A stretch of 64,000 bases of DNA, taken from Falsiroseomonas bella. Its GTDB lineage: Bacteria; Pseudomonadota; Alphaproteobacteria; Acetobacterales; Acetobacteraceae. Numbering within the stretch: position 1 is the first letter of the stretch; every line of letters starts with the position of its first letter. The DNA lies in NCBI RefSeq assembly GCF_003173615.1, contig NZ_QGNA01000002.1:744001-808000 (forward strand). The letters are read 5' to 3'. The notes below the pieces were generated by a model. It was not told the DNA's origin, ran no database searches, and saw only the letters and a program-made list of their open reading frames with translations. The position numbers and the translations under genes are program-made. This document shows, piece by piece, positions 1-64,000 of this stretch.

Positions 1-1
1 G

Positions 2-688
2 GCGCCGGAGACGCAGGCGCTGCCCTGGCCCAAGGGCTACGACGCGATCCAGGCGGCGGCGCTGCCCGAGACCTATTTCACCGTCTACGCCAACCTCTTC
101 GGCCATGGCCGGCTCGCCGCCGGCGAGACCGTGTTGATCCATGGCGGCACCTCCGGCATCGGCGTCACCGCCATCCAACTCGCCAAGGCCTTCGGCGCGA
201 GCGTGATCGCGACGGCCGGCAGCGACGACAAGGTGGCGGCGTGCCGGGAGCTGGGCGCGGACATCGGCGTGAACTACCGCGACCAGGACTTCGTCGAGGC
301 GGTGAAGCAGGCCACCGGCGGCAAGGGCGTCGACGTGGTGCTCGACATGGTCGGCGCGCCCTATTTCGCGCGCAACCTTCGCTGCCTGCGGCTCGACGGC
401 CGGCTGGTCATGATCGCCTTCCTGAACGGCCACGTCGCCGAAAGCGTGGATCTCCGCCCGATCATGGTGAAGCGCCTGACCGTGACCGGCAGCACGATGC
501 GGCCGCGCACGACCAAGGAGAAGGCCGCGATCGCCGCCGCGCTGGAAGCCAAGGTCTGGCCGCTGCTGGAGGGCGGCAAGTGCGGCCCGCGCATCTTCCG
601 CACCTTCCCGCTGGCCGAGGCCGCCGAGGCGCACCGGCTGATGGAGAGCAGCGCGCATATCGGCAAGATCATGCTGACGGTGGGATGA
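2..688 (+). CDS. NAD(P)H:quinone oxidoreductase, MDR/zinc-type family (5' truncated)
   Basis: This is the C-terminal two thirds of a medium-chain dehydrogenase/reductase of the quinone oxidoreductase (PIG3/TP53I3-like) type. The reading frame is open from the window edge, so the start lies outside. Residues such as [14 protein letters not shown] form the Rossmann nucleotide-binding loop, and [16 protein letters not shown]-like and [13 protein letters not shown] stretches are typical of the NADPH-binding half. The family reduces quinones or enones with NADPH in the cytosol and usually lacks the structural zinc. The stop is followed 3 bp later by a small membrane protein gene. Family assignment is firm; the substrate is unknown. 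Confidence 0.88.
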
Positions 689-691
689 GAC

Positions 692-889
692 ATGGCCGGC
701 GTCGCGCTGCTGCTCGCGGGGCTCGCGACGCTGGTGTTCGCCGCGCGCATCGGCGGCCGCGCCGCGCGCGGCGCGACGCAGGGCGTCGCCGTGCTCGTCG
801 TGGTCATCGGCGTGCTGCTGCTGCTCCGCCGGCCCGGTTCGGGCCTGCACCTGCCCGGACACGGGCCGCGCCGCTGGCACCAGCCCTGA
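692..889 (+). CDS. Small membrane protein, unknown function (65 aa)
   Basis: I do not recognise this small protein. It begins with ATG 3 bp after the upstream oxidoreductase stop and ends 13 bp before the next gene, so it fits an operon position. Two hydrophobic stretches (about residues 2-18 and 31-45) flank a short Gly/Arg-rich loop, suggesting two membrane helices, and the tail is basic and Pro/His-rich. Its position and hydrophobicity support a real gene, but the high GC makes spurious short frames common, so confidence is moderate. Confidence 0.45.
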   Translation: MAGVALLLAGLATLVFAARIGGRAARGATQGVAVLVVVIGVLLLLRRPGSGLHLPGHGPRRWHQP

Positions 890-902
890 AGAACGGAATG
901 CC

Positions 903-2216
903 GTGAACCTCCATCGCCTGCTGCTCAAGCGCCAGTCCGAAGGCAAGCCGATCCGCGTGGCCGTCATCGGCGCCGGCAAGTTCGGCTCGATGTATCTGCA
1001 CCAGGCCCCGCGCACGCCGGGGATGGTCATCCACGGCATCGCCGACCTTTCGCCGCCGCGCGCGCGGGAAGCGCTGGCCCGCATCGGCTGGGACGCGGCG
1101 CTGATCGCGGCAACGCCGGTGACCGAGGATGCTCTCTCCCTGATCGCCGATCCGCAGGTGGAGGTCGTGGTGGAGGCCACCGGCGATCCCGCCGCCGGGC
1201 TGTACCATGCGCGCCACGCCATCCGCCACGGCAAGCATGTGGTGATGGTGAATGTCGAGGCCGATGTCCTCGCCGGCCCCGTGCTGGCGCGGGAGGCCGA
1301 GGCGGCGGGCGTGGTCTATTCCATGGCCTATGGCGATCAGCCGGCCCTGGTGGCGGAGATGGTGGACACCATCCGCGCCGCCGGCTTCTCCGTGATCGCG
1401 GCGGGGAAGGGCACGAAATACCTGCCGCGCTATCACGCCTCCACGCCGGAGACGGTGTGGGATTTCTACGGCCTGACCGCGGAGCAGGCGCGGGCCGGCG
1501 GGATGAACCCGCGCATGTTCAACTCCTTCCTGGACGGCACGAAGTCCGGCATCGAGATGGCGGCGATCGCCAATGCCTGCGCGCTGGCGCCGCCCGAGGA
1601 CGGGCTGCTCTTCCCGCCCTGCGGCACGGCGCAACTGCCCAACCTGCTGCGCCCGCACAACGAAGGGGGCGTTCTGCCGCGCAAGGGCATGGTGGAGGTT
1701 GTCTCATCCCTCACGCGCGATGGCGCGGACATCCCGGACAATCTGCGCTGGGGCGTCTATGTCGTCTTCGAGGGCGAGACGGAATACGCACGCCGCTGCT
1801 TTTCCGAGTATGGCGTCGCCACGGACAACACCGGGCGTTACGCCGCGCTGTGGCGGCCCTATCACTTCATTGGCCTCGAGCTCGGCGTGTCCGTGGCCTC
1901 CGCCGCGCTGCGGCGCGAGCCGACCGGCTGCTCCACCAGCTGGACCGCGGACTGCGTCGCCGTCGCCAAGCGGCCGCTGCGCGCGGGCGAGGTGCTGGAC
2001 GGCGAGGGCGGCGCGACGGTCTGGGGCAAGTGCATCCCGGCCTCGCGGTCCCGCGCGACGGGCGCCGTGCCGATCGGGCTGGCGCATGGCGTGGCCCTGG
2101 CGCGCGACGTGGCTGAAGGCGCGATGGTGACCGAGGCCGACCTCGCCCCGCGCCCCGGCGGCCACGCGGACGAGGCGATCGCGATGCGCGCCGCACTCGC
2201 CGCCCTGGCCGGCTGA
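903..2216 (+). CDS. NAD(P)-dependent oxidoreductase with C-terminal SAF domain
   Basis: The protein (437 aa, GTG start) has an N-terminal Rossmann fold with the dinucleotide motif VIGAGKFGSM at about residues 21-30, resembling the homoserine-dehydrogenase/Gfo-Idh-MocA NAD-binding domain. Its C-terminal end (about 345-430) has the SAF-like pattern AKRPLRAGEVLDGEGG found in sialic acid synthases, altronate dehydratase and FlgA. Proteins of this architecture are often annotated as homoserine dehydrogenase-like or SAF-domain proteins, and the reaction is unproven. The DMT exporter gene starts 2 bp after the stop, so a metabolite-handling operon with the preceding genes is likely. Confidence 0.8.
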   Translation: MNLHRLLLKRQSEGKPIRVAVIGAGKFGSMYLHQAPRTPGMVIHGIADLSPPRAREALARIGWDAALIAATPVTEDALSLIADPQVEVVVEATGDPAAGLYHARHAIRHGKHVVMVNVEADVLAGPVLAREAEAAGVVYSMAYGDQPALVAEMVDTIRAAGFSVIAAGKGTKYLPRYHASTPETVWDFYGLTAEQARAGGMNPRMFNSFLDGTKSGIEMAAIANACALAPPEDGLLFPPCGTAQLPNLLRPHNEGGVLPRKGMVEVVSSLTRDGADIPDNLRWGVYVVFEGETEYARRCFSEYGVATDNTGRYAALWRPYHFIGLELGVSVASAALRREPTGCSTSWTADCVAVAKRPLRAGEVLDGEGGATVWGKCIPASRSRATGAVPIGLAHGVALARDVAEGAMVTEADLAPRPGGHADEAIAMRAALAALAG

Positions 2217-2217
2217 T

Positions 2218-3111
2218 GTGAGCGACGCGTCGCGCCAGCCTGCCCAAGCACCGATGTGGCCGGCGATCCGGCTGCTGCTGGTCGCCATCCTGCTGTTCGG
2301 CGGCGCCTGGCCGGTCACCAAGGCGGCCCTGGCAGATGCGACGCCGCTGTGGTTCGGCACCAGCCGCGCGGGGCTCGCGGCCCTCGTCGCCTTCCTGCTG
2401 CTGGCGGTGCTCGGGCGGCTCAGGCTGCCGCGGCGCGAGGACATGCGCGCGGTGCTCGGCCTCGGCATCTTCCAGCTCGGCCTGTTCTTCGTGCTGACGC
2501 ATCTGGCCGTGGCGCTGGTGCCGGCGGGGCGCACCGCGGTGCTGTCCAACGTCGTCGCCTATTGGCTGATCCCGCTCTCCGTCCTGCTGCTGGGCGAGCG
2601 CGTGTCGCCGGCGCGCTGGGCGGCGGCAGGGATAAGCCTGGCGGGTGCCGCGGTGCTGATCGGGCCATGGGCGGTGGACTGGGGCAACACGCAGGTGGTG
2701 CTCGGCCATATCATGCTGGTGACCGCGAGCCTCGCCTGGGTGATTGCCATCATCGCCACGCGTCGCTGGCCGCCGCGCACGCCGATCATCCAGCTGCTGC
2801 CATGGTGTTTCGCGCTTGGCACGCTGGTGCTCGCGCCGCTCGCGCTGCTGCTGGAGCCGGATGGCGGCATCGGGCGGGGCGCCTGGACGCATATGCTGTT
2901 CATCGGCCTCTTCGCCGCCCCGGTCGGCACCTTCTGCGTCATCGAGGCGAGCCGCAGGCTGCCGGGCGCCGTCGCCTCGGTCTGGTTCCTGCTGATTCCG
3001 GCCTTCGGCGTGCTGGTCTCGGCGCTCTGGCTGGGCGAGCCGATCGGCTGGGACGTGATCCTCGGCGGCGTGCTGGTCGTGGTCAGCGTGCTGATCGCGG
3101 CGCGTGGATGA
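2218..3111 (+). CDS. EamA/DMT superfamily transporter
   Basis: The 297-residue product starts at GTG one base after the preceding stop. It is almost entirely hydrophobic with about ten predicted membrane helices in two EamA repeats. Family marks include LVAILLFGGAWPVTKAAL at the N terminus and the repeat-ending pattern LSVLLLGERVSPARWAAAG with the conserved Gly-Glu, repeated as SALWLGEPIGWDVILGG. The family moves metabolites or drugs across the inner membrane, usually as exporters; the substrate cannot be read from sequence. It sits in a tight run with the SAF oxidoreductase and the downstream esterase. Confidence 0.88.
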   Translation: MSDASRQPAQAPMWPAIRLLLVAILLFGGAWPVTKAALADATPLWFGTSRAGLAALVAFLLLAVLGRLRLPRREDMRAVLGLGIFQLGLFFVLTHLAVALVPAGRTAVLSNVVAYWLIPLSVLLLGERVSPARWAAAGISLAGAAVLIGPWAVDWGNTQVVLGHIMLVTASLAWVIAIIATRRWPPRTPIIQLLPWCFALGTLVLAPLALLLEPDGGIGRGAWTHMLFIGLFAAPVGTFCVIEASRRLPGAVASVWFLLIPAFGVLVSALWLGEPIGWDVILGGVLVVVSVLIAARG

Positions 3112-3121
3112 GGAGGGCCTC

Positions 3122-3886
3122 ATGAAGCTGACACTCACCGAGGCAGGGCAGGGGCGTCCGGTCGCCTTCCTGCACGGGCTGCTCGGCGCGGGGCAGAATT
3201 TCGGCGCCATCCAGAAGGCGCTGGCCGCCCGCGGCCATCGCGTGCTCGCGCTCGACCTGCGCAACCACGGCGCCTCTCCGCACGCGTCGACCATGTCCTA
3301 TCAGGAGATGGCCGAGGACGTGGCGGAGACGCTGCGCGAGGCCGGCGCCTGGCCCTGCGCGGTGGTCGGGCATTCGATGGGCGGCAAGGTGGCGATGGCG
3401 CTGGCGCTCGCGCATGGCGCGGGCGTGACGCGGCTGGTGGTGGCAGACATCGCGCCCGTGACCTACCCGACGCCGCTCTTCACGCAGTATGTCGCCGCGA
3501 TGCGCGCGATCCCGCTGCGCCAAGGGCTGACGCGGCGGGAGGCCGATGCGGCGCTGGTCGAGGCGGTGCCCAACCCCGCCCTGCGCGGCTTCCTGCTGCA
3601 GAATCTTCTGTTCGCGGAGGACCCGCCGCGCTGGCGCATCGCGCTCGACGTCATCGCCGCGCAGATGCCGGTGATCGGCGGCTGGCCGAAGATCGCCGGC
3701 CGCTACGATGGCCCGGTGCTGGTTCTGGCGGGCGACGCCTCCGACTACATACGCCCGGAGCACGAGCAGACATTCCGCGCGCTGTTCCCCGCCGCGGACT
3801 TCGCCAGCATCAAGGCCGGCCACTGGCTGCACGCCGAGAATCCGCAGGACTTCCTCAGCCGGGTCGCGGCGTTCCTGGAAGCGTAG
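3122..3886 (+). CDS. Alpha/beta hydrolase, YbfF/ABHD11-like esterase
   Basis: This 254-aa cytosolic hydrolase has the oxyanion region FLHGLLGAGQNF, the strand-turn DLRNHGAS typical of the YbfF/ABHD11 group, and the nucleophile elbow GHSMGG with the serine near residue 85. The catalytic His is probably in GHWLHAENP near the C terminus. I chose ATG 3122 because GAGGAGG ends 5 bases upstream; an in-frame GTG 18 bases earlier would overlap the exporter gene and has no such site. It likely hydrolyses acyl esters or thioesters; the physiological substrate is unknown. Its 3' end overlaps the convergent HD-domain gene by 32 bp. Confidence 0.87.
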   Translation: MKLTLTEAGQGRPVAFLHGLLGAGQNFGAIQKALAARGHRVLALDLRNHGASPHASTMSYQEMAEDVAETLREAGAWPCAVVGHSMGGKVAMALALAHGAGVTRLVVADIAPVTYPTPLFTQYVAAMRAIPLRQGLTRREADAALVEAVPNPALRGFLLQNLLFAEDPPRWRIALDVIAAQMPVIGGWPKIAGRYDGPVLVLAGDASDYIRPEHEQTFRALFPAADFASIKAGHWLHAENPQDFLSRVAAFLEA

Positions 3887-4457
3887 GCGAGTCTGCCTCG
3901 CCCAGCCGCGCCCGAGTCGCGGAGTCCAGGCGCGTGCGGAAGGCGGCGAGCACCGGATGCGCCGCGGTGTCCTTGCGCCCGTAGCCAAGGTTGAAGCCCA
4001 GGTCGAAGTTGGGCGGGTTCACGCCCTGCGCGTGCTGCAGGATCGTCTCCAGCTTGTCGAGCCCCTTGGCGATCCGGCCTTCCGGCGTGCTGGCGCTCTC
4101 GTATTCCTCCCACAGCGCCAGGATGTCGGCCCGCTGGGCGGAGGGCAGGGTCATGGTCAGCGTCGCCAGCGCCTCGCGCTCGCGTGCTTCCTTCACGCCG
4201 GGCTGACGCGGCGTGGGAGCGGGAATATCGCCGGTGAAGGCCTCCGCCAGGTCATGCACCAGAACGATCTTCACCAGCCTGCCGGCATCCACGCCGAGCG
4301 CGGGGGCGAGCAGCATCGCCATCAGGGCCACGCGCCAGGTGTGCTCGGCGGTGCTCTCGGTGCGGCCGGTGCTGGTGCGGCTGTTGCGCAGCGTGTCCTT
4401 CAGCCGCTCCACCAGCGCCAGGAAGGCGATGGTGCCGTCGATCTCGGAATCGGTCAT
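3855..4457 (-). CDS. HD-domain hydrolase, HDDC2/YfbR-like 5'-nucleotidase
   Basis: The 200-residue protein matches the HDDC2/YfbR class of HD-domain 5'-deoxynucleotidases, which dephosphorylate nucleoside 5'-monophosphates using a divalent metal. Visible landmarks are SRTSTGRTESTAEHTWR (metal His in AEH, about 38-39), the HD pair in VLVHDLAEAFTGDI (about 68-78) and a downstream Lys/Asp-containing helix ending in KGLDKLETILQHAQG. The ATG is at a position consistent with the family N terminus (the short helix before LKDTLR). It reads convergently toward the esterase and divergently from the photolyase-like gene. Membership is firm; nucleotide specificity is inferred from family. Confidence 0.85.
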   Translation of the reverse strand: MTDSEIDGTIAFLALVERLKDTLRNSRTSTGRTESTAEHTWRVALMAMLLAPALGVDAGRLVKIVLVHDLAEAFTGDIPAPTPRQPGVKEAREREALATLTMTLPSAQRADILALWEEYESASTPEGRIAKGLDKLETILQHAQGVNPPNFDLGFNLGYGRKDTAAHPVLAAFRTRLDSATRARLGEADSPTLPGTPRPG

Positions 4458-4538
4458 GGGCACGATGATATGGTGTGCGCGCGTCACGATCCCAAGCAGG
4501 CCTTGCGGCCCGTCGCGGCGGCCCGATCTGCCGCGGCG

Positions 4539-5738
4539 ATGACGACCGAGACATTCCCTGCCGACCGGGCCGGCGCGCTGGCGCGCCTGGCGGACTTCGC
4601 CCCACGCATGGGCGGGCACTATGCCGCGGGCCGCAACACCGATCCCGGCCCCGGCACGCGCCGCGATGTCTCCCGCCTGTCGCCCGCTGTGCGACACCGG
4701 CTGGTGACGGAGGCCGAGCTGGTGGGGACCGCCTTGGCAGAGCATGGCGCGGCCGCATCCGAGAAGTTCATCCAGGAGGTCTTCTGGCGCAGCTACTGGA
4801 AAGGCTGGCTCGAGCAGCGTCCCGGCATATGGCACGACTATCGCCGCGACCTCGAACAGGACAGCGCGACGGTCGCGCGCAGCTCCGCCCTGCGCGACGC
4901 GCTGGAGCGCGCCGAGGCCGGCGGCACCGGCATCGCCTGCTTCGACGCCTGGGCGGAGGAACTGCGCGAGAGCGGCTGGCTGCACAACCACGTGCGCATG
5001 TGGTTCGCCAGCATCTGGATCTTCACGCTGGACCTGCCCTGGACGCTCGGCGCGGACTTCTTCCTGCGCCACCTGCTGGATGGCGACGCTGCGTCCAACA
5101 CGCTGTCCTGGCGCTGGGTCGCGGGGATGCAGACGCGCGGCAAGCACTATGTCGCGCGCGCCGAGAACATCCGCAAGCACACGCTGGGTCGCTTCGATCC
5201 GGCCGGTGCGCTCAACGAGAACGCGCTGCCGCTTGCCGCGCCATCGCCGCCCGCGCCGCGCCCGCTGCCGCGCGCCGACGCCCTGCCCAGCGGTCCTGTC
5301 GCGCTGCTGCTGCATGAGGACGATTTGCATCCCGATAGCCTGCTGCGACCCGGCGCGCCCATCGCCGCCATCGCCGGGATCGCCGTGCCGGAGGCCCGCT
5401 CGCCGCGCGGATGCGCGCCGCTGGTGGCGGACTACGCGCGTGCCGCGCTGCGCGACGGGCTGGACCGCGCATCGCGCCACTTCGGCGCCCCGGCCGTCAT
5501 GCTGGAGCCCGCCGATGTCGCGGGCTGGGCGCGTGGCCATGGCCTGCCTGTCGTGACGCCCTGGGCGCCGTTCGGCTGGACGGCGACGGCGCTGGAGGGC
5601 CTCGGCGTGAAGCTGCTGCGCCTGCGCCGCGACTGGGACGAGGCGTGCTGGCCGCTCGCGACGAAGGGCTTCTTTCCCTTCCGCGAGAACATCCCGGCGC
5701 TGATCGAACGCCTCCGGCCCCAGCCGCCTATGGCGTGA
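4539..5738 (+). CDS. Cryptochrome/photolyase FAD-binding-domain protein with apparently permuted domain order
   Basis: The 399-aa protein opens with a cryptochrome/photolyase FAD-binding fold: SRLSPAVRHRL (about 45-55), FIQEVFWRSYWKGWL (77-91), a GTGIACFDAW turn (129-138), GWLHNHVRMWFASIW (146-160), and DGDAASNTLSWRWVAG (181-196), which correspond to the photolyase FAD- and DNA-facing elements. A Pro/Ala-rich linker (225-252) leads to an alpha/beta segment (about 252-395, starting GPVALLLHEDDL) that looks like the antenna-type domain normally found at the N terminus. Canonical photolyases are 450-500 aa with the opposite order. DNA repair or blue-light sensing are both possible; neither is shown. 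Stop overlaps the convergent MBL gene by 11 bp. Confidence 0.8.
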   Translation: MTTETFPADRAGALARLADFAPRMGGHYAAGRNTDPGPGTRRDVSRLSPAVRHRLVTEAELVGTALAEHGAAASEKFIQEVFWRSYWKGWLEQRPGIWHDYRRDLEQDSATVARSSALRDALERAEAGGTGIACFDAWAEELRESGWLHNHVRMWFASIWIFTLDLPWTLGADFFLRHLLDGDAASNTLSWRWVAGMQTRGKHYVARAENIRKHTLGRFDPAGALNENALPLAAPSPPAPRPLPRADALPSGPVALLLHEDDLHPDSLLRPGAPIAAIAGIAVPEARSPRGCAPLVADYARAALRDGLDRASRHFGAPAVMLEPADVAGWARGHGLPVVTPWAPFGWTATALEGLGVKLLRLRRDWDEACWPLATKGFFPFRENIPALIERLRPQPPMA

Positions 5739-6723
5739 GCGGCGCGCCGAAGGCGACCTCGATCTCCGCCAGCCATTCCGCGTCCCGGCCCGTGTAGCGC
5801 GGCGAGAGGTGCATCGGTTCCAGCCGCCGCGCGCCGGCCGCCCGCGCGATCTCCCCGGCGGCCCGCGTCGTCAGGTGCATCCGGTCCGCCGCCACCTCGG
5901 CATCGGCGGCGAGGAAGGGCGCCTCGATGAACAGCGTGTCGGCGCCCTGCGCCAGCGCCACCGCCGCCGCGCGGTTCTCGGGCGTGTCGCCGAAATCCGT
6001 CAGGTAGGCGATGCGCTGCCCTGCCGTTGCCACCACCAGGTCGCGCAGCGCGCCGAGCGGCTGCGCTCCCGCCGGGGTCGCAAGCACGGCGTCGTCTGGC
6101 AGGCCATCCGCGATCGCCTGCTTCAGCGCGGCAAGCCACATCCCGGTCGGCAGGCCGCGCTCCGCAAGGCGCGTGCGCCAGACATTCAGGTGCAGATCCT
6201 CGACCAGCGCATAGCCGACCGAGGGCGTCCGGTGGTCCAGCAACGCGGCCCGCAGCCCGACCGCGCCGATGCGCAGCAGCGTGCCCTCGGCATCGGGCGT
6301 CACGGACGCCAGGTCCTCCCGCGCGAAGCCGCTCTGCAGCCTCAGACGCGCGGCGGGGAAGGGCGGTGTCGTGGTCACTTCCACCACGTCGAAGGTCAGC
6401 GGCGCGGCGATGCGGTCCACCAGGTTCCAGGTGTAGCTCGCGAGCCGATGATGCAGCAGCGCCGCGAAGCCCGGCGGGCCGACGACGCGCAGGACGGCCT
6501 CGCGCCCGATCAACGGCCGGAGCAGCCGGTCGAAGTCGGCCCAGTGGTCCATGTGGGCGTGGCTGACACACAGAAGCTGCACGCGCAGAAGATGCCCGTT
6601 CGATAGCGCGGAGAGGTCGCCGCAATCGAACAGCACCGCGCCCGCCGCGTGCATCGCCTCCACGAACACCGCCGGATCGCCGGCGCGGCCGTTCAGCAGC
6701 CGTGGATGCAGCGTCGGTGTCAT
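5728..6723 (-). CDS. MBL-fold metallo-hydrolase (ribonuclease Z-like)
   Basis: This 331-residue protein has the metallo-beta-lactamase signature SHAHMDHWADFD (HxHxDH, residues 55-60), a following GPPGFAALLHHRL segment and a C-terminal MHLTTRAAGEIARAAGARRLEPMHLSPRY with further metal-binding His, similar to the tRNase Z/phosphodiesterase branch. It lacks an obvious tRNase Z exosite arm, so hydrolysis of a phosphodiester or similar bond is inferred only from the fold. The AlkA-like glycosylase gene lies 3 bp upstream on the same strand, so the two are probably cotranscribed. Confidence 0.83.
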   Translation of the reverse strand: MTPTLHPRLLNGRAGDPAVFVEAMHAAGAVLFDCGDLSALSNGHLLRVQLLCVSHAHMDHWADFDRLLRPLIGREAVLRVVGPPGFAALLHHRLASYTWNLVDRIAAPLTFDVVEVTTTPPFPAARLRLQSGFAREDLASVTPDAEGTLLRIGAVGLRAALLDHRTPSVGYALVEDLHLNVWRTRLAERGLPTGMWLAALKQAIADGLPDDAVLATPAGAQPLGALRDLVVATAGQRIAYLTDFGDTPENRAAAVALAQGADTLFIEAPFLAADAEVAADRMHLTTRAAGEIARAAGARRLEPMHLSPRYTGRDAEWLAEIEVAFGAPLTP

Positions 6724-6726
6724 CGC

Positions 6727-7407
6727 CTATTGTGGCTTGTAGGTGCTCGCCTTCGCCGCATCCGCCGCACGCCAGAGATACCAGGCGGCGATGGAGCGGA
6801 AGGGTGCCCAGGCCTCGCCGATCGCGGCGAGTTCCTTCGGCTTGAGCTGCGCGGCTGCGCCGGTTGCAACGCGAAAGCCCTCCCGCACGCCGAAATCGTC
6901 CACCGGCAGCACGTCGCGCCGGCCGAGGGTGAAGATCAGCAGCATCTCCACCGTCCAGCGGCCGACGCCGCGGATCGCGCAGAGCCGCTCGATCAGCGCC
7001 TCGTCCGGGATGCGCGCGGCGACCCGGCGCGTCGGCACCAGCCCGCCCACCGCCTTCTCCGCGATGTCGCGGATCGCGGCGACCTTGCTGCCCGACAGCC
7101 CGCAGCCGCGCAGCGCCTCCACCGGCGTGTCCAGCACCAGCGTCGCGGGCGGGAATTCATGCCCGGGATAGAGCGCGACGAAGCGGCCGAGGATCGCCTC
7201 CGCCGCGCGGCCATGCACCTGCTGATGCGCGATCGCGCGCACCAGCGCCTCGTACGGCTCGCGCCGCACCGGGCGCAGCGTGCAGGGGCCGATCCGCCGG
7301 ATCACCGCCTGCAGCACCGGGTCGCGGCGCAACTGCCGCAGCGCCTCCGGCCCGCAGATGGCCGGTGCGGCACGCGGCCGTGCCGGGGCGAGCGCCGTCA
7401 CGACCAT
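6727..7407 (-). CDS. DNA-3-methyladenine glycosylase II, HhH-GPD family
   Basis: The 226-aa protein shows the helix-hairpin-helix and Gly/Pro-Asp signature: LCAIRGVGRWTVEMLL (about 142-157) followed by LPVDDFGVREGF, where one of the paired Asp (170/171) is the catalytic residue. The upstream AIAHQQVHGRAAEAI matches the AlkA core helix. Such enzymes remove alkylated purines from DNA in base-excision repair. It lacks the extra N-terminal AlkA domain, resembling short AlkA/MagIII forms. It is the first gene of a likely pair with the MBL hydrolase, and its neighbour is the photolyase-like gene, so a loose DNA-repair neighbourhood is possible. Confidence 0.88.
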   Translation of the reverse strand: MVVTALAPARPRAAPAICGPEALRQLRRDPVLQAVIRRIGPCTLRPVRREPYEALVRAIAHQQVHGRAAEAILGRFVALYPGHEFPPATLVLDTPVEALRGCGLSGSKVAAIRDIAEKAVGGLVPTRRVAARIPDEALIERLCAIRGVGRWTVEMLLIFTLGRRDVLPVDDFGVREGFRVATGAAAQLKPKELAAIGEAWAPFRSIAAWYLWRAADAAKASTYKPQ

Positions 7408-7524
7408 CCCGCATCCATCGGCTTCGCGCCGTTGCCGTCGCCGTCTCCGGCCACCTTGTGTCGTCGTCCCACGCTCATGCGGGCACGATCATAGGCTCCC
7501 CGCCGCGCGTGCCCAATGGCCCGG

Positions 7525-8157
7525 TCAGTGCGCCGCGCCGTGCTTCGGCAGAGGCAGGCCGAGATGCAGCGCCTCGTTCGCCGCGGCCACGCCCTCCCAG
7601 AGCAGTTCGACACCGATATACGCGATCAGCGCCAGTCCCACATAGGCGATGAACCTGTAGCGGTCGAGCAGCCGCGCCAGCGCACCGCCCAGCAGACCCA
7701 TCAGCACGATCGACACCATCAGCCCGGTGACCAGCATCGTCAGGTTGTTCCGCGCCACCGCCGCCACGGCGAGCACGTTGTCGAGGCTCATGGACACGTC
7801 GGCGATGATGATCTGCCACAGCGCCGCCATCAGCGTCTTCTCGCCGCCACCATGCTCGGCCCCTTCCTCCTCGCCGCTGTGGCGCAACTCCTTCCAGAAG
7901 CCCCAGGCGATGTAGAGCAGTGCCAGGCCGCCGACGATGTCCACCCACCACAGGCTGAGCAGGAAGGTCGCGAAGACCGAGAAGACGATCCGCAGCACGG
8001 CGGCCGCGACGATGCCGAACAGCACCGCCCGGGCCCGCAGGTGCTGCGGCAGGCCGGCGGCGGCCAGGCCGATGACGACGGCGTTGTCGCCGGACAGGAT
8101 GATGTTGAGCCAGAGGATTTCCAGGAACTGCGGCGCCTGGCCGATCAGTGCATCCAT
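7525..8157 (-). CDS. TerC/YjbE family integral membrane protein
   Basis: This 210-residue membrane protein begins with LEILWLNIILSGDNAVVIGLAA, the TerC signature with the acidic residue in GDN, and repeats it in the second half as IIIADVSMSLDNVLAVAAVA. Around six to seven membrane helices are evident, with an acidic/His cytosolic loop (EEEGAEHGGGEKT) between the halves. TerC/YjbE/MeeF proteins export or manage manganese and other metals, in some cases loading exported enzymes. I looked upstream for a yybP-ykoY manganese riboswitch but saw no convincing match. It stands alone on the minus strand. Confidence 0.87.
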   Translation of the reverse strand: MDALIGQAPQFLEILWLNIILSGDNAVVIGLAAAGLPQHLRARAVLFGIVAAAVLRIVFSVFATFLLSLWWVDIVGGLALLYIAWGFWKELRHSGEEEGAEHGGGEKTLMAALWQIIIADVSMSLDNVLAVAAVARNNLTMLVTGLMVSIVLMGLLGGALARLLDRYRFIAYVGLALIAYIGVELLWEGVAAANEALHLGLPLPKHGAAH

Positions 8158-8286
8158 GCTGCGGTCACTCTCCCTCGGGCGGACCGGGCATGGTCGCGCG
8201 TGCGGGCGGGACGCTATCCCGTGTCGCCTTGCCCGGTAACTTTCCGGTGCCTTTCAACGCGGCAATCCGCCGCGCATCCGCAGCCG

Positions 8287-9426
8287 CTAGGGAGCCCCGC
8301 CCGCAGCAGTTCCGACGGCCACCGCCGCGACGGCGCGGGCGATCGCCTCCGCGCGCGGCAGGTCGATGCTCATCGGCCAACGGTCCTCAGGCGCGTGGAA
8401 CCAGGGATTTTCGCCGATCAGCGACAGATAGCGCCCGCCGCGGCTCTCGATCTCATGCGCCTCGCCATTCGCCTTGCCGCCCGTCACGACCTCCAGCGGC
8501 GCGCGCGGGTGCCCTGCCGCGACAAGGGCATCGGCCATGCGATCCGCCAGCCCCCGCACATTGCTCCGCACGGTGAGCTGCGGCGCCTCTGCGCAGCCGA
8601 GATTGGCGCCGAGATGGATCACCAGCGCACTGTCGGAGGCCAGTTCCGGCTCCGCCGCGAAGGCGTGATGCGCGCCGACATGCCCGATCTCGTGCCCGCA
8701 GGTGGCGAGCGCGACGACGGCCCGCTGCCTCGGCGCGGCGGCGAGCGCGCGCAGCGCCTCCAGCCAGGCGAGGATACCGCCGGCGCGCTCGGCCGTGCTG
8801 GTCCACCAGGAGGTCCGCGGCGTCAGCAGCAGCAGGGGCGGCGCCGTGCCGGGCAGGTCGGCGCGGACATTGGCGCTGCGCGTCGCCTCGCGCGCCCCCT
8901 GCACGACCAGCCTTGCCGGCGAACCCTGGGCGGCCAGCGCCGCCAGCCTGGCCGCCTCCCGCCCCGCCACCTGCAGCACCGGCGGTCCGAAGGGGGCGGC
9001 GATGTCGTGCGCGTTGAGCGGCGCGAGGCTGTCCGGCCTGGTCCGCAAGGCCACCACGATCCCGGCATGTCGGCTGTCGCGGCGGGCGAGGGCGAAGGGA
9101 TTCCCCGGCAGGCTCGCCGCGCGCGGCGGCATCTCGACGAAGCCGACCGTGGCGCCCGAGCCGAGCGCCCCGAGCGCCCCCGAGACACCGTCGGCGCCCG
9201 TTGTGCCGCCGTCGAACAGCGGCAACCCCTCAACGCGCGCGCCGCCTGCCTCGAGCCAGGACGCGCCTGGGACGAAGCGCGAAAAGCTGACGGGATCTAG
9301 CCGCGCCGTGGCACCGGCCTGCACGGCGAGGTCGCACAGCCAGGCGGCCGAGGCGACATCGCCCTCGCCGCCTGCGCGGCGCTCGCCGAAGCCGTCATAG
9401 GCGGCGAAGAAATCGGCGGCCCTCAC
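8287..9426 (-). CDS. M28 peptidase-like protein with degenerate active site
   Basis: The 379-aa product starts at GTG overlapping the TGA of the upstream Bug receptor gene (GTGA), so translation is coupled. The end of the protein matches M28 zinc peptidases: SANVRADLPG (about 184-193), a CGHEIGHVGAHHAF stretch (243-256) where M28 enzymes have GGEEIGLLGS, and WFHAPEDRW (342-350) resembling the final His motif. The usual first H-x-D pair is replaced by TPRTSWWTS, the catalytic Glu by His245, and the bridging Asp region reads ALVIHLGANLG. This suggests a non-catalytic or altered-chemistry relative. No signal peptide is obvious. Function unknown. Confidence 0.6.
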   Translation of the reverse strand: MRAADFFAAYDGFGERRAGGEGDVASAAWLCDLAVQAGATARLDPVSFSRFVPGASWLEAGGARVEGLPLFDGGTTGADGVSGALGALGSGATVGFVEMPPRAASLPGNPFALARRDSRHAGIVVALRTRPDSLAPLNAHDIAAPFGPPVLQVAGREAARLAALAAQGSPARLVVQGAREATRSANVRADLPGTAPPLLLLTPRTSWWTSTAERAGGILAWLEALRALAAAPRQRAVVALATCGHEIGHVGAHHAFAAEPELASDSALVIHLGANLGCAEAPQLTVRSNVRGLADRMADALVAAGHPRAPLEVVTGGKANGEAHEIESRGGRYLSLIGENPWFHAPEDRWPMSIDLPRAEAIARAVAAVAVGTAAGGAP

Positions 9427-10406
9427 TCCACGCGCGCCCCGGAGAACGCCACCAGCCGCTGCAGCCGCGCCACCTCCTGCGGCCAGTCCGCGGCATAGGC
9501 GGCCGGGGACGCCGAGAGCGTGATGGATCCGCCTTCCCGCGTCAGCGCCGCGCGCAGCTCGGCGTCCTCGGTCACCACGCGGTGCACGGCGTCGTGGATC
9601 CGCTGCACGATCGCGGGCGGAATGCCGGCCGGGCCGATCAGCGAGGAGCCGCTGATGATCACCGGGCCGTCCGGGATGGTCTCGGCCAGGGTCGGCATGT
9701 CGGGGAAGGCCTCCATGCGGCGCGACCCCGTCGTGACCAGCACGCGGATCGCGCCCTGCTGCGCGCGCGGCAGGGCGATGTTGCTGATGGCGAAGGCGAA
9801 ATCCACCTCGCCCTGCTCGACGGCGAGCGCCGCCTGGTTGGCGCCGCGATAGGGCACATGCGTCCCCTCCGCCCCGACCGCCTTCAGCAGCGCGGCCGCG
9901 GCCATGTGCGCCGGCGTGCCGACGCCGCCCGAGCCGTAGCGCAGCCCGCCGGCCGGCGAAGCCTTCGCGGCCGCGATCAGCTCCGCGATGGTCTTCCAGG
10001 GCGAGGCCGGCCGCACGCAGAGCAGCGCCGGGTTCTCGGCGATGGTGACGATCGGGGTGAAGTCGCGCAGCACGTCGTAGCCGGGATCGCGGCCCATCAC
10101 GCCGTGGGTGATCGCGGTGCCCCCGCCCCAGAGCAGTGTGGTGCCGTCGGGCGCCGCGCGCGCCACGGTCTGCGCGGCGATCAGCCCGCCGGCGCCGGCG
10201 CGATTCTCCACCACGATGGAGCCGCCGAGCGCCTCGGCGAGCTTCGCCGTCACGATCCGCGCAACCGTGTCGGAGGAGGCGCCGGGCGCAAAGGGCACGA
10301 TCACGCGCACCGGGCGCGGCGGCCAGTTCGCCGCCGCATCCGCCTGCGCCCGGGCGGGGCGGGCAAGCAGGGCCAAGGGCGCAAGGGCAAGGCCACGGCG
10401 GCGCAT
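9423..10406 (-). CDS. Bug/TctC family tripartite tricarboxylate-type binding protein
   Basis: The 327-residue precursor carries an export signal MRRRGLALAPLALLARPARAQA with cleavage after AQA. The mature part has the Bug hallmarks WPPRPVRVIVPFAPGASSDTVAR, VVENRAGAGG, PDGTTLLWG and HVPYRGANQAALA. Bug proteins bind carboxylates or other small ligands in the periplasm for TctAB permeases or for signalling. No tctA/tctB gene is adjacent; instead the next gene is an M28-like protein coupled by a GTGA overlap. The ATG is supported by GGAGGAG about 8 bases upstream. Ligand is unknown. Confidence 0.9.
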   Translation of the reverse strand: MRRRGLALAPLALLARPARAQADAAANWPPRPVRVIVPFAPGASSDTVARIVTAKLAEALGGSIVVENRAGAGGLIAAQTVARAAPDGTTLLWGGGTAITHGVMGRDPGYDVLRDFTPIVTIAENPALLCVRPASPWKTIAELIAAAKASPAGGLRYGSGGVGTPAHMAAAALLKAVGAEGTHVPYRGANQAALAVEQGEVDFAFAISNIALPRAQQGAIRVLVTTGSRRMEAFPDMPTLAETIPDGPVIISGSSLIGPAGIPPAIVQRIHDAVHRVVTEDAELRAALTREGGSITLSASPAAYAADWPQEVARLQRLVAFSGARVE

Positions 10407-10473
10407 CACGCATCTCCTCCCCATCGTGTCGGCAGGAGCATGCGCCGATCGCCCGCGCGGCGCGAGAGGCGGG

Positions 10474-11352
10474 CTACAGCCGTTCCGGCGCGAAGGTGTC
10501 GCAGGATTCGAGGCGGCCGCTCTCCAGCCCCGCGCGGAACCAGCGGGCGCGCTGGGCGGAGCTGCCATGGGTGAAGCTTTCGGGCACCACATAGCCGCGC
10601 GCCTGGCGCTGCAGCCGGTCGTCGCCCACTGCGGCGGCGGCGTTCAGCCCTTCCTCGATGTCGCCGCGCTCCAGGATCTGCCGCGCCTCATGCGCGCGCC
10701 GCGCCCAGAGGCCGGCAAGGCAATCGGCCTGCAGTTCCACCCGCACCTGCAGCGAATTCGCCTCCGCCTGGCTCGCCTGGCGCTTCAGCGCCTCCACGCG
10801 CTGCAGGACGCCAAGCTGGTTCTGCACATGGTGCCCGACCTCATGGGCGATGATGTAGGCTGCGGCGAAGTCGCCGCTGGCGCCGACCTTGCGCTGCAGG
10901 TCCGCCATGAAGTCGAGGTCGATATAGACCTTGCTGTCGCCCGGGCAGTAGAACGGCCCCACCTGCGCCTGGGCCACGCCACAGGCGCTCTGCACCGCGC
11001 CGGAATAGAGCACCAGCACCGGTTCCTGGTAGCGACGGCCCAGGCTCTGGAAGATCGGGTTCCAGACATCCTCGGTCTCGGCCAGCACGCGACTGGCGAA
11101 GCGCCCGCCGGCGTCGTCGGCGGGCGGGGCGCCGCGCTCGACGGCGCTCGGCGCGGGCGCCTGCGGCATCGGGCCGCCGCCCGACATGATCACGCCGGGA
11201 TCCACGCCGAACAGCAGCGCAAGGACGAGCAGCACGACGGTGCCGAGCCCGCCCCCCACAACCATGCCGCCACGCCCCCGGCCACGCCCGCCCATGCCGC
11301 GGCCGCGCCGGTCCTCCACGTTCTGGCTTTCGCGCCCGCCTTCCAGCCGCAT
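10474..11352 (-). CDS. YpfJ-family neutral zinc metallopeptidase
   Basis: The 292-aa protein has an Arg/Gly-rich cytosolic start, one transmembrane segment (about 31-50, VVGGGLGTVVLLVLALLFGV) and a periplasmic zinc peptidase domain with HEVGHH at 170-175 and the third ligand glutamate probably in RVELQADCLAG. Other family marks are FYCPGDSKVYIDLDF and the C-terminal SFTHGSSAQRARWF. YpfJ/YgjP-like proteins are poorly characterised membrane-anchored peptidases. Length and motif order match the family. It lies alone between the Bug receptor and the racemase-like gene on the same strand. Confidence 0.9.
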   Translation of the reverse strand: MRLEGGRESQNVEDRRGRGMGGRGRGRGGMVVGGGLGTVVLLVLALLFGVDPGVIMSGGGPMPQAPAPSAVERGAPPADDAGGRFASRVLAETEDVWNPIFQSLGRRYQEPVLVLYSGAVQSACGVAQAQVGPFYCPGDSKVYIDLDFMADLQRKVGASGDFAAAYIIAHEVGHHVQNQLGVLQRVEALKRQASQAEANSLQVRVELQADCLAGLWARRAHEARQILERGDIEEGLNAAAAVGDDRLQRQARGYVVPESFTHGSSAQRARWFRAGLESGRLESCDTFAPERL

Positions 11353-11373
11353 GATCGGTCTCCGTCCCCGTGC

Positions 11374-12108
11374 TCAGCCGCCCTTGAGCAGCGCCGCCAG
11401 CGCCGGGGAGAGGCCGGTCGCCTCGCGCCCCGAAGGCGCCGCATACCCGCCTGTGGCCGGCTTCGGCAGGCCGAGCGCCACCAACATCTCCGCGAGCTTC
11501 ACCGCGCAGGCGATGCCGTCCAGCAACGGCACCGTCGCGCGCGGCTGCAGCACGCGGTCCATCCCCGCCAGCGCGGCGCCGGCCAGCACCACCGCATCCG
11601 CACGCCGGGACAGCTCCACGATCGCCTCCAGCAGCATCGCCTGTGCGCCTTCGGGATCGCGGATCGCCTCCTGGGCGGTGGCGCTGATCGCCGCGACCGC
11701 GGCGCAGCGCCCGGCGAGGCCGTGGCGCGCCACCAGCTCCTCATAGGGGGCGACGGCGGTGCCGAGCGTCAGTACCGCGAACTTCCCGCCCAGCAGGCAG
11801 GCGGCGAAGCAGGCGGCCTCGGTCATGCCGACCACCGGGCAGGGCATCAGCTGCCGCGCCGCGTCCAGCGCCGTGTCGTGGCTCACCGCCAGCACCACCG
11901 CATCCACCTTGCCCGCATGTTCCGCCAGCAGCGACAACAGCGCATGGGCGGCGATCGCGTTCTCGGCGCGCGTCGAGATCACGCGCGGCCCGAAGGCCGG
12001 CGTGGCGCCGAGGATCTCCGTCCCCGGCGCCGCGGCGCGGCGGGCGGCGGCGACGCAGGCCTCGGTGATGGCCTCGGTGGTGTTGGCATTGGCGACCAGG
12101 ACGCGCAT
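11374..12108 (-). CDS. Aspartate/glutamate/hydantoin racemase-family protein lacking both catalytic cysteines
   Basis: This 244-residue protein aligns with hydantoin racemases: MRVLVANANTTEAIT at the N terminus, GKFAVLTLGTAVAPYEELV in the middle, and VPLLDGIACAVKLAEML near the end. Two-base racemases of this fold use one Cys in each half. Where relatives read ACFGDPGL this protein reads AVSHDTAL (Ser76), and where they read LGCAGM it reads LAGAALAGM (Gly177). Both acid/base cysteines therefore appear absent, which argues against normal racemase chemistry; decarboxylase-like (maleate isomerase/AMDase-type) or non-catalytic roles are alternatives. The stop lies 21 bp from the YpfJ gene start. 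Confidence 0.75.
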   Translation of the reverse strand: MRVLVANANTTEAITEACVAAARRAAAPGTEILGATPAFGPRVISTRAENAIAAHALLSLLAEHAGKVDAVVLAVSHDTALDAARQLMPCPVVGMTEAACFAACLLGGKFAVLTLGTAVAPYEELVARHGLAGRCAAVAAISATAQEAIRDPEGAQAMLLEAIVELSRRADAVVLAGAALAGMDRVLQPRATVPLLDGIACAVKLAEMLVALGLPKPATGGYAAPSGREATGLSPALAALLKGG

Positions 12109-12183
12109 CCGCCCAATCTCGCCCGCCCAAGCCGGCGTTGCAACGCATCGCGCCCGCGGACGGATGCGGCTAGGATGGGCGTC

Positions 12184-12894
12184 ATGGAATTCGAAGCCTT
12201 CGACGGCCTGCTGCTGGACGTCGAGGAGCCGCGGCTGGCCCACGCCCTCGATGCGCTGCGGCGCGGCGTGTACGAGGGGCGCGAGGTGCGGCTGGTGAAG
12301 ACGCTGCTCCGGCCGGGCCAGCGTGTCATGGAACTCGGCACCTGCACGGGCTTCGTGGCGATGCAGGCGGCCCGCATCGTCGGGCCGGAGAATGTCTTCT
12401 GCTACGAGGCGCATCCGGACAACGTGGCGCTCGCCCGCCGGCATTTCGCGGCGAACGGCATGGCGATCGCGCTGGCGCATGGCGTCCTGGCGCCAAGGCG
12501 CCGCCTGGCGGAGGACCCGGCGACGGAGATCATCTTCCACCTCTCCGGCTCCATCGTGTCCTCCGCCCTGTCGCCTGCCGGCATGAGCAGGTCGCGCGCG
12601 ATCCAGGTGCCGCTGCTCTGCCTGGAGGAGGAGATCGAACGCCACCGCGTCACGGCCATGATCGTGGATATCGAGGGCGGGGAAGTCGAGTTGCTGGGCG
12701 GGTCGGCCCTCGACGGCATAGAGGCGATCATCATGGAAACCCACTACCGGAAGGCCGGGGTGCGGAAGACGAACACCATGATCGCGCATCTCATCGCGCA
12801 AGGCTTCCGGCTCGACCTGCGGCACTCCGCCGCGGAGGTGGTGCATCTCTACCGCACCGGCACCGGTCCGGAGGCCGGCGAGGCCGCTGGCTGA
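12184..12894 (+). CDS. FkbM-family SAM-dependent methyltransferase
   Basis: The 236-aa protein has motif I of class I methyltransferases, VMELGTCTGFVAMQAA (about 50-65), followed by CYEAHPDNVALARRHF, typical of FkbM enzymes, and a late VDIEGGEVELLGGS motif, the FkbM signature for the substrate/catalytic Asp-Glu. FkbM proteins O-methylate sugars, polyketides or other small molecules. I chose ATG 12184 because AGGA sits about 8 bases upstream; ATG 12175 is in frame three codons earlier. The gene is divergent from the racemase-like gene and converges on the TauD-like gene with no gap. Substrate unknown. Confidence 0.82.
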   Translation: MEFEAFDGLLLDVEEPRLAHALDALRRGVYEGREVRLVKTLLRPGQRVMELGTCTGFVAMQAARIVGPENVFCYEAHPDNVALARRHFAANGMAIALAHGVLAPRRRLAEDPATEIIFHLSGSIVSSALSPAGMSRSRAIQVPLLCLEEEIERHRVTAMIVDIEGGEVELLGGSALDGIEAIIMETHYRKAGVRKTNTMIAHLIAQGFRLDLRHSAAEVVHLYRTGTGPEAGEAAG

Positions 12895-13890
12895 TCAGCC
12901 GCCGACCATGCCGCTGCCGCCGGCCGGCGCCGGGCCCTGGCCCACCGCCGCGAGGCCATGCGGCAGGGCGCGCGAGCTCGGCGTGACCAGCAGCAGCCGC
13001 AGCGCCTGGCGCACCGCCCCGGCGTCGCCCTCCACCGCCTCGGCCCGGCGCTTCCAGACCAGCAGCGGGTTGAACAGCAGCACGTCGCCCGGCCGCACCT
13101 CCATGCGCAAGGCCAGCCCGGCTTCGGCGCAGACCGCATCCAGCGCGTCCAGCGCCTCGACCTGTGCGGCGGTGAGCCGCGGCGTCTCGGGCAGGCGCTG
13201 CGCCGCCTCGATCGCGTCGCGCGCGTAGCGGCCGACGAAGGCGCCGGAGGCCGTGCTGAACACCGGCAGTTCCACCACGGTCGGCGTCGTGCCCTGCGCC
13301 TGCAGCAGCAGATGCGGCATCGGGCCGTAGAGAAGCTCCAGCGCGGACCGGTTCCGCTTCAGCATCTCGTTATGGACGGCCGCCGCCGAGACCAGCATCA
13401 CCGGATCCACATCCGGCGGCTGGCGCAAGGTGAGAAGGGCGACGATGTCTGCGCCGTCGGCGTGGAAGCGCCAGCGCGTGGCGCCCGTCGCCGGGCTTTC
13501 GAGACGATGCACCGCCTCGCCCGCCGGCCCCTGCGGCAGCGCGCGACCGAGATGGGCGCCGAGCACCAGCAGCAGCGCCTCCGCCGCCGCCTCGTCCCCC
13601 CCCAGGCGATCGAGATTGAGGCCGCGCAGCAGCACGAGGCCGCGGCCGGTGTCGAGCCGGCTCGCCGCCTGGCGCAGCACGGCGCCGAGGCGCGGCAGCG
13701 GCGCCTCGGCGGCGCTTGCGGGGGCGCGGCCGCCGAGCGTGCCGAGCACCGCCTCGATCTCGGCGGCATCCTCGGCGCCGAGCGGCATCATCCAGTCGGC
13801 GGGGTGGAGATCCTCGGCGCGCCAGGCGGCAGATCCGGCCTGGGGCACGAGACGCGGGCGCGGCCCGGGGGGAGGGGTGGTTGCGCTCAT
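12895..13890 (-). CDS. TauD/TfdA-like dioxygenase-fold protein, distal metal His replaced
   Basis: The 331-residue protein resembles TauD/TfdA Fe(II)/2-oxoglutarate dioxygenases. RFHADGADIVALL supplies His143 and Asp145 of the 2-His-1-carboxylate facial triad, GLVLLRGLNL is the typical early strand, and VRQALRLLLV (Arg298) matches the 2-oxoglutarate-binding arginine region. The C-terminal motif GDVLLFNPLLVWKRRAE corresponds to family GDIQFxNNxxxLHxR, with Trp279 where the third ligand His should be. Iron chemistry may therefore be lost or changed. It reads convergently onto the methyltransferase gene and divergently from the M20 peptidase gene across a 113-bp gap. Confidence 0.75.
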   Translation of the reverse strand: MSATTPPPGPRPRLVPQAGSAAWRAEDLHPADWMMPLGAEDAAEIEAVLGTLGGRAPASAAEAPLPRLGAVLRQAASRLDTGRGLVLLRGLNLDRLGGDEAAAEALLLVLGAHLGRALPQGPAGEAVHRLESPATGATRWRFHADGADIVALLTLRQPPDVDPVMLVSAAAVHNEMLKRNRSALELLYGPMPHLLLQAQGTTPTVVELPVFSTASGAFVGRYARDAIEAAQRLPETPRLTAAQVEALDALDAVCAEAGLALRMEVRPGDVLLFNPLLVWKRRAEAVEGDAGAVRQALRLLLVTPSSRALPHGLAAVGQGPAPAGGSGMVGG

Positions 13891-14003
13891 CGTGCCGAGG
13901 CTAGCAGGCGGCGGCGGCCGCGACACCTGCGGCCTGCGCGGGATGGCCTTGCCGTCTCTGCGCCGCGACCGCAGGCTGTCGGCAGACTGCCGGAGATCGC
14001 CCG

Positions 14004-15161
14004 ATGGATGCCGTCCCAACCCGCCACCCCGCGCTCGACCTGCCCTTCGACGCCGAGGCCATCCTGGCCGGCCTGCGCCCCTGGGTGGAATGCGAATCCC
14101 CCACCTTCGACCCCGCCGCCGTGAACCGGATGATGGATCTGGCGGGGCGGGAGCTTGCGCTGCTCGGCGCGCGCGTCGAGCGGATCGCCGGCCGCATGGG
14201 CTTCGGCGACTGCGTGCGCGCCCGCTTCCCCCATGCCGCGGGGGAAGCCGCGCCGGGCATCCTGGTGCTGGCGCATCTCGACACGGTCCATCCCGTCGGC
14301 ACGCTGCAGAAGCTGCCCTGGCGGCGCGACGGCGGCACGGTGCGCGGCCCGGGCATCTTCGACATGAAGGGCGGCACCTATCTGGCGGTGGAGGCGATCC
14401 GCCGGCTCGGCCAGGCCGGCATGGCGACGCCGCTGCCCGTCACCTTCCTGCTGACCTCGGACGAGGAGGTGGGCAGCCCCTCTACCCGCGACCTGATCGA
14501 GGCGGAGGCTGCGCGCGCGAAGTTCGTGCTGGTGCCGGAACCGGCGCGGCCGGATGGCGGCGTGGTGAGCGGCCGCTACGCCATCGCGCGCTTCAACCTG
14601 CGCACCACCGGCCGGCCGAGTCACGCGGGCTCCACGCTTTCCGAAGGGCGCAGCGCGATCCGCGAGATGTGCCGCCAGGTGCTGGCGATCGAGGCGATGA
14701 CGACGGAGGACTGCACCTTCTCCGCCGGCGTCATCCGCGGCGGGCAATGGGTGAACTGCGTGGCCACGCATTGCGACCTGGAGGTGCTGAGCATGGCGAA
14801 GCGCCAGGCCGACCTCGATGCCGGCGTGGAGCGCATGCTCGCGCTGACATCCTCGACGCCCGACGTCGTGCTGGAGGTGAAGCGCGGCGTCACGCGCCCG
14901 GTGTGGGAGCCCGACGCCGGCGTCATGGCGCTGTATGCCCATGCGCGTGGCCTGGCGCAGGCGATCGGCTTCGACATCAACCACCAGAGCAGCGGCGGCG
15001 GATCGGACGGCAACTTCACGGGTGCCATGGGCATCCCGACGCTGGACGGGCTCGGGATCGGCGGAACGGGCGCGCATACGCTCGACGAGCACATCACCGT
15101 GGGCAGCCTGGTGCCGCGGGCGCGGCTGCTGGCGGGGCTGTTCGCCACACTCGGCCGTTGA
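14004..15161 (+). CDS. M20 family metallopeptidase (glutamate carboxypeptidase-like)
   Basis: The 385-aa enzyme has the full M20 metal site: LVLAHLDTVHPVGT (His-x-Asp), GIFDMKGG (bridging Asp), TSDEEVGS (catalytic Glu-Glu), VLVPEPA and the late SGGGSDGNFTG plus GAHTLDEHITV. This arrangement is that of carboxypeptidase G2/PepT-like enzymes with a dimerisation insert in the middle (about 180-290). It hydrolyses a C-terminal amino acid or N-acyl amino acid in the cytosol. A TRAP operon begins about 80 bp downstream on the same strand, so the two may serve one imported substrate; that link is an inference. Confidence 0.9.
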   Translation: MDAVPTRHPALDLPFDAEAILAGLRPWVECESPTFDPAAVNRMMDLAGRELALLGARVERIAGRMGFGDCVRARFPHAAGEAAPGILVLAHLDTVHPVGTLQKLPWRRDGGTVRGPGIFDMKGGTYLAVEAIRRLGQAGMATPLPVTFLLTSDEEVGSPSTRDLIEAEAARAKFVLVPEPARPDGGVVSGRYAIARFNLRTTGRPSHAGSTLSEGRSAIREMCRQVLAIEAMTTEDCTFSAGVIRGGQWVNCVATHCDLEVLSMAKRQADLDAGVERMLALTSSTPDVVLEVKRGVTRPVWEPDAGVMALYAHARGLAQAIGFDINHQSSGGGSDGNFTGAMGIPTLDGLGIGGTGAHTLDEHITVGSLVPRARLLAGLFATLGR

Positions 15162-15241
15162 CGCCGCCCCCGTTCCGGGAGTGCGATGACGCCAGGGGCG
15201 GCCCCGACACGCCCCGCTGAGGGATGGAAAGGGCCAGGACC

Positions 15242-16225
15242 ATGACGATCCGCCGTCGCGCGATTCTCGCCGGCGCCGCGCTGGGCGCGCTCGCTGCGCC
15301 GACCACGCTGCGCGCCCAGGCCACCGTGGTGCGCTGGGGCGACCTGCTGCCCGCGAACCACCCGCAGGTGCTGATGATCGAGCGGATCGCGGCCGAGCTG
15401 CGCGACAAGACCTCCGGCCGCATCCAGATCCAGGCCTTCCCGGGCGGCCAGCTCGGCAGCGGGCGCGACATGATGGAGGCCGTCTCGGCCGGCGCGCTGC
15501 AATTCACCACGGACGGCGCCGGCGCGCTCGGCGCCTTCCTGCCCGCGCTGACGCTGTTCGAGGCGCCGTATCTCTGGCGCGACGCCGCGCATCTGGCCAA
15601 GGCCTCCGGCACGCCGGTCTTCGGGCGGATGAATGACGAGCTCGTCTCCCGCCGCGGCATGCGGATGCTCAACGTCACCTATTACGGCAAGCGGCACCTG
15701 ACGGCCGGCAGCCGGCAGGTGCGCAGCCCCGCGGACATGCAGGGCTTCCGGCTTCGCGTGCCGCCGGTGGATGTGTTCCGCGCCATGGCCGAGGCCTGGG
15801 GCGCGCGCGCCACGCCGATCGCCTTCCCCGAGCTGTATCTGGCGCTCAGCCAGGGCGCGGTGGACGGGCAGGAGAACCCGCTGCCCACCATCCAGTCCGC
15901 CAAGCTGTTCGAGGTGCAGAAATTCCTGGTGCTGACCGAGCACATCATAACGCCGCGCATCATCATCGTGAACGATGCCTTCTGGCGCGGCCTGCGCGCG
16001 CCGGACCGCGACGCGATGCAGGCCGCCTTCGCTTCCGCCGCCGCCTGGCAGGACCAGGAATTGCTGGCGCAGGAGGCGCGCGCGGTGAGTGAGTTGCGCG
16101 GCGCCGGGATGACGGTGATCGAGCCCGACGTCGCCGCCTGGAGCGCGCCGGTGCTGGCCAAGGTCCCCGCGCAGTTCGAGAGCCGCTGGGGCCGCGGCGC
16201 CTTCGATGCGCTGAAGGCGCTGTAG
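15242..16225 (+). CDS. dctP: TRAP transporter substrate-binding protein DctP
   Basis: The 327-residue precursor has a twin-arginine signal MTIRRRAILAGAALGALAA ending in RAQA. The mature receptor shows the DctP pattern PANHPQVLMIERIAAELRDKTSGRIQIQAFPGGQLGS, the conserved MQGFRLRVPPV and GAVDGQENPL, which positions the carboxylate-binding Arg. It delivers an organic acid to the membrane subunits encoded immediately downstream (dctQ begins 6 bp after the stop). A longer in-frame ATG 18 bases upstream exists, but the Tat motif sits better with ATG 15242. Ligand identity is not readable. Confidence 0.92.
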   Translation: MTIRRRAILAGAALGALAAPTTLRAQATVVRWGDLLPANHPQVLMIERIAAELRDKTSGRIQIQAFPGGQLGSGRDMMEAVSAGALQFTTDGAGALGAFLPALTLFEAPYLWRDAAHLAKASGTPVFGRMNDELVSRRGMRMLNVTYYGKRHLTAGSRQVRSPADMQGFRLRVPPVDVFRAMAEAWGARATPIAFPELYLALSQGAVDGQENPLPTIQSAKLFEVQKFLVLTEHIITPRIIIVNDAFWRGLRAPDRDAMQAAFASAAAWQDQELLAQEARAVSELRGAGMTVIEPDVAAWSAPVLAKVPAQFESRWGRGAFDALKAL

Positions 16226-16231
16226 CCGCGC

Positions 16232-16699
16232 GTGACGCGCCTTTCCGGCTGGCTCGACGGCGCGCTCCGCGTCGTCGCGGTGCTGCTGCTGGTTTCGCTG
16301 CTGCTGGCGGTGATGACGGGCGTCGTCTCCCGCCAGCTCGGCGATCCGGTGAGCTGGTCGGACGAGGCGGCGCAGTATCTGCTGGTCTGGACCGGCTTCG
16401 CCGGCTGGATGATCGGCGCGCGCGGGCGCGAGCATATCCGCATCGGCGCGGTCGTGGACCTGCTGCCGGGCGGCGCCCGTCGCGCGGCGGAGGCGCTGAT
16501 CCAGCTGCTTTGCCTTATCTTCGCGCTGGCGCTGCTGTGGTGGGGCTGGCCGCTGATCGAGCGGAACTGGGACGTGGAATGGGTCAGCCTGCCGCTGCCG
16601 GCAGGGCTGCTCTATGTGCCCGTCCCCTTCGCCGCAGCATTGCTCGCCGGGCAGGCGCTGCTTGAGATGCTGCGCGCGATCCGGGGCGCGTCTCCGTGA
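16232..16699 (+). CDS. dctQ: TRAP transporter small permease DctQ
   Basis: This 155-aa protein, starting at GTG, has four hydrophobic segments and the DctQ hallmarks GVVSRQLGDPVSWSDEAAQYLLVWTGFAG and REHIRIGAVVDLLP. It forms the small membrane subunit that couples the receptor to the large permease. The reading frame overlaps the downstream dctM start by 4 nt (GTGA), typical of TRAP operons, so expression of the two membrane subunits is coupled. Confidence 0.92.
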   Translation: MTRLSGWLDGALRVVAVLLLVSLLLAVMTGVVSRQLGDPVSWSDEAAQYLLVWTGFAGWMIGARGREHIRIGAVVDLLPGGARRAAEALIQLLCLIFALALLWWGWPLIERNWDVEWVSLPLPAGLLYVPVPFAAALLAGQALLEMLRAIRGASP

Positions 16700-17982
16700 C
16701 GGAGACGATGGGCTGGGTGCTGGCGGGCTGGGTGCTGGCGATGCTGGCCGGCGTGCCGCTCTACGCCACGATGGGGCTGGCCTGCTTCGCCTTCGTCTTC
16801 CTGGCCGGGATCAATCCCGCGATCGTGCCGCAGAAGATCGGGCAGGCGGCGAATTCCTTCCCTCTGCTTGCGGCGCCGCTGTTCATCCTGATGGGCAACA
16901 TCATGAACGCGGCGGGCGTGACCGACCGCATCTTCGGCTTCGCGCGGGTCTGCGTCGGCTGGCTGCGCGGCGGGCTCTGCCACGCCAACATCCTCGCCAG
17001 CGTGATCTTCGCCGGCATGTCGGGCTCGGCGGTGGCCGATGCGGGCGGCGTCGGCACGCTCGAGATCAAGGCGATGAAGGACGAGGGCTACGACGCGGAG
17101 ACGGCGGCGGCGATCACCGCGGCCTCGGCGACCATCGGCCCGATCATCCCGCCCTCGCTGCCGATGGTGATCTACGGCGTGTCGGCGGATGTCTCGATCG
17201 GCGGGCTGTCCCTGGCCGGCGTGATCCCCGGGCTGCTCATGGCGGGCAGCCTGATGGCGATGGTGACGGTTGTGGCGCGGCGGCGCGGGCTGGAACGCTC
17301 GCGCTTCCCTGGGCTGCGCGAGGTCTGGATCGCCTATCGCCGCGCCCATTGGGCGCTGATGACCCCGGTGATCCTGTTCGGCGGCATGATCGGCGGCATC
17401 TTCACGCCGACCGAGGCGGCGGCGGTGGCGGCGAGCTACGCGCTGGTGCTCGGGCTTTTCGTCTATCGCGACTTCCGGCTGCGCGACCTGCCGGAGCTGA
17501 TCGTGCAGACGGTGAACACCACCGGCGTGGTGCTGGCGCTGGTGATGACGGCGGCGGCACTCGGCTGGTGCCTCTCCATCTCGCGCATCCCGCAGACCTT
17601 CGGGCCGATGATCGTGGAGCTGATCGGCAACCCGCTGGTGTTCCTGCTGGCCGTGAATGTTGGCCTGCTGCTGGTCGGCTGCTTCATGGAGGCTCTGGCG
17701 GCGATGCTGATCCTGATCCCGATCCTGACGCCGGCCGCGGCGCAGTTCGGGATCGACCCGGTGCATTTCGGCCTGATCTTCGTGCTGAACCTGATGATCG
17801 GCACGGTCACGCCGCCGGTCGGCGTGGTGCTGTTCGTCACGGCCAAGATCGCCGGCATCAGCTTCGGCGCGATGTCGCGCGCGATCGTGCCCTGGCTGCT
17901 GCCGCTTCTGGCGGTGCTGCTGGCGACCACGCTCTTCCCGCCGCTCACGACTTTCCTGCCGCACCTGCTGCTGGGGCGCTGA
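16696..17982 (+). CDS. dctM: TRAP transporter large permease DctM
   Basis: The 428-residue permease (GTG start) has about 12 membrane helices and the TRAP signatures FPLLAAPLFILMGNIMN, GMSGSAVADAGGVGTLEI and IGPIIPPSLPMVIYG, with GCFMEALAAMLILIPIL and MIGTVTPPVGVVLF in the second half. It carries out Na+-coupled solute uptake with DctP and DctQ. Length matches the family. Its last 38 bp are overlapped by the convergent orphan gene whose composition differs sharply from this operon. Confidence 0.93.
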   Translation: MTETMGWVLAGWVLAMLAGVPLYATMGLACFAFVFLAGINPAIVPQKIGQAANSFPLLAAPLFILMGNIMNAAGVTDRIFGFARVCVGWLRGGLCHANILASVIFAGMSGSAVADAGGVGTLEIKAMKDEGYDAETAAAITAASATIGPIIPPSLPMVIYGVSADVSIGGLSLAGVIPGLLMAGSLMAMVTVVARRRGLERSRFPGLREVWIAYRRAHWALMTPVILFGGMIGGIFTPTEAAAVAASYALVLGLFVYRDFRLRDLPELIVQTVNTTGVVLALVMTAAALGWCLSISRIPQTFGPMIVELIGNPLVFLLAVNVGLLLVGCFMEALAAMLILIPILTPAAAQFGIDPVHFGLIFVLNLMIGTVTPPVGVVLFVTAKIAGISFGAMSRAIVPWLLPLLAVLLATTLFPPLTTFLPHLLLGR

Positions 17983-18685
17983 CGTCGCCAGCGCCGCTGA
18001 CCGAGAGGTTCCGGTAAATCGCATTCAACTGTTGCAGTATCTCCTGCACCACCTTGATTCGTGCGCGCTGACCGTCATGAAGCTCGTTGTCATCCGGGAA
18101 GAAGCCCACAGTCCTGCTCGAGACTGTCAAGGCAGCCAAGTCATTGTCCTGGGCGCAAAGTCTGGGGACGATCGGCAGTGCCATGATCTCCTTCAGCGGA
18201 TCGCCATCGCGCTGTTCGAAGTCGCCCTTCTTGATCCAGAGACGATTAGAGCAGAAGGCCCGCACGCATATGCCCGGGGCGTCACTTCCCTCCCCCTCTC
18301 TAGGTACCGTCCAGGGCACCAGCACGCTTCCGAAGCTCTGCGCACCGCTGCTCAGCCACATTTGCAAGCTGCTCTCCGGTCGGCTGTAGACATACAGCTG
18401 CGACGAGACTCCCCTAGGGATATCGTCCTTCGTAATCCGCCGCGCCATCTGCAGCGCATGAACCGCGATGGTATTCGACAGTCCGAAAAGACGCACCGGG
18501 CTGAGGGTTGCATGCGACGCCTCGATGTAGCCCGTGAAGTGTTTCACGGAGTCAGCGTGCTCCCGGAAGGTGCCGTGGCCGTTTGTTCTGTTCCTGTCCA
18601 GGAAGTCGGCCACCGCCCTGTACAGCCTACGCGCCGCGCCTGCGATAAGAAGCATCTCGCCAATGCTGATCGGATCTTCGTTCAT
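17945..18685 (-). CDS. Orphan protein in an AT-richer islet, unknown function
   Basis: I do not recognise this 246-aa protein. The N terminus has a helical stretch (GEMLLIAGAARRLYRAVADFL); the rest is mixed, with aromatic and Ser-rich beta-type segments. A late segment, AALTVSSRTVGFFPDDNELHDGQRARIKVVQEILQQL split around about 190-225, has a GAF-like strand-to-helix feel, but that is only an impression. The start was set at the ATG; an in-frame GTG at 18766 would add 27 residues of low-information sequence. Base composition and codon use are visibly less GC-rich than both neighbours, suggesting horizontal acquisition. The last dozen codons are written across the 3' end of dctM. Confidence 0.6.
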   Translation of the reverse strand: MNEDPISIGEMLLIAGAARRLYRAVADFLDRNRTNGHGTFREHADSVKHFTGYIEASHATLSPVRLFGLSNTIAVHALQMARRITKDDIPRGVSSQLYVYSRPESSLQMWLSSGAQSFGSVLVPWTVPREGEGSDAPGICVRAFCSNRLWIKKGDFEQRDGDPLKEIMALPIVPRLCAQDNDLAALTVSSRTVGFFPDDNELHDGQRARIKVVQEILQQLNAIYRNLSVSGAGDVSAPAAGAAGKS

Positions 18686-18745
18686 CTGGGTTCGATCCCC
18701 CTGCACAGCCCGATGCGGATGCCGCGCACTTCTAGCCGCGAAGTC

Positions 18746-18759
18746 ACGATAGTGATCGT
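18746..18759. promoter_or_regulatory. Inverted repeat upstream of the orphan gene (candidate operator)
   Basis: ACGAT and ATCGT arms flank a 4-base centre about 60-75 bases upstream of the orphan gene's ATG. A second perfect palindrome, CTCGATCGAG, lies at 18785-18794. Both sit between the orphan and the MFS gene's 3' end. They could be operators for the islet gene, but short palindromes arise by chance and no matching -10/-35 pair was convincing. Confidence 0.25.
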
Positions 18760-18804
18760 CTGTCACCCGCTCTTGTCACAAACCCTCGATCGAGTTCGCC
18801 GGAG

Positions 18805-19971
18805 TTAGCCGGCACGCCGCCCGCCCAGCGCCAGCACGGTCCCGAGCAGCGCGAGCCCCGCCGCCATCGGCGCGAAGCCCGCGAAGCCGAAGGCCGCGAT
18901 CACCAGCCCGCCGAGCGCCGCCGCCGCGAGCCAGCCGATCGAGGCGGAGGTCACGTTCAGCCCCAGCACCGTGCCGCGCACCTCATCCGGCACGTTGCTC
19001 AGCGCCGCCATCAGGCAGGGGCGCGACACAGACGCCGCCATGATGAAGGCGAAGCCGAGCGCCGCCGTTGCGACCATGCCGCCCTGCCAGAGGAACAGCG
19101 GCAGCGAGACGAGCCCGCAGCAGGCCATCGCACCGGCGAAGGTCAGCATCCGGTTCGGCAGCCGGTCCGCCAATTGCCCGCCAAGCAGCGTGCCGAGGAT
19201 GTTGCCGAGCGCGAAGATCGCGAGCGGCAGCGCCAGGCCGGCAAGCGAAAGGCCATAGGCGGTCTGCAGGAAGGTCGGGAAGAAGGTGACGGCGAGCGCG
19301 TAGCAGCTGCGCTCCGCCACGCCCATCGTCAGCAGGCGCAGCACGCGCGGCGTCATCGCGGCGCGGTAGTCGGTGCGCCGCCGCGTGCCGCCGCCCCGCT
19401 GCGCGACGGGCCGCCGCGTCGTCAGCAGCATGCCGAGTGCTGCGAGCAGCGCCATCGCGCCGACGCAGACGCTGACGCCGCGCCAGCCGATGGAGGCGCC
19501 GATCCAGGCCGCGCCCGGCACGCCGAGCAGCAGCGCCATGGACTGCCCCGAGAGCGTCCAGCCCAGCGCCCGGCCGCGCTGCCGGTCCTCGACGCGCGAC
19601 GACACCTCGGAGACGACGGTCGGCGAGATGCAGCCCGCCGCGGCGCCCGCCGCGGTCGCCCAGAAGGCGACGGCCCAGAAGCTCTGGGCGAGTGCGGTCG
19701 CGACCATGCAGATGGCGAGCGCGACCGGCCCGCCGATCAGGAAGGGCCGCCGCCCGACGCGGTCCGACCAGGCGCCCGCGACCAGCGAGGCGACGCCCCA
19801 GGAGATCGCGTTCAGCGCCATGATGTTGGCGGTGAGCGAGAGGCTAACCGCCAGGTCCTGCGACATCTCGAGCAGGAAGGGCGCGCGGCTGCTGCCGCTC
19901 GAGGACAGCGCGAAGAAGGTGAGCGCCGACGCCGCGACAAGCGCCCACGGCAATGGCGGTGGCGCGCTCAC
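18805..19971 (-). CDS. MFS transporter
   Basis: The 388-residue protein starts at GTG and has about 12 membrane helices. The MFS loop motif between helices 2 and 3 is present as GAWSDRVGRRPFLIGG, with its counterpart GGQLADRLPNRMLTFAG in the second half. The family moves small solutes with protons; drug or aromatic-acid efflux are equally possible. It lies 9 bp downstream of the SDR gene on the same strand, which itself overlaps the reductase gene, so the three form a likely operon handling one metabolite. Confidence 0.88.
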   Translation of the reverse strand: MSAPPPLPWALVAASALTFFALSSSGSSRAPFLLEMSQDLAVSLSLTANIMALNAISWGVASLVAGAWSDRVGRRPFLIGGPVALAICMVATALAQSFWAVAFWATAAGAAAGCISPTVVSEVSSRVEDRQRGRALGWTLSGQSMALLLGVPGAAWIGASIGWRGVSVCVGAMALLAALGMLLTTRRPVAQRGGGTRRRTDYRAAMTPRVLRLLTMGVAERSCYALAVTFFPTFLQTAYGLSLAGLALPLAIFALGNILGTLLGGQLADRLPNRMLTFAGAMACCGLVSLPLFLWQGGMVATAALGFAFIMAASVSRPCLMAALSNVPDEVRGTVLGLNVTSASIGWLAAAALGGLVIAAFGFAGFAPMAAGLALLGTVLALGGRRAG

Positions 19972-19980
19972 CGCGCGGCG

Positions 19981-20733
19981 CTAGCCGCCATCCACCGACA
20001 GCACCTGCCCGCTGATCCAGTTCGCCTGCTCGCTGGCGAGGAACAGCACGCCATTGGCGATGTCCTGCGGCGTGCCGAGGCGGCGCAGCGCGATGCCCTC
20101 GACCAGCGCCTTCTTGCCCGCTTCGCCATAGCCCTCGAACTGCACGATGGTGGAGGGGTTGGACAGCACGAAGCCCGGCGCGACGCTGTTCACCGTGATG
20201 TTGAACGGCCCGAGCTCGCGCGAGAGCTGCTTCGTCAGCCCGACCAGCGCGTGCTTCGCGGCGCAATAGGCCTGGATGCCGGTCTTGCTCGGCTTGAGGC
20301 CGGCGCCGGAGCTGATCGTCACGATGCGCCCCGCCCCGGCCTTCTTCATGCCCGGCACCACCGCGCGCGCCAGGTTGAAGGCGGCATGGGTGTTGATGTC
20401 GAAGATCGCGTGCCAGTCCTCCTCCGGCACGTCCTCGACCGGGCGCATCGCCTGGCCGCGCACGCCGCCGGCGTTGCAGACCAGCACGCCGACGGGCCCA
20501 CCGGTCGCGTCCTCGATGGATTTGATCCAACCCGCCGCGGCGCCCTTGGCCGTCAGGTCGAAGGCGGCGGTGGTGATGCCGGTGCCCTGCTTCGTCTCGG
20601 CCAGCTCGGCCTCCGAGAGATCGCAGGCGAAGACCCGCGCGCCCAGGCGGTCGAAGCTCTGCGCGATGGCGCGGCCGAAGCCATGGCCGGCACCGGTGAC
20701 GGCGACCGTCGCGCCGTCGAAGCGGATGTTCAT
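19981..20733 (-). CDS. SDR-family oxidoreductase
   Basis: This 250-aa classical short-chain dehydrogenase has the cofactor loop VTGAGHGFGRA (about 13-23), the NAGG motif, the catalytic Ser in ISSGAG and the YxxxK pair in AYCAAKHAL. It ends in VLSVDGG, a common SDR C terminus. DLS in ACDLSEAEL after strand 2 suggests NAD preference. Its ATG overlaps the stop of the reductase gene upstream (ATGA), and an MFS gene follows. It probably interconverts a hydroxyl and a keto group on the metabolite moved by that transporter; the substrate is unknown. Confidence 0.9.
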   Translation of the reverse strand: MNIRFDGATVAVTGAGHGFGRAIAQSFDRLGARVFACDLSEAELAETKQGTGITTAAFDLTAKGAAAGWIKSIEDATGGPVGVLVCNAGGVRGQAMRPVEDVPEEDWHAIFDINTHAAFNLARAVVPGMKKAGAGRIVTISSGAGLKPSKTGIQAYCAAKHALVGLTKQLSRELGPFNITVNSVAPGFVLSNPSTIVQFEGYGEAGKKALVEGIALRRLGTPQDIANGVLFLASEQANWISGQVLSVDGG

Positions 20734-21800
20734 GGGAGGTCCCTCGCCAGTTCGGTTAGGTTGTCGTCGGACATCGGCCGCTCGCCGCGCTCGCATTGCT
20801 TGATCATCGCGATCAGCCTCTCGAGCGTCGGGCAGGCGAGCCCATGCGTCCTGCCGATCGGGATCGCCGCGCCGATCTGCGCATCCGCGGGCGTTGCGCG
20901 ATGGCGCACCCACAGGTCGCGCCAGATGCCCGAATGCGTCTTGGCGTTGGGTCGGTTGAACGCCTCCAGCGCCGCGACGGATCGGCGTGCGGCGTCTTCC
21001 GTCGCGCCGGGCATGAAGGCGGCCGGATCGAAGCCGTTGAAGCCGAGCGGGCGCACGCCCTCGGCCCGTGCCACTGCCATCACCTCGCCGCACAGCGCGC
21101 GGATCAGCGGCAGCAGTTCCGGCCGCGCCAGCGTGTCGGCGATGCCCTTCTCCGCCAGGCCCTGCATATAGAGCAGCGAGGAATAGGCCAGCTTGCCCCA
21201 GAGATAGCCCCAGATGTTGTCCGTCAGCACCGCGTCCGGCTCGAACGTCTCGCGCAGCAGCGCGTGCAGCGCCTCTACGCGCGGCGTGCGCGCGCCATCC
21301 AGCTCGCCCACCACCACTGCGCCGCGGTTGCCGTATAGGATGCGCCCCGGGCCGAGCCAGTCGGCGCCGAAGTTCACGAAGGCGCCCATCGTGCGCTCCG
21401 CGCCGCAGACATCGGCGATGACCCGCTCGCACAGTCCGTTCTGCAGCGACAGCACGTAGCCGTCGGGGGCGAGGTGCGGCAGCAGCTGGCGGCAGGCGGC
21501 TTCGGTGTCGTGCGTCTTCACGCAGAGGAACACGCGGCGGAACACGCCCTGCACGGTCGCGGGCGTGAAGGCCGGCGCCGTCACGCCGAAGGCGGCGACC
21601 GGTCCCTCGATGGCAAGCCCCCGCGCCGGGTCGCGGATGGCGGCGACGTGATCCTCGGCGATGTCCACGAAGACCACGGCGTGGCGGGCACGGACCAGAT
21701 GCGCGCCGACCGTGCCGCCGATGGCGCCGGCGCCCCAGACCAGGATCGGCCCGTGGTCCACGGCATGCCGCGCATGCGCCTTCTCCGCGTCCTTCGCCAT
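20730..21800 (-). CDS. Ketopantoate reductase-like (ApbA/PanE family) oxidoreductase
   Basis: The 356-residue protein begins with an NADP-binding motif ILVWGAGAIGGTVGAHLVRA (about 20-38) and contains LCVKTHDTEAA and LSLQNGLCERV, the ApbA/PanE signatures around the cofactor and the catalytic Asn/Lys. The C-terminal helical domain (GYLWGKLAYSSLLY) supplies the substrate lysine. It is longer than PanE (about 300 aa), with an extra C-terminal segment HGLACPTLERLIAMIKQCERGER, so a 2-oxo or hydroxy acid other than ketopantoate is likely. It heads a minus-strand trio with SDR and MFS genes. Confidence 0.85.
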   Translation of the reverse strand: MAKDAEKAHARHAVDHGPILVWGAGAIGGTVGAHLVRARHAVVFVDIAEDHVAAIRDPARGLAIEGPVAAFGVTAPAFTPATVQGVFRRVFLCVKTHDTEAACRQLLPHLAPDGYVLSLQNGLCERVIADVCGAERTMGAFVNFGADWLGPGRILYGNRGAVVVGELDGARTPRVEALHALLRETFEPDAVLTDNIWGYLWGKLAYSSLLYMQGLAEKGIADTLARPELLPLIRALCGEVMAVARAEGVRPLGFNGFDPAAFMPGATEDAARRSVAALEAFNRPNAKTHSGIWRDLWVRHRATPADAQIGAAIPIGRTHGLACPTLERLIAMIKQCERGERPMSDDNLTELARDLP

Positions 21801-21936
21801 GCGCCGATCCCCCGCCCGCCTTGCCCGCGCAACCCGCGCATGCGCCGGCCGCGCTTGTGCCGGCGGCCCGCGGCCCGTCAGATGCGACAACGCTAGCCGG
21901 GATGGGCGGAAGGTCAATGCGGGCGCCAAGCCCCAG

Positions 21937-22797
21937 ATGAGGCTGTCGGACAATCTGCGCGGCGCGGTGCTGATGGCCGTCGCCGCGGCGATCTTCGCGC
22001 TGGAGGCGCTGGTGCTGCGCTGGCTGACCGCGCGCGGCGTGCCGGTGGGCCTGCAGCTCGCCGCGCGCACCGCGGGGCAGCTCGTCTGGGTGGCGCCCAT
22101 CGTGATGGCGATGGGGCCGCGCGTCTTCCGCACGCAGCGCCTGCCCATGCACCTCGCGCGCGGCGCCTCCTCGTTGACCTGCTGGGGGCTCTACTATCTC
22201 TCGCTGACGATGCTCGACCTTGCGACCGCCACGGCGCTGAGCTTCACCGCGGTGATGATCACCGCGCTGCTCGCAGGGCCGATGCTGGGCGAGCGTGTGG
22301 GCGCCTGGCGCTGGGCGGCGGCGGTGATCGGCTTCGCCGGCATCCTGGTGATGCTGCGGCCGGGCGGCGGCGCGGATCCGCTGGGGGCCGCGGTCGCCAT
22401 CGCCAGCGCGGTCGCCTGGTGCGGCATCACGCTCACCTCGCGCAGCCTGACGCTGACCGACGGCACGGCGACGATCATGGCCTGGGTGGGGCTCACCACC
22501 TTCCTCGGTGCGCTGCCGGTCGCCTTCCTCGCCTGGACGCCCATCGGCGCGGTGGACGCCGTGGTGCTGGCGGCCATCGCGCTCGTCACACCCTCTCTGA
22601 TCTGGCTGACGACGGAGGCGCTGCGCCATGGCGAGGCCTCCGCCATCGCGCCGCTGCAATATCTGCGCCTGCCGCTGCTGGCGCTGGCCGGCTGGCTGGC
22701 CTGGGGCGAGGCGCCGGATGGCTGGTCCTGGCTCGGCATGGCCGCGATCCTGTCCGGCGCGCTGCTGGTCACGGTGGTGGAGGCGCGGCGGCGATGA
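21937..22797 (+). CDS. EamA/DMT superfamily transporter (first of tandem pair)
   Basis: The 286-aa protein has ten predicted membrane helices in two EamA repeats, with FALEALVLRWLTARGVP and the repeat ends GPMLGERVGAWRWAAAVIG and LAWGEAPDGWSWLGMAAI. It overlaps the start of a second EamA gene by 4 nt (ATGA). The pair may act as a heterodimeric exporter, as known for some small DMT proteins, although each half here is full length. It is divergent from the reductase-SDR-MFS set. Confidence 0.87.
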   Translation: MRLSDNLRGAVLMAVAAAIFALEALVLRWLTARGVPVGLQLAARTAGQLVWVAPIVMAMGPRVFRTQRLPMHLARGASSLTCWGLYYLSLTMLDLATATALSFTAVMITALLAGPMLGERVGAWRWAAAVIGFAGILVMLRPGGGADPLGAAVAIASAVAWCGITLTSRSLTLTDGTATIMAWVGLTTFLGALPVAFLAWTPIGAVDAVVLAAIALVTPSLIWLTTEALRHGEASAIAPLQYLRLPLLALAGWLAWGEAPDGWSWLGMAAILSGALLVTVVEARRR

Positions 22798-23750
22798 CGC
22801 CGATGACGAAGGCGGCGCTGCTCGCCGTGGCCTCCGCCTTCTTCTTCAACCTCGAGACCGTCGTGGTGAAGGCGATCGAGGGCGTGCCGCTCGCCACCAT
22901 CGTGCTGGCCCGCGCCGTCGGGCAACTCGCCTGGGCGATGCCCGCTTTCGTTCAGGATCCACGGGGCGTGATGCGCACGGGCCAGCTCAGGCTGAACCTG
23001 CTGCGTGGCGGGCTCTCCGGCATTTCCTGGTACATGTATTTTCTCTCCTTCTCGATGCTGCCGCTGGCGACCGCCACGGTGCTGTCCTTCACCTCCGTGC
23101 TGTTCGTCACCGCGCTCGCCGGGCCCGTGCTGGGGGAGGCGGTGCGCTGGCGGCGATGGACCGCGACGTTGGTGGGCTTCGCCGGGGTGGTCGCGATCGT
23201 GCGCCCCGGCGCGCTGGAGGTCGGCTGGCCGGTGGCGGCGGCCATCGGCTCCGCCTTCCTGGGCGCCGGCATCGTGCTGACCACGAAGATGCTGGCGCGC
23301 AGCGAGCGCACCATCACGATCATGTTCTACATCGGCCTGATGACCACGCTGATGGCGCTGCCCGTTGCCTGGCCGGGCCTCGCCTGGCCGGGCTGGCGCG
23401 ATTTCGGGCTGCTGCTGCTGACGGCGCTTTGCGGGCCTTTCGCGATGGTGCTGTGGATCAGCGCGCTGCGGCTGGCGGATGCGAGCGTCATCGCGCCGAT
23501 CGGCTATGTGCGCCTGGTCTTCGCCGCCGCCTTCGGCGTGCTGCTGTTCAACGAGATGCCAGACATGTGGCTCGGCTTCGGCGCGGCGCTGATCGTCGGC
23601 AGCGCGCTCTACATCACGCGGCGGGAGGCCCGGGTCGCGCGGCGGAAGGCGGCGCCGCTGGTCGCGGCGCCCGCCATCCCGCCTCAGCGCGGTGCGGCGG
23701 CGGAGAGCGCCGAGTCCAGCGCCGAGGGCTCCAGCCCGAAGTCGCGGTAG
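22794..23750 (+). CDS. EamA/DMT superfamily transporter (second of tandem pair)
   Basis: This 318-residue protein is a paralogue of its upstream neighbour: both share the phrase LATAT(A/V)LSFT followed by a GPxLGE motif. Ten membrane helices are visible, followed by a basic Ala/Arg-rich tail (RREARVARRKAAP) that is likely cytosolic. The ATG overlaps the upstream TGA. The last 67 bp overlap the convergent gamma-glutamylcyclotransferase-like gene, which suggests that the C-terminal tail is a read-through extension or that the overlap is tolerated. Confidence 0.85.
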   Translation: MTPMTKAALLAVASAFFFNLETVVVKAIEGVPLATIVLARAVGQLAWAMPAFVQDPRGVMRTGQLRLNLLRGGLSGISWYMYFLSFSMLPLATATVLSFTSVLFVTALAGPVLGEAVRWRRWTATLVGFAGVVAIVRPGALEVGWPVAAAIGSAFLGAGIVLTTKMLARSERTITIMFYIGLMTTLMALPVAWPGLAWPGWRDFGLLLLTALCGPFAMVLWISALRLADASVIAPIGYVRLVFAAAFGVLLFNEMPDMWLGFGAALIVGSALYITRREARVARRKAAPLVAAPAIPPQRGAAAESAESSAEGSSPKSR

Positions 23751-24121
23751 CCCTGGCGAAGATGCGCGACATACCACGCCGCCGGCGGCCCCGCGCGATG
23801 CACCTGCTCCACATAGGTCCAGGCCTCCGCGGCGCCGCCGACCGGTTGCGGCAGGCGGATGCGGATGCGGCGGTAGATGCCGAGCGCCGTGCCCTCCGCG
23901 ACGTCCAGCGCGCGCAGGTGCCGCGGCGTGACGCGCCAGAGGCCGAGCGGCACGAAGGCGTCCTCGTCGCGCAGGATCGAGGCGTAGCGGTTCACCACCA
24001 GCCGCCAGCCCGGCAGCAGCGCGGCGCCGAGCGGCTCCGCCCCGGGGCAGCGCGACGCGTGGCGCATGCGGGCGTGGTCGAGATTGCTGCCATAGGCGGC
24101 GTAGAGCGTCGGCGCGTCCAT
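23684..24121 (-). CDS. Gamma-glutamylcyclotransferase-like (AIG2/GGCT fold) protein
   Basis: The 145-aa protein has the GGCT signature YAAYGSNLDHARM near residue 7 and a downstream DVAEGTALGIYRR, where the conserved Glu is the acid/base residue of the family. Such enzymes cyclise gamma-glutamyl peptides to 5-oxoproline or act on gamma-glutamylamines. I chose the ATG giving the family N terminus MDAPTLYAAYGSN. It is divergent from the LctP-type permease gene and its 3' end overlaps the EamA gene. Confidence 0.85.
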   Translation of the reverse strand: MDAPTLYAAYGSNLDHARMRHASRCPGAEPLGAALLPGWRLVVNRYASILRDEDAFVPLGLWRVTPRHLRALDVAEGTALGIYRRIRIRLPQPVGGAAEAWTYVEQVHRAGPPAAWYVAHLRQGYRDFGLEPSALDSALSAAAPR

Positions 24122-24168
24122 CGCCGCGCAGCCTCGCGCCGCTTCGCGCTTCGGGCAAGGATCGCCCC

Positions 24169-25572
24169 ATGATCCTCGCGCTCCAGGCGCTGCCGCTGCT
24201 GCTGCTCGTCGCACTGCTGGTCTCCGGCCGGGCAGGGCCGGTGCCGGCGGTGCTGGCCGCCCTCCTCGCCGCGCTGCCGGCCGTGCTGCTCACGCTGCCG
24301 GACGGCGCCGCACCGGCGGGCTTCCTGGCGGAGGAGACGCTGCGCGGCGCCTTCCTGGCCTTGAAGCCGATCGGCGTCGTCGTCGGCGGGCTGCTGTTCC
24401 ACGCGGCGGTGCAGCGCGCGCCCGCCGAGGGCAGCGCGGTCGTGGCCACGCCGCGGCGCATCCTGGTCGCGACGCTGCTGGCCGGCGCCTTCCTGGAGAG
24501 CGTGACGGGCTTCGCCGTCGGCGCGGTCTTCGCGCTGGCGGCGCTGCGCGGGATGGGGCTTCGCGGCGCGCCGGCCGGCGCGATGGCGCTGCTCTCGCTC
24601 AGCCTGGTGCCCTGGGGCGGGCTCGGTCCGGGCACGGCGCTCGGCGCGGCGCTGGTCGGGCTTCCCGCGCAGGCGGTGGCCTTCGCGACTGCCTGGCCGA
24701 ACGCCGTCTGGTATCCGCTGCTCGGCCCGGTGCTGTGGCGGCTCTGCGCCGCCGCGGGGATCGCCGTGCCCCCGGCGGAGCGGTTGGCGCAGATGCTGGT
24801 GCTGTGCGGCGTCGCCGCGCTGCTGCTGCTCTGCCACGCGCTGTTTCCGTTCGAGGCCGCGGGCATCGTCGCCACAGGCGTTCCGCTGCTGCTGCTGCTC
24901 TGGCGCCTGGATCCGCCGCAGGGCGCGGCCGGCTGGCGCGCCGCGATCCGCACATTGGCACCCTATGCCGGGCTGACGGTGGCGCTGCTCACGGCACGCG
25001 CCTGGGCCGGCGCGCCGGCCTGGACGCCCTTCGCCGACTTGCCCGGCCTGCCACTGACACATGTGGCGATCATCCTGTGGCTGGTCGCGGCGGCGCTGCT
25101 GCTGCGGCTGCCCGACGGGCCGGCGCGGGCCCGGGGCGCACTGCTGCGCGCGCGGCGCCCGGCGCTGGCCATGCTGCTCTATGTGATCCTGGCCCGCTGG
25201 CTGGCGGGATCGGGCGTCGCGGGATCGCTGGCCGAGGCGCTGGCCGGCGCGCTCGGGCCGCTTGCCCCCTATGCGGTGCCGCCGCTCGGGCTCGCCTCCG
25301 GCATGGTGACGGGCAGCAATGTCGGCTCGAACGCGGCGCTGATGACGGTGCAGGCGGCGCTCGGCCGAGCGGCGGCGCTGCCCGAGTTGCTGGCGCCGGC
25401 GCTGCACAACTTCGCGGGCGCCGCCGGCGCCGGCATGTCCTTCGCCGTCACCGCCATGATCTGCGGGCTGCTCGCCGACGGCACGCGGCCTGCGCAGATC
25501 TGGCGGATGCTGCTGCCCTCCATGGCGCTGGTGCTCGTGATCGGGTGGCTTGCCGTGGCAGTGGCGGGGTAG
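24169..25572 (+). CDS. L-lactate permease (LctP) family transporter
   Basis: The 467-residue protein has a dozen or more hydrophobic segments and two LctP-type signatures: LLAGAFLESVTGFAVGAVFALAAL in the first half and GMVTGSNVGSNAALMTVQAAL in the second, where LctP proteins have a TGSDTSSN-like loop. The family takes up lactate or glycolate with protons or Na+. It is shorter than the 530-560 residues of characterised LctP, so the ligand may differ. It converges with the DUF1501 gene, 8 bp apart. Confidence 0.8.
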   Translation: MILALQALPLLLLVALLVSGRAGPVPAVLAALLAALPAVLLTLPDGAAPAGFLAEETLRGAFLALKPIGVVVGGLLFHAAVQRAPAEGSAVVATPRRILVATLLAGAFLESVTGFAVGAVFALAALRGMGLRGAPAGAMALLSLSLVPWGGLGPGTALGAALVGLPAQAVAFATAWPNAVWYPLLGPVLWRLCAAAGIAVPPAERLAQMLVLCGVAALLLLCHALFPFEAAGIVATGVPLLLLLWRLDPPQGAAGWRAAIRTLAPYAGLTVALLTARAWAGAPAWTPFADLPGLPLTHVAIILWLVAAALLLRLPDGPARARGALLRARRPALAMLLYVILARWLAGSGVAGSLAEALAGALGPLAPYAVPPLGLASGMVTGSNVGSNAALMTVQAALGRAAALPELLAPALHNFAGAAGAGMSFAVTAMICGLLADGTRPAQIWRMLLPSMALVLVIGWLAVAVAG

Positions 25573-25580
25573 GGGGGCCC

Positions 25581-26771
25581 TCAGCCCCGCAGCAGGCCGC
25601 CCATCGGCGCGACCGCCTCGCTGCCCGGGAAGGCCTGCGCGACGGCCGGGGCCGGCAGGCCGAGATGCCCGGCGAGCAGGCCCTTGGCCACGGCGCGCAG
25701 ATCGGCGGTCGGGCGCAGGTCGCGGTTCTCCAGCAGCGCATCCCGCCCGAGGCCGGGCCAGTCCGCCACCACGCGCCCGCCGCGCACCGCGCCGCCCAGC
25801 AGCAGCGCAACGCCCGCCGTGCCGTGATCGGTCCCGGCATTGCCGTTCGCCCGCGCCGTGCGGCCGAACTCCGTGATCACCAGCACCGCCGTCCGCGCCC
25901 AGTCCGCGCCGAGCGCCGCCTTCAGCTCGGCGAGCCCGGCATCCAGCGCTCGCAGCGGGCCGCGGATGTTGTTCGCCTGGTTCACATGCGTGTCCCAGCC
26001 GCCGAGCTCCAGCACCGCCACGCGCGGCCCGGCCGCCTCCGCCAGCAGCCGTCCCGCCGCCGCGGCGAGGCGGGGGAACTGCGCGCGGTCGCGCTCCCGG
26101 CTCGGCTCGCCCAGCGTGCTGGTGGCGAAGCCGCGGGCGCGCAGCCCTTCCTCGAAGACTGGGCCGAGCTTCGGATCGCCGGCATGCAGCGCGGCGAGCC
26201 GGGCATAGAGATCGGGCGAGGGATGCTCCACCCCCGGCGGAAACCAGGCGCCGACCGGCGTCGGTCCGCGCATCAGCAACGGGACGTTGGTGCCCACCGC
26301 CAGCCCCGCGCGCGCTTCCGCCGGATTGGGCAGCGCGGAGATGGCGCGGTTCAGCCAGCCGCTGGACAGCCGCTGGTCGGCGCCGCTCTCCAGCATGTCC
26401 TGCGCGTCGAAATGCGACCGGCTGCGATAGGGGCCGGCGATGGCGTGCAGCAACAGCGCCTCGTCCGCCGCATACATGGCGTGCAGGTTGGCGAAGTCCG
26501 GGTGCAGACCGAAGCGGCCGCCGAGGTCGAGCAGCCCGCCCTCCTGCCCCGGCTCGGGCAGGGCCAGCGGCGCGCGGATCTCGCGCAGAACCGGGTCGGC
26601 ATAGGGCTGCACCGCGTAGAGCCCGTCCATCGCGCCGCGCTGCAGGATCACGACGAAGCGGCGCTCGCCCGGAAGCTGCGCGAAGGCGGCGCGGGTGCGC
26701 CCCAGCACCAGTGCCGTGCCGAGCCCGAGCAACAGGCTGCGGCGGCCGAGGGAGAAGGAGGCGTGGCTCAT
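25581..26771 (-). CDS. DUF1501 domain protein, Tat-exported
   Basis: The 396-aa protein has a clear twin-arginine signal LGRRSLLLGLGTALVLGRTRAAFA and the DUF1501 landmarks FVVILQRGAMDGLYAVQPYAD, GRFGLHPDFANLHAMY, RSHFDAQDMLESG, VLELGGWDTHVNQ and TEFGRTARANGNAGTDHG. DUF1501 proteins belong to the alkaline-phosphatase/sulfatase-like fold group, but their activity is unknown. Its ATG overlaps the stop of the DUF1800 gene (ATGA); the two families are almost always encoded together. Confidence 0.92.
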   Translation of the reverse strand: MSHASFSLGRRSLLLGLGTALVLGRTRAAFAQLPGERRFVVILQRGAMDGLYAVQPYADPVLREIRAPLALPEPGQEGGLLDLGGRFGLHPDFANLHAMYAADEALLLHAIAGPYRSRSHFDAQDMLESGADQRLSSGWLNRAISALPNPAEARAGLAVGTNVPLLMRGPTPVGAWFPPGVEHPSPDLYARLAALHAGDPKLGPVFEEGLRARGFATSTLGEPSRERDRAQFPRLAAAAGRLLAEAAGPRVAVLELGGWDTHVNQANNIRGPLRALDAGLAELKAALGADWARTAVLVITEFGRTARANGNAGTDHGTAGVALLLGGAVRGGRVVADWPGLGRDALLENRDLRPTADLRAVAKGLLAGHLGLPAPAVAQAFPGSEAVAPMGGLLRG

Positions 26772-28123
26772 CGGTGCATGAACTCCGGGCTGCCGATCAG
26801 CAGCGTCGCCGCATCGCGCAGCGAGCCCGCGCCGCGCATGGCGCTCACGGTTTCCGCGCGCGCCAGTGGGCCGAGCGCCGCAGCGGCGGCGCCGGGCAGG
26901 TCCGTGACCCCGGCGCGGCCGGCGACGGTGTAGGCCCAGTCCACCCGCCGCATCATCGCCTCCGGCGTCGCCCAGGCCTCGGCGATGTCCGGCCAGCCAT
27001 TGGGCTGCGGCGCCATCCAGAGCGGCTGGTTCATGGCGAACAGCCCGTTCACGACCAGGTCCGCCCGCTGCTCCATGACGCCCAGGGCGCGGCAGGCGGC
27101 GAGGACGAAATCCTGCGGCGCGCGGAACTTCGAGAGCGGCGGCTCCCAGGCCTGCGGCAGCGCGACCAGCGCCAGCGCCACCGCGCCCAGGTCGCCGTCC
27201 GTCTCGCGCAGAACCTTTTCCAGCGCGCGCACCGCCTCGGGCGGCGGCGCATCGGCCACGAAATGCCGCGCCAGCTTCACGGCCAGGAAGCGCCAGGTCG
27301 CCGGCTGCGCGGCAAGGAAGCGCAGCGCCGCCTCCTGGCTGCCCTCGCCTTCCTCGAAGCGGCGGCCGAGCAGGAATTTCGGGCCGGGCTCATGCGCGGC
27401 AGGCTGCCACTGGAAATCGAAGGGCGGGCGATCCGTCGCGACGCGCCATCCCGTCAGGATCTTCGCGAGTTCCTGCACGTCGCCCTGGGTGTAGCCGCCG
27501 GCGGGAGAGAGGGTGTGCAGCTCCAGCACCTCGCGCGCCAGGTTCTCATTCAACCCGAAGCGCCCACCGCGGGCTGCGCGGCTGTTCGGCCCCACCGATA
27601 TGTTGTTGTTCAGGTAGATCAGCATCGCCGGATGGCGCGTGACGGCCACCAGCATGTCGGCGAAGCGGCCCGTCACATGCGGGCGGATCGCGTCATGCTC
27701 CAGCGCCGCCGGCAGGATCGCCATCGCAGCACCACGGCGGGCGGTGGTGAAGTGATTGGACCAGAAATCCACCAGCCGGTCCCTGAAGGGCTGCGGCGAG
27801 GTCAGCCGCCGCGCGGCCCAGGCCGTCGTCTCGCGCCGGATCAGGCCGGGGAGGGGCGTGCTGTCCGGCAGGACGATGCCGTTCCCCTCCAGCGCGGCCC
27901 GGTATTGCGGCGCGCGGGTCTGGGCGATTCCGGCGGCCTCGTCGCGCAGCACCAGGTGGCTGAGCTGGGCGATGACGGCCTCCTTGGCCGTCAGGCCGGG
28001 CGGCGATGCGCCGGGCTCGCGGATCTGTGCCGCAAGCCAGGCCTCCGGCGCCTCCGGCGGCGATTCGCCGAGTCGGAGGCCCAGGCCGAACCGGATCGGC
28101 GCGATGTGGCTGCGGATGCTCAC
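26768..28123 (-). CDS. DUF1800 domain protein
   Basis: The 451-residue protein has the DUF1800 features RDRLVDFWSNHFTTARR, IYLNNNISVGPN, GRFGLNENLAREVLELHTLS and GGYTQGDVQELAKILTGWRV, which give a conserved His/Asn/Glu pattern. It lacks an evident signal peptide, although its partner DUF1501 is Tat-exported. Function is unknown; a role at the cell surface or in partnership with DUF1501 is assumed from conserved linkage. The gene starts about 260 bp from, and reads away from, fusA. Confidence 0.9.
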   Translation of the reverse strand: MSIRSHIAPIRFGLGLRLGESPPEAPEAWLAAQIREPGASPPGLTAKEAVIAQLSHLVLRDEAAGIAQTRAPQYRAALEGNGIVLPDSTPLPGLIRRETTAWAARRLTSPQPFRDRLVDFWSNHFTTARRGAAMAILPAALEHDAIRPHVTGRFADMLVAVTRHPAMLIYLNNNISVGPNSRAARGGRFGLNENLAREVLELHTLSPAGGYTQGDVQELAKILTGWRVATDRPPFDFQWQPAAHEPGPKFLLGRRFEEGEGSQEAALRFLAAQPATWRFLAVKLARHFVADAPPPEAVRALEKVLRETDGDLGAVALALVALPQAWEPPLSKFRAPQDFVLAACRALGVMEQRADLVVNGLFAMNQPLWMAPQPNGWPDIAEAWATPEAMMRRVDWAYTVAGRAGVTDLPGAAAAALGPLARAETVSAMRGAGSLRDAATLLIGSPEFMHR

Positions 28124-28383
28124 GGCGAAACCTTTAGCACGCCGGCGCGCCGGGCGGCGCGGGGCGTGGCGCGGGCGCCGTTACGAAGGGTGACGCGCCT
28201 TGCCCCGCGTCGTTCACAGTGTGGCCATGCGGCCGCGCTGGGCTGCTTCGGCGGATACGCGCTTGCAAAACCGGGCGGGAGAGGGCATCTCCGCGCCGCA
28301 CATAGCTGATTCGGCACTATCGGGCGGGCACCTCGGGCGGAACGGCCCCTGGGGACGCCCGCTTTCGTCCATGGAGGCCCGTC
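28124..28383. promoter_or_regulatory. Intergenic leader upstream of fusA
   Basis: This 260-bp stretch lies between the divergent DUF1800 and fusA genes and must carry the fusA promoter. A strong GGAGG Shine-Dalgarno occupies 28373-28377, six bases before the GTG start. A TTGCAA at 28263-28268 resembles a -35 box but no good -10 follows at 16-18 bases, so I do not place a promoter. Confidence 0.4.
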
Positions 28384-30465
28384 GTGGCGCGCACCCCGCT
28401 CGAGAAGATCCGCAACATCGGTATCACGGCGCATATCGACGCCGGCAAGACGACCACGACCGAGCGCATCCTCTATTACACCGGCAAGTCCCACAAGATT
28501 GGTGAGGTGCACGACGGCAACACCACCACCGACTACATGGAGCAGGAGCGGGAGCGGGGCATCACCATCACCTCCGCCGCCGTGACGGCCGAGTGGAAGG
28601 GCCACCGCATCAACGTCATCGACACCCCCGGCCACATCGACTTCAACATCGAGGTGAACCGGTCGCTGCGCGTGCTCGACGGCGCGGTGTTCGTGATCGA
28701 GGGCGTGGCCGGCGTGCAGCCGCAGTCCGAGACCAACTGGCGCCTGGCTGACCGCTACAACGTCCCGCGCATCATCTACATCAACAAGCTGGACCGCACC
28801 GGCGCCGACTTCTTCCGTGCCGCCGCGACGCTCACCGAGAAGCTCGGCATCAACTGGGTGACCCTGCAGCTGCCGATCGGCATCGAGGACACGCTGAAGG
28901 GCGTGGTGGACCTCGTCGAGATGAAGGCGCTGATCTGGGAGGGCGACGAGCTCGGCGCGAAGTTCCATGAGGCGCCGATCCCGGACGATCTCAAGGACCA
29001 GGCCGCCGAGTACCGCCAGAAGCTGCTCGACACCGTCGTCGGCGTCGACGAGGCGGCGATGGAGGAGTATTTCGACAAGGGCGACGTCTCGGTCGAGACC
29101 CTGAAGAAGTGCATCAAGAAGGGCACGATCAGCGGCGAGTTCCGCCCCGTGGTCTGCGGCTCCTCCTTCAAGAACAAGGGCGTGCAGCCGCTGCTCGACG
29201 CGGTGATCGATTACCTGCCGAGCCCGGTGGACATCGAGGGCATCAAGGTGGCGCCGGAGGAAGGCCAGGACGAGAACGCGGAGCGCCGCGTGATCCCGGC
29301 CGACGAGAACGCGCCCTTCGCCGGCCTCGCCTTCAAGATCATCAACGACAAGTACGGCAACCTGACCTTTGTGCGCGTGTATCGCGGCGTGCTGCGCTCC
29401 GGCGACACGGTGCTGAACACGACCAAGGAGGGCAAGGAGCGCGTCGGCCGCATGTTCCAGATGCACGCCGACAAGCGCGAGGAGATCAAGGAGGTCTTCG
29501 CCGGCGACATCGCCGCTTTCGTCGGCCTGAAGGACACCGGCACCGGCGACACGCTCGCCTCCGCCGAGGATCCGGTGGTGCTGGAGCGCATGGCCTTCCC
29601 GGTGCCGGTCATCGACATCTCGGTCGAGCCGAAGACCAAGGAAGGCGTCGAGAAGATGACGCTCGGCCTGCAGAAGCTGGCCGGCGAGGATCCCTCGCTG
29701 CGCCTGCGCACCGACCAGGAGAGCGGCCAGACCATCCTCTCGGGCATGGGCGAGCTGCATCTCGAGATCATCATCGACCGCCTGAAGCGCGAATACGGCG
29801 TGGACGCGAACATCGGCGCGCCGCAGGTGGCGTACCGCGAGACGATCACCCGCCCGCACACCGAGACCTACACCCACAAGAAGCAGTCGGGCGGCTCGGG
29901 CCAGTACGCCGAGGTGAAGATCGAGTTCGAGCCGCTCGAGCGGAACGCCGGCATCCACTTCGAGAATGCCGTGGTCGGCGGCTCGGTGCCGAAGGAATAC
30001 ATCCCGGCGGTCGAGAAGGGCATCAAGGTGCAGGCCGACACCGGTGTGCTCGCCGGCTTCCCGACGGTGGACTTCAAGTACCGCCTGGTGGACGGCAAGT
30101 ACCACGACGTCGACTCCTCGGCGCTGGCCTTCGAGATCGCGGCCAAGGCCTGCTTCCGCGAGGGCATGAAGAAGGCGAGCCCGGTCATCCTGGAGCCGAT
30201 CATGGACGTTGAGGTCACCACGCCGTCCGACCATGTCGGCGACGTGGTCGGCGACCTGAACCGCCGCCGCGGCGTGATCCAGAGCCAGGACATGGCCGGC
30301 ACCAGCGTCATCGTGCGCGCCCATGTGCCGCTGAAGGAGATGTTCGGCTACATCTCGAACCTCCGCGGCATGACGAAGGGCCGCGCGAGCTTCTCGATGC
30401 AGTTCCACCACTACGATCCCGTGCCGCGCAACGTCGCGGACGAGATCATGAAGAAGAGCGCCTGA
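28384..30465 (+). CDS. fusA: Translation elongation factor G, stand-alone copy
   Basis: The 693-aa GTPase has G1 AHIDAGKT (16-23), G3 DTPGH, G4 NKLD, then EF-G domains II-V (for example [20 protein letters not shown] and [15 protein letters not shown]). It drives ribosome translocation and, with RRF, recycling. Start is GTG with GGAGG six bases upstream. Unlike the usual str operon, no rpsL, rpsG or tuf gene is near. Several positions are unlike typical alphaproteobacterial EF-G, for instance INKLDRTG for the common VNKMDRxG, and [10 protein letters not shown] for DFTIEVERSL, hinting at a divergent paralogue. Codon use is strongly optimised, which argues for high expression. Confidence 0.95.
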
Positions 30466-30490
30466 TCCTCTTCCTCTCCCGCTCGCCTCT

Positions 30491-30515
30491 CCCTCCCCCG
30501 CAATGCGGGGGAGGG
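30491..30515 (+). terminator. GC-rich 11-bp hairpin downstream of fusA (terminator and/or REP-like repeat)
   Basis: The arms CCCTCCCCCGC and GCGGGGGAGGG pair perfectly over 11 bp with an AAT loop, 26 bp after the fusA stop. There is no T-run, so rho-independent termination would be atypical; it may stabilise the mRNA end. The sequence also resembles interspersed palindromic repeats common in high-GC alphaproteobacterial genomes, which continue into a G-rich right flank here. Confidence 0.6.
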
Positions 30516-30556
30516 CCGGGGTGGGGGCCGCGCCAGCTTTCCCGGAGCCGGGCTGT

Positions 30557-30916
30557 TCAGCCCTTCCCGCGGCCAGACAGCGCCTTTGGCGCCTTCGGCG
30601 GCAGCGCCGCCACGTAACGTGCCGCGAAGGCGATCCACGCCTCCAGCCCCGCATCCTCCGCCGCATCCGGGTCCACCAGCACGAAGCCGCGCATCGGCTT
30701 GCCGGTGAAGTCCATGATCCGCGTGCCAGGCCGCGCAAGCGCCTCCGCCTCCAGCTCCCGTCCCACCCGGAACATGAAGCTGTCCTTGGCGATGCCGCAG
30801 AGCATGTTGCCGTTCAGCATCCAGCAGATGCCGCCGAACATCCGCTTCTCGACCAGCCCGCGCCGCCGCGCGAGCGAAAGTCGGATCATGTCGGCAAGGT
30901 GCGGGTCGGCCGGCAT
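30557..30916 (-). CDS. TfoX/Sxy N-terminal domain protein
   Basis: The 119-residue protein matches the N-terminal domain of TfoX: VEKRMFGGICWMLNGNMLCGIAKDSFMFRVG (split across about 22-52) and DFTGKPMRGFVLVDPDA. TfoX regulates competence in gammaproteobacteria, but stand-alone N-domain proteins like this are widespread and uncharacterised. The C-terminal tail is Lys/Gly-rich. It begins 6 bp after the stop of the MaoC-like gene and is likely cotranscribed with it. Confidence 0.87.
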   Translation of the reverse strand: MPADPHLADMIRLSLARRRGLVEKRMFGGICWMLNGNMLCGIAKDSFMFRVGRELEAEALARPGTRIMDFTGKPMRGFVLVDPDAAEDAGLEAWIAFAARYVAALPPKAPKALSGRGKG

Positions 30917-30922
30917 CGCCGC

Positions 30923-31366
30923 TCAGCGCTTCATGAAGTGCGGCGCCAGGACGTCCAGCACCACGGTCCCGTCGCCCGCCTTCGCCACGCGATAGCGCAG
31001 CTTCACCACCGCCAGATGCGGCTTGCTGCGCATCGGGCGCACCTCCTCCACGATCACGCGCATCGTCACCGGCGTGTCGGGCTCCAGCGCCGCGGCCCAG
31101 GTCAGCTCTGCCCCGCCGGCGCCCTGGTTCACCTGCGAGACCAGGCCGCTGCGGATCAGATGGCCGACGGCTGCGGCGAAGGTATGGACGCCGCTGGCGA
31201 CCAGCCGCCCGAAGATGGACCCCCGGGCCGCATCGTCGTCCAGGTGGAAGGGCTGCGGGTCGAAGCGGCGAGCGAAGTCGAGGACCTCCTCGCGCGTCAA
31301 GACGAAGCGGCCGAGGTCGAAGGCCTGGCCGGGAAGGAGCTCGTCGGCGGAGCGGATCGGGGTCAT
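30923..31366 (-). CDS. MaoC-like (R)-hydratase/dehydratase
   Basis: The 147-aa protein has the hot-dog hydratase motif RRFDPQPFHLDDDAARGSIFGRLVASGVHT, containing the catalytic Asp-His pair. It is about the length of bacterial single-domain MaoC proteins, which hydrate enoyl-CoA or related thioesters. The late segment VVLDVLAPHFMKR is unusual but does not disturb the catalytic motif. The gene is divergent from an orphan Bug receptor gene across an 87-bp gap. Confidence 0.87.
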   Translation of the reverse strand: MTPIRSADELLPGQAFDLGRFVLTREEVLDFARRFDPQPFHLDDDAARGSIFGRLVASGVHTFAAAVGHLIRSGLVSQVNQGAGGAELTWAAALEPDTPVTMRVIVEEVRPMRSKPHLAVVKLRYRVAKAGDGTVVLDVLAPHFMKR

Positions 31367-31453
31367 GCGCCGGACGCTAACGGCGCCACCGGCTTGCCGC
31401 CAGGGTCACGGCGCCGATAGGCTTGCGCCAGAGCAACAAGGGGAGGGGCGGCC

Positions 31454-32413
31454 ATGCGTCGTCGCGACATGCTGGTCATCGGCGCCGGAGTGCTGGCGGC
31501 GCCGGCGGTGCTGGCACAGGGCGCCTGGCCGGCGCGGCCGGTGCGCCTGATCGTCCCCTTCATCCCAGGCTCCGCGCCCGACGTCATCGCGCGCAACCTG
31601 GCGGAGCGGATCGGCGCCTCGATCGGGCAGTCGGTCGTTGTCGAGAACCGCGGCGGTGCGGGCGGTAATATCGGCTTCGAAGCCGCGGCGCGCAGCCCGA
31701 ATGACGGCTACACCATCCTGCTCGGCACCAATTCGCTGGTCATCAACCCCGCGCTGACCAGCCGCCGGCTCGGCTTCGACGCCTTCCGCGATTTTGTGCC
31801 GATCTCCGTCGCCTTCGCCATGCCGCATTGCCTGGTTGTGCCGATGCAGGGACCGCCGACCACTGCGGCGCTCATCGAGAGCCTCAAGGCGAACCCGGGC
31901 CAGAACTACGCCAGCGGCGGCAACGGCTCCGGCGCGCATCTCGCGGCCGAGCTGTTCAAGGCGGCAACGAAGGTCGAGGCGGTGCATGTGCCCTTCCGCG
32001 GCGCGCCCGACATCGTCAACAACGTGCTGGCCGGCAATGTCCAGTTCGGCTTCCCCACGCTCGCGACGGTGACGGAACTCATCAAGAGCAACCGGCTGCG
32101 GGGTCTTGGCGTGACCTCCGCGCAGCGCAACCACGCGCTGCCGGAGGTGCCGACGGTTGCCGAGACGGTGCCGGGCTTCGAAGTCGTCTCCTGGTTCGCG
32201 ATCCTGGGCATCGCCGGCATGCCGCAGGACCCCGTGGTCAAGATCAACGCCGCCATCCAGGCGGCGCTGGCCGATCCCGCCTTCCGCGCCCGCACCACGG
32301 CGGATGGGAGCATTGCGGTCGGCATGGGTCCCGAGGAGTTCGCCACCTTCCTGCGCGGCGAAGCGGAGAAATGGGGCGAGGCGGTGCGCATCAGCGGCGC
32401 CAAGGTGGATTGA
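31454..32413 (+). CDS. Bug/TctC family binding protein (orphan)
   Basis: The 319-residue precursor has a Tat-like signal MRRRDMLVIGAGVLAAPAVLA, then the Bug pattern WPARPVRLIVPFIPGSAPDVIARNLAERIG, VVVENRGGAGGNIGFEAAA and HVPFRGAPDIVNNVLAG. It lacks neighbouring tctAB genes on its own strand; the TctAB set nearby is on the opposite strand with its own receptor. Such orphan receptors are frequent in Betaproteobacteria and Acetobacteraceae and may share a permease. It converges on the GNAT gene. Confidence 0.9.
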   Translation: MRRRDMLVIGAGVLAAPAVLAQGAWPARPVRLIVPFIPGSAPDVIARNLAERIGASIGQSVVVENRGGAGGNIGFEAAARSPNDGYTILLGTNSLVINPALTSRRLGFDAFRDFVPISVAFAMPHCLVVPMQGPPTTAALIESLKANPGQNYASGGNGSGAHLAAELFKAATKVEAVHVPFRGAPDIVNNVLAGNVQFGFPTLATVTELIKSNRLRGLGVTSAQRNHALPEVPTVAETVPGFEVVSWFAILGIAGMPQDPVVKINAAIQAALADPAFRARTTADGSIAVGMGPEEFATFLRGEAEKWGEAVRISGAKVD

Positions 32414-32422
32414 GGCGCGGCC

Positions 32423-32947
32423 TCAGGGCGCCCAGAGCGCCCGGCTTTGCCAGGGAGGCGGCACGATCAGCGTGCCGGGGGGCAGCGGCGGGCCGGCGCA
32501 AAGCTCCCGCGACTGCCAGGCGTCGCGCCAGGCCGCCGGCAGCGGATAGGGTGGCGCGACCTCGCGCTCCGTGCCGAAGCCGAGCCGCCCGTAATAGGCC
32601 GGGCTGCCCAGCACCAGCACGCGGCGGAGGCCTGCAACACGCAGCCGCGCCAGGCCTTCGCTGACGAGCGCGCGGCCGATGCCCCGTCGCTGCAGGGCGG
32701 GCGTCACGGCGAGCGGCGCCAGCAGCGCGAGCCGCTCCGCCGTGCCGCGGAGGGCGCAGGGCGTGAAGGCGACATGGCCGGCGATCCCGCCGCCGCGCAG
32801 CGCAACCAGCGAGAGCACGCCCGCGAGCTCCGACAGCGCCCGCACCACCGGCAGCATGTCCTCCTGCGGGAAGGCGGCGGCGTAGAGGGTCTCGATCGCG
32901 GGCTGATCCGCGGGGCCGGCCGGGCGGATCGCGTCGCCTTCGGTCAC
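32423..32947 (-). CDS. GNAT N-acetyltransferase (YhbS-like)
   Basis: The 174-aa acetyltransferase has the acetyl-CoA pyrophosphate loop VTPALQRRGIGRALVSEGLARL (Q/RxxGxG/A) and the YhbS-type ending VLGSPAYYGRLGFG. The GTG start overlaps the tctA stop (GTGA), so it is translationally coupled to the transporter. It acetylates an amine on a small molecule or protein; the coupling makes a link to the imported carboxylate conceivable, though this is only inference. Confidence 0.83.
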   Translation of the reverse strand: MTEGDAIRPAGPADQPAIETLYAAAFPQEDMLPVVRALSELAGVLSLVALRGGGIAGHVAFTPCALRGTAERLALLAPLAVTPALQRRGIGRALVSEGLARLRVAGLRRVLVLGSPAYYGRLGFGTEREVAPPYPLPAAWRDAWQSRELCAGPPLPPGTLIVPPPWQSRALWAP

Positions 32948-34428
32948 CGCCTTGCGCTGCGCATGATCCCGCGGGCGAGCATCACGCCCCAGATCAGCAG
33001 CGTCGCGACGCCCAGCACGCCGGCGATGGGGCGCGCGAAGAACTCCAGATAGTGGCCATCCGCCTTGATCATGGACTGCACGAAGGTCTGCTCCAGCATC
33101 TCGCCGAGCACGAGGCCAAGGATGAGCGGCGCAACGGGGATGCCGTGCTCCTCCAGGAACCAGCCGAACAGGCCCATGACCAGCATCAGCACGACGCCGT
33201 AGAGGCTGTTGGTCATGGCGAAGCTGCCGACGATGCAGAACAGCAGGATGCAGGGCAGCAGCAGGTTGCGCGGGGTGCGCAGCATCTGCCGCGCGCTCTT
33301 GATCGCCGCCCAGCCGAGCGGGAGCATGATCAGGTTGGCCAGGATGAAGATCAGGAACACGGAGTAGATGAGCTGCGGGTTCTCGGTGAACACCGTCGGG
33401 CCCGGGTTCATGTTCTTCATGTAGAGCACGCCGATCACGATCGCCGTGATCGAATCGCCGGGGATGCCGAAGACCAGGGCCGGGATCCACGCGCCGCCGA
33501 GGGCTGAGTTGTTCGCGGAGGTGCTGTCCACGATGCCCTCGACATGGCCCGTGCCGAACTTCTCCGGCTCCTTCGAGAAGCGCTTGGAGACGGCGTAGCT
33601 GATCCAGGCCGCGATGTCGGCGCCCGCGCCCGGCAGCGCCCCGATCACCGTGCCGATCACGCTGCCGCGGAGGAAGTTGAACCAGTAGCGGCGCCACACC
33701 GCGCCCAGGCCGCGGAACATGTCGCCGACCTGCTGCACCACCACATGGCCCGCATCGCGCACGGTGACGGCGCCGCGCAGCAGCTCGCTCACCGCGAACA
33801 TGCCGATCATCGTCGCGATGAAGTTGATGCCCTGCATCAGCTCCACCTCGCCGAAGGTGAAGCGCGGGAAGCCGGCGGATGGGTCGATGCCGACGGTTGC
33901 CAGCAGCAGCCCGAGGAACAGCGAGAGGAAGCCCTTCACCGCGTCCGCATTGGTCAGGAAGACCGCGCAGGTGAGGCCGAGGCAGGCGAGCCAGAAATAC
34001 TCGAAGGAGGAGAAGTTGATCGCGACCTCGGCCAGTGCCGGCGCGGCCGCGATCAGCACCACGACGCCGACCAGCCCGCCCGCGACCGAGAAGACCAGGT
34101 TCACCCCCATGTTGAGGTTGAGCTGGCCCTTCTTCGTCATCTCGTAGGATTCGTCGGCATAGGCCGCCGAGGCGGGCGTGCCGGGCATGCGCAGCATCGC
34201 GGCCGGGATGTCGCCGGCGAAGATCGCCATCGCCGTCGCCGTCACGATGGCGCCGAGCGCCGGGATCGGCGGCATGAAGAAGGTGACCGGCACCAGCAGC
34301 GCGGTCGCCATCGTGGCCGTCAGCCCCGGCATGGCGCCGACGAACATGCCGAACACCGCCGAGAGCAAGATCACCACCAGCACGGAGGGATCGAAGACGA
34401 GCCCGAAGGCCTGGATCAGCGCATCCAT
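32944..34428 (-). CDS. tctA: Tripartite tricarboxylate transporter large permease TctA
   Basis: The 494-residue protein has about 11-12 helices and the TctA signatures VGAMPGLTATMATALLVPVTFFM near residue 30, GTPASAAYADESYEMTKKGQ, IGALPGAGADIAAWISYAVSKR, and GIPGDSITAIVIGVLYMKN. It is the main membrane subunit of the TctCBA symporter that takes up carboxylates. It lies 10 bp after tctB on the same strand and its stop overlaps the GNAT gene. Confidence 0.95.
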   Translation of the reverse strand: MDALIQAFGLVFDPSVLVVILLSAVFGMFVGAMPGLTATMATALLVPVTFFMPPIPALGAIVTATAMAIFAGDIPAAMLRMPGTPASAAYADESYEMTKKGQLNLNMGVNLVFSVAGGLVGVVVLIAAAPALAEVAINFSSFEYFWLACLGLTCAVFLTNADAVKGFLSLFLGLLLATVGIDPSAGFPRFTFGEVELMQGINFIATMIGMFAVSELLRGAVTVRDAGHVVVQQVGDMFRGLGAVWRRYWFNFLRGSVIGTVIGALPGAGADIAAWISYAVSKRFSKEPEKFGTGHVEGIVDSTSANNSALGGAWIPALVFGIPGDSITAIVIGVLYMKNMNPGPTVFTENPQLIYSVFLIFILANLIMLPLGWAAIKSARQMLRTPRNLLLPCILLFCIVGSFAMTNSLYGVVLMLVMGLFGWFLEEHGIPVAPLILGLVLGEMLEQTFVQSMIKADGHYLEFFARPIAGVLGVATLLIWGVMLARGIMRSARR

Positions 34429-34438
34429 CGCCGCACCG

Positions 34439-34903
34439 TCACAGCAGCGGGTCCATCAGGCCGCGCGGCAGCGGCACGCGCATCAGCCCGCTGAAGAACC
34501 AGTGCACCGCCAGCGTCACGCCGGCTGCGACGGGCAGGGCGACAAGCGGCCGCGCACGGAACCAGAGCGCCAGCGCCAGCAGGATCGCGAAGGCCGTCGG
34601 GATGAAGCCCAGCCTGTCCGAGGCCAGGACGTAGAACAGCGTGGCACCCGGGATCAGCAGGAACGAAACGAGCTTGGCCGGGTCCCGCATCCAGCCATCC
34701 ACGGCAACGAGCGGCGCACGCTGGCGGAGCCCGCGCAGCACCAGCATGGCCCCGCACAGCGCGATCCCGCAGGCGAGGATCCGCGGGAACAGGTTCGGCC
34801 CGTAGTCCTGCCCCGGGAAGGCGGGGAAGAAGGTGGTCATCCACCACACCCAGCCCGCGAACCCGAGGAGGATCGCGCCGAGCAACGCGTCGTTCAGCCG
34901 CAT
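34439..34903 (-). CDS. tctB: Tripartite tricarboxylate transporter small permease TctB
   Basis: The 154-aa protein has four hydrophobic stretches, a start of MRLNDALLGAILLGFAGWVW and the ending segment AVHWFFSGLMRVPLPRG, both typical of TctB. Together with TctA and the receptor encoded 76 bp upstream it makes a complete tripartite carboxylate uptake system. The gene sits between receptor and large-permease genes in the usual tctC-B-A order. Confidence 0.9.
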   Translation of the reverse strand: MRLNDALLGAILLGFAGWVWWMTTFFPAFPGQDYGPNLFPRILACGIALCGAMLVLRGLRQRAPLVAVDGWMRDPAKLVSFLLIPGATLFYVLASDRLGFIPTAFAILLALALWFRARPLVALPVAAGVTLAVHWFFSGLMRVPLPRGLMDPLL

Positions 34904-34979
34904 GCCCGGCGTTGTCCTTCGTTGCTGGCGGTCCGATTCACGGCGTCGGCCTCCGGCACGTGCCGATCGGACCGCAGGC

Positions 34980-35972
34980 TCAGCCGCGCGCCAGGCCAGC
35001 GCCGCGCATCGCCTCGCCCATGGCGCGGTCGCCTTCCGCCATGAAGCGCGCGAAGCCCTGCGGATCGGCGTAAATCATGCCGAAGCCCCGCTGCGTCATG
35101 AAAGTCTTGAACTCCTGGTCGTCGAAGACGGCCTTGAGCGCCGGCACCAGCACGCCGGCGACCTCCGCCGGCAGGCCCTTCGGCGCGGCGATGCCGCGCC
35201 ACGCCCCGACCGAGTAGTTGATGCCGAGCGTCTCGTTCAAGGTCGGCACGCTGGCGAACATCGGGTTGCGCTCCGGCGCCATGATCGCCAGCGCCTTGGC
35301 GCGGCCGGCATCGATCATCGCGCGCGCTTCCGGCACCGAGCAGGTGACGATGTCCACGCCGCCCGCGGCCAGTTCCTGCATCGCCGGCGCCGCGCCGTTG
35401 GAGGGCACCCAGCGCACATGGTCCCCCTTCAGCCCCATCGCCTGCAGCCAGCCCACCAGCGCCAGGTGCCAGATGCCGCCCTGGCCCGTGCCGCTGGCCT
35501 TGAAGGTGCCGGCGGGGCGGGACTTGATGGCATCCGCCAGCGCCTTGATGTCCTGGAAGGGCGAATCGTGCTTCACCTGCACGCCCGGCGGGTCGGAATT
35601 CATCAGCGCCAGCGGCGTGTAGCTCTCGGGGTTGAGCTGGGTCAGCCCCTGCCAGTGCATCATGGTGATCTCGACCGTGATCATCCCGATCGTGTAGCCG
35701 TCGGGCGCCGCCGTCGCGATCGCGCTGTGGCCGACGACGCCGGACCCGCCGGTGCGGTTCACCACGTTGAAGGGTTGCCCGAGCCGCCGCTCCAGCATGG
35801 CCGCGACGATCCGTGCCGTGGCATCCGTGCCGCCGCCTGCACCCCAGGGCACGACCATCTGCACGGGCCGGTTCGGGAAGCGCGCCTGGCCGAGGGCGGG
35901 CAGGGCGAGCAGGCCGCCCGAGGCAGCGAGCAGCGTGCGACGGGCCAAGGCGCTGGAACGCGGTGCGGACAT
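34980..35972 (-). CDS. tctC: Tripartite tricarboxylate transporter receptor TctC
   Basis: The 330-residue receptor carries a Tat-type signal ALARRTLLAASGGLLALPALGQA. The mature protein shows PNRPVQMVVPWGAGGGTDATARIVAAMLE, VVNRTGGSGVVGHSAIATA and PDGYTIGMITVE, the usual Bug elements. It is in an operon with tctB and tctA and is therefore the cognate receptor. A metal- or carboxylate-binding pocket is assumed from family; no ligand can be named. Confidence 0.93.
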   Translation of the reverse strand: MSAPRSSALARRTLLAASGGLLALPALGQARFPNRPVQMVVPWGAGGGTDATARIVAAMLERRLGQPFNVVNRTGGSGVVGHSAIATAAPDGYTIGMITVEITMMHWQGLTQLNPESYTPLALMNSDPPGVQVKHDSPFQDIKALADAIKSRPAGTFKASGTGQGGIWHLALVGWLQAMGLKGDHVRWVPSNGAAPAMQELAAGGVDIVTCSVPEARAMIDAGRAKALAIMAPERNPMFASVPTLNETLGINYSVGAWRGIAAPKGLPAEVAGVLVPALKAVFDDQEFKTFMTQRGFGMIYADPQGFARFMAEGDRAMGEAMRGAGLARG

Positions 35973-36049
35973 GACAGCTCTCCTCCATTGCGCCGCCGGT
36001 TCGGCCCGGCGCGCTTGGCGGAGAGGCTAGGCCGGCTTGCGGCGTTGCA

Positions 36050-36490
36050 TCAAGCCGCCCGAGGCGCCTCCGGGCGGACCACCAGCAGCGTCCCGTCCAC
36101 CGCCTCCACCCGCACCAGCGTGCCGGGCTCGGGCATCTCGACCCCGCGCGGCAGGCGCGCCGGCCAGTCGCTGTCGCCGAGCCGCACGCGCAGCCCGCCC
36201 GCCTCCGTGGACACGACGACGGCATGGCGCCCGGCGAGCCCGGCTTCCGGGGCGTTCACCCGGTGCGAGGGCCCGCCGCGCGGCCGCACCTTCAGCGAGA
36301 GGCCGATGCCGGCGGCGAGTAGCACCAGGAACACCAGCACCGCTCCCGCGAAGCCGGGCGCAAAGAGCAGCAGCGCAAGCCCGGTGCCGATCGCCGCGAT
36401 ACCCGTCCAGAGCAGATAGACGCCCGGCAGCAGCAGTTCCGCCGCGAGCAGCGCGAGTCCGACCAGGATCCAGATCAGCCCCGGGTCCAT
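36050..36490 (-). CDS. NfeD-like membrane protein (short form)
   Basis: The 146-aa protein has three hydrophobic helices in its first 70 residues (LIWILVGLALLAAELLLPG, FAPGFAGAVLVFLVLLAAG and neighbours) followed by an OB-fold domain (about 85-140) with the NfeD pattern GRHAVVVSTEAGGLRVRLGDSDWPAR. Short NfeD1b-type proteins pair with stomatin-like SPFH proteins and scaffold membrane domains. Its ATG lies inside the 3' end of the SPFH gene, overlapping it by 16 bp, which couples their translation. Confidence 0.88.
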   Translation of the reverse strand: MDPGLIWILVGLALLAAELLLPGVYLLWTGIAAIGTGLALLLFAPGFAGAVLVFLVLLAAGIGLSLKVRPRGGPSHRVNAPEAGLAGRHAVVVSTEAGGLRVRLGDSDWPARLPRGVEMPEPGTLVRVEAVDGTLLVVRPEAPRAA

Positions 36491-37425
36491 GGATTCCCAC
36501 TCGCCGTGGCCGGTGGCGGCGCGGCACCCGGGCCATCGCCCGCGGCCGGCCCGCGCAGCAGTTCCATGGCCTGCACGACGCCGCCGGCCAGCGCCGAGCT
36601 CTCCATCGGCACGATCACCAGGCGCGATGTCGGGTTGGCCGCGATCGCCTCGAAGGCGCGGACGTATTTCTCGGCGACGAAGTAGCGCAGCGCGTCGCCG
36701 CCGGACCCTGCCGCCGCCTCCGCCACCATGCGGGTCGCGTTCGCCTCCGCCTGGGCCAGCCGCTCGCGCGCCTCGGCGTCGCGCATCGCTGCGTCGCGCC
36801 GGCCTTCCGCGGCCAGCACCAGCGCCTGCTTCTCGCCCTCGGCCCGCGCCACGGTGGCGCGGCGCTCGCGCTCGGCGGTCATCTGCAGATTCATCGCGCG
36901 AACCAGGTTGTCCGGCGGCTCGATCTTGCGGATCTCGACGCGGCTGACCTTCACGCCCCAGGGCTCGGTCGCGCCGTCCAGGATGTTGAGCAGGGAGGTG
37001 TTGATGCGGTCGCGGCCCGACAGCGTCGCGTCCAGGTCCATCTCGCCCACCACCGCGCGGATGTTTGTCATCGCCAGGCTCGTCAGCGCCAGGGCAAGGT
37101 CCTGCACGGCATAGGCGGCCTTGGCCGGGTCCATCACGCGGTAATAGACGATCCCGTCGGTGGCGACCGTCGCGTTGTCGCGCGTGATCACCGCCTGCTC
37201 GGGGATGTCCAGCACCACCTCCTGCACGTTGAGGCGGCGGCCGATGCGATCCACATAGGGAATGATGAGGTTCAGGCCGGGCTGCAGCAGCCGCGTGAAG
37301 GCGCCGAAGCGCTCCACCGACCACACCTCGCCCTGCGGCACGGTGCGGATGCCCTGCGCGACCGTGACGACGGCAAGCAGGACGAGCGCGACCAGCACGA
37401 TGGTCGCGAGCGGGAATTCATCCAT
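36475..37425 (-). CDS. SPFH/stomatin-like (paraslipin) membrane protein
   Basis: The 316-residue protein has an N-terminal membrane anchor (ATIVLVALVLLAVVTVAQG), a band-7/SPFH domain starting VPQGEVWSVERFGAFTRLLQPGLNLIIPYVDRI and a Glu/Ala-rich coiled coil (about 190-240, with AERERRATVARAEGEKQALVLAAEGRR). This is the paraslipin/QmcA-like layout. The protein forms oligomeric membrane microdomains; NfeD is the partner gene. I chose ATG 37425, which gives the normal short N terminus. Confidence 0.92.
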   Translation of the reverse strand: MDEFPLATIVLVALVLLAVVTVAQGIRTVPQGEVWSVERFGAFTRLLQPGLNLIIPYVDRIGRRLNVQEVVLDIPEQAVITRDNATVATDGIVYYRVMDPAKAAYAVQDLALALTSLAMTNIRAVVGEMDLDATLSGRDRINTSLLNILDGATEPWGVKVSRVEIRKIEPPDNLVRAMNLQMTAERERRATVARAEGEKQALVLAAEGRRDAAMRDAEARERLAQAEANATRMVAEAAAGSGGDALRYFVAEKYVRAFEAIAANPTSRLVIVPMESSALAGGVVQAMELLRGPAAGDGPGAAPPPATASGNPWTRG

Positions 37426-37537
37426 GCGGCGACTCGGAGCCTCCCTGCCGTTCGCGCAACAGTAGCGCAGCCCCCTCTTTTCCGCGCGCCTGATCGCCGC
37501 CAGCATCGCAGCGCGTCCGTGGCGGGGAGGAGCGATC

Positions 37538-39007
37538 GTGGCGGCCGGGCCGAAGCAGAACCTGCTGTTCATCCTGTCCGACGAGCACAGCCCGAAGGCG
37601 CTGGGCTGCGCCGGGCATCCCTTCGTCCAGACGCCGAACCTGGATGCGCTCGCCGCGCGCGGCACGCGCTTCACCGCGGCCTACACGCCCTCACCGATCT
37701 GCGTGCCGGCCCGCGCCGCGCTGGCGACCGGGCGGAACCTGCATGCGATGGGCCGCTACTTCGACAATGCCGATCCCTATGACGGCCAGGTGCGGTCCTG
37801 GCATCACGCGCTGCGCGAGTCGGGGCATGAGGTGGTCTCGATCGGCAAGCTGCATTTCCGCGGCCTGCCCGGTGACGACCACGGCTTCACGGAAGAAAAA
37901 ATCCCGATGCATGTCGTGGACGGCAAGGGCGACCTGCTCGCGTTGATCCGCGACGAGACGGCGCCGCCGCGCCAGGGTGCGGCCAAGATGTCGAAGGCCG
38001 CGGGCCCGGGCGAGAGCGACTACACCCGCTATGACCGCGACATCTGTGCCGCCGCGCAGATCTGGCTGCGGGAGAAGGCGAAGCAGCCGGCGGAAAAGCC
38101 CTGGTGCCTGTTCGTCTCCCTGGTGACGCCTCACTTCCCGCTCACCGCGCCGCCCGAGCATTTCTACCGCTACCCGCCCGAGGTCGTGGGCATGCCGAAG
38201 CTCTACGAGAAGACCGAGCGGCCGACGCATCCCTTCGTGCGGGACTATGCGGCGATCGTTCCCTACGATGCCGCGGTGAAGGACCAGGCGACGACGCAGC
38301 GCATGATGGCCGGCTACTACGGCCTGGTGTCCTTCATGGACGAGCAGGTGGGCAAGATCCTGGCGGCGCTGCAGGAGAGCGGGCTCGGCGCGAACACCCG
38401 CGTCCTCTACAGCTCCGACCACGGCGACAATGTCGGCGCGCGCGGCCTCTGGGGAAAGTCGGTGATGTACGAGGAAGCGGTCGGCGTGCCGATGATCCTG
38501 GCCGGTGCCGGCGTGCCGGAAGGCGCCACCTGCGCGACGCCGGTGAGCCTGACGGACGTCTACGCCACCGTGCTCGACGCGGTGGGCTGCGCGGAGGCGC
38601 CGCCGCCCGGCTCGACCTCGCTCTTCGACATCGCGCAGGGGCTGGATGCCGGGCGGCGCGTGATCAGCGAGTATCACGCCAGCGGCTCGCGCGAAGCGGC
38701 CTACATGCTGCGCGACGGGCGGTGGAAATACGTTCGCTACGTCACCTACCGGCCGCAGCTGTTCGACCTCGCCGCCGACCCGGAGGAGCTGCGCGACCTC
38801 GCGGGCGACCCGGCCGCGACGATGGACGAGACGCTGCTGGAGCTGAAGCTGCGCGAGACGCTCGGCGAGGAGGTCGCCACGCTGGACGCGGCCGTGAAGG
38901 CCCGGCAGGCCGAGATCCTGGCGGCGAATGGCGGGCGCGAGGCGGTGATGGCGCGCGGCGACCTGCCCTATTCGCCGCCGCCCGGGGTCCGCCCCGCCTG
39001 GAGCTGA
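37538..39007 (+). CDS. Sulfatase-family hydrolase
   Basis: The 489-aa protein starts at GTG and has the sulfatase fold: FILSDEHSPKALGC with metal Asp/Glu, the modification motif SPICVPARAALATG, where Cys55 (CxPxR) would become formylglycine, and YSSDHGDNVGARGLWGKSVMYEE with the metal Asp/His and a catalytic Lys. The enzyme cleaves sulfate or phosphonate monoesters; a choline-sulfatase/phosphonate hydrolase role is possible. No signal peptide is evident, so cytosolic. Needs formylglycine-generating enzyme encoded elsewhere. Divergent from the SPFH gene over 112 bp. Confidence 0.9.
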   Translation: MAAGPKQNLLFILSDEHSPKALGCAGHPFVQTPNLDALAARGTRFTAAYTPSPICVPARAALATGRNLHAMGRYFDNADPYDGQVRSWHHALRESGHEVVSIGKLHFRGLPGDDHGFTEEKIPMHVVDGKGDLLALIRDETAPPRQGAAKMSKAAGPGESDYTRYDRDICAAAQIWLREKAKQPAEKPWCLFVSLVTPHFPLTAPPEHFYRYPPEVVGMPKLYEKTERPTHPFVRDYAAIVPYDAAVKDQATTQRMMAGYYGLVSFMDEQVGKILAALQESGLGANTRVLYSSDHGDNVGARGLWGKSVMYEEAVGVPMILAGAGVPEGATCATPVSLTDVYATVLDAVGCAEAPPPGSTSLFDIAQGLDAGRRVISEYHASGSREAAYMLRDGRWKYVRYVTYRPQLFDLAADPEELRDLAGDPAATMDETLLELKLRETLGEEVATLDAAVKARQAEILAANGGREAVMARGDLPYSPPPGVRPAWS

Positions 39008-39030
39008 GCCTCTTCTCTCGACCGGTCGTC

Positions 39031-39378
39031 TCAGCGCAGGTCGTTGTCGCGCAAGGATGGCGCGCCCTTGTGGTCCGTGCGGGAGGCCAGCGCTTTGTCC
39101 AGCGCCCGCCGCGCCTTCTCGAGCGCGCCGTCGATGGCCAGCGGAATGGTCGCCGCCTGGTGGGTGACCGCCACGGGCTGGTGGTGGGTCGGCCGCGCCT
39201 CGATCATGCAGCGCTTGTCGGCGGGGCCGTGCTTGCCGGCGTTGACGTCGCCGAGATGCACCTCGACGCGCGTCAGATGCGCGGCGAAACGCTCGAGCCC
39301 CGCGCCCACCGCGGCCTCCACGCGGCCGGTGAAGTCGTCGTCGCCGGCGGTGTCGTGGGTGTTGATCTGGATGCGCAT
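39031..39378 (-). CDS. HPF/RaiA-family ribosome-associated protein (short form)
   Basis: The 115-residue protein starts MRIQINTHDTAGDDDFTGRVEAAVGAGLERF and has VEVHLGDVNAGKHGPADKRCMIEAR then ALEKARRALDKALASR, the HPF/RaiA fold with basic helices. It lacks the C-terminal dimerising domain of long HPF. Such proteins bind the ribosomal decoding region and silence ribosomes under stress, but this short divergent form may act differently. It lies 50 bp downstream of the TRAP dctM gene on the same strand. Confidence 0.8.
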   Translation of the reverse strand: MRIQINTHDTAGDDDFTGRVEAAVGAGLERFAAHLTRVEVHLGDVNAGKHGPADKRCMIEARPTHHQPVAVTHQAATIPLAIDGALEKARRALDKALASRTDHKGAPSLRDNDLR

Positions 39379-39428
39379 GATCGTCTCCTTCCGCATTCCA
39401 ACGCAGCCGCCTGCCCGCGGTTGAGGGC

Positions 39429-40724
39429 CTACAGGTCGCCCAGCAGCCGCGGCAGGAACAGCGCCAGTTCCGGCACGAAGGTCACCAGCAGCAGCGCGCT
39501 GAGCATCGCCAGCACGAACCACACCACCCAGGGCACGGTGGATTCGATGGAACAGCCCGCAACCTTGCAGGTGACCATCAGGTTCACCGCCATGGGCGGC
39601 GTGAAGGCGCCGATCGCCACGTTCATGGTCAGCACGATGCCGAACCATGTCAGGTCCCAGTCGAACTGCCGCGCGATGGGCAGCAGCACCGGCAGGAAGA
39701 CCAGGAAAATGGAGATGGCGTCGATCAGCATGCCGGCCACCAGGACCAGCAGCGTGATCATCATCAGCATCAGGATCTCGTTGCCGGTCAGCCCCACCAG
39801 AAAGCGCGCCAGCGCATCGAAGGCGCCGACGGTCGCGCCGGCATGGGCGAAGATGCTGGCCAGCGCGACGATGATCAGCACCACCGCGCTGATCTCCGCC
39901 CCGTCGCGCAGCACCGCGTACACGTCGCGCGGCCGCAGCACGCGATAGACGAAGACGCCCACGAACAGGCCGTAGAAGACCGCGACCACCGCGGCCTCGG
40001 TCGGGGTGAAGGCGCCGGAGCGCAGGCCGCCCAGGATGACCACCGGCGCCAGCAGGCCCCAGATCGCCTCCTTGAAGCTCTTCCAGAGCGGCGGGCGGTC
40101 GTCGCTGAAATCGGGCAGGCCGAAGCCGTGGATGCGCGCGAGCAGCACCGCCGGGATCAGCAGCGCGAGCCCGGCCAGCACGCCGGGGATCAGCCCGCCC
40201 ACGAACAGCGCCGGCACCGAGACGCCGGGCACCAGCACCGCATAGACGATAAAGGGGATCGAGGGCGGGATCAGCACGGCGGTCGAGCCCGCGGCGGCGA
40301 TCAGGCTGGCGGCATAGGGGCGCGGATAGCCCTGCCGCAGCATCGCCGGCAGCATCACCGCGGCGACGGCCGCGGCATCCGCCGCACCCGATCCGCTGAT
40401 GCCGCCCAGCACCATGCAGACCAGCACGGCGACGATCGCCAGCGCGCCGGTGCGCCGCCCGACCAGCGCGGCGGCGAAGTTCACCAGGCGTATCGCGACG
40501 CCCGCACGCTCGAACACCAGCCCAGCGAGGACGAACATCGGCAGCGCCAGCAGCGGATACTTGGCGATGCCGGTCCAGATGTTGGTGGGCAGCGCCATCA
40601 CGCCGAGCCCCTCGATGGCGATCACGAGGAAGCCCGAGACGCCGAGCGAGACGCCGATCGGCACGCCCAGGAACAGCAGGATGAAGAAGACGCCGAGAAG
40701 GATCAGCGAGCCTTCGAGGGCCAC
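39429..40724 (-). CDS. dctM: TRAP transporter large permease DctM (second system)
   Basis: The 431-residue permease (GTG start) has TRAP motifs PLLALPMFVLAGLVFERAG, GGISGSGAADAAAVAAVMLPAML and AGSTAVLIPPSIPFIVYAV, with AFTPPMAVNLMVTCKVAG toward the end. It is 4 bp downstream of its dctQ. It performs Na+-driven uptake of a carboxylate delivered by its receptor, encoded at the operon start. It differs clearly in sequence from the dctM of the first TRAP operon. Confidence 0.93.
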   Translation of the reverse strand: MALEGSLILLGVFFILLFLGVPIGVSLGVSGFLVIAIEGLGVMALPTNIWTGIAKYPLLALPMFVLAGLVFERAGVAIRLVNFAAALVGRRTGALAIVAVLVCMVLGGISGSGAADAAAVAAVMLPAMLRQGYPRPYAASLIAAAGSTAVLIPPSIPFIVYAVLVPGVSVPALFVGGLIPGVLAGLALLIPAVLLARIHGFGLPDFSDDRPPLWKSFKEAIWGLLAPVVILGGLRSGAFTPTEAAVVAVFYGLFVGVFVYRVLRPRDVYAVLRDGAEISAVVLIIVALASIFAHAGATVGAFDALARFLVGLTGNEILMLMMITLLVLVAGMLIDAISIFLVFLPVLLPIARQFDWDLTWFGIVLTMNVAIGAFTPPMAVNLMVTCKVAGCSIESTVPWVVWFVLAMLSALLLVTFVPELALFLPRLLGDL

Positions 40725-40728
40725 GGTC

Positions 40729-41244
40729 CTAGAGCCCCACCCGCAGCACGCGCCACATCCGGCCGAGGATGCGCAGGCAGATCACGACAGAGAGCAGCGG
40801 CATCCAGACGGTGTAGTACCAGGACGGCACGCCGAGGCCCGGCGTCAGCACCTCGAAGCGGTATTCGTCCCAGGTGTACCAGGCGCCGAGCCAGGCCACG
40901 GCGCCGAACACGAAGAGACAGGTGAGCAGCACGAGGATCTCGACCCGCCGGGCGTTCCGGGGCGCCAGCCGCTCGGTGAAGAAGGTCATGCGGATGTGCC
41001 GGTCGGCGCCGAAGGCGGCCGCGGCGCCGACGAAGGTCATCACCACCATCAGCGCCACCGAGTATTCCTCGGTGAAGGCGAAGGAGACGTTGGTGAAGTA
41101 GCGCACCACCACGTTGCCGAAGGTGATGAGCGCGAGCACGCCCATGATCAGAGCGCCGACCGCCCCTTCGATGGTCACGGGAATGCGCGGCGGCGCTTCC
41201 CCGAGCTTGAGGCCCGGGGCCTGGAGATCGGCGTGCTCCGACAT
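40729..41244 (-). CDS. dctQ: TRAP transporter small permease DctQ (second system)
   Basis: The 171-aa protein has a hydrophilic N-terminal extension of about 20 residues followed by four membrane segments. Family marks are ITFGNVVVRYFTNVSFAFTEEYSVALMVVMTFVGAAAAF and RHIRMTFF. It lies between the receptor and large-permease genes, 54 bp and 4 bp away, and belongs to this TRAP operon. Confidence 0.9.
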   Translation of the reverse strand: MSEHADLQAPGLKLGEAPPRIPVTIEGAVGALIMGVLALITFGNVVVRYFTNVSFAFTEEYSVALMVVMTFVGAAAAFGADRHIRMTFFTERLAPRNARRVEILVLLTCLFVFGAVAWLGAWYTWDEYRFEVLTPGLGVPSWYYTVWMPLLSVVICLRILGRMWRVLRVGL

Positions 41245-41298
41245 GGCGGATGTCCCGGAAGGGGCGGGCGGCGCAGCGCCGCCCGCGTCAGGAAGGGA

Positions 41299-42342
41299 TC
41301 AGGCGCGTGCGCCGCGCACAGCGGCCTCGGCGCGGCGCACCAGGTCGGTGCCGACCGTCTGCGCCCACTTGTCGTAGACCGGGCGCGTCACCCGTCCGAA
41401 GGCCGCCTTCTGATCGTTGTCGAGCGTGGTCACCGTGACCCCGCGCCGGACCATCTCCTCGATCGAGGAGCGGTCGCCGTCGATGCCGATGCCCTTGCGG
41501 CTGGCTGCGATCTGCGCCTTCGCCGCATCCCTCGCGCAATCCATGATCAGCGTGCGGTCGGCCGGGGAGAAGCTGTCCATCACCTGCTTCGCCACCACGA
41601 ACAGGCCGGCATCGGCCACGTAGTTCCAGATCGTCAGCTGCTTCTGCGCCAGCGTGTCCATGCGGAAGGCGAGGAACAGGTTGATCGGGTTCTCCTGCCC
41701 GTCCACCGCGCCGGTCGAAAGCGCCGGCTGCAGGTCCGCGAAGGACATCTGCACGGGGTTGGCGCCCATCGCGGTGAAGATCTCGCTGAAGATGGCGCCG
41801 GCGGCGAAGCGGATCTTGAGGCCGCGCATGTCCTCCGGCGTGCGGATCGGGCGGCGGGAATTGGAGATCTCGCGGAAGCCGTTCTCGCCCCAGGCCACCG
41901 GCACCACGTCGCGCCGCGCGACGGTCGCGAACAGCTCCTCGCCGATCGGGCCGTTGATGATCGCGTCGAAGCCGCGATGGTCGTTCAGCAGCCAGGGCAG
42001 GGAGAACAGGTTCATCTCGCGGATCTGCGGCGAGATGTTGATGGTGGAGAAGACCGCGAATTCGACCACGCCCTGGCGCATCGCCACCAGCTCGCGGGTC
42101 TGGTCGCCGCCGACCAGCTGGCTGCCCGGATAGACCTTCAGGTTGATCTTCCCGCCGCTGCGCTGGGTGACCATGTCTGCCCACTGGAACGCGCCCTCGG
42201 AGAGCGGGATCGGCCGGTTGCCGACGACCGAGAGCTTGTATTCGGGCTTGTACTGCTGCTGGGCGCGCACGCGCTGCGGGATCGCGAGCGGGGCGGCCGC
42301 GGCGGCGAGCAGCGCCGCGCGACGCGTCAGGCGCATGGTCAT
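41299..42342 (-). CDS. dctP: TRAP transporter substrate-binding protein DctP (second system)
   Basis: The 347-residue receptor has a Tat signal RLTRRAALLAAAAAPLAIPQRVRAQ. The mature domain contains LPWLLNDHRGFDAIINGPIG, MRGLKIRFAAGAIF and STGAVDGQENPINLFLAF, the receptor hallmarks around the ligand Arg. GGGAGG lies about 9 bases before the ATG (rather than the next ATG two codons on). It heads a dctP-Q-M operon; ligand unknown. Confidence 0.92.
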   Translation of the reverse strand: MTMRLTRRAALLAAAAAPLAIPQRVRAQQQYKPEYKLSVVGNRPIPLSEGAFQWADMVTQRSGGKINLKVYPGSQLVGGDQTRELVAMRQGVVEFAVFSTINISPQIREMNLFSLPWLLNDHRGFDAIINGPIGEELFATVARRDVVPVAWGENGFREISNSRRPIRTPEDMRGLKIRFAAGAIFSEIFTAMGANPVQMSFADLQPALSTGAVDGQENPINLFLAFRMDTLAQKQLTIWNYVADAGLFVVAKQVMDSFSPADRTLIMDCARDAAKAQIAASRKGIGIDGDRSSIEEMVRRGVTVTTLDNDQKAAFGRVTRPVYDKWAQTVGTDLVRRAEAAVRGARA

Positions 42343-42450
42343 GTCGGTGTTCCTCCCAAACAGTTCGCCGCGGATGCCGGCTTGCGGCGCAGCATGGCCG
42401 CGGGTCCCGCGTCCGGGCAAGGGGTAGTGGTCGCTTCCCAGGCGGACCGA

Positions 42451-42470
42451 TTCAGACCTCCGGGTCTGAA
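42451..42470. terminator. Perfect 8-bp hairpin between the AhpD-like gene and the TRAP operon
   Basis: TTCAGACC and GGTCTGAA flank a TCCG loop. It is in the gap downstream of the AhpD-like gene and about 110 bases upstream of the second TRAP operon's start. No T-run follows on either strand, so it may be a weak terminator or a dyad operator for the TRAP operon; I cannot distinguish these. Confidence 0.4.
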
Positions 42471-42480
42471 GCCCCTCCGG

Positions 42481-43191
42481 TCATCGAGCCGCAGACGCCT
42501 CGTCATGCCCGCCCTGGCCGGTCATCCGCGCCCAGGCCTGGAAGCGCGGGCTGGCCGGCAGGCGGCCTTCCTGGATGAGGCGCCGCCACTCGGCGCAGGC
42601 CTCCACGAAATACGGCACCGAGCCCGGGAACATCGCCAGGCTGATCGCCTCGGCCATCTCCTCCTCGGGCACGGCATCGGCATAGGCCGCTTCGAGATGC
42701 CAGCCGAAGGGACGCCAGCGCGCCCGGCAGACCTGCACCGCGAGGCCCGCCAGATGCACCAGCCGCATCGGCGCGTCCGGCGCGACCCGGCGCAGCGCGG
42801 CGAGGTAGGCAGCACCGGGATCGAAGGGCGCAAGCTGCCGCGCCCAGTCCCGCGCGGCGAAGTCGAAGGCCTCGGCGCCGATCGCCAGCGCCGCCGCGGC
42901 GAAGGCGGCGCCGATCCCCGCATCCGTCCCGCCCGCATCGCGGAATTTCTGGATGTGATGCGTCGCGACACGCTCATCCGTCGCCGACAGCACGGCGAGC
43001 CAGACGAATTCGCGGTCGTGATGCGAGAGGACGCGGTCGTCCAGCGCCAGCGCCGTGTAGGCCGCGTCATAGCCCTCCAGCAGCTTCGGGAAGGCCAGCG
43101 CCATCAGCCCGTGATGCGGCAGCAGATAGCCGCGCTTGGCGCGCACGGCGGCGAGCCGCGCCTCCAGCTCGGCCGCCGTCTCGTCGCTCAT
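42481..43191 (-). CDS. AhpD-like/carboxymuconolactone decarboxylase-family protein
   Basis: The 236-aa all-helical protein has the CMD-type core YLLPHHGLMALAFPKLLEGYDAAYTALALDDRVLSHHDREFVWLAVLSATDERVATHHIQ, split over two segments, resembling the AhpD-like fold but without the usual CxxC pair. A second half also matches (LIGAEAF...VHLAGLAVQVCRARWRPFGWHLEAAY), suggesting an internal repeat. It is coupled to the upstream Bug receptor by an ATGA overlap. Activity (decarboxylase, peroxidase or binding) cannot be assigned. Confidence 0.7.
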   Translation of the reverse strand: MSDETAAELEARLAAVRAKRGYLLPHHGLMALAFPKLLEGYDAAYTALALDDRVLSHHDREFVWLAVLSATDERVATHHIQKFRDAGGTDAGIGAAFAAAALAIGAEAFDFAARDWARQLAPFDPGAAYLAALRRVAPDAPMRLVHLAGLAVQVCRARWRPFGWHLEAAYADAVPEEEMAEAISLAMFPGSVPYFVEACAEWRRLIQEGRLPASPRFQAWARMTGQGGHDEASAAR

Positions 43192-44144
43192 TGCGCGGTG
43201 ATGTTCGCGCTGCGCGCGATCTCGGCCCAGCGCGGCACCTCGCTGGCGACCATCGCCGAGTAGTCCGCGGGCGACATGCGGTTCGGCGCGGCGCCGAGCA
43301 CCGCGAGCCGCTCCACCGTGGAAGGCGTGTTGAGCCCCTCGACGAGCGCGGCGTTCACCTTCGCCGCAGCCTCGGCCGGCATCCCCGCCGGGCCGGACAG
43401 GCCGAACCAGTTGGAGGCGACCAGCGTCGGGAAGCCGAGCTCCGCGACGCTCGGCACCTGCGGCCAGCGCGCGGCGCGCTCCGCGGTGGTGACCGCGAGC
43501 AGGCGCAGCCGGTCGTTGTTGCCGATGTCGGGCACCGCCGCGATCAGCCCCTCGACATTGCCCGCGATCACGTCCGTCACCGCCGGCGCGCTGCCGCGAT
43601 AGGGCACATGCGTGATGTCCACCCCCGCCGCGCGCTTCAGCAGTTCGAGCTTCACATGGGAGGAGGTGCCGACGCCGGTGGAGCCGAAGCGCACCGCGCC
43701 CGGCTGCGCCTTCGCCCGTGCCAGCAGGTCCTGCAGGCTGTTGAAGGGGCCGGCGGCGGAGACGGCGACCGCGCTCGGCACCGCCGCGATCAGCGCGACA
43801 TGCCGGAAGTCCTTCACGCTGTCGTAGGTGATGTTGGTGTTCACCGCCGGGCCGATCGCCTGGCTCGCGATGTTCGACAGGATCAGCGTGTAGCCGTCCG
43901 GCGCACCGCGGGCGACGGCGAGGGAGCCGACCGCCCCGCCCGCGCCCGCGCGGTTCTCCACCACCACGGCCTGGCCGATGCGCTGCTCGATCTCGCGCGC
44001 GGCGAGGCGGCCGAGCAGGTCGGCGGTGCCGCCGGGCGGGAAGGGGACGACGATGGTCAGCGGCCGCGCCGGCCATGCCTGGGCGAAGGCCGGCCGCGCC
44101 AGCGGCGCAAGGGCGATGGCGGCGAGCAGGCTGCGGCGGCGCAT
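43188..44144 (-). CDS. Bug/TctC family binding protein (coupled to AhpD-like gene)
   Basis: The 318-residue precursor has the signal MRRRSLLAAIALAPLARPAFA and the Bug elements WPARPLTIVVPFPPGGTADLLGRLAAREIE, VVVENRAGAGGAVGSLAVARG, PDGYTLILSN and THVPYRGSAPAVTDVIAG. No tctAB is adjacent; the next gene is an AhpD-like protein starting within its stop codon. It is the fourth Bug receptor in the window and shares the receptor-plus-coupled-enzyme arrangement with the one at 9.4 kb. Confidence 0.9.
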   Translation of the reverse strand: MRRRSLLAAIALAPLARPAFAQAWPARPLTIVVPFPPGGTADLLGRLAAREIEQRIGQAVVVENRAGAGGAVGSLAVARGAPDGYTLILSNIASQAIGPAVNTNITYDSVKDFRHVALIAAVPSAVAVSAAGPFNSLQDLLARAKAQPGAVRFGSTGVGTSSHVKLELLKRAAGVDITHVPYRGSAPAVTDVIAGNVEGLIAAVPDIGNNDRLRLLAVTTAERAARWPQVPSVAELGFPTLVASNWFGLSGPAGMPAEAAAKVNAALVEGLNTPSTVERLAVLGAAPNRMSPADYSAMVASEVPRWAEIARSANITAQ

Positions 44145-44361
44145 GGCGGAATCCCTCCCTGGTTCGGGCGCAGCCTGCCCAAGCCCGGCCGGCCGGTCCA
44201 GCCCGGGGCAGGGCAGGCGGGGCGTGGCTTTCCCCGACCGTCGTCCTTGAGGGATGATTCACCCCCATTCAGCCAGAATGAGAGCAATCGCTCCCCTTTT
44301 CCCGTTGATCGGGACAAGAGTTTTCGGCATCTTGCTGCCGCAGAGGGATGGCTTCGCTGCG

Positions 44362-44874
44362 ATGACCTATATCCGCCCGCGCACCGCGCTCGAGACGATG
44401 CTGGCCGAGATCGCGCAGGCCGCGCGGCGGCCCCTGCCCGACAGGGACAAGGCGGTGGCCGAGGCCATCGGCGCCTTCGTCACCCGCGCGGACCTGCTGG
44501 ACGGCCGCGACTGCCCCTGCTGCCCGGACCGCTATGTCCGCCACCTGCTGCACAGCGATCCTGACGGCGGCTACGCGGTGGTCGCGCTGGTCTGGCGCCC
44601 CGGGCAGATGTCGCCCGTGCATGCCCACCGCACCTGGTGCGCCTTCGGGGTCCACAGCGGCGTGCTGACGGAGAGCTACTACACACCCGGCAACCCGCCG
44701 GTGCCGAGTGCCACGAAGCTGCTGGCGCCGGGGGCCACGAATCACGGCCCCGCCGATCCGCTTCTGATCCATCGCCTTGCCAATCTCGGCTGCGGCAAGG
44801 CCCTGTCCGTGCACTGCTACGGCGTCGGCTATGACCGCTTTGGCGACAGCGTGAACGAGGTCTTCGCCGCCTGA
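44362..44874 (+). CDS. Cysteine dioxygenase-type cupin
   Basis: The 170-aa cupin has the cysteine dioxygenase iron ligands SPVHAHRTWCAFGV (His87, His89; Cys93 at the position that crosslinks to Tyr in CDO), LIHRLANLG (His137) and SVHCYGVGYDR (His151, Tyr153). The enzyme oxidises thiols such as cysteine or 3-mercaptopropionate to sulfinates with O2 and Fe(II). A longer in-frame start 108 bases upstream exists; I chose ATG 44362, which gives the family N terminus. The substrate thiol is inferred from family. Confidence 0.85.
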   Translation: MTYIRPRTALETMLAEIAQAARRPLPDRDKAVAEAIGAFVTRADLLDGRDCPCCPDRYVRHLLHSDPDGGYAVVALVWRPGQMSPVHAHRTWCAFGVHSGVLTESYYTPGNPPVPSATKLLAPGATNHGPADPLLIHRLANLGCGKALSVHCYGVGYDRFGDSVNEVFAA

Positions 44875-44914
44875 GCGGTTCGCGTCGGAGCGCCGGGCGG
44901 CTACATCCGGCGGC

Positions 44915-45814
44915 GTGGTCCCTTCGCGAAACACCCTGATCGGCCTGGGCTTCGGCCTGGCGGCCGCATTCGCCTGGGGCGCGCAGGCCGTGGTTATGCG
45001 CAGCGGCACCCTGGCCGGCTACTCCCCGCTCGACCTCGCCAGCCTCCGCTACCTCGCGGCCGGGCTCGTGCTGGCGCCCTTCGCCTGGCGCGCCCGGCAC
45101 GAACTGGCCCGCATCGGCCTGCCGCGGCTGCTGGCGCTGGCGGCGACGGGTGGGGCGGGGAATGCGCTGCTGTTCGGCTGGGGGCTCGTGCACGCGCCGG
45201 CCAGCCATGGCGGCACCGTGGCGCCGATCACTGCCGCGGTGATGGGCGCGGTGCTGGGCATTCCGCTGCTGCGGGAATGGCCGACTCGCGGGCGGATGCT
45301 GGCGATCGGCGTGCTTGTGGCCGGCGTGCTGCTGATCGGCAGGGACGGCGTGGCCGGCGCGCATCCCGGCGCGTGGCGGGGCGACCTGATCCTGGTGGCG
45401 GCCGGCACGGTCTGGGCGGCCTTCACGCTGCTGCTGCGCCGCTGGCAGGTGCCTGCGCTGGCGGGGAACGCCGCGCTCTGCGGCCTCTCGGCGCTGATCC
45501 TGCTGCCGCCCTGGCTGGCGCTGGGCGGCGGCGCGGTGCCGAACCTGCCGTTGGAGATGGCGCTGCTGCAGATGGCGGCGCAGGGCCTGATCGCGTCGGC
45601 GCTGGCGACGACGCTCTATGCGCGGGCGGGCGAGCTCATGGGCGCGACGCGCACCGCCTGCCTCACCGCACTGGTTCCGGTGATGGCGGTTATCCTGTCC
45701 GTGCTGGTGCTGCGGGAGCCGCTGGGCGCGGCGAAGCTGGCCGGGGTGGTGATGGCCGTGGGCGCGATGCTGGTGGCCGTGCTGTTCACCGGCCGCCGAC
45801 AGGCGCCGCGCTGA
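44915..45814 (+). CDS. EamA/DMT superfamily transporter
   Basis: The 299-residue membrane protein (GTG start) has ten predicted helices in two EamA repeats, with LGFGLAAAFAWGAQAVVMRSG, GIPLLREWPTRGRML and VLREPLGAAKLAGVVM. It follows the cysteine-dioxygenase-type gene by 40 bp and may export a product such as a sulfinate or taurine-type compound; that is inference only. It converges on the small YdcH-like gene with no gap. Confidence 0.87.
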   Translation: MVPSRNTLIGLGFGLAAAFAWGAQAVVMRSGTLAGYSPLDLASLRYLAAGLVLAPFAWRARHELARIGLPRLLALAATGGAGNALLFGWGLVHAPASHGGTVAPITAAVMGAVLGIPLLREWPTRGRMLAIGVLVAGVLLIGRDGVAGAHPGAWRGDLILVAAGTVWAAFTLLLRRWQVPALAGNAALCGLSALILLPPWLALGGGAVPNLPLEMALLQMAAQGLIASALATTLYARAGELMGATRTACLTALVPVMAVILSVLVLREPLGAAKLAGVVMAVGAMLVAVLFTGRRQAPR

Positions 45815-46033
45815 TCACTTGGCGCCGATGCCCTGCCTTGCCCAGGCGGGCGTGCCGGAGCCGGTCAGCGCAGCCAGCCGGTCGCGTGCCAGCATGCGTT
45901 CACGCATCAGCCGCCGGACCACCAACTCGTCCGGCGCCGGGCGGGATTGCTCGGCGGCGATCATGCGGTCGAGATCGGCCTGCTGCTCGGTCAGGCGCCC
46001 GATCAGGCGCGAGCCGGGTAGGGCTCCGTCCAT
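45815..46033 (-). CDS. YdcH/DUF465-like small protein (72 aa)
   Basis: The 72-residue protein has a helical-hairpin pattern LIGRLTEQQADLDRMIAAEQSRPAPDELVVRRLMRERMLARDRLAAL that matches YdcH/DUF465, in which LKxxHxxLDxxI precedes P-x-x-D-xxxxxLKKxKLxLKDxI. Such proteins are small cytosolic coiled coils of unknown role. I took ATG 46033 over a longer upstream start because the longer N terminus is low-complexity. Its stop abuts the EamA gene's stop. Confidence 0.7.
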   Translation of the reverse strand: MDGALPGSRLIGRLTEQQADLDRMIAAEQSRPAPDELVVRRLMRERMLARDRLAALTGSGTPAWARQGIGAK

Positions 46034-46353
46034 GTCGCCTCCACTTCCCGCCCGCGAGGCGGACTGCTCCCCAGGGTTGTGCCCGGCGGTCGCCGCCGCG
46101 ACCGAAATCCGGGTTGCCCCCCTTATCCACACAATCCTACAGGCCGAGTCGCGGTTCAAGTCCAATCGCTGATTGTATCCACCTCCGAGTCGTCAATTTC
46201 ACAAATTCGCACCTCGGTCAGCCAACCGCCCGTCTTTGCTGCATTTCGTAGCCCTGGTCCCGGGCTGGTATGCAATGCGCTGACGTTCGGGGTTGACAAA
46301 CCGGACGCGGTTCATTCTGCACGCGATGGTTGTGTGGATGAAAGCCGCCCGGA
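46034..46353. other. Gene-free gap with AT-rich patch
   Basis: This 320-bp stretch has no convincing gene. The part 46130-46260 is noticeably less GC-rich than the surroundings and contains, on the minus strand, TACAAT (46172-46177) and TTGACG (46191-46196), a strong-looking pair but with only 13 bases between them, upstream of the YdcH-like gene. On the plus strand TTGACA (46293-46298) has no -10 at a proper distance. It is probably regulatory DNA. Confidence 0.4.
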
Positions 46354-47043
46354 TCAGCCCGTTGCCACCGGGAGGGGCGGCTTCTCCACCATCACCTCGA
46401 CGCCCTTCACGCCCGGGATTGTCTCGGCCAGGACGCGCAGCGCGCGCTTCACCTCATCGTTGCGGCAATAGCCGCGGAAGGAGACCACCCCGTCCGTGAC
46501 CTCGGGGTAGATGAAGAAGGCGTCCACCCAGGGCTGCCCTCGCATCGCTTCCCCGAGCTGGCGGCGGATGCGCTCGTCCGGCGCGTCCTCGGCCAGGCTG
46601 CCCTCCGGCGCCATCAGCGCGCGGATCAGGTCGGCACGCGCGACGACGCCGACGAGCCGGCCGTCCCGTACGACGGGCACGCGCCGGATGCCGCGCTCCT
46701 CGAGGGCCTGGGCGATGACGCCGATCGGCGTGTCCTCCGTGGCGGTGACCAGGCCGGTGGTCATCACGTCGCGCGCCGTCTGGCCATGGGTGCGGGCGTA
46801 GCGCGCGGCCTGGCGGCCCGCCGGCGTGAAGAACTCAACCAGCCAGCTTCGCGGCGCGTCCTCCGGCGCGGCGAGGCGTCGGATCAGGTCGCTCTCGGTT
46901 ACCATGCCGAGCAGCCGCCCATCCGCATCGACCACCGGTGCGCCCGAAATGCCGCGTTCCGCGAGGATGCGGGCCACGAGGGGCAGCGGCGTGTCCGGCG
47001 GCAGCGTGATCGGGTCGCGGGTCATCAGGTCTCGGGCGCGCAT
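46354..47043 (-). CDS. Tandem CBS plus BON domain protein
   Basis: The 229-residue protein has two CBS motifs (about 1-60, with ARILAERGISGAPVVDADGRLLGMVTESDL, and about 85-145, with IAQALEERGIRRVPVVRDGRLVGVVARADL) and a BON domain (about 155-222, with VSFRGYCRNDEVKRALRVL). CBS pairs bind adenosine nucleotides and BON domains bind lipids or proteins, so a regulatory role at the membrane is likely. GGAGG precedes the second ATG (47043) by about 6 bases, whereas the first ATG overlaps it, so I set the start there. Confidence 0.9.
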   Translation of the reverse strand: MRARDLMTRDPITLPPDTPLPLVARILAERGISGAPVVDADGRLLGMVTESDLIRRLAAPEDAPRSWLVEFFTPAGRQAARYARTHGQTARDVMTTGLVTATEDTPIGVIAQALEERGIRRVPVVRDGRLVGVVARADLIRALMAPEGSLAEDAPDERIRRQLGEAMRGQPWVDAFFIYPEVTDGVVSFRGYCRNDEVKRALRVLAETIPGVKGVEVMVEKPPLPVATG

Positions 47044-47141
47044 CGCCATCCTCCTCGGTCTGGTTATGTATCGAGATGGCGAAGTTCTCCCCGCTTCGCA
47101 AGAACGCGGGAAGGGGCGGCTGCTTTTGCGTGCATTGTCGC

Positions 47142-47170
47142 ATTAAGGGTAATTTGCTCTTGCATTGTAA
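47142..47170 (-). promoter_or_regulatory. Candidate sigma-70-type promoter of the CBS-BON gene
   Basis: On the minus strand TTACAA (47165-47170) and CTTAAT (47142-47147) are separated by exactly 17 bases, each matching four of six consensus positions, in an unusually AT-rich 100-bp stretch. Transcription would begin about 90 bases upstream of the CBS-BON ATG. The same AT-rich region also lies upstream of the PilZ gene on the other strand. Confidence 0.4.
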
Positions 47171-47229
47171 TTATTTCTGCTGCAGTGTGCGCCCATGTCG
47201 CCGATCCCCGGATCGCCCGGATGCCCCAT

Positions 47230-47685
47230 ATGACACTAGGCCTGGAGCGTCGCCGCCAGCAGCGCAGCAGCGTCCTCAAGCGCGCCCAGCTCGCTTGCGG
47301 CGCGGCGCTCTATGACTGCTTCATCCTCGACAGCTCCGAGGCTGGCGTCCGCGTGCAGATGTCGGCACCCGTCGCCTTGCCCGAGCGGCTGGTCCTGCGG
47401 CTGGAGGGCGGGATCAGCATCCCGGCCGTCCATCGCTGGAGCCGCGGATCCGATGCCGGGCTGGAGTTCACGCCGGACAGCGCCACCGGGCGCGGGCCGA
47501 TCGCCGAGCGCATCTGGTCCGTCCATGAGATGCTGCAGGAAGGCCGCACCGACGCGGCACTCCGCCAGCTGCGGACGGCTGCCTTCTTCGCCGATCCCGC
47601 CTTGGAGCAGGCGCTGGAGGATGTCGAGGCGGCGCGGGCGCGCCTGGCCGGCGCACTCCGCGCCGCCGCCATCGCGGCAAGCTGA
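47230..47685 (+). CDS. PilZ-domain protein
   Basis: The 151-aa protein has a PilZ domain: ERRRQQRSSVLKRAQLA (the RxxxR c-di-GMP motif) then DCFILDSSEAGVRVQMSAPV (D/NxSxxG motif) and LVLRLEGGISIPAVHRWSRGSDAGLEF. It would bind cyclic di-GMP and so couple second messenger to motility or exopolysaccharide; targets are unknown. The rest is an Ala-rich helix. ATG 47230 was preferred over 47221 because GGA lies about 9 bases before it. It converges on the thioesterase gene 6 bp away. Confidence 0.85.
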   Translation: MTLGLERRRQQRSSVLKRAQLACGAALYDCFILDSSEAGVRVQMSAPVALPERLVLRLEGGISIPAVHRWSRGSDAGLEFTPDSATGRGPIAERIWSVHEMLQEGRTDAALRQLRTAAFFADPALEQALEDVEAARARLAGALRAAAIAAS

Positions 47686-47691
47686 GCCGGA

Positions 47692-48111
47692 CTACACGCC
47701 GCGCCGGGCGGCCGCCCAGCTCGTCGTCACATGCGCGCAGGGCGCGGCCTCGCCCTCCGAGCGCAGCATCACCTCGCCATAGGACAGGGTGCGGCCCTTC
47801 CGGATCACCCGGGCCTCCGCGATCACCGCGCGCGGCGCCGGCGGGCGCAGGAAGGTGATGGCGAGGTTCGCGGTCAGGCTCTCGTCCTTCCCGCCGGTCA
47901 GCGAGAGCAGCGCCACCCACATCGCCACATCTGCCAGCCCCATCAGCGCGGGGCCGGAAACCGTGCCGCCCGGGCGCAGCAGGTCCTCGCGATGCGGCAA
48001 GCGGAGCGTCGCCTCCCCATCCGCGAAGCCGAGCACCTCCACGCCCCAGGCGCCGGCGAGCGGCACGCCTTCGCGCACCAGCGCCTGCATCTCCGCAACC
48101 GTCAGGCTCAT
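47692..48111 (-). CDS. PaaI-like thioesterase
   Basis: The 139-residue hot-dog protein has the pattern LLRPGGTVSGPALMGLADVAMWVALL, with an Asp in the helix at the catalytic position, and LTANLAITFLRPP. PaaI-type enzymes hydrolyse acyl-CoA thioesters. Its ATG overlaps the hutI stop (ATGA), so it is translated from the end of the hut operon. It is not part of the known histidine pathway; a role in handling an acyl-CoA side product is conceivable but unproven. Confidence 0.85.
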   Translation of the reverse strand: MSLTVAEMQALVREGVPLAGAWGVEVLGFADGEATLRLPHREDLLRPGGTVSGPALMGLADVAMWVALLSLTGGKDESLTANLAITFLRPPAPRAVIAEARVIRKGRTLSYGEVMLRSEGEAAPCAHVTTSWAAARRGV

Positions 48112-49304
48112 GCGCCGGCGACCACCCGGCCGACACAGGCATTCCGGCCGATCCAGTAGCAGAGCTCCGCGGGGCGGGAGATGGCGTAGAGCGCCAGGTC
48201 GCAGCGCTGGCCAGGGGCGAGCGTGCCGCGATCGGTGAGCCCCAGCGCCGCCGCGGCGTTCACCGTGACGCCGCGCAGCGCCTCAACGACCGTCAGGCGG
48301 AACAGGGTGCAGCCCAGGTTGAGCATCAGCAGCAGCGACAGCGCCGGCGAGGAGCCGGGGTTGAGATCGGTCGCCAGGGCGATCCTGAGGCCGGCGGCGC
48401 GCATCGCGGCGATGTCGGGCAGGTGCGTCTCGCGGATGAAGTAGTAGGCGCCCGGCAGCAGCACGCCGACCGTGCAGGCCCTCGCCATGGCCGCGATGCC
48501 GTCGGCGTTCGCATACTCGATGTGGTCGGCCGAGAGCGCGCCGTAGCGCGCCGCCAGTGCCGCGCCTTCGTCGTCGCGCAGCTGGTCGGCATGCAGTTTC
48601 ACCGGCAGCCCCGCACGTCGCGCCGCGTCGAAGACCCAGGCGGTCTCCTCCGGCGTGAAGCCGATGGCGCTGTCGGTGAAGGCATCCACCGCATCGGCCA
48701 GGCCCTCGGCCGCGATGGCGGGTATGATCGCGTCCGCAACGTGACGCGCGTAGTCCGCGCGGCGGCCGGCATATTCCGGCGGGATCGCATGAGCGGCGAG
48801 GCAGGCGGTGACGAGCGAGACATCGCGGGCCGCGCCGACCCGCCGCGCCGCCCGCAGCATCCGCGCCTCCGTCTCGAGGTCGAGCCCGTAGCCCGACTTC
48901 ACCTCGATGGTCGTGACCCCTTCGGCCAGCAGCGCATCCAGACGGGGCAGGGCGGCGGCGACCAGCGCATCCTCGCTCGCCTCTCGCGTCGCGCGCACGG
49001 TGGAGAGGATGCCGCCGCCGGCCTTGGCGATGGCCTCGTAGCTCGCGCCTTCCAGCCGCATCTCGAATTCGCGGGCGCGGTCGCCGGCGAAGACGAGGTG
49101 CGTGTGGCAATCGACCAGCCCCGGCAGGATCCATGCGCCGTCGCAGCGCGTGGTCTCGGCGGCGCCGGCCGGCAGGTCGGCGCGCTTTCCGACCCAGGCG
49201 ATGCGGCCGTCCTTCGCGGCGACCGCGCCATCCTCGATCACGCCGAGGCCATTGCCCTGCATCGTGCAGAGATGGGCGTCGGTCCAGACCCGGTCGAAGC
49301 TCAT
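48108..49304 (-). CDS. hutI: Imidazolonepropionase HutI
   Basis: The 398-residue amidohydrolase has the metal motif VDCHTHLVFAG, the HutI loop EVKSGYGLDLETEARML, KLHADQLRDDEGAALAARYGALSADHIEY and LATDLNPGSSPALSLLLMLNLGCTLF. It hydrolyses 4-imidazolone-5-propanoate to N-formimidoyl-L-glutamate, the third step of histidine degradation. It sits in a 4-nt-overlapping chain with a GNAT gene before it and a thioesterase after it. Assignment is secure. Confidence 0.96.
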   Translation of the reverse strand: MSFDRVWTDAHLCTMQGNGLGVIEDGAVAAKDGRIAWVGKRADLPAGAAETTRCDGAWILPGLVDCHTHLVFAGDRAREFEMRLEGASYEAIAKAGGGILSTVRATREASEDALVAAALPRLDALLAEGVTTIEVKSGYGLDLETEARMLRAARRVGAARDVSLVTACLAAHAIPPEYAGRRADYARHVADAIIPAIAAEGLADAVDAFTDSAIGFTPEETAWVFDAARRAGLPVKLHADQLRDDEGAALAARYGALSADHIEYANADGIAAMARACTVGVLLPGAYYFIRETHLPDIAAMRAAGLRIALATDLNPGSSPALSLLLMLNLGCTLFRLTVVEALRGVTVNAAAALGLTDRGTLAPGQRCDLALYAISRPAELCYWIGRNACVGRVVAGA

Positions 49305-49810
49305 CGCTGGTCCCCTGTCGCGCCGCGCAGGCGGCTCCAATCGGGCCGGAGCACGGACATCATCACCTCGTCGCGGTAGGCGCCGTGGAAGAAAGCGCTG
49401 CCGCGCATCACGCCCTCCTCCACGAAGCCCGCCGACGCATAGGCGCGCCGGGCCCGGACGTTCTCGGGATAGACGCCGAGCCACAGCCGGTGCACCGCGG
49501 TCTGCCCGAACACCGCGTCCATCACCGCGCGCAGCAGCGCCGCCCCGTCGCCGCGGCCGGCCTCGCCGACCACGATGCGCTTCAGCAGCGTCGCGTGCTC
49601 GGGCGAGGCCCAGTCGCGCAGGATCGCGAAACCGACGGGGGCATCTCCGCGCCGCGCGATGAAATACGCGTGCCGCCCATCCGCCATCGCGGCAAGGTGC
49701 CGCTCTTCAGTCCATTGGCCGACGAGCTGCGCATAGGCCGGGATGCGCTCGGTCTGCATGACGTAGGCGAGGTCGTCCGCATGCGCCCTCGCCAGGGCCA
49801 GGCCATTCAC
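49301..49810 (-). CDS. GNAT N-acetyltransferase embedded in the hut chain
   Basis: The 169-aa acetyltransferase has the acetyl-CoA loop [17 protein letters not shown] and a RimJ-like end [17 protein letters not shown]. It starts at GTG overlapping the hutH stop (GTGA) and its own stop overlaps the hutI ATG (ATGA). It is therefore translated between histidine ammonia-lyase and imidazolonepropionase. The substrate is unknown; acetylation of an amine in the pathway or of a pathway enzyme are both possible. Confidence 0.83.
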
Positions 49811-51312
49811 GCCGGCAGGTCCACCAGACGGGCGAAGGCACCGTGCTCGACCAGGCGCTTCGCGGCCTCGATGTCCGGCGCCATGGTGCGGTCCTCGTCC
49901 CAGCGCGCCGCGACGGCGCGCAGCGCGGCATGCGCCTCCTCCAGCGGCGGCGAACTGCGCAGCGGGCGGTGGAACTCCACGCCCTGCGCCGCGGCCAGCA
50001 GCTCGATGCCGAGGATCACGGCGAGGTTCTCCGCCATGGTGGCCAGGCGCAGCGCGGCGCCGGTCGCCATGCTGACATGGTCTTCCTGGTTGGCGCTGGT
50101 CGGCAGGCTGTCCACGCTGCGTGGCGTGGCGAGCGCACGGTTCTCCGCCACCAGCGCGGCCGCTGTGACCTGCGCGATCATGAAGCCGGAATTCACGCCG
50201 GAATCCGCGACGAGGAAGGCAGGCAGGCCGGAATTCAGGGCAGGATCGGTCAGCAGCGCGAGCCGCCTTTCGCTGATCGCGCCGAGCTCGGCCAGGGCGA
50301 GGGCGATGGTGTCGGCTGCGAAGGCGACGGGCTCGGCGTGGAAATTGCCGCCCGAGAGCACCTCGCCCTCGCCGACGACCAGCGGATTGTCGGTGACGGC
50401 ATTGGCTTCGCGCAGCAGGGTCGCGGCGGCGTTGCGCAGCAGGTCGAGGCAGGCGCCGGCGACCTGCGGCTGGCAGCGCAGCGAATAGGGATCCTGCACG
50501 CGCGGATCGTCCACCCGATGGCTGTCGCGGATGGCACTGCCGGCGAGCAGCGCGCGCAGCGCGGCGGCACAGGCGATCTGGCCGGGCTGGCCGCGCAGCT
50601 CGTGGATGCGCGGATCGAAGGGCGTGTCGGAGCCGCGCGCCGCATCCACGCTCATCGCGCCGGCGACGAGCGCCGTCTTCAGCAGATCCTCCGCCGCGAA
50701 CAGCCCGGTGAGCGCGATCGCCGTGCTGACCTGCGTGCCGTTGAGCAGCGCAAGCCCTTCCTTCGGCGCGAGATCGAGCGGCGCGAGCCCGGAAGCGGTG
50801 AGCGCCTCCGCCCCTCCGACCAGGCGCCCGCCGAGGAAGGCCTCGCCTTCGCCGATCAGCACGAGCGACAGATGCGCGAGCGGCGCGAGATCGCCCGAAG
50901 CGCCGACGGAACCCTTCGACGGGATGGCGGGCAGCACATCCTTCGCCAGCAGCGCGAGCAGCGCGTCCACCACCTCGGGCCGCACGCCGGATGCGCCGCG
51001 CGCCAGCGACATCGCCTTCAGCGCCAGGATCAGCCGCACCACCGGCGCCGGCAGGAACGGCCCGGTCCCGGCCGCATGGCTGCGCAGCAGGTTGAGCTGG
51101 AGCTGCGCGAGCCTGTCTGGCGGAATGCGCGTGGAGGCGAGCTTGCCGAAGCCCGTATTCACGCCATAGAGCGCCACGCCCGTCGCCAGCCGCCGCGCGA
51201 GCCCGTCGGCACTGTCGCGCACGACGCCGCGCCAGGCGGGATCGAGCGCGAGTGCGCCGCCGTCCAGGATGTCGCGGAGGTCGTGCAGTTTGGCGGCGCC
51301 GGGGGTGATCAT
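49807..51312 (-). CDS. hutH: Histidine ammonia-lyase HutH
   Basis: The 501-residue lyase has the Ala-Ser-Gly triad (138-140, in [17 protein letters not shown]) that self-cyclises to the MIO cofactor, plus the typical YGVNTGFG near residue 49 and [11 protein letters not shown]. It deaminates L-histidine to urocanate. Length matches characterised HutH. Its ATG overlaps the hutU stop (ATGA). Confidence 0.97.
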
Positions 51313-52985
51313 CGTGTGCCCAGCATCGGCAAGTCGAGCCCGTATTGCCGCGCGCAGTCCTTCGCGATGTCATAGCCCGCATCCGCGTGGCGCATCACGC
51401 CTGTCGCGGGATCGTTCCACAGCACGCGGGCCAGCCTCCGCGATGCGGCCTCCGAGCCGTCGCAGACGATCACCATGCCGGAATGCTGGCTGAACCCCAT
51501 CCCCACGCCGCCGCCGTGATGCAGCGAAACCCAGGTGGCGCCACTCGCCGTATTGAGCAGCGCGTTCAGCAGCGGCCAGTCGGAAACGGCGTCGGAGCCA
51601 TCCAGCATCGCCTCCGTCTCGCGGTTTGGGCTTGCCACGGAGCCAGAATCCAGGTGATCGCGCCCGATCACGATCGGCCCGATCTCGCCCCGCGCCACCA
51701 TCTCGTTGAAGGCGAGGCCAAGCTTGTCGCGCAGGCCGAGTCCCACCCAGCAGATGCGCGCCGGCAGTCCCTGGAAGGCGATGCGCGCGCGCGCCATGTC
51801 GAGCCACTGGTGCAGGTGCGGATCGTCGGGTATCAGCTCCCGCACCTTGTCGTCGGTCTTGCGGATGTCCTCGGGGTCGCCGGAGAGCGCGGCCCAGCGG
51901 AAGGGGCCGATGCCGCGGCAGAAGAGCGGGCGGATATAGGCCGGCACGAAGCCCGGGAAGTCGAAGGCGTTTTGCAGCCCCTCGTCCTTCGCCATCTGCC
52001 GGATGTTGTTGCCGTAGTCGAGCACGGCGCTGCCCATCTTCTGGAAATCGAGCATCGCCTGCACATGCGCGACCATGCTGTGCTTCGCGGCGGCGGCGAC
52101 GGCGGCCGGATCGCTCTCCCGCTTCGTCTCCCATTCCGACAGCGTCCAGCCGGCGGGGAGATACCCGTTCACAGGGTCATGCGCGCTGGTCTGGTCGGTG
52201 ACGATGTCGGGCACCACGCCGCGCTTCACCAGTTCTGGGAAGATGTCGGCGGCGTTGCCCAGCAGGCCGACGCTGATCGCGCGCTTCTCGTCGCAGGCCT
52301 TGCGGATCATCGCGAGCGCGGTGTCGAGATCATCCGCGCGGTGATCCAGATACTTCGTCTCCAGCCGCTTCTCGATGCGGGAAGGCTGGCACTCCACCGC
52401 CAGCACGCAGGCGCCGGCGAAGACGCCCGCCAGCGGCTGCGCCCCGCCCATGCCGCCGAGCCCGCCGGTCAGGATCCAGCGTCCGCGCAGGTCGCCGCCG
52501 AAATGCTGCCGCCCGGCCTCCACGAAGGTCTCGTAGGTGCCCTGCACGATGCCCTGGCTGCCGATGTAGATCCAGGAACCGGCCGTCATCTGGCCGTACA
52601 TCATCAGCCCCTTGCGATCGAGCTCGGAGAAATGCTCCCAGCTCGCCCAGCGCGGCACGAGGTTGGAATTCGCGATCAGGACACGCGGCGCATCGGCATG
52701 GGTGCGAAACACGCCGACGGGCTTGCCGGACTGCACCAGCAGCGTGTGCTCCTCGTCGAGCCGCTTCAGCACCGACAGGATCGTCTCGTAGCTCTGCCAG
52801 TCGCGCGCGGCGCGGCCGATGCCGCCATAGACCACCAGCTCACCGGGCTTCTCGGCGACCTCGTCGTCGAGGTTGTTCATCAGCATCCGCATCGCCGCCT
52901 CGGTGGTCCATTGGCGGCAGGTGATGTCGAGGCCGCGCGGGGCGCGGATCGCGGGGGCGTTGCGGAAGCGTGCGGCGTCGGTCAT
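51309..52985 (-). CDS. hutU: Urocanate hydratase HutU
   Basis: The 558-aa enzyme has the NAD+-binding loop [12 protein letters not shown]-like start, [30 protein letters not shown]-like CRGIGPFRW segment, and [16 protein letters not shown] around the active site. It hydrates urocanate to imidazolonepropionate with tightly bound NAD+. It is the first gene of the five-gene overlapping chain, so the chain promoter must lie just upstream, in the 34 bp to the metC-like gene or inside that gene. Confidence 0.97.
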
Positions 52986-53018
52986 GGCGGGCAGGCTACA
53001 GCGTGAAGCCGGCAGTCG

Positions 53019-54179
53019 TCACGCATTCGCCGCGCGCAGCGCGCGGTCGAGGTCGGCGTAGAGGTCCGCGGGATCCTCGATGCCGGTGGACAGGCGCAGC
53101 AGGTCGTCCGGGCAGGGTGAGCCGGCGCCCTCGATCGAGGCGCGATGCTCGATCAGGCTCTCCACCCCGCCGAGGGAGGTGGCCCGCTTCCACAGCTCGA
53201 CACGCGCCGCGGTGCCGATGGCGTGCGGCGCACCGCCGCGGACCCGGATGCTCAGCATGCCGCCGAAGCCGCCCTGCATCTGGCGCTTTGCGATGGCGTG
53301 GCCGGGATGGCCCGGCAGGCCGGGATAGAGCACCTCGGCCACCGCGGGATGCACCGCGAAGCGTTCGGCGAGTTGCATCGCGGAGGCGCAGGCCGCGGGC
53401 ACGCGCAAGGGCAGGGTGCGCATGCCGCGCAACAGAAGAAAGGCCTCGAGCGGGCCCAGGATCTGGCCGAGCATCGCGCGGTTCCGCCGGATGCGGTCCC
53501 ACATCTCGTCCTTGCGCGCGGTCGCCAGCGCGCCGGCCACCACGTCGGAATGGCCGTTCAGATACTTGGTCGCCGCATGCATCACGATGTCGGCGCCATG
53601 CTCTATGGGCCGCGTCAGCAATGGCGTTGCGCAGGTGGAATCCACAGCCAGCAGCGCGCCGGCCTCATGCGCGATCCGCGCGGCGGCGGCGATGTCGGTG
53701 ATGGACCAGAGCGGGTTGGCCGGCGTCTCCGCCCAGACCAGCATCGTCTCGCCCGGCCGCACGGCGCCACGCAGCGCCTCCAGGTCGGTCATGTCCACCA
53801 GCGTCACCCGAAGGCCCCAGCGCGTGCCATCCGTCAGCAGCCAGTTGCGCAGCGCCCAATACATCACGTTGGGCGCCACCACATGGTCGCCCGGCGACAG
53901 CGCGAGAAACACCGCCGTCGCCGCCGACATGCCGGAGCCGAGCAGCATCGCCGCCGGCGCGTCCTCCAGCATGGCGATCACCGCCTCGGCCTCGCGCACC
54001 GTCTCGTTGTCGGCGCGGCCGTAGATGTTCCCGCTGCGATACTGGTTGTCCGGGTCGCGGAGGAAGGTGGTGGTCACATGGATCGGGGGCACCACGGCGC
54101 GCGTCGCCTCGTCCACCTTGCCCATGGCCTGCGCAGCCAGGGTGCGCGCCGTCCAGGTCCTGCCGGCCTTCGGGTCCAT
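53019..54179 (-). CDS. Cystathionine beta-lyase-like PLP enzyme (MetC family)
   Basis: The 386-residue Cys/Met-metabolism PLP enzyme contains YGRADNETVREAEAVIAMLE, LGSGMSAATAVFLAL, DSTCATPLLTRPIEHGADIVMHAATKYLNGHSDV (the Lys in ATKYLNGHSD binds PLP) and the late SLGGVESLIEHRAS. It cleaves cystathionine or related thioethers. The ATG at 54179 has GGAG about 8 bases upstream and was preferred over ATG 54209. It is divergent from hutF and reads toward hutU, which begins 34 bp after it, so hutU may be cotranscribed. Confidence 0.92.
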   Translation of the reverse strand: MDPKAGRTWTARTLAAQAMGKVDEATRAVVPPIHVTTTFLRDPDNQYRSGNIYGRADNETVREAEAVIAMLEDAPAAMLLGSGMSAATAVFLALSPGDHVVAPNVMYWALRNWLLTDGTRWGLRVTLVDMTDLEALRGAVRPGETMLVWAETPANPLWSITDIAAAARIAHEAGALLAVDSTCATPLLTRPIEHGADIVMHAATKYLNGHSDVVAGALATARKDEMWDRIRRNRAMLGQILGPLEAFLLLRGMRTLPLRVPAACASAMQLAERFAVHPAVAEVLYPGLPGHPGHAIAKRQMQGGFGGMLSIRVRGGAPHAIGTAARVELWKRATSLGGVESLIEHRASIEGAGSPCPDDLLRLSTGIEDPADLYADLDRALRAANA

Positions 54180-54263
54180 GCCATTCGCTCCGTCGCTTCC
54201 GTCCCGCATGTTGCACGCCGCGCGCCGATGCGCGAGGAGTGCCGGGGAACCTGGGAGAGTTTC

Positions 54264-55622
54264 ATGGCGGCCTTCTTCGCCGCACGGGCCCTGCTGCCGC
54301 AGGGCTGGGCGTCGGACGTTCTGATCGAGGTGGACGCTGCGGGCGCGATCACCGCCGCGACGCCCGGGGCGCGGCCCGGCGCCGCGCGGCGCCTGTCGGG
54401 CCATGTCGTGCCCGGCGTGCCGAACCTGCATTCCCACGCCTTCCAGCGCGCCATGGCGGGCGGGGCGGAGCGCCGCAGCCCGGCCGGGCAGGACAGCTTC
54501 TGGACCTGGCGGGAGACGATGTACCGCTTCGTCGGTCGCTTCTCGCCCGAGGATGCGGAGGCCGTCGCCGCGCAACTCTATGTGGAACTGCTGGAACACG
54601 GCTTCTGCAGCGTCGCCGAGTTCCACTACCTGCACCACCAGCCCGACGGCACGCCCTATGCCGATGTGGCGGAGATGGCGAAGCGGCATGTCGCCGCCGC
54701 GCGGCAGGCGGGCATCGGCATCACGATGCTGCCCTCGCTCTACCGGCATGGCGGCATCTTCGGGGAGCCGCCGCATGAGGGGCAACGGCGGTTCCTGAAC
54801 GACCTCGACCGGTTCCTGCGTATCGTGGAGGCGTCGCGCGCGGCCTGCGCCGGCGATCCGCAATGCGCCGTCGGCCTCGCACCGCATTCGCTGCGCGCCG
54901 TCACGCCGGAGATGCTGCGGGCACTCGCCGGCGATCCCGGCCCCATCCACATCCACGCCGCCGAGCAGCCGAAGGAGGTGGAGGAATGCCTCGCCGCCAC
55001 CGGTGCCCGGCCTGTCCGCTGGCTGCTGGACAACATGCCGCTCGATGCGCGCTGGTGTCTGATCCACGCGACGCATCTGGATGATGGCGAAGTGACCGGC
55101 CTGGCGCGTTCCGGCGCCGTGGCGGGGCTCTGCCCGACGACGGAGGCCTCGCTCGGCGACGGCATTTTCCGGCTGCCGGAGTTCTTGGGACAGGGCGGCC
55201 GCTTCGGGATCGGCACGGACAGCCATGTCGGCACCGCGCCGGCCTTCGAGCTGCGCCAGCTCGAGACCACGCAGCGTCTGCGCGACCACGCGCGCGCGGT
55301 CGCCACCGGCGACCAGAACCCGCATCCCGGCCGCACGCTGCTGGATGCCGCGCTTTCCGGCGGTGCGCAGGTCTCGGGCCGCGCCATCGGCGCCATCGCC
55401 CCGGGCATGCGCGCCGATCTGGTGGAACTGGACGACACCCATCCGCTCCTGCTCGGGCGGCAGGGCGATGCGCTGCTGGATGCCTGGGTGTTCAGCGGCC
55501 AGGGCAATCCGGTGCGGACGGTGGTGTGCGGCGGGAAGCCGGTGGTGGAGGCGGGTCGTCACGTGAACGCGATGGCGATCCGCGACGCCTTCGGCGCGGC
55601 AATGCGGAGGCTCATGGCGTGA
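54264..55622 (+). CDS. hutF: Formimidoylglutamate deiminase HutF
   Basis: The 452-aa amidohydrolase has the zinc motif VPNLHSHAFQRAMAG, the HutF-typical WTWRETMYRF, LAPHSLRAVTPEML, HIHAAEQPKEVEECL and GIGTDSHVGT. It converts N-formimidoyl-L-glutamate to N-formyl-L-glutamate and ammonia in the five-step hut pathway. GGGAGAG precedes the ATG by about 6 bases. Its stop overlaps the downstream SDR start (GTGA). The next enzyme, N-formylglutamate amidohydrolase HutG, is not in the window. Confidence 0.95.
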   Translation: MAAFFAARALLPQGWASDVLIEVDAAGAITAATPGARPGAARRLSGHVVPGVPNLHSHAFQRAMAGGAERRSPAGQDSFWTWRETMYRFVGRFSPEDAEAVAAQLYVELLEHGFCSVAEFHYLHHQPDGTPYADVAEMAKRHVAAARQAGIGITMLPSLYRHGGIFGEPPHEGQRRFLNDLDRFLRIVEASRAACAGDPQCAVGLAPHSLRAVTPEMLRALAGDPGPIHIHAAEQPKEVEECLAATGARPVRWLLDNMPLDARWCLIHATHLDDGEVTGLARSGAVAGLCPTTEASLGDGIFRLPEFLGQGGRFGIGTDSHVGTAPAFELRQLETTQRLRDHARAVATGDQNPHPGRTLLDAALSGGAQVSGRAIGAIAPGMRADLVELDDTHPLLLGRQGDALLDAWVFSGQGNPVRTVVCGGKPVVEAGRHVNAMAIRDAFGAAMRRLMA

Positions 55623-56374
55623 CGGGACAGCTGACCGGAAAAATCGCGATCATCACCGGCGGCAGCCGCGGCATCGGCCGCGCCATCGCGCTGCTCTACG
55701 CCAGGGAAGGCGCCGACATCGCCTTCTGCCACCTGCACGACGCCGAGGGCGCGGCGGAGGTCGCGGCCAAGGTCGAGGCGCTCGGCCGCCGCTGTTTCCA
55801 CGCCGATGTGGACGTGGCGGAGCTGCACGCGCTGCGCGCCTTCATCACGGGCGCCGAGGCCACGCTCGGCCCCTGCGACATCCTGGTCAACAACGCTGGC
55901 CTCAACCTGCGCGGCCCCTTCGAGACGATCACCGAGGAACAATTCGACCGGGTGATGTCGGTGCATGTGCGGGCCAGCTTCTTCGCCGCGCAGGCCGTCT
56001 GGCCGGGCATGGTCGCGCGGGGTAGGGGCCGGATCATCACCACCGCCTCGCAGCTCGCCTTCAAGGGCGCGCCCAACATCGTGCCCTATTGCATGGCGAA
56101 GGCCGCGCTGGTCGGCATGACGCGCGCCCTGGCGCGGGAGGGCGCGCCGAAGGGCATCCTGGTGAACGCCATCGCGCCCGGCCCGGTCGAGACCGACCTC
56201 ACCGCCCAGCTCGGCCCCGAATGGGCGGCGCAGACGGGCGCGGCACTGCCCATCGGCCGCGTCGGCCAGCCGGAGGAGATCGCCGCGGCCGCGCTGCTGC
56301 TGGCAAGCTCCCCCGGCGGCGACTTCTTCGTCGGCGCGACGCTCTCCCCCAATGGCGGGGACGTGATGCATTGA
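55619..56374 (+). CDS. SDR-family oxidoreductase coupled to hutF
   Basis: The 251-aa classical SDR has IITGGSRGIGRAIAL (cofactor loop), NNAGLNLRG, the catalytic Ser in TTASQL and the YxxxK pair in PYCMAKAALVG. It resembles 3-oxoacyl-ACP reductases and gluconate-type dehydrogenases. The start is a GTG that overlaps the hutF stop, and the stop overlaps the downstream GNAT start (TTGA), giving a three-gene coupled unit. Its substrate is unknown. Confidence 0.87.
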   Translation: MTGQLTGKIAIITGGSRGIGRAIALLYAREGADIAFCHLHDAEGAAEVAAKVEALGRRCFHADVDVAELHALRAFITGAEATLGPCDILVNNAGLNLRGPFETITEEQFDRVMSVHVRASFFAAQAVWPGMVARGRGRIITTASQLAFKGAPNIVPYCMAKAALVGMTRALAREGAPKGILVNAIAPGPVETDLTAQLGPEWAAQTGAALPIGRVGQPEEIAAAALLLASSPGGDFFVGATLSPNGGDVMH

Positions 56375-57210
56375 ACGCCGTTATCCGCACCCTGACACCG
56401 GCGGAAGCCGAGCAGGCCGTGGACTGGGCCGCGGCCGAGGGCTGGAATCCGGGCCTCGTGGATCTCGACTGCTTCCTCGCGCAAGACCCGGGCCTGTTCC
56501 TCGGTGCCTTTCAGGGCGATGCGCTGGTCTCGGTGATCTCGGCGACGCGCTACGACCCGGATTTCGGCTTCATCGGCTTCTACATCGCGCGGCCGGAGGC
56601 GCGCGGGCACGGGCACGGCATCGCCATCTGGCGCGCCGCCATGCGGCAGCTCTCCGGCCGACTCATCGGCCTTGATGGCGTCGTCGCGCAGCAGCCCAAC
56701 TACCGGAAATCGGGCTTCCAGCTTGCCTGGAACAACATCCGCTTCGGCGGCGAGGCGCCGGTGCTGCCGGCGCCGCGCGCGCACATCGTCCCGGCCGTCT
56801 CGCTGCCCTTCGCCGCCCTCGAATCGCTGGACCGCCAGGTCTTCCCGGCGGAGCGGCCGGATTTCCTGCGCGCCTGGCTCGGCGCGCCGGGCCACATCGC
56901 GCTCGCCCTCGTGCAGGATGGCGCCGCCGCCGGCTTCGGCGTGATCCGCCCCTGCCGCAGCGGCCACAAGATCGCCCCGCTGGTCGCGCCGGACGAGGCT
57001 GCCGCCGAGGCGCTGCTCGCTGCCCTGCTGGAACGCGCCGGCCCCGGCGAGATTTTTTGGGACGTGCCGGAGCCGCATGCGGCGGCGGTGGCGCTGGCAA
57101 CGCGACTCGGCCTCAAGCCCGTCTTCGAAACGGCGCGGATGTACACGGGCGCCGCGCCACCGGTCGCCATGGACCGCCTTTTCGGCATCACCACCTTCGA
57201 GCTCGGCTGA
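56371..57210 (+). CDS. Tandem-GNAT acetyltransferase (YitH-like)
   Basis: The 279-residue protein has an N-terminal GNAT domain with the acetyl-CoA loop RPEARGHGHGIAIW (about 69-82) and a C-terminal domain with the HolE/YitH acetyltransferase-like architecture, where FPAERPDFLRAWL and FGVIRPCRSGHKIAPLVA occur. Tandem GNATs of this type often have one active and one degenerate half. The start appears to be a TTG overlapping the SDR stop; no ATG or GTG near it fits the conserved N terminus. Substrate unknown. Confidence 0.8.
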   Translation: MNAVIRTLTPAEAEQAVDWAAAEGWNPGLVDLDCFLAQDPGLFLGAFQGDALVSVISATRYDPDFGFIGFYIARPEARGHGHGIAIWRAAMRQLSGRLIGLDGVVAQQPNYRKSGFQLAWNNIRFGGEAPVLPAPRAHIVPAVSLPFAALESLDRQVFPAERPDFLRAWLGAPGHIALALVQDGAAAGFGVIRPCRSGHKIAPLVAPDEAAAEALLAALLERAGPGEIFWDVPEPHAAAVALATRLGLKPVFETARMYTGAAPPVAMDRLFGITTFELG

Positions 57211-57264
57211 GACTTTCCCCCCGCGCCTGCCGCCGCTACCTGGGGCCGGCAGGATGGAGGGGTG

Positions 57265-58749
57265 ATGACGGTCCGGATCGAGATCGGGACGACCAACGCC
57301 GGCGCGCCGGCGACGCTCGACCTCGAGGAACTGCTCGCCACGCGCCTGCTGGTCCAGGGCAATTCAGGCTCGGGCAAGTCGCATCTGCTGCGCCGGCTGC
57401 TGGAACAATCCGCCCCCTGGGTGCAGCAGGCGGTGATCGACCCCGAGGGCGATTTCGTCACCCTGGGCGACCGCTTCGGCCACCTGGTGATCGACGCGGC
57501 CGAATCGGGGCTGGCCGGGCTGAAGCGGGCCGCGGACGGCGTGCGGCGCCATCGCGTCTCCGTCGTGCTGAACCTCGAGAACCTGGAGCAGGACCAGCAG
57601 CTTCGCCATGCCGCCGCCTTCCTCGACGGCCTCTTCACTGTGGAACGCGACATCTGGTCGCCGATGCTGGTCGTGGTGGACGAGGCGCAGCTCTTCGCCC
57701 CCGCCATGGGCGGCGACGTCTCCGACGAGGCGCGCCGCACCGCGCTCGCCGCCATGACCGACCTGATGTGCCGCGGCCGCAAGCGGGGCCTGGCCGGCGT
57801 GGTCGCGACGCAGCGCCTGGCGAAGCTCGCCAAGAACGTGGCGGCCGAGGCGTCGAACTTCCTGATGGGCCGCACCTTCCTCGACATCGACATGGCCCGC
57901 GCCGCCGACCTGCTGGGGATGGAGCGCCGCCAGGCGGAGATGTTCCGCGATCTGGCGCGCGGGCATTTCGTCGCGCTCGGCCCCGCCATCACCCGCCGTC
58001 CTCTGCCGGTCCGCATCGGCGACGTGGAGACCGCCTCCCGGGGCCAGGGGCCGAAGCTGGTGCCGCCGCCGCAGGAAGCCTCCGAGGCCGCGCGGGAGAT
58101 GATCCTGAAGGCCGCCGCCGCGCCGGAGCCGCGCCTGGCGCCGCAGCCGCGCCGCCCGGCCGCGCCGCCACCCGACATCGCGACCCAGCTTGCTGCCGCG
58201 CGCCCCGCCCCGGTGCATGACCGCGCCGAGCCGCCCCTGTCGGAGGAAGAGGAGGCCGCGCGCCAACAGAAGCTCTCGGACGTGCTGCGCGCGGTGCTGG
58301 GGGAGCCCGAGGCCGCCTATCGCCAGCCCGCCATCCTCTACCAGGATTTCCTGGTGCGTTGCCGTATCGCGCGGCTCGGCGCCGCGCCCGACCTGCCCGC
58401 CTTCCGACGCCTTCTCTCGCTCGCGCGCGCCGGCGTCGCGGAGCAGGCGATGGACGATGCCGACTGGCCCGCCGTGGCCGAGCAGGCCGCCGCCCTGCCG
58501 GAGGACACCCAGGGCGTCTACCTGCTGCTCGCCCGCGCCGCCCTCGCCGGCGAGCCCTGCCCCTCGGATGCCGCGATCGCCCGCGCCTATGGCAGCCGCT
58601 CGGCCGGTCGCGCGCGGCGCCTGCTGGACTGGCTGGAGACGCAGGGCGCGATCCTCTGCCGCACCGACAATCTCGGGCGCCGCATCGTCGCCCTCACCGG
58701 CTCGGGCCGCGAGACCGCGCCGGGCGATCCCGCGGCGGAGGCGGCCTGA
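57265..58749 (+). CDS. HerA-like/DUF87-type ATP-binding protein
   Basis: The 494-aa P-loop ATPase has Walker A GNSGSGKSHLLRRLL (GNSGSGKS at 32-39), IDPEGDFV (57-64), Walker B LVVVDEAQLF (135-144) and a CRGRKRGLAGVVATQRLAKLA sensor stretch, resembling HerA/DUF87 helicase-like pumps. A Pro/Ala-rich linker (about 285-335) leads to a C-terminal winged-helix-like segment (about 340-490). ATG 57265 follows GGAGG by 4 bases; GTG 57262 is in frame. No nuclease partner (NurA) or phage gene is adjacent, so the role (DNA handling or transport) is open. Confidence 0.78.
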   Translation: MTVRIEIGTTNAGAPATLDLEELLATRLLVQGNSGSGKSHLLRRLLEQSAPWVQQAVIDPEGDFVTLGDRFGHLVIDAAESGLAGLKRAADGVRRHRVSVVLNLENLEQDQQLRHAAAFLDGLFTVERDIWSPMLVVVDEAQLFAPAMGGDVSDEARRTALAAMTDLMCRGRKRGLAGVVATQRLAKLAKNVAAEASNFLMGRTFLDIDMARAADLLGMERRQAEMFRDLARGHFVALGPAITRRPLPVRIGDVETASRGQGPKLVPPPQEASEAAREMILKAAAAPEPRLAPQPRRPAAPPPDIATQLAAARPAPVHDRAEPPLSEEEEAARQQKLSDVLRAVLGEPEAAYRQPAILYQDFLVRCRIARLGAAPDLPAFRRLLSLARAGVAEQAMDDADWPAVAEQAAALPEDTQGVYLLLARAALAGEPCPSDAAIARAYGSRSAGRARRLLDWLETQGAILCRTDNLGRRIVALTGSGRETAPGDPAAEAA

Positions 58750-58752
58750 GGG

Positions 58753-59871
58753 TCAGCGCGGCTGGGTCCAGGGATTGGCCGCGGGCGGCGCGCCGCCGCG
58801 CGCCGACTGCACCATCAGCATCTCGCCGAGATTCTCGTTCGTCAGCAGGCCCACGAGCCGCCCGGCGGAATCCACCACGCCGATCGGCCCGGCCGCCTGC
58901 TGCATGGTGGTGAGCGCTTCTTCCAGCTTCATCCGTTGCGGCACGGTCGGCACCCCGCGCTGCATCGCATCCAGCACCGCGGCCTCCGGCCCCGCCTGCT
59001 TCAGCGCCATGATGAGGTCGGAGCGCGTCAGCACGCCGCGCAGGCGCCCGCCGCCATCCACCACGGGGAAGTCCGTCTGCGCGCTGCGCAGCAGCAGTTC
59101 CACCGCGTCATCCAGCCGCGCCGTCACGGGCAGCGTCTCGAAGCGCGTCATCATCGCATCGGCCGCGATCATGCCGCGCGACAGCTCGCGCACCCTGACC
59201 GCATGGCTTTCCGCCGCGGCGCCGAGCCAGACGAAGAGGGCGACGAAGACCAGCAGGGGTGCGCCGTTCACGAGGCCGATGAAGCCGAAGACGAAGGCCA
59301 GCACCTGGCCGATGGTGGCGGCGATGTCGGTGGCGCGGCGGCGGTCCATCACGGTGCTGAGCAGCGCCCGTAGCACCCGCCCGCCATCCATCGGGAAGGC
59401 CGGGATCAGCAGGTTGAAGCCGGCAAGGACCACATTCACCCAGAACAGCCGCGCGAGCATCCCGTGGCCCGGCTCCTGCAGCCCGGCCGCGGCCTCGATC
59501 GGCGGCAGGCCGCCCAGCACCACGAACAGCAGCGCCGCAATCACCACGTTCACCGCCGGCCCCGCCAGCGCGACGACGAGCTCCTCTGAGGGCTTCTCCG
59601 GGATGCGTTCCAGCCGCGCGACGCCGCCGATCGGCAGCAGTGTGATGTCGGGCGTCGCGATGCCGTAGCGCCGCGCCGCCAGGCTGTGGCCGAATTCGTG
59701 CAGCAGCACGCAGGTGAAGATCAGGCAGATGAAGACGACGCCCTCGATCGCCGCCTGCCGCCCGCCCTGCGCCGCGGCGGTGAACCCGATCCAGGCGAGC
59801 AGCAGCAGGAAGGTCAGATGGAGGCGGATCTCCGTGCCGAAGACGCGCCCGAGCGGGATGGACCAGGTCAT
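58753..59871 (-). CDS. M50 site-2 protease with tandem CBS domains
   Basis: The 372-residue membrane protease has the zinc motif LLHEFGHSLAA (HEFGH at 58-62) and PAFPMDGGRVLRAL (about 158-170, supplying the Asp ligand), set in about six membrane helices, followed by two CBS domains (about 240-355, with LTRSDLIMALKQ and GPIGVVDSAGRLVGLLT). It belongs to the SpoIVFB-type S2P group, which cleave proteins within the membrane, and the CBS pair may sense nucleotides. It starts 9 bp after the lipocalin stop; no signature substrate is adjacent. Confidence 0.9.
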   Translation of the reverse strand: MTWSIPLGRVFGTEIRLHLTFLLLLAWIGFTAAAQGGRQAAIEGVVFICLIFTCVLLHEFGHSLAARRYGIATPDITLLPIGGVARLERIPEKPSEELVVALAGPAVNVVIAALLFVVLGGLPPIEAAAGLQEPGHGMLARLFWVNVVLAGFNLLIPAFPMDGGRVLRALLSTVMDRRRATDIAATIGQVLAFVFGFIGLVNGAPLLVFVALFVWLGAAAESHAVRVRELSRGMIAADAMMTRFETLPVTARLDDAVELLLRSAQTDFPVVDGGGRLRGVLTRSDLIMALKQAGPEAAVLDAMQRGVPTVPQRMKLEEALTTMQQAAGPIGVVDSAGRLVGLLTNENLGEMLMVQSARGGAPPAANPWTQPR

Positions 59872-59880
59872 CTGCCGTTC

Positions 59881-60417
59881 CTAGCGCGAGGGCTGCGGCG
59901 TGGGTTGCAGGCGCGAGACCTCGAAGCCCTCGGCCGCCGCAATCCCGACCGCCTGCGCATAGTCGCCGGCCGACATCGCCGGCGTGCGCGACAGGATCCA
60001 GAGATAGTCGCGCCCCGGCGCGCCCACCACCGCCCAGCGATAGGCCGTGTCGAGCCCGATCACCCAGTAGTCGCCGTAGAAGGGCCAGAAGAAGGTGACG
60101 CGCAGCTTCGCATTGTCGCTGCCCTCCACGGCATAGGCGGTGCCGGTGGCCACCTGCTCCCGGTTGCCATTCGCGGCGTCCAGGCAGCGATTGGTCACGG
60201 CCACCTGCCCGTCGAGGCGCAGCGCATAGGTCGCCGTGGTCGCGACGCAGCGCCGCCCGCGCCCGTCCTGGAAGCTGTTGGGGAAGCGGGCGATCTCGTA
60301 CCAGGTGCCGAGGTACCGCTGCAGATCCACCGCGGCGACCGTGCGCACGGGCGGGCCTTCGGGCCTCGTCGCGCAGGCGCCGAGCGCCAGGACGGCAAGA
60401 AGCAGAAGCCGCTTCAT
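59881..60417 (-). CDS. blc: Blc-type lipocalin lipoprotein
   Basis: The 178-aa protein has a lipoprotein signal KRLLLLAVLALGAC with Cys at the lipobox, then the lipocalin fold: LQRYLGTWYEIARFPNSFQ (GxW motif), ATTATYALRLDGQVAVTNRC and LRVTFFWPFYGDYWVIGLD. Blc is an outer-membrane lipoprotein that binds fatty acids or lysophospholipids under stress. Its ATG overlaps the stop of the deacetylase-like gene (ATGA), and the M50 gene follows, so these three form a minus-strand operon. Confidence 0.87.
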   Translation of the reverse strand: MKRLLLLAVLALGACATRPEGPPVRTVAAVDLQRYLGTWYEIARFPNSFQDGRGRRCVATTATYALRLDGQVAVTNRCLDAANGNREQVATGTAYAVEGSDNAKLRVTFFWPFYGDYWVIGLDTAYRWAVVGAPGRDYLWILSRTPAMSAGDYAQAVGIAAAEGFEVSRLQPTPQPSR

Positions 60418-61340
60418 GCCGCTTGCTCCGCCGCGGCCGCGCGCGGGCAGCCCGGCACCTGCCCCGCGGGCAGCGCCGCCACATGCTCGAACACCGCGCC
60501 CGCCGTCGTGATCCACACGCGCCCGCGCTCCCGCGCGATGGCGCCCAGCACGCGCCGCAGCACGCGCATCCGGTGCGGCTGGCCGACGATGTAGGGATGC
60601 AGCGCGATCCCCATCACCTGCGGCAGCCCGTCCTGCTGCACCTGGCGCAGCCTTTCCTCGAAATCGTCCAGGATCATGCGCGCGAAGGCCTCGGCCGACT
60701 CCCGGCGCGCGACGATGGCCGGGATGTCGTTCACCTCCTGCGGGTAGGGCACGGCGAGCAATGGCCCGCCGCGGGTGCGCATCCAGACCGGCGCGTCGTC
60801 CGCGCACCAGTTCATCGTGTAGGTGTAGCCGGCCTCCACCAGCAGGTCGGGCGTGGTGCGGCTCTCGGCGATCCAGGGGGAGAGCCAGCCGCGCGGCGCG
60901 CGGCCCTCATGCAGCGTGATGGCTGCCGTCGCCTCCGCGATCAGGGTCCGCTCCGCCGCCTCTTCCAGAACCGACTGTCGTTCCGAATTGGTGCGGCCAT
61001 GGCCCGCGATCTCGTCCCCCCGCGCGCGATGCGCCGCGACCAGCCCGGGCGCGTAGCCGTACATCGCGCTGTTCAGCAGCACGGTCGCCGGCAGGGACAG
61101 CTCATCCAACAGGTCGAGCAGCCGCCAGGCGCCGACGCGGTTGCCGTAGTCCCGCCAGGCGAAGTTCAGCACGTCGGGCTGCGGCCCGCCGGGGGCGAGC
61201 TCCGCGCCCAGCCCCTCGCCGAAGGCGAAATGCTCGAGGTTGACGCCGAGATAGACCGCCAGCTTCGCGCCGTTCGGCCACGCATAGGGTGTGCGGCCGC
61301 GCCAACCGGCGTAATCGTAGCGTCCATGAGTCGGCAGCAT
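60414..61340 (-). CDS. Polysaccharide deacetylase-like (PuuE-type) protein
   Basis: The 308-residue protein resembles the NodB/PuuE carbohydrate-esterase family: GAKLAVYLGVNLEHF, EIAGHGRTNSE (about 107-117), GWLSPWIAESRTTPDLLVEAGY and ALHPYIVGQPHRM. Relatives include allantoinase PuuE and peptidoglycan or chitin deacetylases. The metal triad is partly unconventional, so hydrolysis of a non-polysaccharide amide is likely. ATG 61340 has a weak GAGGA about 6 bases upstream. It is divergent from cydD. Confidence 0.82.
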   Translation of the reverse strand: MLPTHGRYDYAGWRGRTPYAWPNGAKLAVYLGVNLEHFAFGEGLGAELAPGGPQPDVLNFAWRDYGNRVGAWRLLDLLDELSLPATVLLNSAMYGYAPGLVAAHRARGDEIAGHGRTNSERQSVLEEAAERTLIAEATAAITLHEGRAPRGWLSPWIAESRTTPDLLVEAGYTYTMNWCADDAPVWMRTRGGPLLAVPYPQEVNDIPAIVARRESAEAFARMILDDFEERLRQVQQDGLPQVMGIALHPYIVGQPHRMRVLRRVLGAIARERGRVWITTAGAVFEHVAALPAGQVPGCPRAAAAEQAA

Positions 61341-61473
61341 CGCAGGTCCTCGGCGGTTCCATCCGACAGCTTGCGCCTGCGGCCCGGCTCGGCAAGGGCA
61401 GGGCGTAACTGTCACGCAAGCCTTACAGAATGGGATGACCAGGGGCCGGGACTGCCCTATGGTCGGTCGGGCC

Positions 61474-63153
61474 ATGTCACGAGCGGTTAACGAGGCGGAT
61501 CGCGCCGCGGAGGACCTTCTCCGCCGGGAGGCGCGGGAGGCGCGTGCGCGCCTGGCGCTGCCTGTCGCGCTCGGCGTCGCGCAGGTCGCCGCCGGCATCG
61601 CGCAGGCCCTGCTGTTCGCCATGCTGGTCGGCGCGCTTCTCGGCTTCGGTAATGCCGGCTGGGCGGAGCTCGGCCTCGCCGCGGCGCTGGCCGCGCTCTC
61701 CGCCGGGCTCGGCATGGCGCAGGAACGCACCCTGGTCGCCGCCGGGGAGGCCGCGAAGGCACGGCTCCGCCGTACCGCCTTCGCCCGCCTGCTGGAGGAA
61801 GGGCCAGCCGATCCCCGCCCGGTCGGTGAGCGCGCCGCGCTGGTGGTGGACCGGATCGAGGCGCTGGAAGGCTATCTGACGCGCTGGCTGCCCTCCGCGG
61901 TGCTGGCCATGGCGGGGCCGGCGCTGGTGATCGGCGCGGCCCTGCTTGCCGATGCGCCGAGCGGGCTGATCCTGCTGGTCGCGGGCCTTCTGGTGCCGGT
62001 GATCATGGCGGTGACCGGCATCGGCGCCGCCCAGGCCAGCCGCCGCCAGTTCGAGGCGCTCGGCCGGCTTTCCGGCCGCTTCCTCGACCGCATGCGCGGC
62101 CTGCCGACGCTGGTGCTGTTCCGCCGGCAGGAGGCCGAGGCCGAGGCGCTGGGACAGGCGGCGGCCGAGCTCAGGGCGCGCACCATGAAGGTGCTGCGCG
62201 TCGCCTTCCTCTCCTCCGGCGCGATGGAGCTTCTGGCCGCGGGCGCCATCGCGATGCTCGCGATCCGCCATGCGGCGCAGCTTGGTGCCGGTCACCCGGA
62301 CCCGGTGGCGGGCATCTTCTGCCTGCTGCTGGTGCCCGCCTTCTTCGCGCCGCTGCGCAACTTCTCCATGGCCTATCACGAGAAGCTCGCGGCGCGCGGC
62401 GCGGCGTCCGAACTGGCGCCGCTGCTCGCCCCGCCCGCCGGGCCGCCGGGCCTGATTCTGGAGGAGATGCCGCGCAAGCTGGTCGTCACCTTCCAGGATG
62501 TGCGCCTGACCTACGACCCCGCCCGCCCCCCGGCGCTGGACGGCCTTTCCTTCCGCGTCATGCCCGGGGAGACGCTGGTGCTGTCGGGCGCCTCGGGGGC
62601 CGGAAAATCCTCGGTGCTGCGGCTGCTGATGGGCTTCCGCCGCCCTGATTCCGGCCGCATCGCCCTGAACGGCCAGGACGCGACCGCCTTGCGCCCGCCG
62701 GAGCTGCGACGGCTTTCGGCCTATGTCGGGCAGCGCGCGCATCTCTTCCGCGGGACGCTGCGCGAAAACATCCGACTTGCCCGCCCCGAGGCGACCGATG
62801 CCGAGGTGGAGGAGGCCGCCGAGGCCGCGAAGGTGATGGCCTTCGCCCGCGGCCTGTCGCAGGGCCTGGATACGCTTGTGGGGGAGGGCGGCTTCGGCCT
62901 TTCTGGCGGCCAGGCGCAGCGCGTGGCAGTGGCCCGCGCCTTCCTGCGCGACGCGCCGCTGGTGCTGCTGGACGAGCCGACCGCGCATCTCGACCCCGGG
63001 ACGGAGGGCGAGGTGCTGGAAAGCCTGCGCCGCCTCTGCTCCGGCCGCACCGCGATCGTCGCGACGCATTCGCGCGCCGCGCAGCGCATGCTCGGGCGCG
63101 TGCTGGAGATCGAGCAGGGCCGCGCCGCCGGGGCGCGGATGGCGGGCGAATGA
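61474..63153 (+). CDS. cydD: Thiol reductant ABC exporter subunit CydD
   Basis: The 559-residue ABC half-transporter has six membrane helices then a nucleotide-binding domain with Walker A GASGAGKSSVLRLL, signature LSGGQAQRVAVARA and Walker B LVLLDEPTAHLD. The CydDC heterodimer exports glutathione and cysteine to the periplasm and is needed for cytochrome bd assembly. I took ATG 61474 (MSRAVNE); in-frame ATGs at 61459 and 61435 are possible. It overlaps cydC by 4 nt (ATGA). cydAB would be expected beyond the window end but are not seen. Confidence 0.9.
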   Translation: MSRAVNEADRAAEDLLRREAREARARLALPVALGVAQVAAGIAQALLFAMLVGALLGFGNAGWAELGLAAALAALSAGLGMAQERTLVAAGEAAKARLRRTAFARLLEEGPADPRPVGERAALVVDRIEALEGYLTRWLPSAVLAMAGPALVIGAALLADAPSGLILLVAGLLVPVIMAVTGIGAAQASRRQFEALGRLSGRFLDRMRGLPTLVLFRRQEAEAEALGQAAAELRARTMKVLRVAFLSSGAMELLAAGAIAMLAIRHAAQLGAGHPDPVAGIFCLLLVPAFFAPLRNFSMAYHEKLAARGAASELAPLLAPPAGPPGLILEEMPRKLVVTFQDVRLTYDPARPPALDGLSFRVMPGETLVLSGASGAGKSSVLRLLMGFRRPDSGRIALNGQDATALRPPELRRLSAYVGQRAHLFRGTLRENIRLARPEATDAEVEEAAEAAKVMAFARGLSQGLDTLVGEGGFGLSGGQAQRVAVARAFLRDAPLVLLDEPTAHLDPGTEGEVLESLRRLCSGRTAIVATHSRAAQRMLGRVLEIEQGRAAGARMAGE

Positions 63154-64000
63154 CCGCCGATCTGATCCGCGTGCTTGGCCTCTGGCGCAGCCGAGCGGGC
63201 TGGCTGGTCGCCGGCCTCACCGTCGCCGCCCTGGCCGCGCTGGTCGGCGTGGCGCTGCTGGCGGTGGCGGGGCGCGGCATCGCGCATGCGGTGACGGGTG
63301 CGGCGATCTTCGCCGGCGCCGCGGCCGCGCTGGCCTGGATCTGGCCGATCGCCCTGATGCGGCCGGTGCTGCGCTACCTCGACCGCCTCGTCAGCCACGC
63401 CGCGGCCTTCCGCGCTTTGGCCGATACGCGGGTCTGGTTCTTCCGCCGCCTGGCGGAGCGGCTGCCGGCCGGGCTCGGCTTCCGGCGTGCCGGCGACCTG
63501 CTCGGGCGGCTGGTGTCGGACATCGACGCGCTGGACCGGCTCTATCTCGGCGCCATCGTGCCGGCCGTCGCCGCCGCGGTGGTGGTGCTGGCGATCTTCC
63601 TGCTGCTCGGTGTCGTCGCGCCGGACCTTGCCGTGCTGGTCGCCGCGCCGCTGGCGCTGGCGCTGCTGCTGCCCCCTCTGCTGGCACCCGGCGCGGCGGA
63701 GGCCGGGCAGCGCGTGGCCGCCGCGCAAGGCAGCCTGCGCGCCGCCGTGGTGGACCCGCTGACCGGCATCGAGGACACGCTGGCCGCCGGCGCCGAGCCG
63801 GTCGCCGCCGCGCGGGTCGCCGAGGAAGGCGCGCGGCTCTCCGCCGCGCAGCGCCTGCTCGCCCGCCGCGGCGCCTGGGGCGGGGCGGCCGGCACGGTGC
63901 TGACGCAGGCTGCGATGCTCGGCGCGCTGGGCTATGGCCTCGCCACCGGCCATGAGGGGGTGGCCGGCGCGGTGCTCGGCCTGTTCCTGGCCATCGCGGC
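63150..64000 (+). CDS. cydC: Thiol reductant ABC exporter subunit CydC (3' truncated)
   Basis: The reading frame starts at ATG inside the cydD stop and runs to the window end. The visible 283 residues are the transmembrane domain with LIRVLGLWRSRAGWLVAGLTVAALAALVG, MRPVLRYLDRLVSHAAAFRALADTRVWFFRRL and RRAGDLLGRLVSDIDALDRLYL, the CydC pattern. The ATP-binding domain lies outside. It forms the heterodimeric exporter with CydD. Confidence 0.9.
   Translation, partial: MTADLIRVLGLWRSRAGWLVAGLTVAALAALVGVALLAVAGRGIAHAVTGAAIFAGAAAALAWIWPIALMRPVLRYLDRLVSHAAAFRALADTRVWFFRRLAERLPAGLGFRRAGDLLGRLVSDIDALDRLYLGAIVPAVAAAVVVLAIFLLLGVVAPDLAVLVAAPLALALLLPPLLAPGAAEAGQRVAAAQGSLRAAVVDPLTGIEDTLAAGAEPVAAARVAEEGARLSAAQRLLARRGAWGGAAGTVLTQAAMLGALGYGLATGHEGVAGAVLGLFLAIA

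Follow-up and report, generated by a model that had tools for sequence, protein, structure and literature searches.

Results

The gene and its surroundings

The window, that is the whole stretch of 64,000 nucleotides analyzed here (G000:C7:744001-808000), lies in a genome of approximately 5.94 Mb from a Roseomonas-like bacterium. The gene under study (Table 1) translates without an internal stop, all four motifs quoted in the earlier note are present in the translation, and its product is probably a light-driven DNA-repair enzyme with two domains in reversed order. The only Pfam match is PF03441 (FAD_binding_7; E = 2.2e-24, 86.4 bits against a cut-off of 27), and the homologous helical region starts near residue 10 (position 4566). 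With phmmer, residues 3-205 pair with residues 197-396 of Escherichia coli PhrB, which leaves no space for an antenna domain at the N-terminus. The antenna domain PF00875 was not found in the protein nor, in a six-frame scan of the genome, at this locus, the single match of the genome being elsewhere. The C-terminal 172 residues scanned alone gave no Pfam match, the C-terminal half reached only E = 0.08 or worse against NCBIfam, and with the whole protein the NCBIfam photolyase models all scored far below their own cut-offs. The earlier note had read the protein as a FAD domain followed, after a Pro-rich linker, by an alpha/beta domain; the Pfam match (residues 77-224), the phmmer alignment and the predicted structure (alpha/beta domain at residues 254-392) bear this out, and the reversed domain order is real.

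Table 1. Features of the window protein, in window coordinates, and of the fused genes from plasmids, in coordinates of each locus
Feature	Coordinates	Strand	Remarks
NewPHL-type photolyase gene, inverted domain order	4539..5738	+	399 aa
FAD_binding_7 match, residues 77-224	4767..5210	+	Pfam, phmmer, model
E80, W83, R84 (PhrB E274, W277, R278)	4776..4790	+	unchanged in 79/79
GWLHNHVRM (146-154); N150, M154 (PhrB N341, M345)	4974..5000	+	79/79
W168 (PhrB W359)	5040..5042	+	79/79
DGDAASNTLSWRW (181-193); D181, D183, N187 (PhrB D372, D374, N378)	5079..5117	+	79/79
W191 (PhrB W382), W193 (PhrB W384)	within 5079..5117	+	79/79
Pro-rich linker, residues about 225-252	5211..5294	+	model: helix and strand absent between 214 and 254
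C-terminal alpha/beta domain, antenna-type, residues 254-392	5298..5714	+	model, Foldseek, HHalign
Conserved C-terminal motif: R364, D367, W371-P372, A374, G377-F378-F379, P386	5628..5696	+	each invariant or at least 90%, 79 rows
Fused FAD-first photolyases, Deinococcus and Persicobacter plasmids	L260:1309-2679, L262:1321-2739, L263:1309-2682, L264:1423-2535		

Upstream, a divergent gene encoding an HD-domain YfbR-like protein starts at 4457, and the gap of 81 bp between both genes (4458-4538) could be a shared promoter region. On the other side, a gene for an MBL-fold protein is convergent with the photolyase gene, and the genes for an HhH-GPD glycosylase and TerC lie beyond. When six neighbors in the window were searched by tblastn around the relatives found in named genomes (the best 80 of 592, with flanks of at most 4 kb and some loci ending early), the abhydrolase was present in 6 loci, the AlkA-like protein and EamA in 4 each, the HD and MBL proteins in 1 each, and TerC in none; of the four genes just described on both sides, all but TerC are common to Roseomonas AR75 and hardly beyond. 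The repair link that the earlier note drew from the HD, MBL and AlkA neighbors is not supported by these counts, and we rejected the idea of a repair cassette.

A canonical photolyase (C7:580776-582176) and a DPRP-type protein (C7:577306-577974), which we take to be FeS-BCP-like, are encoded in the same genome. These two genes lie within 5 kb (G000:C7:577306-582176), about 166 kb from the gene described here. The genome has no third match to PF03441, and therefore no DASH protein was detected.

Relatives, distribution and phylogeny

The same layout is present in 25 other genomes of the class (alignment A1, 26 rows) and, among the best 80 of 592 confirmed stretches kept from a scan of named genomes, in the 78 loci with clean ORFs; L069 and L099 also match and were dropped since the stretch had a stop or an X. 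Chance or an assembly artefact is ruled out by this recurrence. The 78 clean loci together with the window protein form alignment A2, in which PF03441 matches all 79 rows. The best 80 come from alpha- and gammaproteobacteria, Microbacteriaceae and one MAG labelled Eremiobacterota; the 79 rows span alpha- and gammaproteobacteria, Actinomycetota and one Vulcanimicrobiota MAG. In the C-terminal half 3 positions are invariant across A2, and 10 more are conserved in at least 90% of the rows. In five of the 79 members, the window protein not being one of them, Pfam also matches BLH_phosphatase weakly (best E = 3.6e-4).

Among the matches listed, the nearest named relative is that of Roseomonas sp. 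AR75 (84%). Within the genus, the gene was found in 12 of 14 other genomes and is absent from G001 and G009 (59 genomes searched); the copies of G005 and G014 are interrupted by contig ends. Of 289 genomes drawn evenly from the class, 21 (own genome included) gave a NewPHL-like match with an E value no higher than 8.7e-67, and 8 gave FAD-only relatives that are shorter (E = 1.9e-40 to 5.0e-29). One genome of the same family shows two separate matches, L020 (G020:C6:71165-71590) and G020:C9:38560-38688, which cover residues 6-152 and 242-287 and lie on different contigs; this looks like decay or misassembly. NewPHL-type genes also occur on large plasmids of Niveispirillum and Ruegeria TM1040 (NZ_CP025613.1 and NC_008043.1), hence the family is at least sometimes extrachromosomal. 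A viral origin of the gene was considered and rejected: tblastn found no relative encoded in 43 pattern stretches of viral contigs, and the 10 matches in phage records all have less than 60% identity, are confined to the FAD-domain part, and in no case cover 80% of the query.

A tree of the FAD domain was built from 90 rows: the window protein, 71 NewPHL-like rows (among which alternate rows of the 78 from named genomes, with L059 and L074 added), 10 canonical rows and 8 short FAD-only rows. The window protein falls inside a NewPHL-like clade of 72 rows (support 100/99), together with Methylobacterium sp. Leaf108 and rows of the Roseobacter group; the short FAD-only rows form a separate group (99/93) and the canonical rows a third one (100/100). 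The tree is midpoint-rooted for drawing only, its long branches meet, and eight rows have an unusual letter make-up. The labels NewPHL-like and SPL were assigned by length and layout to rows that do not include characterized reference sequences, and the kinship to the characterized proteins of D. shibae (A8LJA9) and M. mesophilicum (M7YZC8) is judged by rows of their groups.

The FAD domain and its active site

Active-site positions were transferred through the phmmer alignment with E. coli PhrB. The equivalents of PhrB E274, W277, R278, N341, R344, M345, W359, D372, D374, N378, W382 and W384 show no variation in A2 (79 of 79 rows) or in A1 (26 of 26 rows). E80, W83 and R84 presumably contact the lesion and the FAD, and N150 with M154 we take to be the pair typical of CPD photolyases. 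In eukaryotic (6-4) photolyases, both of these positions are occupied by His; given that N150 and M154 are found instead, in 79 of 79 rows, the pocket is of the CPD type. The DASH cryptochrome model TIGR02765 gives 57.3 bits against a cut-off of 317.05. PhrB R342 is replaced by H151 in all 79 rows.

Concerning electron transfer, W191 is presumably the first and W168 the second Trp of the chain; both are present in 79 of 79 rows, and the usual third Trp is missing. The window protein has Ala at the position of PhrB W306, and Trp is absent from the five commonest letters of A1 and A2 in this stretch, which aligns poorly. The chain contains three Cys (134, 292 and 370), of which C134 is the commonest, with Cys in 46 of the 79 rows; conservation across these rows reveals no set of four Fe-S cysteines in the protein. 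N187 we assume to be the asparagine that tunes the chemistry of FAD. This fits the statement, in PMC12083526, that such an asparagine is kept in NewPHL.

The predicted fold

AlphaFold2, run with alignment A2, predicts the whole protein with a pLDDT of 96.7 and a pTM of 0.93. The model has twelve helices up to residue 214, then the linker, and then an alpha/beta domain with strands at 254-259, 275-281, 319-321, 338-341 and 359-362 and helices between them. In Foldseek, the whole model matches photolyases, with alignments of about 220-260 columns; the best hit is 1owl (E = 4.5e-6), and 1dnp superposes with an rmsd of 3.2 over 229 columns. By title, no NewPHL structure appears among the 50 matches listed.

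Modelled alone, the C-terminal domain reached a pLDDT of 95.7. Its Foldseek ranks 1-22 are all chains of one protein, the class II photolyase of M. mazei (E = 2.0e-3 to 4.8e-2, TM 0.57-0.65 by query length); no match went down to E = 0.001. Further down, universal stress proteins are found at ranks 36 and 49 and the prokaryotic (6-4) photolyase 8a1h at rank 48, with unrelated folds among them. Judging from the fold, the target ranges being unlisted, the part of the M. mazei enzyme that is matched would be its alpha/beta domain.

Short FAD-only genes are followed by a separate alpha/beta gene

Short photolyase-like proteins (SPL) were reportedly described by Xu and co-workers in 2021, and are said to lack the alpha/beta domain. 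In the eight loci of the class that we fetched (L021 and L051-L057), an ORF of 131-166 residues of alpha/beta type follows the short FAD-only gene in all eight. It starts from -53 to +32 nt relative to the stop of the FAD gene, and five of these ORFs overlap it by 4 or 8 nt; only ATG was considered as a start, and the ORF of L054 likely starts further up. As a group, these eight downstream ORFs match canonical antenna domains (HHalign E = 3.8e-8, 34 domains). A search with alignment A4 in 299 genomes of the phylum gave one strong match, that of L054 itself (G062, 414 bits), the next among the matches listed having 178 bits.

The plasmid sample comprised 7 of the 129 records with any match, H11 (a second Persicobacter) being outside it, and five of the seven carry short-type FAD domains that lie outside the tree. 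The plasmid of Deinococcus QL22 has the split form with an ATGA-type overlap; in three other Deinococcus plasmids and one of Persicobacter the two parts are fused in one frame (Table 1). In the Persicobacter locus (L264), a frame beginning like a photolyase of canonical order follows directly after the fused gene, from 2528. The split form was thus observed in 9 of the 9 short-gene loci read (L021, L051-L057 and L261), and four further loci have the fused form. For picocyanobacteria, PMC9426592 describes both forms, in reverse order. From sequence alone, the short FAD-only gene and its downstream alpha/beta ORF would constitute a two-gene photolyase in reverse order.

The C-terminal domain is related to antenna domains through intermediates

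The C-terminal domain was compared by HHalign with two sets of canonical antenna domains (10 and 34 sequences); for the antenna set, as for the tree, 3 of 13 canonical loci without the antenna start motif were excluded. The scores were 28-31 over 95-118 columns, with probabilities of 27-44; column shuffles reached at most 22.3 (n = 100) and 21.6 (n = 200), and reversed profiles 12.5-14.5. Universal stress proteins (Usp) scored 21-22 over only 27-29 columns, and response regulators 12-13. The direct match is modest and, taken alone, suggestive.

A much stronger link was obtained with a bridge set of 13 alpha/beta domains that follow short-type FAD domains, either in a downstream gene or in the same chain. 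With E values that each stand for one comparison, this set matches the C-terminal domain over 125 columns (E = 4.3e-7 and 1.2e-6, scores 45.9 and 43.6) and the canonical antenna domain over 133 columns (E = 7.2e-10, score 62.4; the second comparison gave 7.9e-10). In 100 shuffles each, the maximum was 20.7 for the C-terminal domain and 22.4 for the antenna domain. The strength of the link to the C-terminal domain depends on the diversity of the bridge set, because with the first 8 members only it was weak (22.5 and 25.5), and the 5 more distant members raised it to the values given above. The downstream proteins also match Usp, with a probability of 65 over 37 columns for 8 members and of 75 over 50 columns for 13; in these profile comparisons the bridge does not separate antenna from Usp domains cleanly, the antenna match being the longer and stronger one. 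Through these intermediates, the profile evidence for the antenna kinship of the C-terminal domain becomes strong. The proposal of a rearranged photolyase with an antenna-type domain at its end thus gains support from AlphaFold2, from Foldseek of the domain alone and from HHalign through the bridge set; a standard order, or a C-terminal segment of another type, had been named in the earlier note as evidence to the contrary, and we found neither.

Discussion

The class known as NewPHL was reportedly described by Emmerich and co-workers in 2020 as having an inverted topology with an N-terminal catalytic domain; its C-terminal domain is said to seal the FAD site, and its activity to be specific for single strands. 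We assume a similar sealing role for the C-terminal domain of the window protein. In two papers, NewPHL, also named Phr7, is presented as a single-strand CPD photolyase of inverted topology (PMC13274461, PMC9426592), hence the rearrangement is not an undescribed one: it has a published precedent. PMC9426592 also reports, second-hand, that the members of D. shibae and M. mesophilicum are CPD photolyases on single-stranded DNA, and states that Phr7 of Prochlorococcus is devoid of the Fe-S cluster cysteines and closest to the reverse-order proteins Phr4 and Phr6; for the D. shibae protein, only a Trp dyad is mentioned in PMC8948257. The window protein looks like one more member of this class, which it matches on each testable point: the FAD domain is first, a short alpha/beta (Z) domain is last, the Fe-S cysteines are absent, a Trp dyad is present, and the taxa overlap in the alphaproteobacteria. 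No difference was found in the features that could be tested; H151 is common to the 79 rows, a comparison from which the characterized proteins are absent. Among the titles listed of papers on circularly permuted, inverted-topology or domain-swapped photolyases, none was on the FAD-first class.

According to PMC9426592, Phr6 (fused) and Phr4/Phr5 (two adjacent genes) of Synechococcus and Cyanobium also have the reverse domain order, and Phr4 and Phr6 carry four Fe-S cysteines each. The window protein shares the order of these proteins; in contrast with Phr4 and Phr6, it does not have the four-Cys set. The rows labelled SPL are nearest to the clade of the window protein in the midpoint-rooted tree, yet they are a separate group, and their alpha/beta domain is a separate downstream gene. 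With the class I/III CPD photolyases (E. coli PhrB, 1dnp; 4u63) the protein shares the fold of the FAD domain and the catalytic residues; however, the order is reversed, the third Trp is missing, and the linker and alpha/beta domain replace the sequence that follows the equivalent of PhrB 396. In structure, the C-terminal domain by itself is matched best by the class II CPD photolyase MmCPDII (2xry), in which the alpha/beta domain is, we assume, N-terminal.

Taken together, the product of the gene in this Roseomonas-like bacterium is very probably a photolyase of the NewPHL (Phr7) class that combines CPD repair, a Trp dyad, a relocated antenna-type domain and a probable preference for single-stranded DNA. 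The N-terminal helical domain would bind FAD, and light would excite the reduced FAD, from which an electron would pass to a cyclobutane pyrimidine dimer and split it. The dimer pocket would be lined by the equivalents of PhrB E274, W277, N341, M345 and W384, and FAD would be photoreduced through a chain of two Trp (W191 and W168), one fewer than usual. The C-terminal domain, taken as an antenna-related alpha/beta domain in a new position, would pack on the FAD domain and close the FAD site, and the preferred substrate would probably be single-stranded DNA. The present analysis provides the order of the domains, the predicted fold, the conservation of residues, the C-terminal homology and the clade, and we infer CPD repair, the single-strand preference and the function of the dyad by analogy with published work on other members.

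Other readings were weighed against this one. The protein could be a cryptochrome-like blue-light receptor that kept the fold and lost DNA repair, a loss that would be compatible with the sequence alone, and the canonical photolyase and the DPRP-type protein of the genome could make its repair activity redundant. We consider this very unlikely, given that the equivalents of the CPD-contacting residues are invariant in 79 of 79 rows, that none of the six neighbors tested is a conserved signalling gene, and that two members elsewhere are reported to repair CPDs in single-stranded DNA (PMC9426592). That a member of the NewPHL clade has turned into the ordinary double-strand CPD photolyase of the cell seems unlikely: the single-strand activity is known second-hand, for two distant members only (PMC9426592), but the genome already has a canonical-order photolyase with an antenna domain and no third PF03441 match such as DASH, and for this reason a single-strand role suits the window protein.

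Two further readings concern the C-terminal half. The likeness to antenna domains could reflect convergence on a Rossmann-like fold, the FAD domain being fused to a non-homologous alpha/beta domain; the C-terminal half has no Pfam match and no better than E = 0.08 in NCBIfam, the direct HHalign probability and the Foldseek E values (2e-3 at best) are modest, and the bridge set also matches Usp. Nevertheless, the matches of the bridge set to both domains are colinear, at scores (45.9 and 62.4) far above their shuffled controls, and Usp scores lower against the C-terminal domain over a much shorter stretch, which leaves convergence with a rather slim probability. In a G+C-rich window, where both strands carry numerous long frames, one might also imagine that a canonical photolyase was truncated and that the frame behind it is meaningless; this reading is refuted by the conservation of the C-terminal half in the 79 rows, from proteobacteria to Actinomycetota and the Vulcanimicrobiota MAG, and it also sits badly with the confident predicted fold of that domain, so that its probability is negligible.

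As a further NewPHL, from a Roseomonas-like genome, the protein is an ordinary member of its family, and the side finding on the short genes matters more. It is about an even chance that NewPHL, Phr6, Phr4/Phr5 and SPL form one branch with the antenna-type domain 3' of the FAD domain, in a fused gene or in a separate and often overlapping one; in this branch SPL would be two-subunit enzymes, and the order would have come about by gene fusion or fission and not by domain loss. If SPL proteins do pair with the product of a small adjacent gene, the argument that the whole family descends from such domain-poor proteins would have to be reconsidered.
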